DNA of 30,376 bases from a virus: the IMG/VR virus record IMGVR_UViG_3300032053_000347, positions 1-30,376 of that record. One strand, given 5' to 3'. The notes under the pieces are model-generated. The model did not search any database. It was given only the letters and a program-made list of their open reading frames with translations, and was not told where the DNA came from. Position 1 is the stretch's first letter. Each line of letters begins with the position of its first letter. Below are positions 1 to 30,376 of the stretch, piece by piece. Both the position numbers and the translations under genes were made by a program.

Positions 1-2
1 AC

Positions 3-326
3 GTTGGGCTGGATTACACGCCGGTCGTAGTTCCAATGCCGATATTTGCCTTTCTTAATGACGGGTATCATGTCTACGAAGCTGCTAATATTAAACGTAT
101 GTACGTAGATGTTTATAATTCTTTAGGTGTAACAGCTGAGGGGATTACAATTCAACCATCGGTTCCGGGCAACTTTATGACAGTTAGCGTTCCATCTCCA
201 GTGTCGGATTTTTATACCGTCCCAACCTATGCTGGATGGGATCCAAGAGTAGAAATAACAATATCACAATCTTATCCAGCCCCGATGGTGCTTAGGGCTA
301 TATGTTTAGTAGTGGAGATATCATAA
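3..326 (+). CDS. Tail tubular protein B (nozzle), C-terminal fragment
   Basis: This is the C-terminal end of a T7 gp12-like tail nozzle protein, open at the left edge of the window. The frame is open from base 3, upstream of the first internal ATG at 36, so that ATG is not the real start. It reads VGLDYTPVVVPMP and then IKRMYVDVYNSLGV, which resembles the last domain of gp12-like proteins (a GLPYTS-like strand, then a basic helix or strand and a VYNS/LYNS motif). It closes with a beta-rich tail containing ITISQSYPAPMVLRAI. The N-terminal part of the same kind of protein is at the right end of the window (30127-30376). The stop TAA overlaps the next ATG (TAATG), so translation is probably coupled. 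Family assignment is by motif recall, not by a search. Confidence 0.82.
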   Translation, partial: VGLDYTPVVVPMPIFAFLNDGYHVYEAANIKRMYVDVYNSLGVTAEGITIQPSVPGNFMTVSVPSPVSDFYTVPTYAGWDPRVEITISQSYPAPMVLRAICLVVEIS

Positions 327-778
327 TGTCAGATAACTCAAATGGATTAGGAAGCCTAGGATTAGCCTTTGTTGCCGCTGGTTTATATTCATCTCTGCAG
401 AGTAATAAGGCTCAGGCGAGCATAGAGAGAGCTAATATACAGCTTCAATCATCGCAGGCTGGAGTGAAAGCAGCGGAACAAGCGTACGAGCGTTCTAAAA
501 CCTTCAGACAAAACATATCATCTCAGTTAGCGATGGGCGGACTTGGATTCGGCGGAACGATGGGCCTTGTAGCTGCACAGAATGAGAGCCTTTCCAATGT
601 AAATTATGATCTAGCTAGCATAGCAAAGCAGCAACAGTTTACAGCGCTATCTACCGAGTCAGCATTGGCGTCATCTAAGATAAACAAATATACGAGAGAT
701 GCAGGCGCTTATGGAAATGCGGCTAAACAAACATCAGACCTTGTTAGCAAGCTTGGTTTATTTGCAGGTGGTGGATAA
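326..778 (+). CDS. Internal virion (ejection) protein, T7 gp14-like position
   Basis: A 150-aa alanine-, serine- and glutamine-rich protein with a hydrophobic, glycine-rich N-terminus (GLGSLGLAFVAAGLYSSL) followed by a long helical stretch. It holds the place and size class of T7 gp14, the smallest ejection protein, which inserts in the outer membrane during DNA entry. An upstream ATG at 302 is in frame, but the start at 326 is preferred: GGAG at 314-317 lies 8 nt before it and it overlaps the previous stop as TAATG. It is followed, again by TAATG, by the 805-aa gene. The role rests on gene order and general composition; the sequence itself is not strongly diagnostic. Confidence 0.7.
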   Translation: MSDNSNGLGSLGLAFVAAGLYSSLQSNKAQASIERANIQLQSSQAGVKAAEQAYERSKTFRQNISSQLAMGGLGFGGTMGLVAAQNESLSNVNYDLASIAKQQQFTALSTESALASSKINKYTRDAGAYGNAAKQTSDLVSKLGLFAGGG

Positions 779-3195
779 TGGCTGAATTGATTGTAGATAA
801 AAGACAAATAGAACAACCTTCCCCGCCTGACATTAGTGGTCTGGGTGAAGCCATAGGGAATATGGGAAAAGCCCAGGCTCAGGCGGCTGCTATTGGGTTT
901 GATATAACGAAAAATGTAATGGAGTCAGCCAATAAAATAGAGGCAGACCTGCACTATACAGAAGCAACCAACCTATTAAATCAAGAATTAGTCACATCTC
1001 TTAGTAAAGAAAATATAGTATCAGGCAATGCATACGAGCGTTATATGCAAAGCGCGCAAAGCATCTCTGAAAAGACATTACCTTTTGTTAATAGACAATA
1101 TAGAGGTACTGTAAAAAATCAATTAGCAAAAGAAATAAATAAATTTGGCCTTCAGGTAGCACGGCAAGAGATAGCATTCAAGGAAGAGCAGAACAAGGCA
1201 AGCGGTCAAATCGTTGTAGCGAATAAGATAAGCAGTTTAGAAGAGGCTATAGCTAATGGTGATATGGAGTCCGTAAACTCTCTTCAGGCGTCCATAGGAG
1301 ACAGTATATCAAGCCTTGTTGGCATTGGGGCTATGAATGAATACGAGGCTTATCAGCTAAGTGAGAAGGTTCAAAAGGCCACGGTCGTAGCGGAATATTC
1401 ATCAAAATTTGAGAACATGCTTCGAGCAAACCCAATTGAGGCGGACATATTTTTAAAAGAATTAGGCGAGAAAAAGCCGCGCAACTTAACCCATGAAGAA
1501 TGGAGCTCAGTTCAAGCAACATTGCTTCAACAAAAAGATGAATATAGAAAGTCTTATCAAGCTGCACAAAAATTAGGTCAAGATGAATATTCATTAGCAT
1601 TTAATTCTGGTTTAATTAAAACGCCAAAAGATTTAGATACATTTATAGAAAATCAGACAAAGATGGGTAGACATTTTTCTCCCAACGATAAGATTAACAT
1701 GTACGATGATTTGGTTAAGGCTGCCAATAGAGTTGATAAAGAAGCTCAAAAACTATTAGAAATTGATAATGCAGTAACACAAAATCCAGATGCGTTATAT
1801 AATTTTTCTACAGGTGATTTAGAAAAGTATCACACTTCAAAGTCAGACCAAATTAAAGAAGGATTAAAGGCGCAGAAAGAAGCTAATCCGGATATGGTTA
1901 TTCCGAGCGATTTAACAGTTGAGGCAAGTGTTGCGTCAACATTACCGTATAATGTAAATCATTTTTCTAGAAAGTTTGGTGATAAGTTACAATATGGAAC
2001 GCCGGCCGATATAGAGGATGCCATAAAAGTTGGTGACCATTTATTAAGGGTGGCCCCTAAAACCTATTCTCTATTACCTAAAGAGACGCAGGTTTATCAT
2101 AATTTAGTTAAAACACTTTATGGGAACACAACGTTAAATATTGAGCAAATACGTGACTATGCTACTAAATCTGTGGCGCCGCGAGATGATTACACACAAA
2201 AAATAATAGATAAAAAATTAGCAGACCTTCATAAGACTGGGTTTTATAAGGGATTGTATAAAGATATTTATGATACAAAATTTGTTAACCCAGCGCTTCA
2301 GCCTCAGTTTAACAACTTAACATCAGTGTTTGATACATTTTATAATCTTTCTGGTGATAAGAATGTTGCTACAGACTTAACAAAAAATTATATGAATGTT
2401 AATTCTGGAAAATCTGAATTTATTCCTAAATATGATGTAACAAAAAATCCTATAGAAAAAACAAAGGAATATATAGATAATCCCATATTTGTTAAAAATC
2501 AAATTGCTACTGCAGCAAATGAAATTATATTAAATTATGAGTATGCAAAAGAGAAGGGCTATCCAACGGCCTATACTGTAGAATGGCCAGACGGAATAAA
2601 AAAACCTAATTTAAATGAAATACAACAAAAAGATTTTGTTGAAAAACCAATTATGGTTAATGAAAAAGGAAAAGAAGTACCAATACAGTTAAAAATAAAT
2701 GGTAAGAATAGAAAAATATTCCTAATGAACCCAAGTACAGATTTGGAAGATAGGTCAAGAGACCAGCGCCAATTTTATTTTGAAGATGACTTTGGTATCC
2801 CTCAACCGCTATATGTCTCAGGTGAATTTACGCATACTGGAGGCTCTGTAAATGTGAGTTCTGGTATACCGTCTATACAATTTAAATCAATATCTCAGGT
2901 AGTACCAGAATATTATAAAGATGTTGTCAAGAAATCATACGATGATAAAGCTATACAACTATTAAGAGCTGAATTTAAATCTCAAAATCCAGAAGCGATT
3001 GAGCCTGTTGTTAAAAGTATTCCGAAGCCACAATCATACTACAATGCAAAAGTACCTAAAAAGACAGAAAGTGAATATGAAAAAAGAAAGAAATCTGAAG
3101 ATGAATTTATTAAGAAGAATTTACAATCTAAATCAAAATTAGTTGAGCAAGATATCAATAGGAAAATATCTGCATTAAATGAGGTAACAAAATGA
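778..3195 (+). CDS. Internal virion (ejection) protein, T7 gp15-like position
   Basis: An 805-aa hydrophilic protein rich in lysine, glutamine and asparagine, with long predicted helices (for example around residues 40-210) and a highly charged C-terminus. Size and position match the middle ejection protein of T7-like phages (T7 gp15, about 750 aa), which forms part of the periplasmic DNA conduit with gp16. The start overlaps the previous stop (TAATG) and is preceded by a GGTGG-type ribosome site. The end overlaps the next gene as ATGA. From about base 1600 the DNA becomes more AT-rich than in the preceding gene. I see no enzyme motif. Function is inferred from order and architecture. Confidence 0.68.
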   Translation: MAELIVDKRQIEQPSPPDISGLGEAIGNMGKAQAQAAAIGFDITKNVMESANKIEADLHYTEATNLLNQELVTSLSKENIVSGNAYERYMQSAQSISEKTLPFVNRQYRGTVKNQLAKEINKFGLQVARQEIAFKEEQNKASGQIVVANKISSLEEAIANGDMESVNSLQASIGDSISSLVGIGAMNEYEAYQLSEKVQKATVVAEYSSKFENMLRANPIEADIFLKELGEKKPRNLTHEEWSSVQATLLQQKDEYRKSYQAAQKLGQDEYSLAFNSGLIKTPKDLDTFIENQTKMGRHFSPNDKINMYDDLVKAANRVDKEAQKLLEIDNAVTQNPDALYNFSTGDLEKYHTSKSDQIKEGLKAQKEANPDMVIPSDLTVEASVASTLPYNVNHFSRKFGDKLQYGTPADIEDAIKVGDHLLRVAPKTYSLLPKETQVYHNLVKTLYGNTTLNIEQIRDYATKSVAPRDDYTQKIIDKKLADLHKTGFYKGLYKDIYDTKFVNPALQPQFNNLTSVFDTFYNLSGDKNVATDLTKNYMNVNSGKSEFIPKYDVTKNPIEKTKEYIDNPIFVKNQIATAANEIILNYEYAKEKGYPTAYTVEWPDGIKKPNLNEIQQKDFVEKPIMVNEKGKEVPIQLKINGKNRKIFLMNPSTDLEDRSRDQRQFYFEDDFGIPQPLYVSGEFTHTGGSVNVSSGIPSIQFKSISQVVPEYYKDVVKKSYDDKAIQLLRAEFKSQNPEAIEPVVKSIPKPQSYYNAKVPKKTESEYEKRKKSEDEFIKKNLQSKSKLVEQDINRKISALNEVTK

Positions 3196-6100
3196 TAACC
3201 TCATCAATGGGAATGGGAGAGCCAGAAAAATTAGATAACCAAGTGCTAGAGCCAGAAGAGATATCTTCCCCTGAAAACATTGAAGCTGACGCAGCTCACA
3301 GCCCTAGCACGTCATATGCGCTAAATGTTGATATGTTACAGCCTTTAAGTATCCCAACTGAACGTCCTTTTATGCCAGAATTACCGCCCGACGCGCCCGT
3401 ATTTGGAGCCGTATTTAGACGTCGCAATATTATCGGAAACTTGATTAATTCTACTGACTTTAATGAATTTGATAATCCAGATTTAAATGTGCCTGATTAT
3501 AATTATATGGATTACATCCCGTTAGACTTATATGACAAGCACGGTGATAAGTACGTAGCTACAAAGAATCCAACGCATGCAGAAGCCTTGACAGCACAAT
3601 TAAGGGCAGAGGAAGTGGATAGCGAGGCAATGGCTAACAGCCCTTGGCGCTCTATTGGCTCATCTTTAGTGCAGCTTCCAACAGACCCAACTCTATTGTT
3701 TCCTGGTGGGATCTTATTTAAAAGCGCTAAAGCAGCGGCAGGGATAGCAAAATCTGCATTATCCGTTAGTAAGGCGGCTATGGGAGCGGCAACCATAGAG
3801 CAAATAGTAAAACATCAAACGCAATTGACGGCAGAAATAGATGACTCTATGTACGAAATTGTTGGAGCTGGACTAGTTGGTGGCGTGATTGGCGGCCTCG
3901 GTGGTGCTTTTGCACACGGTCCAATATTCAACAAAGCTAAGAAAGAAGTTACAGCGCTTATGGCTGATGATGCCCCAGTAGGCCCTAAGCTCACACCAGA
4001 GCAAAGTTTATCAGCCGCTAAGGTACGAGACCCAGCACTAGAGAAAGATCTCAATAGCCTTTATGGCGGGTCCGTAACAGCGGCTGCGGGCAAATTCCTT
4101 GGGTATACAACCAAATGGCTAACTCCTATGAGCCGGCTTATATTTTCCCCATTTGGGTCATCTCGGGCTGTTATCAATGAAATGGTTGAGCATAATATGA
4201 TATTAAATGCCAACCTTCCTGGAAAACGAAAATTACTTAATCCAGACGGTTCTTATGCGGAAGTCGAGCGTGCTGCTATGCCAAAAGGCATATCTGTTGA
4301 ATCAGAAATAAAAGCGGCTAAACGTGGCATGCAGAAATTATTAATTGATTATCAGGATATATTTTACAAACAGGCAGGGATTAATAAAGGTCCTTTTAAA
4401 ATTGCTCGAACTGTATTAACAGAGCACGAAGGATTAAAGCTAGAAGATTTTGAAAAACAAGTTTGGCGTAGCGTTGTAACGGGAAAAGAAAGTGAGAACG
4501 CAGCAGTAAGACAGGCGTCAGATTTAGTTGTTAATAAATTTTTTGAGCCCGTTAAACAAGAATATATAAGGCTTGGTGTATTTACACCGGACGTATCAGT
4601 AAAAACAGCAGCTAGTTATTTTATGCGGGTTTATAATAAAAAGAAATTGTTAGATCCAACAGGACGAGCAAAAGCCCACGCTAAATTTGAAGCTTATATA
4701 AAAAGAAATGATGAAATATTAAGAGATTTAAAACCGCAAATTGATGCTATTCAAAAAGAAATCGCATTATTAAAAAAATCAAAGAAATCTAAAGGCAGAG
4801 GCAAATTACTTAAAGAAGCTGAAAAAAGATTGGGTGCGCTTGTTCCTGATTCCTTATTGACAAGCAAGGGTAAGATACGTGAAATAATGGATCCCGATTA
4901 TTACGGCATAGAGGCCGATAAAATAATCGATAACATTATTGGCATGGGTGAAGATAAGAATTTAAACCCTATTCTTGCATCACTTCCTGGCGGCAAACCT
5001 AACGTTCTTAAAGAGAGAAAATTTCTCATTGATGATATTGAAATAGAAGATGAGTTGGTTACCTCATTCTTAGACGTCGCCCCCATGTTCATGAATGCTA
5101 CAGCGCCTAATATCGCCATGCTGAGATATGCCGAGCGATTAGGAATAGAGGGCTCTAACGTTAGAGGATTTAAGATTCAGGCGCTAGAAGACGACTACAA
5201 AGCAGCGGTTGAAGCTAATCCTAGCAAACAACAAAAGCTTTACAAGAAATATCAGAAAGATAAAAAAGATATTAATGCGGTCTTTGACATGCTTGGCGGA
5301 ATCTATGGCGGCGGTGTTAATGTCATGGACGCGACAGGCGCTAAATTTGTAAAGAACTTGAGCAACTTTAATTATTTACGTCTCATGGGGCTTGTGACAT
5401 TGTCAGCGCTTCCTGATATAGGCTCAATCGGAATGAAGCAAGGCTTCTTTAGAGTCATATGGGAAGGATTGGTCCCTATGCTTAAAACTTTGGAGCATGG
5501 CCACTATGATAAAGACCTGCTAAAAGATTTGGCATTCACGTGCCATACAGCTCAGGGGTACAAGCTCAAGGGAATGATGGAGCAGGATGTAGGCGCGAAT
5601 GAAATGGGAATGCTCGATAGAGCGCTGACAGCCACAGATAAAGGTTTGTCTTACATGTCTCAATCATATGGCAATGCGAATTTAATGAATAAATGGACTG
5701 ACACCATGGAGTTCATAGCTGGTAAGACTTCTATTGGGCGAACATTAAGAGCTATTAATGATTGGAAAACCACTGGGACGATTAAACCGAAAGAGGCTAA
5801 CAGGCTCAATGAGCTGGGCATATCGCCAGAGAATTATGAAATTATTCATAAGCAAATGAAGAAGCATGGCGGGAAAACGAACGGAAGCTATTGGGTTAAC
5901 TATTCAAAATGGGATAGTGACGACGCTTCATTAAGAGCTTTTGCGGAGTTCAAGCGAGCTATTACGCGTGAAGTAGATGCGACCGTTGTTAATCAGGCAC
6001 CTATAGGCGGAAAGCCGTCTTATTCTCACACGACTTGGGGAAAATTAATATTCCAGTTGAAGGGATATAGCTATGCGGCGACCTCTAGAATGCTTATTCC

Positions 6101-6566
6101 AGGTCTTCAGCGCGGAGATTCTGAGTTCATGCAGGGGCTTATGATGATATCCGTCATGTCATTGCTCGGATATACCGCAAATAGACTAATACGCGGCGAA
6201 GAAATAGATTATAGTTATGATAATCTGTTTAAAGAGACGATGGACCGCTCAGGCATCCTGGGCGTATTTGGTAATGGATATAACCTTTTGAACAAACTGC
6301 GCGTCATACCAGGCCAAGAAGTCACACGCTATAGAAATCGTGGGGCTATGTCTACTCTTCTTGGACCATCCGTTGGTTTGGTTGAAGATAGTGTCGATTT
6401 ATTAAGCAAACTTGCACATTTCGACGATGTAAATTTCAAAGAAAAAGACGTCCAAAAAGCGATACGTCTATTACCCTATCAGAATTACATATTCACACAT
6501 CAATTAAGCAAAATGATCGGCAAATCATTCGCTGAGCATCTTGGGCTGGAGGCCTCACCCGAATGA
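3192..6566 (+). CDS. Large internal virion (ejection) protein, T7 gp16-like position
   Basis: An 1124-aa protein, the largest in the window. The N-terminal 90 residues are acidic and proline-rich. Around residues 170-250 there are alanine/glycine-rich hydrophobic segments (for example IVGAGLVGGVIGGLGGAFA), which could insert into a membrane. The middle, about 470-560, is strongly basic and helical. Size and place fit the largest ejection protein of T7-like phages (T7 gp16, 1318 aa), which with gp15 spans the inner membrane. The N-terminal transglycosylase domain known from T7 gp16 is not recognisable here; a separate lysozyme-like gene lies at 14729-15205. It starts at ATGA with the upstream gene and ends at ATGA with the tail fibre gene. 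Confidence 0.68.
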   Translation: MITSSMGMGEPEKLDNQVLEPEEISSPENIEADAAHSPSTSYALNVDMLQPLSIPTERPFMPELPPDAPVFGAVFRRRNIIGNLINSTDFNEFDNPDLNVPDYNYMDYIPLDLYDKHGDKYVATKNPTHAEALTAQLRAEEVDSEAMANSPWRSIGSSLVQLPTDPTLLFPGGILFKSAKAAAGIAKSALSVSKAAMGAATIEQIVKHQTQLTAEIDDSMYEIVGAGLVGGVIGGLGGAFAHGPIFNKAKKEVTALMADDAPVGPKLTPEQSLSAAKVRDPALEKDLNSLYGGSVTAAAGKFLGYTTKWLTPMSRLIFSPFGSSRAVINEMVEHNMILNANLPGKRKLLNPDGSYAEVERAAMPKGISVESEIKAAKRGMQKLLIDYQDIFYKQAGINKGPFKIARTVLTEHEGLKLEDFEKQVWRSVVTGKESENAAVRQASDLVVNKFFEPVKQEYIRLGVFTPDVSVKTAASYFMRVYNKKKLLDPTGRAKAHAKFEAYIKRNDEILRDLKPQIDAIQKEIALLKKSKKSKGRGKLLKEAEKRLGALVPDSLLTSKGKIREIMDPDYYGIEADKIIDNIIGMGEDKNLNPILASLPGGKPNVLKERKFLIDDIEIEDELVTSFLDVAPMFMNATAPNIAMLRYAERLGIEGSNVRGFKIQALEDDYKAAVEANPSKQQKLYKKYQKDKKDINAVFDMLGGIYGGGVNVMDATGAKFVKNLSNFNYLRLMGLVTLSALPDIGSIGMKQGFFRVIWEGLVPMLKTLEHGHYDKDLLKDLAFTCHTAQGYKLKGMMEQDVGANEMGMLDRALTATDKGLSYMSQSYGNANLMNKWTDTMEFIAGKTSIGRTLRAINDWKTTGTIKPKEANRLNELGISPENYEIIHKQMKKHGGKTNGSYWVNYSKWDSDDASLRAFAEFKRAITREVDATVVNQAPIGGKPSYSHTTWGKLIFQLKGYSYAATSRMLIPGLQRGDSEFMQGLMMISVMSLLGYTANRLIRGEEIDYSYDNLFKETMDRSGILGVFGNGYNLLNKLRVIPGQEVTRYRNRGAMSTLLGPSVGLVEDSVDLLSKLAHFDDVNFKEKDVQKAIRLLPYQNYIFTHQLSKMIGKSFAEHLGLEASPE

Positions 6567-8443
6567 CCATCGCGATTAATAGCAACCCAGAGAGAGACCA
6601 GGACGTAGCGTCATTCAATGGTCAGGTAACATTTACCTATGGCTTCCCTATTTTTTCAGACGCCTATATAGATGTTTACCTAACACCTGTTGGCCAGGTT
6701 GCCGATGATGCAACGGCCGGAAGACTGCTAACGCTAGGCGTTGACTATACGGTTACAGGAGCTGGGACGGCTACCGGCGGAACAATCATATTAACGGCTG
6801 GTGCTACGATTGGTGACATTATCACCATGGAAGGCGTACAGCCTATTGAGCGCGCTTCAGTATTCCAAGATTTAAATCCTTTTACAGTAGCGTTAAATGA
6901 CCAGCTAAACCAACAAACAATAATGGCGCAGCAAAGTTATACGTACTGGAACGAAATTACACCCCATTATAATCATTCTGAGCTTGTATCAGAGATTGCA
7001 CGCCCCTTTAAACGTATCCTTCCAATGCTGCCGGATGGTCATGTCTGGGTAGGTCGAGGCGATTTAGGCGACCCAATCGATGATATAACAACGATGTTGT
7101 TTGCGTCTGGAGGCTCAGGAACAACAGCGTCAACGATTGTTAAAAATATCTCTCAAGCTGCACACGGTTTATCAGTAGGTGATTACGTCAGAATTGATGC
7201 GGTAGGTGATTACGTTGTTGCCCAAGCAGATTCAGCCGCTAACGCTGAGCTGGCTGGCTTGGTCACGGTTGTTATTAACCCCAATGCCTTTACGCTAACC
7301 ATGGTTGGCTATATTGATACAGGCGTATTTGCTGGATTAACCCTAGGCGGCATCTATTTCCTATCAGCATCGACACCCGGCGGTCATACGCTTGTAGAGC
7401 CTAGCGGGCTGCTAGAAGTGTCATTACCCGTATTTTATGCCGAGACAGCCACAACAGGCTGGTTAAGGCATTATCGTGGGATTATAAACGGTGGCGAACC
7501 AGATATAGCGGCCGGAACAGAATCAAGCCCCGTAATTGTGAATGTAAACCAAGTAGGTCACGGCCTAGTAGCTGAAAATGTCGTTTATCTATCAGCTGCT
7601 AACGTATATACAAAGGCACGAGCTGACGTATTGGCAACTGCTAGCGCTGTTGGAATTGTGATAGATGTAATAGATGCTGATAATTTTATATTACAAACGA
7701 ATGGATACCAGTCTGGCTTTATAGTCGGTAAAGCTAACGCCACTGTTTATTATTTAAGCCCAATAACAGCCGGTTTAATGACAGTAACAAAACCCACGAC
7801 AACGGGTCATTTTATTAAACAAGTTTATATATCAAGCAGCGCAACAGATGGGTACATACAAGAAACCCAACCAGAAGAAATACCAGTTGTTCCAGGTGTT
7901 AGCACTGGATGGACGTTGATATCAACGCAAACAGTCGGCGCCGGAGTTCCTGAGTTAGATGTAACTGGCATGACCGGATATTATAGATACAAAATAGTTT
8001 TAGAAAATCTTACACCGACAACGGACGCATCAAAATCAAATATACGAACATCTTCAGACAATGGGGTGACATTTGATTCTGGCGCATCAAATTATTCATA
8101 TTCTGCTGGGTCATCCACTTATTCAGATCCGAATTTTGGTACGAAAATAGTGCTTGATTCAGCAAGATCTTGTTCAAACGTAATAGCAAATGGCGGAGTA
8201 AGCGGTTTTATAGAAATAATAAATCCATCAAATATTGTAACGAATAAATCATTAATCTTTAATGCCGTATCATACACAACATCTATATTTGGATTTAACG
8301 GCGGTGCAATGGGCTGCGACACAATGCATGGAATGAGGCGGTCGACGGCAATAATAGACGCTATACGGTTTTATTTTGACAAAACTGGCGTTGTAAATAA
8401 TATAGCATCTGGAACGATTAAATTATATGGGACTAATGTATAA
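6563..8443 (+). CDS. Tail fibre or tailspike with particle-binding N-terminus
   Basis: A 626-aa protein. Residues 1-180 resemble the tail-binding N-terminus of T7 gp17-like fibres: FTYGFPI and DYTV near the start, ITMEGVQPIERASVFQDLNPF at about 87-107, a helix with ALNDQLNQQTIMAQQ, and RILPMLPDGHVWVGR near 151-165. Residues about 191-305 and 322-433 are two copies of one beta-rich domain (NISQAAHGLSVGDYV; NVNQVGHGLVAENVV). Residues about 449-626 form a C-terminal domain ending SGTIKLYGTNV, which recurs in the genes at 11970 and 13065. This is probably the fibre that anchors the receptor-binding apparatus to the tail. ATGA overlap with the ejection gene; the next gene starts immediately after its stop. 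Confidence 0.85.
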   Translation: MTIAINSNPERDQDVASFNGQVTFTYGFPIFSDAYIDVYLTPVGQVADDATAGRLLTLGVDYTVTGAGTATGGTIILTAGATIGDIITMEGVQPIERASVFQDLNPFTVALNDQLNQQTIMAQQSYTYWNEITPHYNHSELVSEIARPFKRILPMLPDGHVWVGRGDLGDPIDDITTMLFASGGSGTTASTIVKNISQAAHGLSVGDYVRIDAVGDYVVAQADSAANAELAGLVTVVINPNAFTLTMVGYIDTGVFAGLTLGGIYFLSASTPGGHTLVEPSGLLEVSLPVFYAETATTGWLRHYRGIINGGEPDIAAGTESSPVIVNVNQVGHGLVAENVVYLSAANVYTKARADVLATASAVGIVIDVIDADNFILQTNGYQSGFIVGKANATVYYLSPITAGLMTVTKPTTTGHFIKQVYISSSATDGYIQETQPEEIPVVPGVSTGWTLISTQTVGAGVPELDVTGMTGYYRYKIVLENLTPTTDASKSNIRTSSDNGVTFDSGASNYSYSAGSSTYSDPNFGTKIVLDSARSCSNVIANGGVSGFIEIINPSNIVTNKSLIFNAVSYTTSIFGFNGGAMGCDTMHGMRRSTAIIDAIRFYFDKTGVVNNIASGTIKLYGTNV

Positions 8444-9163
8444 ATGGCATATTCAGCACGGCTACTCGCCACCAGTCAGCTACAAATACCCATTAATCAG
8501 GTTGCTCATGGATTTGTAATAGGCGATGTCCTAAGATTTACCGGACTTATTTATGTAAAGGCTCAGGCTGATAGTGAGGCTAACGCAGCCGTTTGCGGAA
8601 TGGTTAGCTCTGTATCTGGCGCTGATTCATTTTTCCTCTGCCAAATTGGCCGGTTAAATAATTTAGCAGTTGCCAAAGTCGCTGGAAATTTATATTACCT
8701 AGATGCTGCAACCGCCGGCGCTCTTACAGCCGGCAAGCCAAACGCGATAGGCGAAGTGGTTGTACCATGCTTTATAGCCACAGGGGTCAATGAAGGTTAT
8801 TTCTTTGGAAATACTGGCGTTTTAGTTGAGCCTTCAGGAACGCTTCCCTTTGTTGCCGCTGCTGTAGATGCCACGATGTCGGTCAATACCGGATACTTAT
8901 GCTCATCGGGCGGCACGATAAATATGACGCTGCCACCTGTATCATCGGTCGGCGACAAAATACAGCTATTAAGCAGAACCGGCTTATTTAATATTGTTCA
9001 AGCAGCTGGACAAAGCGTTCAGCTAGGCGCCACGATATCAACTGTCGGCATAGGCGGGACAACAACCACCACAACAGCAGGCGCGGCAATAACATTAATA
9101 TGCGTAACGACAAGTTTAAACTGGCAAGCAGAAAGCGCTGTCGGGACATTTAACATAGTTTAG
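8444..9163 (+). CDS. Fibre/appendage protein sharing a domain with the main fibre
   Basis: A 239-aa protein with no gap from the fibre gene. Residues about 12-122 are a third copy of the domain found twice in the upstream fibre: INQVAHGFVIGDVLRF, then a YVKAQADSEANA segment, then GNLYYLDAATAGALT. Residues about 135-239 resemble a C-terminal domain common in phage tail proteins, with NTGYLCSSGG, MTLPPVSSVGDKIQLL, VQAAGQSVQLG and ALITLICVTTSLNWQ-like strands. It lacks the particle-binding N-terminus, so it may attach to the main fibre through the shared domain (inference). Receptor or glycan binding is plausible but not shown. Confidence 0.72.
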   Translation: MAYSARLLATSQLQIPINQVAHGFVIGDVLRFTGLIYVKAQADSEANAAVCGMVSSVSGADSFFLCQIGRLNNLAVAKVAGNLYYLDAATAGALTAGKPNAIGEVVVPCFIATGVNEGYFFGNTGVLVEPSGTLPFVAAAVDATMSVNTGYLCSSGGTINMTLPPVSSVGDKIQLLSRTGLFNIVQAAGQSVQLGATISTVGIGGTTTTTTAGAAITLICVTTSLNWQAESAVGTFNIV

Positions 9164-9174
9164 GAGTCGAGCTA

Positions 9175-11343
9175 ATGGTCTTAACGACAAGTGTTGATGT
9201 AGTTCCGGTTTCAGAAGCCGGCGACACAATGACAGGGTTATTAGTTCTAAGCGGAGACCCAACCGTAGCCCTTGGGGCTGCGACTAGACAATACGTAGAC
9301 GCCGCCGGGGCTGGGCTTATTGTTAAGCAAGCTTGTGTTGCAGCCTCTACAGCTACGCTAACTGTTATATATGCAAATGGGGCGGCTGGCGTAGGCGCTA
9401 CGCTTACAAACAACGGCGCACAAGCAGCATTTTCTATCGACGGATACGCAACAAGTGTTAACGATCGCATACTTATCAAAGACCAAGCGACAGATTTTCA
9501 AAATGGTATTTATACAGTCACAACAGTGGGTACAGGCGCGACAAACTGGGTACTCACGAGAGGAACTGATTTTGATACAGCGGCAGAGGTATTACCGGGC
9601 GCCTTTGTTATTGTTAGCGGCGGTACGGTAAACGGGACGACATCTTGGATTCAAACCGCAACAGTCGTAACAATGGGCGTAGACTCTATTGTTTTTTCAC
9701 AATTTACAAATTCTCCAAGCTCATACGCGACCAAAGAATTAGATAACTTAGGCTCAGTGGCTATCAATGCCGAATTATTATCAGATACAGACAATCTTAG
9801 AAGTCTAGGTAGTGCGACGTTTAGATTTAAAGACACCTACACAACGACATTAAAAACAGGCGAAGGCGCCGGCAATACTTTATTACTACAAGCGTATGAT
9901 GTTGATGGTTTAGCATATACGACGTTCGGAACATTAACAGCCAATAATACCCCGACATTTACATTAGCTAGCGCTGTTATAGGAACGACACAAGCACCTC
10001 TGGATAATTCGACCAAGTTATCTACCACGGCCTACACTGACGCGGCTGTAGCCGCTGGCGGCGGTGGGGCCACTAAAGCTTTAGACAACTTAGCCGCGGT
10101 TGCCATTAATACCTCTTTAGTATCAGATACCGATAACACCGATGATTTAGGAACAGCGGCAAAACGTTGGCAAGATTTGTATGCCATACAATTAAAAACT
10201 GGTGTTGTAGCCGCAGATACATTAACGATATCAGCGCGAGACGTTGATGGCGCAGTAGATACAGCGTTTATTACCTTAACAGCTAATAACACCCCAACGT
10301 GTGTGCTAGCGAATGGTGTGACGGGGTCTACCCAGGCAGCGTCAGACAACTCAACGAAATTAGCGACAACTGCTTACGTAGATGCGCAGGTTCTAACAAC
10401 GGGCGCTAGCAAAGCATTAGACAATTTAGCATCAGTTGCAATTAACGTAAGTCTGGTATCAGATACTGACAACATTGACGATTTAGGTACAGCGGCTAAA
10501 AGATGGCAAGATTTATATGCTGTCGAAATTAAAACCGGAACAACAGCAGCGCAAACGACTGTTATATCAGCGAGAGATGTTGACGGTGCATCTGACACGC
10601 CGTTTATTACTTTAACAGCTAACAATACACCTACATGCGTACTCGCGTCAGCTGTAACAGCAACAACTCAAGCGCCTAATGATAATTCTACAAAGATTTC
10701 AACTACGGCGTACGCAGATGCAGCAGCGGCAGCAGCGGCGGGAACCGGAGCAACCAAAGCGTTAGATAATCTGGTAGCAGTTTCAATAAATACGAGTCTG
10801 GTTTCAGATACCGACAATACTGATGATTTGGGAACGGCCGCAAAAAGATGGCAAGATTTATATGCATTAGAAATTAAAACAGGCACTACAGCAGCACAGA
10901 CAACGGTTATATCAGCGCGAGACGTAGACGGCGCAGTAGATACCCCGTTTATCACTTTAACCGCTAATAACACGCCTACATGTGTACTCGCGTCTGATGT
11001 TACTGGGACAACGCAAGCACCTAATGACAACTCAACAAAGCTAGCAACAACTGCTTATGTTAACGCCATTACGGGTGGTGGAACTTTTAAAGAAACGGAA
11101 ATTGATTTTACAACGGCGTTAACAGAATCATCATTTACAATTACCGATGCCGGCGTTGTAGCAGGAAGTAAGATTGTTATTTCGATATCAGGCAATACCC
11201 CAACGGGTAGAAATGCTGACGAGATACAGATGGAATCATTTTATTATTATGCTGTTCCTGCTGCGGGAACGTTTAGCTTGTTTATTAGGTCATTGCAGGG
11301 GCCTGTTTACGGTAAATACAAAGTGTTTTATACATACGGTTAG
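9175..11343 (+). CDS. Repetitive tail fibre protein
   Basis: A 722-aa protein with AGGAG at 9162-9166 before the ATG. Residues 1-186 form an N-terminal domain with TRQYVDAAGAGL and a beta-rich part (DRILIKDQATDFQNGIYTV). Residues about 187-635 are four near-tandem repeats of about 112-115 aa, each with KALDNL..VAIN, SDTDN.DDLGTAAKRWQDLYA, SARDVDGA, TLTANNTPT and STKLATTAYVDA. The RWQDLY and TTAYVDA motifs are known from phage fibres. The C-terminal 80 residues (IDFTTALTESSFTITDAGV, ending in KVFYTYG) look like a separate beta-sandwich. It is probably a long trimeric fibre shaft with a receptor tip. Confidence 0.8.
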   Translation: MVLTTSVDVVPVSEAGDTMTGLLVLSGDPTVALGAATRQYVDAAGAGLIVKQACVAASTATLTVIYANGAAGVGATLTNNGAQAAFSIDGYATSVNDRILIKDQATDFQNGIYTVTTVGTGATNWVLTRGTDFDTAAEVLPGAFVIVSGGTVNGTTSWIQTATVVTMGVDSIVFSQFTNSPSSYATKELDNLGSVAINAELLSDTDNLRSLGSATFRFKDTYTTTLKTGEGAGNTLLLQAYDVDGLAYTTFGTLTANNTPTFTLASAVIGTTQAPLDNSTKLSTTAYTDAAVAAGGGGATKALDNLAAVAINTSLVSDTDNTDDLGTAAKRWQDLYAIQLKTGVVAADTLTISARDVDGAVDTAFITLTANNTPTCVLANGVTGSTQAASDNSTKLATTAYVDAQVLTTGASKALDNLASVAINVSLVSDTDNIDDLGTAAKRWQDLYAVEIKTGTTAAQTTVISARDVDGASDTPFITLTANNTPTCVLASAVTATTQAPNDNSTKISTTAYADAAAAAAAGTGATKALDNLVAVSINTSLVSDTDNTDDLGTAAKRWQDLYALEIKTGTTAAQTTVISARDVDGAVDTPFITLTANNTPTCVLASDVTGTTQAPNDNSTKLATTAYVNAITGGGTFKETEIDFTTALTESSFTITDAGVVAGSKIVISISGNTPTGRNADEIQMESFYYYAVPAAGTFSLFIRSLQGPVYGKYKVFYTYG
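9733..11079 (+). repeat. Four-copy intragenic repeat in the fibre gene, about 340 bp period
   Basis: Repeat units begin at the lysine codon of the KxLDNL motif, at about 9733, 10075, 10411 and 10756, all in one frame, so the spacing is 342, 336 and 345 bp. The last three are the most alike (DDLGTAAKRWQDLYA is identical in each). The first unit is more diverged (SLGSATFRFKDTY). At DNA level they differ mainly at third codon positions, so this is an old or purifying-selected array rather than a very recent expansion. Repeats like this can change fibre length by recombination. Confidence 0.9.
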
Positions 11344-11355
11344 AGGGTTTTTTAA

Positions 11356-11970
11356 ATGGCAATTATCCAATCAGGCGCTAGCACAGATCTATTAACAATC
11401 GGCGCAACATCCAAAGCGGGACGTGTAGAGCAATATGACTCAACAGGCCGCGCTATAGCACTACAAAGTAAATCAACATTTGGTGTATCAACAACACCAT
11501 TTACGCCGCCTGCCACGCCAACGGATATGGCGACCATTTATGGTAGCGCCAGCAAAACGGTTTACGTTTATGGTATAAGAGTATCTACAACACAAACAAC
11601 AGCCGGCGTTAATAGAATTTATTTAATTAAACGATCAGCTGTTAATACCGGTGGTACATCCGCAGCGCCAACAATTGTCCCATTTGTATCTACTGATACA
11701 GCAACCGCAACCATATTAAGCTATACAGTTAATCCTGCCGGGCTGGGCGCAACAGTTGGTAATATAAGCGTATCTAATGTTTACGCGCCGATTTTATCCA
11801 CAGGTACATCAGCATCTATAATCCAGTTGATACCACGCGATGGTTCGTTTGAACTATCTAAACCGGTTATTTTGAGCGGTGTAGCTCAAGGATTGACAGT
11901 TAATTTTGCAGGCGCTGCATTACCAGCGGGCCTTTCTGTGATTGTTGATTTTTTATGGACTGAAGAATAA
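11356..11970 (+). CDS. Probable beta-sandwich virion/appendage protein
   Basis: A 204-aa serine-, threonine- and alanine-rich protein with almost no lysine in its first half. Its motifs (TDMATIYGSASKTVYVYGIRV, TTAGVNRIYLIKRSAVNTGGTS, SYTVNPAGLGATVGNISV) fit an all-beta fold that I recall among hypothetical tail or appendage proteins in phages. GAGGG lies upstream of the ATG, and its stop TAA overlaps the next ATG (TAATG). It sits between two fibre-type genes, so it is probably a virion surface protein. The exact role is not recognised. Confidence 0.6.
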   Translation: MAIIQSGASTDLLTIGATSKAGRVEQYDSTGRAIALQSKSTFGVSTTPFTPPATPTDMATIYGSASKTVYVYGIRVSTTQTTAGVNRIYLIKRSAVNTGGTSAAPTIVPFVSTDTATATILSYTVNPAGLGATVGNISVSNVYAPILSTGTSASIIQLIPRDGSFELSKPVILSGVAQGLTVNFAGAALPAGLSVIVDFLWTEE

Positions 11971-12638
11971 TGAGCATAGTTTATGATGCTAATAATTTGC
12001 CCTTAGGCAGCTCTGATTTAGTAAATGCCCTGCATCAAGCAGGGTATGGCACTTTGGGGCAGGTTTTTACATCTAACGGGGATGGCGTTAAGCCCACATT
12101 TCAAACTGGCAGTGGGGCAGGTTCGCTGACATTTATAGCAACAGCAACGGCATCCGCTAGCGCAACAGTGAGCTTTGCAAATAATTTAAGCGCGACGTAT
12201 GATAATTATATTATTTTAATTGAAAATATATTATCAGCATCTGCATCGGTAACGCATAGATTTCAGATAGGAACTGGGGCGGGACCAACTTATCAAGCAA
12301 CAAACTATGAAGGTTTTTACACTAAGTTTACATCGGCAACGCAAATAACTGGTGCTGGCGATACAACAACGGTCTATTTATGTACGCCGTTAAAATATAC
12401 AACAACCGCAAATCTTGTAGGCTGTACAATGTTGCAACTTTATAATTGCAATAGTGCGACAAATCATAAAGATTTCACTTCGACTAACTTTTTAAATGAT
12501 GTAACATCTGGATATACAACAACAATATGCGGCTCAGCTTGGAAAGATACAGCAAATGCGATAACATCAATTCAGTTTTCAATGAGCACGGGGAATATAA
12601 CAAGCGGCGTGTATAAATTATATGGGTATAAAAACTAA
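11970..12638 (+). CDS. Appendage protein with LYG-type C-terminal domain (copy 2)
   Basis: A 222-aa protein. Residues about 15-48 carry a short attachment-like motif (LVNALHQAGYGTLGQVFTS). The rest, from GAGSLTFIATATAS on, is a beta-rich domain with YDNYIILIENIL and a C-terminus ending GNITSGVYKLYGYKN. The same plan, from N-terminal motif to last residues, is seen in the 225-aa protein at 13065, and the C-terminal domain also ends the main fibre. This domain type is frequent at the tips of phage tail proteins. It is linked by TAATG to both neighbours. It is probably a receptor-binding tip or fibre decoration. Confidence 0.7.
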   Translation: MSIVYDANNLPLGSSDLVNALHQAGYGTLGQVFTSNGDGVKPTFQTGSGAGSLTFIATATASASATVSFANNLSATYDNYIILIENILSASASVTHRFQIGTGAGPTYQATNYEGFYTKFTSATQITGAGDTTTVYLCTPLKYTTTANLVGCTMLQLYNCNSATNHKDFTSTNFLNDVTSGYTTTICGSAWKDTANAITSIQFSMSTGNITSGVYKLYGYKN

Positions 12639-13072
12639 TGGCACTTAAAAAAACAATTGCTGGTTATTTCAATGATTATGAGGTTGACATATTTAATGAA
12701 GATGGTTCTTTTTCTCACAAAGAAAAGAGAAAAGATTTTATTAATCAATTGGATATCGATATGCATCCGCTGGAAGAGGCCTCAATTTTAAAGCATTGGG
12801 CTATGCATGATGTTGCATTGCCAGAAATGCATTCAAAAGAAGAAGAGCACGAGTGGTTAATAGAGAGCGGGCCAGAATTTATAAGACAAAAAAGAAAAGA
12901 GCGATTAGAATTAATTGAAAGCAAAAAAGCGGCATTTGATTTAGCGCATCAAGAATTTCAAAATGCTCATAATTATTGGAATGAACACGTTGAGCTATGC
13001 GCAAAACATGGTCATAACCCAGACACATTTGATGGCGATGCAAATTTAATTTTAGGCAAAATAGATGTCTGA
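12638..13072 (+). CDS. Unknown charged helical protein between two fibre paralogues
   Basis: A 144-aa acidic/basic helical protein unlike its beta-rich neighbours, with many Glu, His and Lys residues (HSKEEEHEWLIE, FIRQKRKERLELIESKKAAFDLAHQEFQNAHNYW is a long helix at about 75-120). It overlaps the next gene by 8 bp and starts at TAATG with the previous one. A helical protein encoded between fibre genes is a reasonable candidate for a fibre assembly chaperone, but I do not recognise a chaperone family. Treat the function as unknown. Confidence 0.55.
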   Translation: MALKKTIAGYFNDYEVDIFNEDGSFSHKEKRKDFINQLDIDMHPLEEASILKHWAMHDVALPEMHSKEEEHEWLIESGPEFIRQKRKERLELIESKKAAFDLAHQEFQNAHNYWNEHVELCAKHGHNPDTFDGDANLILGKIDV

Positions 13073-13742
13073 CACAACGTTAGAAACAGATATATTTAGC
13101 TCGGACAATGTAAAAGTTGGCGCGTCAAAAATAATTAGTGATTTTCATCAATTGGGATATGGAACGGCCGGAAGAGTTTTAAGCTCGCTTACGCCAGCTA
13201 GTCCAACCATTGGATATGAAGTAGACGGCTCAGCGGGATCTATTATATTTTTAGCAAGTGCGACAGCTAGCAATGTTGCAACGCTAGATTTTGATCAATA
13301 TTTGGGTGCTGGTTTTGATAATTATTTAGTAACTATTGAAAATATGCTAGCTGGTAATAGTGCTGCTAATTTATTATGCCGGGCAGGGACAGGTAATCCG
13401 GTAAGTTATTTAGCGACGGTGTATGCCGGTGTTTATTCTGGTTGGTATAATGGCGGACCGTCACGAGGGACAAATCCGACAACAAGTTTTGGTATAGCTC
13501 AATCTGTTGCGTCAACAGTTGAGGTTTTGTCAGGACAAATAACCTTTTTAAATACGCAAAATGCATCAAACTATAAAAGCATGATGAGTACTGCATTTTA
13601 TAAAACTACCGGGTTGGTTTGGGCAACATATATAAGTAATGGTCGCCATACAGGCGCAACCATTTGGACATCATTACGGTTTTTAATGAGCTCTGGTAAT
13701 ATTCTACAGGGTACGTTTAAATTGTATGGTTATAAAAATTAA
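13065..13742 (+). CDS. Appendage protein with LYG-type C-terminal domain (copy 3)
   Basis: A 225-aa paralogue of the 222-aa protein at 11970. Shared blocks are DFHQLGYGTAGRVLSS near residue 25, GSAGSIIFLASATAS near 53, FDNYLVTIENMLAG near 85, YLATVYAGVYSG, and the end SGNILQGTFKLYGYKN. The start overlaps the end of the 144-aa gene by 8 bp. It is the last large gene of the appendage cluster. It probably forms an alternative or additional receptor-binding tip. Family recall supports a phage tail protein, but the ligand is unknown. Confidence 0.7.
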   Translation: MSDTTLETDIFSSDNVKVGASKIISDFHQLGYGTAGRVLSSLTPASPTIGYEVDGSAGSIIFLASATASNVATLDFDQYLGAGFDNYLVTIENMLAGNSAANLLCRAGTGNPVSYLATVYAGVYSGWYNGGPSRGTNPTTSFGIAQSVASTVEVLSGQITFLNTQNASNYKSMMSTAFYKTTGLVWATYISNGRHTGATIWTSLRFLMSSGNILQGTFKLYGYKN

Positions 13743-13754
13743 TAAGGGAATAAT

Positions 13755-13892
13755 ATGCCACTTATAAAAAGTCCAAGTAAGAAAGCATTTAAAGAAAATA
13801 TTAAAAAAGAAGTAAAGTCGGGCGCACCAGTAAAGCAGGCGGAAGCAATAGCTTATAGTGTTCAACGTGAATCTAAAAAGAAGGGAAAATAA
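13755..13892 (+). CDS. Small basic phage protein (45 aa)
   Basis: A 45-aa lysine-rich protein starting MPLIKSPSKKAFKENIK and containing KQAEAIAYSVQRES. This pattern (PL.KS.SK.A...NI..E...G.P.KQA.AIAYS) is a small conserved protein that I recall from many unrelated phage genomes; its function is unknown. AAGGGA at 13744-13749 is a good ribosome site before the ATG at 13755. It is shorter than usual gene-calling limits but well supported by family pattern, ribosome site and spacing. Confidence 0.75.
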   Translation: MPLIKSPSKKAFKENIKKEVKSGAPVKQAEAIAYSVQRESKKKGK

Positions 13893-13893
13893 A

Positions 13894-13959
13894 ATGGCAA
13901 AAGGTATGAAAGGAATGGGCGATAAAGGCGGTAAAGGTAAAAAAGGGAAGGGCTGCTAA
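13894..13959 (+). CDS. Very small Gly/Lys-rich peptide (21 aa)
   Basis: A 21-aa open frame of the pattern MAKGMKGMGDKGGKGKKGKGC, almost entirely Lys, Gly and Met, with a single C-terminal Cys. AAGGGAA lies upstream and the stop is directly followed by the ATG of the next frame at 13960. Position and ribosome site favour translation, but composition gives no function. It could be nucleic acid binding. Confidence is limited because so short a frame can arise by chance. Confidence 0.45.
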   Translation: MAKGMKGMGDKGGKGKKGKGC

Positions 13960-14136
13960 ATGATACCCACACCTAAAGGAAATTCGTTAACATCAGATCC
14001 TATCCCAAATAAGGGCGGAGATAATAACCGTGGCGGAAAGGGCTCTAATCAGCCTGTACGTAGCGAGATGCCTAGTGTTAAGGAAGGGTCTGGCGATACT
14101 CATAAGACCAGCGCACCGTTTAATCTAAACAAATAA
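13960..14136 (+). CDS. Small unknown hydrophilic protein (58 aa)
   Basis: A 58-aa Gly-, Asn-, Ser- and Lys-rich protein (starts MIPTPKGNSLTSDPIPNKGG, ends TSAPFNLNK) with no hydrophobic core, so it is probably disordered. It starts immediately after the stop of the 21-aa frame. Its stop TAA at 14134-14136 abuts the stop of the oppositely oriented HNH gene at 14137. It closes the cluster of three tiny proteins downstream of the fibres. The function is unknown. Confidence 0.55.
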   Translation: MIPTPKGNSLTSDPIPNKGGDNNRGGKGSNQPVRSEMPSVKEGSGDTHKTSAPFNLNK

Positions 14137-14694
14137 TTATATTGATTTTTTATTATTAAAACATGCTCTTGTGCAATATATTGCATTAGGGCGTGATTTT
14201 TTAAAAAATGTTACGTTGCATACAGGGCAAACTTTGTTAGATTTATGCTTTGAATGTTGGAAATGATGGCAACTTCTACATAAAACCATTAGATTATCCA
14301 TATTATTATTTTTTCTATTTTCATCAATATGATGAACTTCTATATTATCTTTTGACGCACACTTTATGCATGAATTTCCATAATGATTTATGGCAAGTTC
14401 CCTATATATTCCACTTCCATTTTTATATACATTATGTTTTTCAGGTATTTTTAATGGATTTCTATTTTGATTTTTCATAAAACATGAAGAAGAGCAATAT
14501 TTTCTTTTGTCAATCTTAGATGGTTTGTCAAATATAATATTATCGCATGATAAGCATTTCTTTTTTTCAATTTTTTCTATGGCAATCGTACATTTTGAAT
14601 GGCAGTATCTAGAGCAGCACTTTGACTTATATACATGAGAGGGCTTTCTAGTATATTCTTTATTGCAGTATAAACAATTTAATATTATTTTCAT
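14137..14694 (-). CDS. HNH homing-type endonuclease with zinc ribbons
   Basis: A 185-aa cysteine-rich protein. The catalytic HNH core is at about 109-147: CIKC, then IEVHHIDENRKNNN, then NLMVLCRSCHHFQH, with H121/H122 and the downstream Asn and His expected for metal-dependent strand cleavage. Cys pairs at 7/10, 26-31, 47/50, 67/71 and 156/159 look like zinc-binding modules on both sides of the core. It lies antisense within the late + strand block, is very AT-rich, and has no clear ribosome site, all typical of a free-standing mobile endonuclease gene that moved in. It has no obvious tie to virion assembly, although HNH proteins can assist terminases; its distance from the terminase genes argues against that. 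Confidence 0.85.
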   Translation of the reverse strand: MKIILNCLYCNKEYTRKPSHVYKSKCCSRYCHSKCTIAIEKIEKKKCLSCDNIIFDKPSKIDKRKYCSSSCFMKNQNRNPLKIPEKHNVYKNGSGIYRELAINHYGNSCIKCASKDNIEVHHIDENRKNNNMDNLMVLCRSCHHFQHSKHKSNKVCPVCNVTFFKKSRPNAIYCTRACFNNKKSI

Positions 14695-14728
14695 TTAACT
14701 ATTCTGGCGCAGGACCGCTTAATAATCA

Positions 14729-15205
14729 ATGATATTTCATATGCAAATGAAGAATCGCGTTATACGCCCTGCATTAAAGGCTTGCAACCTATGGTCAAGC
14801 GAGGCTGAAATGTTGGTATCAGGGACTGGATATGTAGAATCTGGATATATATATCTAAGTCAGAATCCTGGCATAGCACTTGGTTTTTTTCAGGTTGAGC
14901 CACAGACCCATTTATTTCTAAAACAATATTTAAACCAACCGCGCAATATAAAGATTAAAGCTAATATCCTAAACGCTTGTGAGATGAGCAGTTTACCCGG
15001 CGATGAGCAGCTGGTCTATAACATGCGTTATGCTGCAATCATGTGCAGAGTACGCTATCTCAATGCAAAGCCCTGTATACCCTGTTGGAATGATGCAATC
15101 GCAATGGCGGAATATCACGCAAAATGGTACAATCGGGGTGGAAAGGCTGACGTTGCACAAAATACAATTATATTTAAACAATTAATAGATGGGGTAAAAA
15201 AATGA
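14729..15205 (+). CDS. Lysozyme-like peptidoglycan hydrolase (probable endolysin)
   Basis: A 158-aa protein that resembles a phage lysozyme-like family: LVSGTGYVESGY (candidate catalytic Glu37), then a Q...G.ALGFFQVEPQTH block at 45-61 and a C-terminal MRYAAIMCRVRYL and AEYHAKWYNRGGKAD block that I recall from such phage proteins. There is no signal peptide. It lies next to a small membrane protein with an ATGA overlap, which fits a lysis cassette. It might instead be a virion-associated wall hydrolase, since the large ejection protein lacks the gp16-type transglycosylase domain. The ribosome site is weak (AGGA about 15 nt upstream), so ATG at 14741 or 14747 are alternative starts. Confidence 0.7.
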   Translation: MIFHMQMKNRVIRPALKACNLWSSEAEMLVSGTGYVESGYIYLSQNPGIALGFFQVEPQTHLFLKQYLNQPRNIKIKANILNACEMSSLPGDEQLVYNMRYAAIMCRVRYLNAKPCIPCWNDAIAMAEYHAKWYNRGGKADVAQNTIIFKQLIDGVKK

Positions 15206-15426
15206 CAGATTTACCACCGCCAAAAGATTTATCCGGGATTACAAAAATGATTATATTAGTATCAGCTTTAGCGCTATGTGCGATTATCGGATATGGGTCA
15301 TCTTTATATTTTGGAAAAGACAATCCAATCGAGCAAGAGGCCGAACAAATTTTAGATGTTGAAATAGAAAAGTTGCTTGACTTGCCCGATAAATCCATCA
15401 ATATTGATTTAACTCCGGGAAAGTAA
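15202..15426 (+). CDS. Small single-span membrane protein (holin candidate)
   Basis: A 74-aa protein with a short polar N-terminus, one membrane segment at about 16-37 (MIILVSALALCAIIGYGSSLYF) and an acidic C-terminal part (NPIEQEAEQILDVEIEKLL, ending NIDLTPGK). The GKDNPIEQ.AE and IDLTP pattern is familiar from small phage membrane proteins of unknown role. It overlaps the lysozyme-like gene by ATGA, so a holin- or spanin-like part in lysis is plausible. It has no lipobox and only one membrane span. Its last 18 bp overlap the end of the convergent gene on the other strand. Confidence 0.62.
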   Translation: MTDLPPPKDLSGITKMIILVSALALCAIIGYGSSLYFGKDNPIEQEAEQILDVEIEKLLDLPDKSINIDLTPGK

Positions 15427-15606
15427 CGCAGCATTTAAATCTTCTAAAGATTTAATATATTTACATGCTAAGTTATATTGATCTGTTAATAATTCTAATG
15501 TTTTAAGCATTTCATCTGATATAAATTGATATTCTTTAATTTTCTTTTGTAATAATTTGTATTTTTCTTTTAATTCTTGGTGTTCGTGTAAAGAATCGTC
15601 AAGCAT
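15409..15606 (-). CDS. Small coiled-coil protein, last gene of the leftward operon
   Basis: A 65-aa highly helical protein with heptad-like Leu spacing (ELKEKYKLLQKKIKEYQF, then DEMLKTLELLTDQYNLACKYIKSLEDLNAALL). It probably forms a coiled coil. The start overlaps the previous stop as TAATG, which supports its reality. It ends inside the coding sequence of the convergent + strand membrane protein. The function is unknown. Confidence 0.55.
   Translation of the reverse strand: MLDDSLHEHQELKEKYKLLQKKIKEYQFISDEMLKTLELLTDQYNLACKYIKSLEDLNAALLSRS
15435..15455. terminator. Perfect 9-bp inverted repeat at the convergent junction
   Basis: TTAAATCTT, loop CTA, AAGATTTAA: a perfect 9-bp stem 9 bp beyond the stop of the rightward late block, inside the 3' part of the leftward 65-aa gene. 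It is AT-rich and lacks a clean U tract, so it is at best a weak terminator. Its position where two opposing transcription units meet is what makes it plausible. Confidence 0.35.
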
Positions 15607-15797
15607 TAATCATCTTCTAAAAAGTCAGCCATTAACCGGAATTGTTTAGCTACATTAATCCTATCTTTCTCATATATATTTACATTTAACTCGCAAAGAT
15701 AAAATATGTATTTACCTTTGCTAAATTTTAATTTAAAAATAGCCTCTCCACCGTTTTCACAATCATCGCCTATCTCAAATTTCATACTTTTATGCAT
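15606..15797 (-). CDS. Small unknown protein, tandem paralogue (copy B)
   Basis: A 63-aa protein related to its upstream neighbour: both begin MH..MKFEI.D and end AKQFRLMA.FLED. The middle strands (FKLKFSKGKYIFYLCELN) match FVLKNSDGKFAIETVTN in position and pattern. The gene starts within the stop of copy A (TGATG) and ends with TAATG into the coiled-coil gene, so the three are probably co-translated. GGAAG lies upstream of the ATG. The function is unknown; size and charge suggest a small early host-takeover or binding protein. Confidence 0.62.
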   Translation of the reverse strand: MHKSMKFEIGDDCENGGEAIFKLKFSKGKYIFYLCELNVNIYEKDRINVAKQFRLMADFLEDD

Positions 15798-16000
15798 CAG
15801 TTATCTTCCAAAAAGTTAGCCATTAATCGAAATTGTTTTGCTAGCGAAATTTTGTCATATTCAATTATTTTGATATCTAGGGGGTCACCTCCATTTGTAA
15901 CGGTTTCAATTGCAAACTTTCCATCTGAATTTTTTAATACAAAAACATACTCTCCGGCATTACCTTCATCAGATATTTCAAATTTCATAATTTGGTGCAT
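15797..16000 (-). CDS. Small unknown protein, tandem paralogue (copy A)
   Basis: A 67-aa acidic beta/alpha protein, the first of the tandem pair (starts MHQIMKFEISDE, ends SLAKQFRLMANFLEDN). AAAGGAAA about 9 nt upstream supports the start at 16000 rather than the internal Met5. The DNA of the 3' ends of the two copies is still visibly alike, so the duplication is fairly recent. A 61-nt gap separates it from the DUF1737-like gene upstream. The function is unknown. Confidence 0.65.
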   Translation of the reverse strand: MHQIMKFEISDEGNAGEYVFVLKNSDGKFAIETVTNGGDPLDIKIIEYDKISLAKQFRLMANFLEDN

Positions 16001-16061
16001 TAGTTAGTTTCCTTTACGATTCCGATAATGGATATTATTGGAAGTGAGTGTATAGTACGGT

Positions 16062-16346
16062 TTATTCAACGTTATTTTTCTCTTTGTCTATACAACACGT
16101 GGCCTCAAGGGGCGTACTGTCATCGTACAAGACCATTGCTTGGCATATGACAGGAATATATGCATGCATTGTCTCTTCAACAATAAGCTTTTTAGAAATA
16201 AAAGGCTTACCGTATAATTCCCACCCTTTTTTTAATAAAGTTGATACCTGCCAACTTACATTTTTACATCCCAGCTCGCTGTCCATATACCAACTCATGT
16301 CTTCCTTATCTTTACATATTACATAATCTATTAACCTTCTATTCAT
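16062..16346 (-). CDS. DUF1737-like small protein
   Basis: A 94-aa protein with the core VSTLLKKGWELYGKPFI at about 34-50, matching the (V..L...GW..YG.P) pattern of DUF1737-type domains, usually seen in small bacterial and phage proteins that aid in binding or regulation; no activity is established. It overlaps the upstream gene by 8 bp and AAGGTG lies 10 nt before the ATG. Cys residues at 11, 27, 68, 84 and 85 are unusual in number, but no metal motif is clear. Confidence 0.6.
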   Translation of the reverse strand: MNRRLIDYVICKDKEDMSWYMDSELGCKNVSWQVSTLLKKGWELYGKPFISKKLIVEETMHAYIPVICQAMVLYDDSTPLEATCCIDKEKNNVE

Positions 16347-16617
16347 CTATTTTTGACACCTTAACTTTAAACCCAATTTCGTTTAGACATAAGTTAATAA
16401 TCTTATTTGCATAAGCAAGACTCTCTTCAACCGTTATACCGTCCCCCATCAGGTAACATCTGAGACATTGTCCTGATACGACCATTGTAAGCGTTGAGTT
16501 AATTTCATTTCGTTCTAATCCTATTATTTTTGTTTTTTCTATATTTTTAACTAATAATGCAAGATTTAAATTTGCAGCCCTTAGAATATCATTTGATTTC
16601 GTTATCGCATTATCCAT
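16339..16617 (-). CDS. Small unknown protein of the early operon (92 aa)
   Basis: The frame is open further upstream (to 16668), but the Met at 16617 is the better start: it reads MDNAITKSNDILRAA, has GAGGTGG about 9 nt upstream, and overlaps the preceding stop by only 8 bp. The protein has two helices around a strand pair (STLTMVVSGQCLRCYLMG) and ends in KVKVSKIDE. I do not recognise a family. Tight overlaps on both sides point to the same operon as SSB. Confidence 0.55.
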   Translation of the reverse strand: MDNAITKSNDILRAANLNLALLVKNIEKTKIIGLERNEINSTLTMVVSGQCLRCYLMGDGITVEESLAYANKIINLCLNEIGFKVKVSKIDE

Positions 16618-16840
16618 TTTTACAAACCACCTCATAATCATTAATTCGTTCACATTTAAATTGTGCACGCGTTTTAAGCGGGTCTCTCTGACACCCTTGG
16701 AAGAAAATAGTAAATACTAGCAATATTAATGACACTGTTAGCGCTATATTTAACTGTTTGCTTCTCAGTTTCTTTTTATCATATTTTTCTTTACCAAATG
16801 ATGAAGCCACACGGCCTGAAAATCCTTTATCATTTGTCAT
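16610..16840 (-). CDS. Small membrane protein next to SSB (76 aa)
   Basis: The start at 16840 (MTNDKGFSGRVASS) is chosen over an upstream Met because GGAGAG sits just before it and just after the SSB stop. A basic stretch (KEKYDKKKLRSKQ) precedes one membrane segment, LNIALTVSLILLVFTIFFQG, at about 31-50, followed by Cys51 and a short polar tail with two more Cys. The charge pattern predicts the N-terminus in the cytoplasm and the tail in the periplasm. A lipobox-like ending (FFQGC) is not convincing. The function is unknown; superinfection exclusion or lysis control are possible. Confidence 0.55.
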   Translation of the reverse strand: MTNDKGFSGRVASSFGKEKYDKKKLRSKQLNIALTVSLILLVFTIFFQGCQRDPLKTRAQFKCERINDYEVVCKNG

Positions 16841-16850
16841 TTTTCTCTCC

Positions 16851-17252
16851 TTAGAATGGTAGCGAATCTCCAAAGTCATACGGTATAGAATTATCTTGCT
16901 TATGTTCACTAGGCGCTGCATCTGATTTACCGCTTAGCATTTGCATATTATTAGCTATGATTTTAGTTGTATACCTTGTAATGCCATCTTTCTCATATTT
17001 TTCAGTCTTGAGACTACCCTCGATATAGACCTTAGAGCCTTTGATTACGTAGGCCTTAATAATTTCGGCAAGCTTACCAAAAGCTACGACGTTATGCCAT
17101 TCGGTTATCTCTATCTGCTCGCCTGTCTCGCCAGATTTGCGTTTAGACGATGTAGCCAAAGATAGATTAACAACCGGGGGACGCCCCCCCGATTCATGGA
17201 TATCTATCTTTCCCACATTTCCTATTAGAATTACTTTATTAACACCTGCCAT
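16851..17252 (-). CDS. ssb: Single-stranded DNA-binding protein
   Basis: A 133-aa OB-fold SSB. It begins MAGVNKVILIGNVGK, carries EWHNVVAFGKLAEI at 51-64, KGSKVYIEGSLKTEKYEKDG at 71-90 and a C-terminal acidic tip ending DFGDSLPF, the usual docking tail for partner proteins (compare DDDIPF in E. coli SSB). The frame extends upstream to 17303, but AGAGGAAAT just before the ATG at 17252 and the family N-terminus fix the start here. It is shorter than cellular SSB (about 178 aa), mostly through a short linker. It shares an operon with the ERF gene and should coat the single strands that ERF anneals. Confidence 0.95.
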   Translation of the reverse strand: MAGVNKVILIGNVGKIDIHESGGRPPVVNLSLATSSKRKSGETGEQIEITEWHNVVAFGKLAEIIKAYVIKGSKVYIEGSLKTEKYEKDGITRYTTKIIANNMQMLSGKSDAAPSEHKQDNSIPYDFGDSLPF

Positions 17253-17253
17253 T

Positions 17254-17502
17254 TTATTTCCTCTTGTATTTATGTTTTTTTGGCTCTTCATCATCATCTG
17301 CAAAGCAACAACAAAAAGCAGATTTTTTTGAATTAATTTTCTCTTTTTTATTTATTGAGAACGGCTCTGGAATTTCCGGCAATAAATCAATGTATTTTTC
17401 TAATTTTTTTGTCATGCCGTGATCATTTATTATTATTATTTTTGGTAGACACTCATCAGCTTCGTCCAACAATTCATTTACAGCATCTTTGATGTTATCC
17501 AT
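17254..17502 (-). CDS. Small unknown protein with a CCC motif
   Basis: An 82-aa protein when started at 17502, where GGAGGA lies just upstream (MDNIKDAVNELLDEAD). The frame is open further upstream to 17550. The N-terminal half is an acidic helix, then a strand (PKIIIIND). The C-terminus holds three adjacent cysteines (SAFCCCFADDDEEPKKHKYK) and a basic tail. The SSB ribosome site lies inside its last codons, so the two are probably coupled. The function is unknown. Confidence 0.5.
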   Translation of the reverse strand: MDNIKDAVNELLDEADECLPKIIIINDHGMTKKLEKYIDLLPEIPEPFSINKKEKINSKKSAFCCCFADDDEEPKKHKYKRK

Positions 17503-17573
17503 AACATCCTCCATTTTAAAGAACCCATGCAAAAAATAGACAGGCAACACATTGAAATAAAACGGGGTACCAT

Positions 17574-17591
17574 ATTAACCCCCAGGTTAAT
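17574..17591. promoter_or_regulatory. Perfect inverted repeat between ERF and SSB blocks
   Basis: ATTAACC, loop CCCA, GGTTAAT: a 7-bp perfect palindrome in the 138-nt gap (17503-17640) between the ERF gene and the 82-aa gene. Nearby GGGGTACC adds a second pairing option (GGGGT with ACCCC) followed, on the - strand, by GTTTTATTT, which could act as a weak terminator or attenuator. On the - strand the gap also holds TGGGCA, 17 nt, TATACA, a poor sigma-70 match. It could be an operator or an attenuator that separates expression of the two halves of the operon. Confidence 0.35.
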
Positions 17592-17640
17592 TCATTCTTA
17601 CCCATGCTTTTTGCACATGTTTGTATAATTGCGCTAAACA

Positions 17641-18303
17641 TTACTGCCCACTTGGTCGATTATCCATAACATTCTTTAACCAGACCTTTACCTGGTTTTC
17701 TGAATGGTTCCAGATAACCTTCTTTTCAGATTCAGCGAAAGACTCAAAAAAATCAATAGAGCCGAGCTTGTCATCATCTTCATAATGTTCTTTTAGGCAA
17801 TTAATAGCCTCGAGCATTTCCTTGCTAGGTTGTGGTGGCGTCGGTAATCGGGTAGGTTCAGGACGTGGAGCAGAGGGCGCAGGAGCAGCCTTTGGCGTTT
17901 CTTTCTTTGTTCCAAACCCTGTGCCACCTTCTCCGCAGTCATCTTCACCAAAAAGTCCCAGAATTGACATCAAGGCATAACGTCTAGCATAAGTTATCGA
18001 ACTACCTACTGCATGGGCTTTATTTTGTCCATTTCCAATCGGCATTTTTAACGTATTTGAAATGAATTCGCCGGATTCGTGAAATAGAACAGTTTCTAGC
18101 AAAACTTCATTACCCGACACCTCCGGGCATTGTACTAAAGATAATTTTTGGCTAGACAACATAGGTCTTACTATTTCCAATATCTGCCCTAAATTTGCGT
18201 AATCATATTGATGCGCCTGTATGTTATTTTTAGGGTTATAAACTTCCCCTTGAAATATACTAAGAGACTTAGCTAAATTAACTATTGATTCTGAACGGTT
18301 CAT
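17641..18303 (-). CDS. erf: ERF-family single-strand annealing recombinase
   Basis: A 220-aa protein of the ERF superfamily (type: P22 Erf). N-terminal domain about 1-125: YDYANLGQILEIVRPMLSSQ at 33-52, LLETVLFHESGEFISN at 68-83, MPIG near 87, then the signature SSITYARRYALMSILGLFGEDDCGE at about 101-125. A proline/alanine-rich linker at about 138-160 leads to a small C-terminal domain. ERF proteins form rings that anneal complementary single strands, helping circularise terminally redundant DNA and build concatemers. It is the second gene of the leftward operon (ATGA-type overlap with the 63-aa gene) and lies with ssb and, across the divergent region, the replication gene. Confidence 0.93.
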   Translation of the reverse strand: MNRSESIVNLAKSLSIFQGEVYNPKNNIQAHQYDYANLGQILEIVRPMLSSQKLSLVQCPEVSGNEVLLETVLFHESGEFISNTLKMPIGNGQNKAHAVGSSITYARRYALMSILGLFGEDDCGEGGTGFGTKKETPKAAPAPSAPRPEPTRLPTPPQPSKEMLEAINCLKEHYEDDDKLGSIDFFESFAESEKKVIWNHSENQVKVWLKNVMDNRPSGQ

Positions 18304-18491
18304 TTTGGGGTCCTTAAGTTTTTAGTTAGTACACCATATTCGTTAGAAGCCGATCTGAGCTCTAACTTACCAATTTTTATTCTGTCAGGGCAATCAACTA
18401 AATAATGATCGTCTTCGTGTCCTGGAAGGCATGTTAGGGCCTCTCTGCTGTCTTCATCTCTGTCATCTGGCTCGCGTCTGTCGTAATACAC
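18300..18491 (-). CDS. First gene of the leftward operon, small unknown (63 aa), GTG start
   Basis: A 63-aa hydrophilic protein with an acidic, Arg-rich N-terminus (YYDRREPDDRDEDSREA), a CLPGHEDDHYLVDC segment that has two Cys and two His in a possible metal-binding arrangement, and a basic C-terminus. The start codon is GTG at 18489-18491, with GAGGAG 8 nt upstream. It overlaps ERF by 4 bp. It lies just below the strong promoter at 18528-18555, so it is probably the first early product made. The function is unknown. Confidence 0.6.
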   Translation of the reverse strand: MYYDRREPDDRDEDSREALTCLPGHEDDHYLVDCPDRIKIGKLELRSASNEYGVLTKNLRTPK

Positions 18492-18506
18492 CTATCTATC
18501 TCCTCT

Positions 18507-18535
18507 TTGTTATGATAAGATAGGCTCATTATAGC
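18507..18535 (+). promoter_or_regulatory. Possible rightward promoter overlapping the leftward one
   Basis: On the + strand: TTGTTA (18507-18512), 17 nt, TATAGC (18530-18535). Each box has four of six consensus bases. Its -10 box overlaps that of the leftward promoter, so the two could not be used at once. It would give a leader of about 30 nt before the regulator gene at 18573. Weaker and less certain than the leftward promoter. Confidence 0.4.
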
Positions 18536-18555
18536 AAATTGAAATCACATGTCAA
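18528..18555 (-). promoter_or_regulatory. Strong sigma-70 promoter for the leftward early operon
   Basis: On the - strand: TTGACA (18555-18550), 16-nt spacer, TATAAT (18533-18528). Both boxes match the bacterial consensus perfectly. Transcription would begin near 18521 and read the 63-aa, ERF and SSB block. This is the best promoter I see in the window. Downstream, CCTATCT and AGATAGG (18491-18497, 18518-18524) form an inverted repeat around the ribosome site of the first gene, which could act as an operator or a leader hairpin. Confidence 0.85.
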
Positions 18556-18572
18556 CTAAAATGGGAGGAAAT

Positions 18573-18776
18573 ATGGAAAGTGCATCTATTTATCCAGATA
18601 ACAGGATGATTTACAGAGAGCGTGATTTATCGCGCCGTCAATTTAGCATTAGGATTGGTGCAGAGTTGCTCGAAAAGATTAGGGCTGAAGCACGTCGGCT
18701 CAGGACATCGCCTTCGATTTTTATCGAAGATGCTTTGATTGATAAGATATCGTCGGCTGTTAAAGTAGAAGAGTAG
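18573..18776 (+). CDS. Ribbon-helix-helix (Arc/CopG-type) regulator
   Basis: A 67-aa protein with the plan of a ribbon-helix-helix DNA-binding dimer: a strand RRQFSIRI at about 21-28, helix A (AELLEKIRAEARRLR), a turn TSPS, and helix B (FIEDALIDKI). The start at 18573 follows GGGAGG closely; an in-frame ATG at 18549 has no ribosome site. It is transcribed away from the strong leftward promoter with only the 81-nt shared region between, so it probably represses that promoter or its own. Arc and Mnt of P22 are the classic phage examples. The operator is not identified. Confidence 0.82.
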   Translation: MESASIYPDNRMIYRERDLSRRQFSIRIGAELLEKIRAEARRLRTSPSIFIEDALIDKISSAVKVEE

Positions 18777-18982
18777 TAAAAGCCCTGCGATCGCTGTTCA
18801 CACCAAAGCAGGGCAGTACCTGGGATGACTCAGGTATAGACAGTATATAGAAAAATTTAAGATCTTTAGGGTTATCTGATAGGATAATCAAGTTTTAAAA
18901 AAGTTCAGCGCCATCAATCCGAAGTTTCGCGGCCGAAGATTGATAGCGCTTCCATCGGTCCATGAATAAAAGGTAAGCTCTA
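18777..18982. other. Structured AT-rich non-coding region, candidate replication origin
   Basis: This 206-nt gap between the regulator and the replication gene contains three inverted repeats: GCCCTGC/GCAGGGC (18782-18788, 18808-18814), TACCTG/CAGGTA (18817-18822, 18831-18836) and AGCGCcATCAATC/GATTGATaGCGCT (18907-18919, 18938-18950; 12 of 13 positions pair). Between the second and third lies an AT-rich stretch, about 18837-18905. None of the hairpins has a following U tract, so they do not look like simple terminators. Hairpins, an AT-rich stretch and an adjacent initiator-like gene suggest an origin or a regulatory leader. I see no clear iterons. Confidence 0.45.
18907..18950. repeat. Long imperfect palindrome upstream of the replication gene
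   Basis: Two 13-nt arms pair at 12 positions, with one C/A mismatch, around an 18-nt loop that itself contains alternative short pairings (CGAA with TTCG twice). It lies 33 nt upstream of the ATG at 18983. It may be a binding site for the winged-helix protein, an origin hairpin, or a leader structure controlling translation. Confidence 0.6.
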
Positions 18983-19978
18983 ATGTTCGCAAAGATACCC
19001 GATAGATTAATCCCAGTCAATAGCTACCTGCCTAAATGCAATAATAAATATCAAGATCCTGACAACAAACCCTATAGACGGCTATCGAAAGAAAACTTTA
19101 TTACATCTCATGACAAAAAACGGGAATGGATAAAGGAAACTAAATTAAGGTTAGCTTTAGATAATAATGAGTTATCAGTCTTAAATGCCCTTGCTTTTCA
19201 AACAGATCCTATAACTGGGGTTGGACGTCCAACTATTCTAACGCTACTGAAAGACATCCATGTATCAACGTTATCCTATCGTACAGTCATCAGGGTTCTA
19301 GATAGATTGGCTATTAAAGGCGCTATCACTAAAGAGCGAGGCCCTCGTATCTTAAAGGATTGCGTATGGACATCAAGAAATCATTATAGTCTTATTGGTT
19401 ATGAATTTAAGTTGCCGTTCAAAAGTGACAATGTGTCATGTAGTCTTAACTCCCCATTAACTAAAGTTAATAAGGATCATAATCATATACGCGAGCGTGA
19501 TGATAATGATTTATCAGCTTCGCCTCAGGGGGGAACAGAAGGGGAAAAAGAGGCTGATAAGGTAATCACATCTTCAGCCAATAAAGAATTAATCGCAAAA
19601 CTAGAAAAATTGCGTACACACACAGCGTTAGCTGAAAGGCATATACGCATGTATGGGGAGGCTATAGTCGAAAAGGCTTACAAGATGAGCGATGCTCCAG
19701 GCATTAAAAATCGAGGCGGATATATAACAAAGATTTTGCCAACCATCACGGAGGATGATATGGACAATAGTAAGCAGACTGCTAACGCATATAGTAGGGC
19801 TTGTACAATATCTGACAAAGCAGTCGCTCTTGCACAGGCAACAAAGATATTAGCTAGCAAGGGCATAGAAGACCCGATTTTTGATCATTCATTAACGCCA
19901 AAAGAACGATACGTTAAAACGAACGAATATAATTCTCAGCGATCAAGTTTAGCTATGCAACTAGAGAATGGAAGTTAA
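18983..19978 (+). CDS. Winged-helix replication initiator-like protein
   Basis: A 331-aa protein. Residues about 58-140 form a winged helix: NNELSVLNALAFQTDPITGVGRPTILTLLKDIHVSTLSYRTVIR is helix, loop and recognition helix, followed by LDRLAIKGAITKERG and the beta wing, as in the N-terminal domains of phage replication proteins of the lambda O / helix-turn-helix_36 kind. A charged linker (about 165-195) precedes a helical C-terminal domain. No helicase or polymerase motif is seen. It is therefore probably an origin-binding protein that recruits host replication enzymes. Its upstream region has strong hairpins. It starts the rightward early block of small unknowns. Confidence 0.7.
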   Translation: MFAKIPDRLIPVNSYLPKCNNKYQDPDNKPYRRLSKENFITSHDKKREWIKETKLRLALDNNELSVLNALAFQTDPITGVGRPTILTLLKDIHVSTLSYRTVIRVLDRLAIKGAITKERGPRILKDCVWTSRNHYSLIGYEFKLPFKSDNVSCSLNSPLTKVNKDHNHIRERDDNDLSASPQGGTEGEKEADKVITSSANKELIAKLEKLRTHTALAERHIRMYGEAIVEKAYKMSDAPGIKNRGGYITKILPTITEDDMDNSKQTANAYSRACTISDKAVALAQATKILASKGIEDPIFDHSLTPKERYVKTNEYNSQRSSLAMQLENGS

Positions 19979-19983
19979 AAAAA

Positions 19984-20358
19984 ATGAGTTACATTGATGA
20001 TTCAAAAAGTGGTAAATCTGTCGCTGGCAGGCCTATAAATTGTTCATCAACCTATGAAGGGACGATAAAATCACAAGAATTAAATGAAATGGCGATACAA
20101 TATGCGAAAAAAAAATTACTTGAAAAAAATATAAAGTATCCTTGCTACATGGGTGGGTTAACAAATATCGAGCTATATGCAAAGCAACAATTATATGCAA
20201 ACGAACAGATGCGCTACCATCAAGAATTTATGGCCAAATATCATCCAAGAGGCGATAATTTTTGTCAGAAGAAAGATTTAACCCAGCGATATCTAGACCA
20301 TGCCACTGGGATTTATCATGATATAAAAGAACGTGGTAAAGTTAAGGTAAGCGACTAA
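19984..20358 (+). CDS. Early unknown protein (124 aa), related to the gene at 20690
   Basis: A 124-aa charged helical protein, with GGAAG about 10 nt before the ATG and only 5 nt from the replication gene. Its middle (AIQYAKKKLLEKNIKYPCY, then LTNIELYAKQQLYANEQ) has the same plan as ERAVAYLKKHGIVYPTY and LSRQANYMAMVEYRIKE in the 87-aa protein downstream, so the two look like distant paralogues. Tyrosine and lysine are abundant. The function is unknown. Confidence 0.6.
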   Translation: MSYIDDSKSGKSVAGRPINCSSTYEGTIKSQELNEMAIQYAKKKLLEKNIKYPCYMGGLTNIELYAKQQLYANEQMRYHQEFMAKYHPRGDNFCQKKDLTQRYLDHATGIYHDIKERGKVKVSD

Positions 20359-20477
20359 TACGCGTGGCTAAAGGAATAGGTACAACGCGCACGGCAATTA
20401 TAAGTTAATAGTTGATCTCTTACGAGACTCATGGCAAAATGCGCAACATAACAGTACCAACTAACTAAGAGCACCCT

Positions 20478-20648
20478 ATGATTAACACAACAACGTATAT
20501 TCCACAGAAACGCTCTAAGAGCATTGAAGAGATGGTAGAGGAATCCAGAGCAGTCATAGCGTCCTTTGAGCGCGTGATGGACGTTATGCATCGTGAGCTA
20601 TACGAAAATAAACGGTTCGTGGCGGACTTTGAGCGTAGCGTCGCGTAG
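20478..20648 (+). CDS. Small unknown helical protein (56 aa)
   Basis: A 56-aa frame (starts MINTTTYIPQKRSKSIEEM, ends FERSVA) that is strongly helical and amphipathic, with two FER repeats (ASFERVMDV and ADFERSVA). The upstream match to the ribosome is weak (AAGAGC). The alternative reading of this stretch is antisense, but co-direction with the neighbours and a sensible amphipathic pattern favour this one. The 119 nt before it (20359-20477) show no gene and no clear promoter. Confidence 0.5.
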   Translation: MINTTTYIPQKRSKSIEEMVEESRAVIASFERVMDVMHRELYENKRFVADFERSVA

Positions 20649-20689
20649 GGCCTATATGCCATAATGTGCTATCAGACAAAGGATGGCAC

Positions 20690-20953
20690 ATGGACGTAAA
20701 AAGCTTACAGCAAATCTGTGCAGAGCGTGCAGTAGCGTATCTCAAGAAACATGGGATAGTTTACCCTACCTACGACCCAAAACTAAGTCGACAAGCTAAT
20801 TATATGGCAATGGTAGAATATCGCATAAAAGAATCTGCGCTCACTATCGAATATCTATCAGCACATAACACATCTAACGTAACCAATATCAATCAATTCA
20901 AGAAAGTATTACAACCTGTCAAATCTTGGGGAACGGCTTACAATGACAAATAA
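20690..20953 (+). CDS. Early unknown protein (87 aa), related to the gene at 19984
   Basis: The frame opens at a GTG at 20666, but AAGG at 20679-20682 lies 7 nt before the ATG at 20690, which gives MDVKSLQQICAERA. The AxxYLKKHGIVYPTY block and the following Tyr-rich helix resemble the 124-aa protein two genes upstream. Its end overlaps the next gene by 11 bp. The function is unknown. A small family of related early proteins may assist replication or act on the host. Confidence 0.58.
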   Translation: MDVKSLQQICAERAVAYLKKHGIVYPTYDPKLSRQANYMAMVEYRIKESALTIEYLSAHNTSNVTNINQFKKVLQPVKSWGTAYNDK

Positions 20954-21257
20954 TTATACCATTATCCCTGAGGTTATCAGTAAATCTAGAAAGACCGTAT
21001 TAGATAGGGTAATTAAAAGATATATGGATAGATATGTTAAAGAGGTTTTTGGAAAAGATTATAACCCTACTGAGTGCATATACATCACACAGAATGTGAC
21101 GCGACATTTATCAAGTATGTTGTTAACATCAGCAATGTATTTAGATAATCAAACACCGACTAGTGTATTTAAACATTTAATGGACGAGTTATTACTAAAA
21201 CACGGAATGAGTATAGTAATTAATGAAGACGTACCAAAATCTATCATTATCAACTAA
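20943..21257 (+). CDS. Early unknown helical protein (104 aa)
   Basis: A 104-aa helical protein, with GGGGAA about 10 nt upstream of the ATG and an 11-bp overlap with the preceding gene. The part YITQNVTRHLSSMLLTSAMYLDNQTPTSVFKHLMDELLLKH is similar in pattern to FIHEITTYSSLLLISLFDDMDIPTDETFEKFMRR in the 90-aa protein at 21462, so they may be distant paralogues. No motif of known function. Confidence 0.58.
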   Translation: MTNNYTIIPEVISKSRKTVLDRVIKRYMDRYVKEVFGKDYNPTECIYITQNVTRHLSSMLLTSAMYLDNQTPTSVFKHLMDELLLKHGMSIVINEDVPKSIIIN

Positions 21258-21465
21258 TCAAAAATTTATTGATATGCGAGCAAACGAATTGCTCGATATT
21301 ATTATCGTGTTAAATCAAAGATTATTAAAAGCGGGTTGTAAATTTAAGAATATTAACGAAGTCGAAAGAGTTAAATTGCGACATGATGACGAATATAGAG
21401 CATCAATGGCTAAAATAGAATACGAAAGATGGGTTAAATCTAGCGTTTATGGGAAAAAAATATGA
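21223..21465 (+). CDS. Early unknown protein (up to 80 aa), start uncertain
   Basis: The open frame from 21223 overlaps the previous gene by 35 bp. A second Met at 21274 would give a 63-aa protein (MRANELLDIIIVLNQRL) with no overlap; neither has a good ribosome site. The shared part is helical and charged (KAGCKFKNINEVERVKLRHDDEYRASMAKIEYERW). It ends with ATGA into the next gene, which supports translation of this frame. The function is unknown. Confidence 0.5.
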   Translation: MKTYQNLSLSTNQKFIDMRANELLDIIIVLNQRLLKAGCKFKNINEVERVKLRHDDEYRASMAKIEYERWVKSSVYGKKI

Positions 21466-21734
21466 ATTGTGACGTAGACCATGAAAAAATGATGGAACTA
21501 ATTTCAGATTTTAAAAAATCTTATCGTAATATCGCGACAGAAAAATGTAAAAATGACGATGAGATGTTTGTATTTATACATGAGATAACAACATATTCAT
21601 CTTTGCTGTTAATATCATTGTTCGATGACATGGATATCCCAACAGACGAAACTTTTGAAAAATTTATGAGACGGACTCATGACAAGTACAAGGAAGAATT
21701 TGCAAATCATGGATGCGAGCAGCGAACACACTGA
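21462..21734 (+). CDS. Early unknown acidic helical protein (90 aa)
   Basis: A 90-aa acidic helical protein (MNCDVDHEKMMELISDFKK...), overlapping its neighbours at both ends (ATGA upstream; 26 bp with the nuclease). GGGAAAA lies before the start. It shares a hydrophobic TxxSxLLLxSLxxDxxxPTxxTFExFM pattern with the 104-aa protein two genes upstream. The function is unknown. Confidence 0.55.
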   Translation: MNCDVDHEKMMELISDFKKSYRNIATEKCKNDDEMFVFIHEITTYSSLLLISLFDDMDIPTDETFEKFMRRTHDKYKEEFANHGCEQRTH

Positions 21735-22158
21735 ACAAGTTTGGTTTTTCAGATGGTTAAAGGTAGCGCACCCGAAGGTATGGGGGGTGGCTTACGCAGT
21801 GCCTAATGGCGGCTATCGCTCACCCATGACGGCGGCCAACCTAAGGGAAGAAGGGGTTAAATCTGGCGTCCCAGATATTTGCATTCCTGTTATCAGGGTA
21901 TCTCGAAATAATTCATCACCCGCGCTATATATCGAAATGAAACGCAAAGGAACGACTGGCAAGCCAAAGGGAACGCTTACACAACCTCAAAAAGAATTTA
22001 TGGTAAAGCTTATCGAGGCCGGGAATAGCGTACGGCTTTGCTATGGGTCCGAAGAAGCTGAAGCGGTTGTTAATGCGTATTTGATTAAGGACTATGAAGC
22101 CGATTTTGCATTATATGATGATAGGCTTAACAATATATTGGGGTTAGTTAATAACTGA
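21709..22158 (+). CDS. VRR-NUC domain nuclease
   Basis: A 149-aa single-domain VRR-NUC protein (PD-(D/E)xK fold). In order: EHTEQVWFFRWL near the start, AVPNGGYRS at 30-38, LREEGVKSGVPDICIP at 45-60 with the catalytic Asp56, LYIEMKRKG at 73-81 with Glu76 and Lys78, then TQPQKEFMVKLIEAGNSV and CYGSEEAEAVVNAYL. Stand-alone phage VRR-NUC proteins are thought to cut branched or Holliday-type structures, which fits processing of replicating DNA before packaging. The start at 21709 follows AAGGAAG; the in-frame ATG at 21679 is less likely. It is the last early rightward gene before the terminase. Confidence 0.9.
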   Translation: MDASSEHTEQVWFFRWLKVAHPKVWGVAYAVPNGGYRSPMTAANLREEGVKSGVPDICIPVIRVSRNNSSPALYIEMKRKGTTGKPKGTLTQPQKEFMVKLIEAGNSVRLCYGSEEAEAVVNAYLIKDYEADFALYDDRLNNILGLVNN

Positions 22159-22193
22159 CCTACTACGAAACACCAATATCGTTATAGGTCAGT
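22154..22193. promoter_or_regulatory. 9-bp inverted repeat between nuclease and terminase genes
   Basis: ACTGACCTA (22154-22162) and TAGGTCAGT (22185-22193), perfect, with a 22-nt loop. The left arm includes the nuclease stop codon. There is no U tract, so a plain terminator is unlikely. It could be an operator for the late block, a recognition site for the terminase small subunit (pac/cos), or a leader structure. Confidence 0.4.
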
Positions 22194-22243
22194 AAGTAAG
22201 ATGGCGTATATACTGTGCTGTTACACTGGGATACAATCTTAGT

Positions 22244-22696
22244 ATGGCCAAAATAAATACAAAAACCGCGACTAAATATCAAGCGAATACGCCAGAACTT
22301 TACATAGAGCACTGTAGAAAGGGCGGCTCTACAGCCGAGTTTTGTCGAGATATGATGGTTTCTGACGTAACGTTAGGTACATGGTGTAAAACATATCCCG
22401 CTATGGCAGAAGCAAAAAAAATGGGGAAACGAATAGCCGAAGGGTGGTGGCTAGAACAGGCTAGAAATCATTTGGTTATACATAATGATCAAGATTGCGG
22501 AACGACTAAATTTGACACAAACCTTTATAAATTTATTGTATCGGGTCGATTTGGTCATACGTCAGATAAGGCATTTATGTTGCGAATAGCAGAACTAGAA
22601 AGAGCATTAGCAGCAATGAACGCCGCGACTATATCGCGTCCTGCGTATGCTGAGATGGCAGAATGCGAGCCAGATGACAATAATAAAATTAAGTGA
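22244..22696 (+). CDS. terS: Terminase small subunit
   Basis: A 150-aa protein with a small-terminase N-terminal domain: a helix-turn-helix at about 25-60 (GGSTAEFCRDMMVSDVTLGTWCKTYPAMAEAKKMGK, in pattern G.s..eF....VS..T...W...yP...eA) and EGWWLEQARNHL at about 65-76, as in many small terminases. It binds phage DNA and brings it to the large subunit. It overlaps the large subunit gene. There is no recognisable ribosome site before the ATG and no better start in frame. TACAAT at 22232-22237 is close enough that a leaderless start is conceivable, but the -35 match is poor. Confidence 0.85.
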   Translation: MAKINTKTATKYQANTPELYIEHCRKGGSTAEFCRDMMVSDVTLGTWCKTYPAMAEAKKMGKRIAEGWWLEQARNHLVIHNDQDCGTTKFDTNLYKFIVSGRFGHTSDKAFMLRIAELERALAAMNAATISRPAYAEMAECEPDDNNKIK

Positions 22697-24011
22697 GTGT
22701 GTAAACCTCCGCCCTCAACAAATCCCATTATTTGACGCTTTCTTTAATCGCGGGATACGTAATTTCTTACGGATTGCGCATAGACGATTCGGTAAAGACT
22801 TTGAAGCGTTTAATTTAACATGGTGTGCAGCACTACATCGGCGAGGGATATATCTGTATTACTTGCCGACTATTGGTCAAAGTCGACGTGTTGTATGGGA
22901 CACCATAGGCGAAGATGGTACGAGACTTATCGAGCGTATACCAAAAGTTTTTGAGACTAAATTTAATGGCTCAGAACAAACAATTAAACTCCCTAACGGC
23001 TCTATTATCTACATCACTGGTTCAGACAACTATAAAAGAATGGTTGGACTTAACGCGTGTGGAATAGTTTGGTCAGAATATCAGGACACCAACCCATCGG
23101 CTGTTGACGCTATGAGGCCAATGATTACGCGCAATCACGGATGGCAGTTATTCATAGGGACCCCAAGGGCTTATAACCATATGGGCGAGATGTATAACGA
23201 GCAAAAAAACAATCCGGACTGGCTCGTTACTAATTTAACTATAAATGACACATGTGACGCGAACGGATTTCCGCTAATTACACAGGTCGATATAGATGCC
23301 GAGCGCAGAAACGGGATGCCAGAATCAATCATACTACAAGAGTATTATGGAAGTTTTGATGCAGCGATTAGAGGTGCATACTATGGCGAATGTCTCACAG
23401 ATGCAAGACGAGAAGGAAGGATAGGGGTATTCCCGGTCGACCCGCAATACCCAGTGTATACAACGTGGGACCTTGGATACGATGACTCAACATCTATTTG
23501 GTTTTTCCAGCACTACAAAGAGTCACTCTATATGATCGATTATTATGAGAATCGAGAAAAGAAAATATCATTCTACTGTGACATTCTTAAACAGAAGCAG
23601 CGACAATGGAATTGCAGATACTCTACACACTGGGGGCCTCACGATATAGAGAATCATGAGCTAATAGCCGGTAAGTCTAGAAAGGATGAAGCTAGAGAGC
23701 ATGGTGTTATATTTAGGACGGTTAAAGCGCCCTCTAAAAAGCTTCACGGGATATCATGCGTTAGATATATATTTCCAAGATTGCGATTCAATGAAAGCAC
23801 ATGTCGATTAGGCTTAAAGCACTTGTCAGAATATCGATCTGAATTTAACGAAAAAAATAATAAGCACAGTAGTCAACCAAAGCATAACGAAGCAAGTCAC
23901 GGGGCAGACTCCCTGCAAACAATGGCGCTTGGATGGCTTGCGGCATTCGACCAAGAAGCATTCAAAAAGCAGCACGAAATAAGTAATTTATATGGCTCAT
24001 TAATCTGGTAA
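22674..24011 (+). CDS. terL: Terminase large subunit
   Basis: A packaging ATPase-nuclease of 445 aa from the ATG at 22674 (454 aa from 22647). The Walker A-type loop is IAHRRFGKD at about 34-42, with Asp after GK in place of the usual Ser/Thr, as I recall from some phage terminases. Walker B-type is ACGIVWSEYQD near 128-138, with Ser before the catalytic Glu. A coupling motif follows (FIGTPRAYNHMGE). The RNase H-like nuclease starts near TTWDLGYDDSTSIWFF, with conserved acids later (HNEASHGADSLQTM). It cuts concatemers and drives DNA into the procapsid through the portal. Closest type is uncertain. Confidence 0.93.
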   Translation: MTIIKLSECVNLRPQQIPLFDAFFNRGIRNFLRIAHRRFGKDFEAFNLTWCAALHRRGIYLYYLPTIGQSRRVVWDTIGEDGTRLIERIPKVFETKFNGSEQTIKLPNGSIIYITGSDNYKRMVGLNACGIVWSEYQDTNPSAVDAMRPMITRNHGWQLFIGTPRAYNHMGEMYNEQKNNPDWLVTNLTINDTCDANGFPLITQVDIDAERRNGMPESIILQEYYGSFDAAIRGAYYGECLTDARREGRIGVFPVDPQYPVYTTWDLGYDDSTSIWFFQHYKESLYMIDYYENREKKISFYCDILKQKQRQWNCRYSTHWGPHDIENHELIAGKSRKDEAREHGVIFRTVKAPSKKLHGISCVRYIFPRLRFNESTCRLGLKHLSEYRSEFNEKNNKHSSQPKHNEASHGADSLQTMALGWLAAFDQEAFKKQHEISNLYGSLIW

Positions 24012-24124
24012 GGGGGGCAGTTCGATATAGGTAGGGCAGTAGGTACCTCCATATCTCCAATTGCGCACCTAACGTGCTATGAGTTAGACTAAGTAATAAA
24101 ATAAAACAGGGATAAGTAAGTTAT

Positions 24125-24544
24125 ATGAGCGTATTTTATTTCCATCCTCACAATGCGGTCGCTAAAAAGCTACAAGAAGCCAATAACGATTTGCGTGGAT
24201 TTACATACACAAATAGAGCTGAGATGGAGTTCAGATTACAGAGATATATATCGGACGTTGGTTATGATGTGTGGCCTCAGTGTCATTTCATACTTGGTAG
24301 CCTTGCTGGCGCAATTGATTTACATATTTCGCTGGACCCAGACGACGAACTTGACCGATACTCAATCAAACTGTGCAAAACAAAGGCGTCATGGTCATAT
24401 GTTAAAGTACTAAATGGGCCTAAGATGTCATGTGTCATTGGATATAGTTCTAGCGCTGCATCAAATCCTTACAGCATGGGAGCCACAGAGATGGCTCAGA
24501 AAGGTATAATTAAGACAGGATATGTTCCAAGGCAACTGGGGTGA
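24125..24544 (+). CDS. Unknown protein after the terminase (139 aa)
   Basis: A 139-aa protein with no family that I recognise. It starts MSVFYFHPHNAVAKK, has a mixed alpha/beta middle (EMEFRLQRYISDVGYDVWPQCHFILGS, then AIDLHISLDPDDELDRY) and a polar C-terminus. A weak ribosome site (AGGGATAAG) precedes the ATG. The 113-nt gap before it (24012-24124) holds only short possible hairpins (CTAAC/GTTAG near 24069-24087). It is linked by GTGA to the next gene. Confidence 0.6.
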   Translation: MSVFYFHPHNAVAKKLQEANNDLRGFTYTNRAEMEFRLQRYISDVGYDVWPQCHFILGSLAGAIDLHISLDPDDELDRYSIKLCKTKASWSYVKVLNGPKMSCVIGYSSSAASNPYSMGATEMAQKGIIKTGYVPRQLG

Positions 24545-24741
24545 CAGAATTGAAAGCAAAGATACGCAAGCCGATTGGTTGCGAGGCCGGGGACCACAAT
24601 TTTATAGTGTCAAACTGGATTGTTAAATCTGACAGACAGAGAGCGGTATCATATATTTGCCAAAGATGCCTTATGCCTATTGATGGTAGAGAGGCTTTGC
24701 AAGTAGTAATGGATGGTATCCATGCAAAAACAGAGCCTTAA
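24541..24741 (+). CDS. Small Cys-containing protein (66 aa), GTG start
   Basis: A 66-aa protein starting at GTG within the previous stop (GTGA). It has Cys14, His19 (CEAGDH) and a CQRC pair near 40-43, a spacing that could hold one zinc ion in a zinc-ribbon-like fold, but other ligands are unclear. It overlaps the following small frame by 20 bp. Function unknown. Confidence 0.55.
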   Translation: MTELKAKIRKPIGCEAGDHNFIVSNWIVKSDRQRAVSYICQRCLMPIDGREALQVVMDGIHAKTEP

Positions 24742-24862
24742 GCAGCGATTGTTTGCATTATCTGACGCTATACTCAAGACTAAGGTAATAAAAATAGTCA
24801 TCGGAAAGGATAAGCGACCGATCGACAAGCCGGGAGAGATAATCTTTCACATAGACATCTAG
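24722..24862 (+). CDS. Small basic unknown protein (46 aa)
   Basis: A 46-aa frame (starts MQKQSLKQRLFALSDAILK, ends GEIIFHIDI) that fills the gap between the 66-aa gene and the next gene. GGATGG lies upstream. Basic helix then strands (VIKIVIG, IIFHIDI). Position in a packed operon is the main support. Confidence 0.45.
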   Translation: MQKQSLKQRLFALSDAILKTKVIKIVIGKDKRPIDKPGEIIFHIDI

Positions 24863-24874
24863 GGAGTAGATATC

Positions 24875-25114
24875 ATGGGTTTGTTTTCAGGCATCTTGGG
24901 CCGTACAGCCAAGAAACAGGCTAAGAAGGTAGAGCGTAATGCACTTATTATGGCGGCTGAAACTGATGTGCAGCGCAAAGAGTTAGAGGCGCGCACAAAG
25001 AAAGAGAGAGACAAAGCTCAAAAGTTAGTATTACGTGGCTTGCGCTCTAGGCGTGCAGCATCATACTTTAGCCCAGCATCAGCACCCGGAGAAGGGAGTG
25101 CGACAATTGGATAA
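24875..25114 (+). CDS. Small virion assembly protein upstream of the portal (T7 gp7.3-like position)
   Basis: A 79-aa basic helical protein with a hydrophobic N-terminus (MGLFSGILGRTAKK) and a C-terminus rich in Arg, Ser and Gly (RGLRSRRAASYF, ending GSATIG). Small proteins with this plan (charged helix, then an R.S...F..G...G tail) precede the portal gene in many T7-like phages; T7 gp7.3, needed for tail assembly, is the named example. A good ribosome site (AGGGAG) precedes the ATG. The portal gene starts inside its last codons. Confidence 0.6.
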   Translation: MGLFSGILGRTAKKQAKKVERNALIMAAETDVQRKELEARTKKERDKAQKLVLRGLRSRRAASYFSPASAPGEGSATIG

Positions 25115-26693
25115 GTCTGTAGCGTGGATACTAAAGCGTCGCAAGGAAGCGCTAACAAAAAAGCAGTTGTGGGGCGACTTACTCCAAAAAACTTACAGAC
25201 TGTCTCAACCTAATCGCAACGTGTTTGATATCCGACCAATCGGGGAGAACCCTGGCAATTTCGACACTCAGGGAACGGATATCAATTCGTATGTGTTTGA
25301 CCTCACTCTTGCACATGCGACTGATGTTTTCGTTAATCGTATGGTTAACGCGATGGTGCCAGCCGGTAAAAAATGGCTTAACTTTGTGCCAGGCACAGCT
25401 GTAAGACAAGAAAAAATAGATGAAGTTACCAAAGCACTCCAAAAGCTAACCGATTCTTTCTTCAAATACATCCATGGATCTAACTTTCAAAGTATTATTC
25501 ATGAATGTTTTATGGATATGGTTGTATCGACCGGATTCTTAACGACAAATGAAGGTCCAAGCCCTGAAGACCCGTTAATATTTGCCTCTAATCCACCTGA
25601 TGCTATATATGCAGATGAGGGCCCATACGGTACTTTTGATGCCTACTATAGAGACTGGGTTAAATTACCTTTAGAGCACGCAAAAGTGATGTGGCCTAAA
25701 TTTAAGATACCTGATTTTATTAAAAAGGATAAAGATGAAGTCACTCATATCACCGTTTACGAAACCTCATTTAGAGACTACACAAACGGAGGGTGGCAAT
25801 ATTGCGTCATACACGCGGACACCCAAACCATTTGTTATGAAAGGAAAGACCGTACAAGCCCATTTACTGGATTTAGAGTCAAAAAGTTATCCGGTGAAGT
25901 ATACGGTAGAGGCCCAGCAATGGACGCCGTTGCCGCGGCGGGGACTATAAACCAAGCTATCTATGACGAGATAGTGAGCGCCAACTTTTCAGCCCTTCCA
26001 ATGTATATGGGTTTTAATGACGGCGTCTTTAATCCAAACAATTTCAGAATGATTCCGAATACTATTTTGACCGTTGCTCCAACAGCATCAGGAACATGGC
26101 CAATACAGCCAATGCCGCAAGCCGGAAACATTCAGTGGGCTCAATTAGTCGTACAAGAGCTCAGAGACCAAATCAATAAAATATTACTGACAGACCCTTT
26201 CGGGCCGATAGACTCGCCCGACAAAACGGCTACCGAGATTATTGCTCGTCAGCGTCAGATATTAGAAAACGCATCCGCTCAATTCTCACGCGTACAAAAA
26301 GAGCTTTTTGATCCCTTAGTAGAAAGAGTAATTGAAGTATTAAGACGCAAAGGGCATTGGACGGATATAGAGATAGATGGCGAAGTAATAGCCGTTAAAT
26401 ATGTGACGCCTTTAGTAGCCTCTGAAGGTCAACAAGAAGTCATGATGCTGCAGCAACATATCCAATTCATACAGGGATTATTCGGGCCAGAGATGGCGCA
26501 AGGGTTCTATAATATGGAATCCGTATCACCATGGGCAGCGCGCAAGCTCGAAGTTAATCTAGATATGGTTAAGTCAGAACAAGAGTTAATAATTCAGATG
26601 AAGAAAGCACAAGAGATGCAGAAAGCCCAACAAGAAGCCCAGCAAGCTCAAGCTCAAGGCGGGTCGCAAAATGCGCAGGAAGGTCAGATTTGA
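25107..26693 (+). CDS. Portal (head-tail connector) protein, TTG start
   Basis: A T7 gp8-like portal of 528 aa, when started at TTG 25107. AGGGAG at 25093-25098 lies 8 nt upstream. The open frame extends to 25035, but that part would overlap the previous gene by 80 bp without a ribosome site. Family motifs include the N-terminal VAWILKRRKEALTKKQLWGDLLQKTYRLSQP, DLTLAHATDVFVNRMVNAMVPAGKKWLNF, YGRGPAMDAVAAAGTINQAIYDEI, and TATEIIARQRQILENASAQFSRVQKELFDPLVERV. The C-terminus is a Gln-rich helix. Twelve copies form the ring through which DNA passes. Confidence 0.93.
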   Translation: MDKSVAWILKRRKEALTKKQLWGDLLQKTYRLSQPNRNVFDIRPIGENPGNFDTQGTDINSYVFDLTLAHATDVFVNRMVNAMVPAGKKWLNFVPGTAVRQEKIDEVTKALQKLTDSFFKYIHGSNFQSIIHECFMDMVVSTGFLTTNEGPSPEDPLIFASNPPDAIYADEGPYGTFDAYYRDWVKLPLEHAKVMWPKFKIPDFIKKDKDEVTHITVYETSFRDYTNGGWQYCVIHADTQTICYERKDRTSPFTGFRVKKLSGEVYGRGPAMDAVAAAGTINQAIYDEIVSANFSALPMYMGFNDGVFNPNNFRMIPNTILTVAPTASGTWPIQPMPQAGNIQWAQLVVQELRDQINKILLTDPFGPIDSPDKTATEIIARQRQILENASAQFSRVQKELFDPLVERVIEVLRRKGHWTDIEIDGEVIAVKYVTPLVASEGQQEVMMLQQHIQFIQGLFGPEMAQGFYNMESVSPWAARKLEVNLDMVKSEQELIIQMKKAQEMQKAQQEAQQAQAQGGSQNAQEGQI

Positions 26694-26968
26694 ATCCATT
26701 TCATAAGCCAGTAAATGTATTTTCAGCATTAGATACAAAGCCAAAAGATGAGCACAAAGAGCTGCATGATTCTATGTCTAATAAAATCATTGCTGTATTT
26801 GCTAACCCGGCTGGGCTAGACCTGCTGGACTATCTAGACGATATGTATTTAAGGCAACCCGTTGTAGTTCTAGGGGCGCCAGACAATTACGCAGCAATGA
26901 GAGAAGGCGAAAACAAATTTATTAGGATGCTACGAACAGTAGTCAACAAAGCACAAAGGCAGGGATAA
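26690..26968 (+). CDS. Bbp19-like small structural-region protein, TTG start
   Basis: A 92-aa protein starting at TTG in the portal stop (TTGA), with AGGAAGGT upstream. The part FANPAGLDLLDYLDDMYL at about 37-54, then NYAAMREGENKFIRMLRTVV at about 66-85 has the plan of the Bbp19 family from BPP-1-like phages (hydrophobic helix, then a FREG.R-type helix). Its place between portal and scaffold is that seen for such genes. The molecular role is unknown. Confidence 0.72.
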   Translation: MNPFHKPVNVFSALDTKPKDEHKELHDSMSNKIIAVFANPAGLDLLDYLDDMYLRQPVVVLGAPDNYAAMREGENKFIRMLRTVVNKAQRQG

Positions 26969-26969
26969 G

Positions 26970-27677
26970 ATGACCGATAATAATACAGTAGCAGATATAG
27001 TAACCAGTGAAGCAACTACGGTAACAGTGGGAACCGCGGAACCCATTTGGTATATAGATGATAAGACGCCAGGTCAGGGAGAGCGACCAGACTGGATGCC
27101 TTCACAATTTAAAAGAGCGTCAGATATTGGTAAATCATATACAGAATTACAAAAAAAATTAGGTGGATTCACGGGGGCGCCAGAGAAATACGATTTTACT
27201 AGTTTAGAGATAGATGAAACAGATCCAATCGTCCAAATGATTGCCGAAGTTGGCAAAGAAAAAGGGATGAACCAAGATACGGTTAATACGTTATTAGGCC
27301 GGATGATTAGCTTAGAAGAAGCGCAAAAAGCTATGACGATTGATGAAGAGATTAAAAAACTAGGTCCAGATGGAGAGCGCATACTAAATGAATACAAGAA
27401 TTGGCAGAAGGATTACTTCAAACCTGAGGAAACCGAAGTTGTATCTAGTTGGATCAAAACCGCCGATGACCTCAAAGTCTTCAATCGCATCATGTCTAAC
27501 ACCAATATGTCTGCCGTCCCTACCACTCAATCTATGGCGATGGCGAATAACTATGAAACAATTAGCTCCCTTAAAGCTGAGCTTGTAACAAACGTAGACC
27601 GATATGACACAGACCCAGCGTATCGTAAAGAGTGGTCAACTCGTATGCATCGAGCCGCTCAACGTGATAGAAGTTGA
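26970..27677 (+). CDS. Capsid scaffolding protein
   Basis: A 235-aa acidic helical protein. The N-terminal signature is typical of podovirus scaffolds: GQGERPDWMPSQFKRASDIGKSYTELQKKLGGFTGAPEKYDF at about 35-76. The C-terminus is short and basic (RMHRAAQRDRS), as needed to touch capsid subunits. It lies just upstream of the capsid gene, and guides assembly of the procapsid before being expelled or degraded. T7 gp9 is the functional counterpart. Confidence 0.88.
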   Translation: MTDNNTVADIVTSEATTVTVGTAEPIWYIDDKTPGQGERPDWMPSQFKRASDIGKSYTELQKKLGGFTGAPEKYDFTSLEIDETDPIVQMIAEVGKEKGMNQDTVNTLLGRMISLEEAQKAMTIDEEIKKLGPDGERILNEYKNWQKDYFKPEETEVVSSWIKTADDLKVFNRIMSNTNMSAVPTTQSMAMANNYETISSLKAELVTNVDRYDTDPAYRKEWSTRMHRAAQRDRS

Positions 27678-27818
27678 TATACACTTGTTTTGGGTTTATA
27701 TTTTAGTTAACGGGTGCCCGAAAGGATAACGCCTAAGAATAGGCCGACGATAATAGTAATACCGTCCATGTAACGCCAATTGAACGAACGTAAGTTTAAT
27801 TCAGTTGGAGAACATAAA
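27678..27818. promoter_or_regulatory. Leader before the capsid gene
   Basis: A 141-nt non-coding stretch in an otherwise packed late operon. It holds CGGG/CCCG around TG, GCCT/AGGC around a 6-nt loop (near 27731-27745) and a GGAG ribosome site at 27807-27810. No good sigma-70 promoter is seen. A leader of this kind could carry a processing site or stabilise the capsid mRNA, which needs high output. Confidence 0.4.
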
Positions 27819-28652
27819 GTGGATATTACACTAGTCAAGCAAATAGAATATGATGCCTATGTACATGCAAAATTTCAATCCATGGGTGGCCTATTAGATG
27901 GTACATTCCGTGAAAGAATGGGCGTTGTTGGAAACGTCGAGCAATTCAGAAAATCATCACAAGTTGTTGCAACGCAAAAAGCGCCACAAGCAGCACTTAC
28001 ACCCCTTAACATGGTATTTGAGCCCGTCCTTGCTACGCTTAGCCCCTGGTCGGCGCCAGATTTTGTTAACATATTTGAAGAAACTGACGTCAACTTTGCC
28101 CCAGCAAGAGAAGTCGCTGATGGTATGGTTAAAGCTATCAAGCGTCGTCGTGACCAGATCAGAATCGATGCACTAGATGCATCCGCTACCGCTAACGTTA
28201 TCGTAAATGGTGGTACAGGTTTTACCTTCGCAAAGTTTCAACAAATGATAGAGATGCTGGCGGAAAATTCTGCTGGTCGTGGCATGGTTACTTGTGCGAT
28301 TTCAGCTGCTGCTCAACGCCAGTTGATGAGCGAAGATAAAATCACCAACCAGTTCTACGTTGATTACAAGCCAATCGCTGGTTCAGGTCTTGATGGCCGT
28401 ACTGTCCAGAACATTAAGTTTGTTGTTATCCCTACGATGCTGGAAGGCGGATTACCTATTGCCGGTAATATTCGCACATGTTTCGCGTGGAACTATGACG
28501 CCGTTGGTCATGCTGAATCTGACCTTCAAAAAACTGATATGCAATGGCAAGGTCTGTACGAATGCTGGTTAATTAATTGCCGCATCAAAGCCGGTGCCGT
28601 CGCAGTTGATGACCTGGGTATCGTAAAAATCGACATCGACGAATCAGTCTAA
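27819..28652 (+). CDS. Major capsid protein, GTG start
   Basis: A 277-aa protein starting at GTG 27819, with GGAG 8 nt upstream. An in-frame TTG at 27780 has no ribosome site. It begins VDITLVKQIEYDAYVHAKFQ. A helix like the HK97-fold spine runs around ADGMVKAIKRRRDQIRIDALDASA, followed by TFAKFQQMIEMLAENSAGRGMVTCAIS (a P-domain-like region), and the end is beta-rich (WINCRIKAGAVAVDDLGIVKIDI). It follows scaffold and precedes a decoration-like gene. This is the usual order for such phages. Smaller than T7 gp10A (345 aa). Confidence 0.88.
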   Translation: MDITLVKQIEYDAYVHAKFQSMGGLLDGTFRERMGVVGNVEQFRKSSQVVATQKAPQAALTPLNMVFEPVLATLSPWSAPDFVNIFEETDVNFAPAREVADGMVKAIKRRRDQIRIDALDASATANVIVNGGTGFTFAKFQQMIEMLAENSAGRGMVTCAISAAAQRQLMSEDKITNQFYVDYKPIAGSGLDGRTVQNIKFVVIPTMLEGGLPIAGNIRTCFAWNYDAVGHAESDLQKTDMQWQGLYECWLINCRIKAGAVAVDDLGIVKIDIDESV

Positions 28653-28665
28653 TAAGGAGATTATC

Positions 28666-29472
28666 ATGGCTTTTAATAAAGATCATTTTGGTGTCGCAAC
28701 GCTTAACTTTGCGTTAACGGCCCCTAATCAGCATACCTATAATGCAGGCGCTGATATTACTGCAACTGTTGCAGCGGCTGACTACTTTAATAATGCGATT
28801 AATTTATTGAACGTAAATGATGTTATTTACTGCTCAATGAATAACGATACTGAAGTAGGTTATTTCCAAGTAACTGTTATTAATACGACTACCGGTGTTG
28901 TAACTGTTGCAGCGTATTCTATTGCTGTTGGTGCTGGCGCCGTTGGAACTGCAAATCTTGCAGCTTTAGCGGTAACAACGGCTATTTTGGATAATAATTC
29001 TGTAACGACTGGAAAAATTGCGGCTAACACAATTATTTCTGATGACATTGCAGTTGATGTTATTCAGTACGTAAAAGTGCCGATGACAGCAGCTAATTTT
29101 AACGGCATGTACGCAGCGCCTTTCGTTCTCATAGCTGCGCCCGGCGTTAATAAAATGATACGCGTTCATGACATCACATACGAAGTTGATTATGGCGGCG
29201 CAGCGTTTGCAGCCGGTGGCGTTGTTGCAGCGCAATTTGACAACACCGCAAATGGATTAGGTGTAGCTGCTACAGCAACCACAGCAGCCGCGACATTTAA
29301 TGCGTTTGCAGCGGATGGCGTTGTAGGTGCCGTAGGAGCCCTAGCGTCTGCCACAGCTGCTGCAACAAATAATAAAGGTTTATATCTGAGCAACCAGACA
29401 GGAGCCTTTACAACTGGCACAAGTACTGTGGACGTCCATATTTGTTACAGCATTGTAACAACAACGTTCTAG
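28666..29472 (+). CDS. Probable head decoration or fibre protein
   Basis: A 268-aa protein very rich in Ala, Thr, Val and Gly and almost free of Lys. Its N-terminal part has YNAGADITATVAAADYFNNA and VNDVIYCSMNNDTEVGYFQVTVINTTTGVVTV, two beta modules that I recall from capsid-associated decoration proteins. A middle segment has LAALAVTTAILDNNSVTTGKIAANTI, which looks like short collagen-free repeat strands, followed by an all-beta C-terminal domain. GGAG lies upstream of ATG. Its place after the capsid gene fits a decoration protein. Confidence 0.65.
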   Translation: MAFNKDHFGVATLNFALTAPNQHTYNAGADITATVAAADYFNNAINLLNVNDVIYCSMNNDTEVGYFQVTVINTTTGVVTVAAYSIAVGAGAVGTANLAALAVTTAILDNNSVTTGKIAANTIISDDIAVDVIQYVKVPMTAANFNGMYAAPFVLIAAPGVNKMIRVHDITYEVDYGGAAFAAGGVVAAQFDNTANGLGVAATATTAAATFNAFAADGVVGAVGALASATAAATNNKGLYLSNQTGAFTTGTSTVDVHICYSIVTTTF

Positions 29473-29486
29473 TAGTTTGACCGTCT

Positions 29487-29513
29487 TGGCGCTTGGCTTA
29501 TCCCCGGGCGCCA
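29487..29513 (+). terminator. Weak GC-rich hairpin after the decoration gene
   Basis: TGGCGC (29487-29492) pairs with GCGCCA (29508-29513) over a 15-nt loop, extendable by two G-U pairs. No U tract follows (TCTAAT), so at most a partial terminator or an RNA-stabilising 3' end for the capsid and decoration message. The tail gene has its own strong AGGAGG site just beyond. Confidence 0.35.
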
Positions 29514-29533
29514 TCTAATCAGGAGGGATACTG

Positions 29534-30133
29534 ATGCCAATTCCTTATAATCGAACAAATGTCATTAGTGTAGCCCTTACCTTATTAGGCTTTCCGCCGA
29601 TACAAAGCATAACAGCTGGAGGCCAGTCAGCAGCGGTTATAGATGGTATCTACGATGTAACACTAGCGGCTGATTTAGCGTCTCCAAATTGGAGATTTGC
29701 GACAAAGGTTCAAACGCTGTCCCAGATAGCCGGTGTAGACCCAGATTTCATGTACTTTAATACGGCGTATCAAATACCCGTTGATTGCCTAGCGATATGG
29801 CAGATATACCCTAATGTACCCTATGAGGTATTTGGGGAGAGGATTTGGACTACCGGAACACAACAATTACAAATGCAATATAGGGCGGTAGTTGCTGAAT
29901 CCTTCTTACCGCCCACCTATATCATGTACTTTTGCTACCTATTGGCCTGTACTGTAGGGCCCGCAATAACAGACAATCCAAAAATATTAGCGCAACTTAA
30001 CGCAGATATGACAAAATGGCGTGCGCAGGCTATGGTTGTAGATTCACAGGGTAGGCCAAATATAGCCCTAACAAACTCACCTTGGGTTAATGCAAGATAC
30101 TCAGGCAATTTTGCTAATAGGGGCGGATGGTGA
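29534..30133 (+). CDS. Tail tubular protein A (adaptor)
   Basis: A 199-aa T7 gp11-like adaptor that joins the portal to the nozzle. It starts with a helix ending in LLGFPPIQSITAGGQSA, then WRFATKVQTLSQIAGVDPDFMYFNTAYQIPVDCLAIWQIYP, a QMQYRAVVAESFLPPTYIMYFCYLLACTVGPAIT helix, and a C-terminal polar tail. These are hallmarks of the family (LG..pi.s; A.W.FA or WRFA; YQLP.DCL; YR....E..f...f...l...LA). A strong AGGAGG ribosome site precedes the ATG. Its end overlaps tail tubular protein B. Confidence 0.92.
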   Translation: MPIPYNRTNVISVALTLLGFPPIQSITAGGQSAAVIDGIYDVTLAADLASPNWRFATKVQTLSQIAGVDPDFMYFNTAYQIPVDCLAIWQIYPNVPYEVFGERIWTTGTQQLQMQYRAVVAESFLPPTYIMYFCYLLACTVGPAITDNPKILAQLNADMTKWRAQAMVVDSQGRPNIALTNSPWVNARYSGNFANRGGW

Positions 30134-30376
30134 GTTATAAATATTTAACAAATAAGTTCACTGCTGGAGAGTTAGACCCTAAGTTATTAGCCGAGGTTGA
30201 TTTTGACGCCTATAGAAAAGGCGCTAGAAAGCTACGAAATGTTGTGTGTACACCACAAGCTGCAGTACAAAGACGTTTTGGGTCATATTATGAAACAACG
30301 ATCCAGGCCGGCGGGTTAAATATAACCGACGAAAGCAAAGTAAGATTAATTGAGTTTGAATATTTAGATTCAGAAA
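30127..30376 (+). CDS. Tail tubular protein B (nozzle), N-terminal fragment
   Basis: The first 83 residues of the nozzle protein, cut by the right window edge. It has KYLTNKFTAGELDPKLLAEVDFDAYRKGARKLRNVVCTPQAAVQRRFGSYY, matching the N-terminus of T7 gp12-like nozzle or stabilisation proteins (F..GE.sp.l.gR.D...Y..g...l.N......G...rR.G). Starts are ATG 30127 or GTG 30130 (GTGA overlap with the adaptor). The C-terminal end of such a protein is at 3-326. The complete protein should be about 600-800 aa, so most of it is absent here. Confidence 0.88.
   Translation, partial: MVSYKYLTNKFTAGELDPKLLAEVDFDAYRKGARKLRNVVCTPQAAVQRRFGSYYETTIQAGGLNITDESKVRLIEFEYLDSE

Follow-up and report, generated by a model that had tools for sequence, protein, structure and literature searches.

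The 206-nt gap at positions 18777-18982 most likely encodes a leftward antisense RNA of the sar/OOP kind, predicted from the sequence to act against the leader of the following 331-aa gene; we give this reading about an even chance. The gap is part of a stretch of 30,376 nt (IMG/VR virus record IMGVR_UViG_3300032053_000347), which was analyzed as a whole and is referred to here as the window. It is located between a gene for a ribbon-helix-helix (RHH) regulator of the CopG/Arc type and the 331-aa gene, which are both orientated rightward. Stems within the gap, U tracts on the minus strand, terminators in three related phages and the geometry of a promoter at the start codon were directly observed and are described below. 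The coordinates of all features are given in Table 1.

Table 1. Features of the gap and its surroundings (window positions unless a relative is named)
Feature	Position	Strand	Remarks
Leftward early promoter, TTGACA-16-TATAAT with TG	18528-18555	-	12/12 consensus match
RHH (CopG/Arc-type) regulator gene	18549-18776	+	Pfam RHH_1, E 9.9e-5
H1, terminator-like hairpin plus UUUU	18778-18814	-	-17.1 kcal/mol; 1 nt beyond the RHH stop codon
H1 arms	18782-18788/18808-18814		7 Watson-Crick pairs
H1 counterparts	L003 4038, L005 3562, L006 4622	leftward	
H2 hairpin	18817-18836	+	6 Watson-Crick pairs; 9 pairs counting G-U on the plus strand
AT-rich stretch	18837-18906	none	24% GC
H3, possible first leftward terminator	18897-18950	-	13-pair stem, then GAACUUUUUU; -22.0 kcal/mol
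H3 arms	18907-18919/18938-18950		12/13 positions paired on the plus strand
Predicted leftward RNA, long form	18778-18985	-	~208 nt, stop at H1; from promoter and terminators
Predicted leftward RNA, short form	18897-18985	-	~89 nt, stop at H3
Ribosome-binding site (AAGG) and ATG of the 331-aa gene	18970-18985	+	opposite the 5' end of the predicted RNA
Gene of the 331-aa winged-helix protein (probable replication initiator)	18983-19978	+	homologs in L003 and L006
Candidate leftward promoter, TTGACT-17-TATCTT	18992-19020	-	start near ATG+2 of the 331-aa gene; rank 4/99

Structure of the gap

The gap contains three inverted repeats (H1, H2 and H3), one with 12 paired positions, as well as an AT-rich stretch flanked by stems, all at the place where the original prediction had put them. 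These elements are real and represent structure beyond chance. Three stems with at least 6 Watson-Crick pairs were counted compared to a mean of 0.73 in shuffled sequences (P 0.033), and two stems with at least 7 pairs compared to a mean of 0.18 (P 0.010). The AT-rich stretch is among the lowest 3.5% in GC content of all 70-nt windows. The z-score of the RNA fold was -2.58 on the plus and -3.33 on the minus strand (estimates of -2.1 to -2.6 and -3.3 to -3.5, respectively), with the greater excess over shuffles on the minus strand. Only one of the eight intergenic gaps of more than 100 nt in the window, namely this one, had a z-score below -2 on either strand. Among 34 tiles of 206 nt, two were as low as -2.58 on the plus strand and none was as low as -3.33 on the minus strand.

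Such structure could also belong to the rightward mRNA, as a leader with a role in mRNA stability, in processing by RNase III or in the control of translation in cis, with no antisense RNA involved. The plus-strand z-score fits this explanation, and so does H2, which pairs better on the plus strand because two of its pairs are G-U there. Furthermore, the leader of the relative L003 folds as well (z -2.30 on the plus and -2.57 on the minus strand). However, the first stem in the window, L003 and L005 has a 5' A tract and no 3' U tract, like leftward terminators, and the ribosome-binding site is not covered by any stem. We consider a structured leader quite improbable.

No tRNA was detected. Rfam gave no match at the gathering cut-off in the window, L003, L005 and L006, and none with an E value up to 5 in the region 18500-19100. 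The pattern of H3 had no match elsewhere in viral contigs. A simple scan found no rightward terminator in 18200-19200; a looser scan gave rightward hairpins at 18319 and 18718, each inside genes. Separately, a strong G-rich/C-rich inverted repeat is located near 17111-17205 within the SSB gene (-20.8 kcal/mol on the minus strand).

Leftward terminators in the window and its relatives

According to the original prediction, none of the hairpins has a U tract. This is correct for the plus strand only. On the minus strand H1 is directly followed by UUUU (18781-18778) and H3 by GAACUUUUUU, i.e. GAAC plus UUUUUU with the U's at 18902-18897. Additionally, the one C-A mismatch of H3 on the plus strand is a G-U pair on the minus strand, where the stem is therefore unbroken over its 13 pairs. 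Based on the U tracts, this G-U pair and the larger fold excess of the minus strand, H1 and H3 look like leftward terminators. Weak points are that H1 has no more than four U and a loop of 19 nt, and that 4 nt separate the U tract of H3 from its stem.

For comparison, a scan for a hairpin plus TTTT was applied uniformly to the window and its relatives L003, L005 and L006, which had been reached via terminase similarity. Strong leftward terminators were found at the junction in four of the four phages read (window 18781; relatives in Table 1), whereby the junction intervals were fixed only after the window and L003 had been inspected, and the case of L006 is partly circular, since its interval begins at its own terminator because the upstream ORF reads through the hairpin. 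The whole scans gave 6 minus-strand terminators in the window, 8 in L003, 2 in L005 and 6 in L006. No rightward terminator was found by the same scan at the four junctions. The junction terminator has a U6 tract in L003 and a U8 tract in L006, where it is the strongest in 18 kb. The distance from the stop of the upstream gene to the beginning of the U tract is at most 12 nt in the window, L003 and L005. An 8-codon ORF of L003 (4099-4125) overlaps a second leftward terminator-like hairpin in its leader.

The count of four does not include L001 (the window itself), L002 (starting right of the junction), L004 (beginning just left of the terminase and holding no replication region), L007 and L057 (the same contigs as L003 and L005, respectively), the terminase relatives L010-L012 and L017-L056 and the ERF relatives L058-L063.

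Termination alone might be the purpose of these elements: H1 and H3 would keep stray leftward transcription out of the RHH gene and of the ERF/SSB operon, which runs leftward on the left of the gap, and no functional RNA would be made. The terminators are indeed the best conserved part (4/4), and the position of the promoter is not kept in L003. On the other hand, the only leftward ORFs on the right side of the gap are small and unsupported, which leaves no clear gene for a leftward terminator to end, and H3, H2 and the fold excess are more than a bare terminator. Overall, we regard this explanation as unlikely.

A direct search with the 331-aa protein gave no matches in viral contigs, phages and plasmids, and a search with the alignment of its family found L003 only in viral contigs and none in genome contigs. 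L003 carries, in this order, SSB, recombinase, RHH, an extra gene (137 aa), the leader and the 331-aa homolog. It is the sole clear relative that shares the genes on either side of the gap, and its leader and that of the window do not align; a AGATCTTT...ATAGGAT motif common to both was spotted by eye only. L005 carries ERF and SSB and is without a 331-aa homolog, which is present in L006. Among further terminase relatives, named phages of Vibrio and Alteromonas as well as contigs from spring water have different replication regions by annotation. In L002 the genes corresponding to window positions 20666-22158 are near-identical (95-100% aa), while a different gene is found to the left and the terminase is only 73% alike, which points to mosaic joins at about 20360 and about 22200.

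The 331-aa gene and the leftward promoter at its start codon

From reading the sequence, an ATG at 18574 after GGAGG is the likelier start of the RHH gene. The full-consensus leftward promoter at the start of this gene is probably the early left promoter driving the ERF/SSB operon.

The 331-aa protein had no match to a Pfam or PHROG family and none to an O-like family. Its homologs share 36% over 127 aa (L003) and 30% over 105 aa (L006). The homolog of L006 weakly matched a replication initiation PHROG (E 0.0045), with a primase-like gene (E 1.2e-11) located behind it, and in the window SSB and ERF genes are located near the 331-aa gene. Two structure predictions of the 331-aa protein had a mean pLDDT of 44.8 each. 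The alignment-based one, of low confidence, showed the order of elements expected of a winged helix (helix-helix-helix-hairpin), whereas Foldseek gave no match below E 0.1 for the models and no clear initiator fold. Based on the indirect evidence of the match of the L006 homolog, the primase-like gene following it, the nearby SSB and ERF genes and the winged-helix order, the protein is a probable replication initiator.

Leftward promoters were searched with a simple sigma-70 score, taking the best site per interval. For the window, the RNA predicted from the best site starts at ATG+2 relative to the 331-aa gene, and the -10 element ends at ATG+9. The best site of L006 (TTGACT-16-TAAAAT) has a predicted start at ATG+0 and a -10 element ending at ATG+7, which compares to ATG+6 for Psar of P22. 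Against shuffles, each site taken alone, P was 0.22 for the window (not significant), 0.06 for L006, 0.03 for L003 and 0.15 for L005. Ranked among 99 gene starts of five phages, L006 was in position 2, lambda pO 3, the window 4, P22 pO 5 and Psar 7. These starts comprised 31 chosen genes of the window (with the RHH start at 18574), 40 annotated plus-strand genes of P22, 4 genes of lambda, and 10 ORFs of L006 and 14 of L003 picked from ORF lists; L005 as well as the P22 genes esc, 13' and the origin-crossing gene were left out. The top rank was taken by a leftward site at 20943 of the window (CTGATA-16-TATAAT), which has no known antisense RNA, and therefore the score has false positives. Furthermore, the TTGACT common to the window and L006 reads Val-Asn on the other strand and could reflect conservation of the protein.

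The start of the homologous gene in L003 ranked only 84 of 99, i.e. the promoter at the start codon is absent. The best leftward promoter of L003 is located about 147 nt upstream of the ATG, and its RNA would therefore miss the ribosome-binding site. As controls, the same scans recovered tO and pO of lambda, the oop terminator and promoter of P22 and Psar; the real sar terminator was missed because it has no TTTT run.

The original prediction had named an origin or a regulatory RNA. The second part is retained with the strand reversed, since leftward terminators and a promoter at the start codon put the RNA on the strand opposite to the one implied. For an origin, the window gives no support. 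Such an origin would use the AT-rich stretch for unwinding and the stems or nearby sequence for binding of the 331-aa initiator, and the leftward transcript would activate it. The AT-rich stretch is present, and for lambda PMC3985674 and PMC3349717 describe that pO activity affects replication from ori-lambda. However, iterons were found neither in the leader nor in the 331-aa gene, and a clear initiator fold is missing, as mentioned above. The proposed check for a GC-skew minimum did give a detrended minimum at 18562, but it moved to 12589 after correction for gene orientation; it tracks the switch in gene orientation, which explains it.

Repeats are present in two of the relatives. L006 contains a 34-bp repeat in 4.1 copies (4768-4907), ending right before the 331-aa homolog, which is a candidate origin. 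In L005 four palindromic 17-bp repeats follow the terminator; they are located inside 3552-4787, a region of ~1.2 kb that separates a wHTH-like gene from the following gene, lacks any long ORF and had no Rfam match. Many short tandem arrays, including an 11-mer in 10 copies, were further found at 5859-6735 of L005. Judging by the junction repeats in L006 and L005, the group may have an origin here, across which the leftward transcript would run. For the gap itself we rate the origin as improbable.

The predicted antisense RNA and related control systems

In the preferred reading of an antisense RNA, RNA polymerase would start at about 18985 from the promoter at the very beginning of the 331-aa coding sequence and proceed leftward through the leader. 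It would stop at H3 after ~89 nt or, on readthrough, at H1 beside the RHH stop codon after ~208 nt. According to the fold prediction, the complement of the ribosome-binding site falls in the unpaired 5' tail of this RNA. On the rightward mRNA of the 331-aa gene, both the ribosome-binding site and the start codon would be complementary to this tail, and pairing may block translation of the mRNA of the probable initiator or cause its cleavage. Through the terminators, the leftward transcript would in addition be prevented from entering the RHH gene and the ERF/SSB operon, which runs leftward. We infer all three of production of the RNA, its action on the 331-aa gene and the identity of this gene as an initiator from sequence features.

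The closest layout is the arc-sar-ant region of P22 (see PMC12197685). In the P22 annotation arc ends at 15022, sar is located leftward at 15021-15090, Psar at 15097-15125, and ant starts at 15091. Both gaps directly follow an RHH gene (in L003 the 137-aa gene intervenes), both have the terminator at the upstream stop codon and the RNA, in the window a predicted one, opposite the downstream ribosome-binding site, and a leftward promoter within the opening codons of the gene that follows is found in the window and L006 as in P22, but not in L003. In contrast to P22, where the target is the antirepressor gene ant, the proposed target here is a probable replication initiator, without a match to an ant family. 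The RNA of P22 has 70 nt compared to the predicted ~89 or 208 nt, and the contig of the window has no integrase or HTH_3 match. The sequences were compared via Rfam only, with no match.

OOP of lambda and P22 (pO-tO) is likewise a short leftward RNA with a leftward terminator, located between a regulator (cII/c1) and replication genes; in lambda it is antisense to cII, as stated in PMC3985674 and PMC3349717. Differences to our region are that OOP overlaps the 3' end of cII whereas H1 lies after the RHH stop codon, that pO lies just before O whereas the candidate promoter is inside the 331-aa gene, and that the lambda iterons are inside O whereas none were found in the 331-aa gene.

Antisense RNAs against the leaders of rep genes are furthermore known from plasmids, i.e. 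CopA of IncFII, RNAI of ColE2 and RNAIII of pIP501. By description, the RNA predicted here resembles them in being directed against the leader of an initiator gene. Attenuation of the pIP501 type does not fit, as the leader has no rightward attenuator terminator.

In open-licence PMC text no paper was found on such an RNA before a podovirus initiator. Neither integrase nor HTH_3 repressor had a match in the contigs of this phage group. Antisense RNAs of the sar and OOP type are best known in temperate phages, in which they tune lysogeny decisions.

A more general proposal is possible, if doubtful. In podovirus-like phages, a sar-like antisense RNA at the ribosome-binding site of the initiator may hold back the start of replication. 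Phages would exchange the regulator, the repeats and even the initiator of a module that consists of regulator gene, leftward terminator, origin repeats and initiator gene, but the leftward RNA of the module would be retained. Lytic-looking phages would thereby have a plasmid-style control of copy number. An RNA of the predicted layout before a probable initiator would bring control of the sar/OOP type to the timing of replication in phages that lack recognised lysogeny genes. The combination of a leftward terminator at the stop of a regulator and a leftward promoter at the next ATG also offers a simple rule by which such RNAs could be searched for in uncultured phages.
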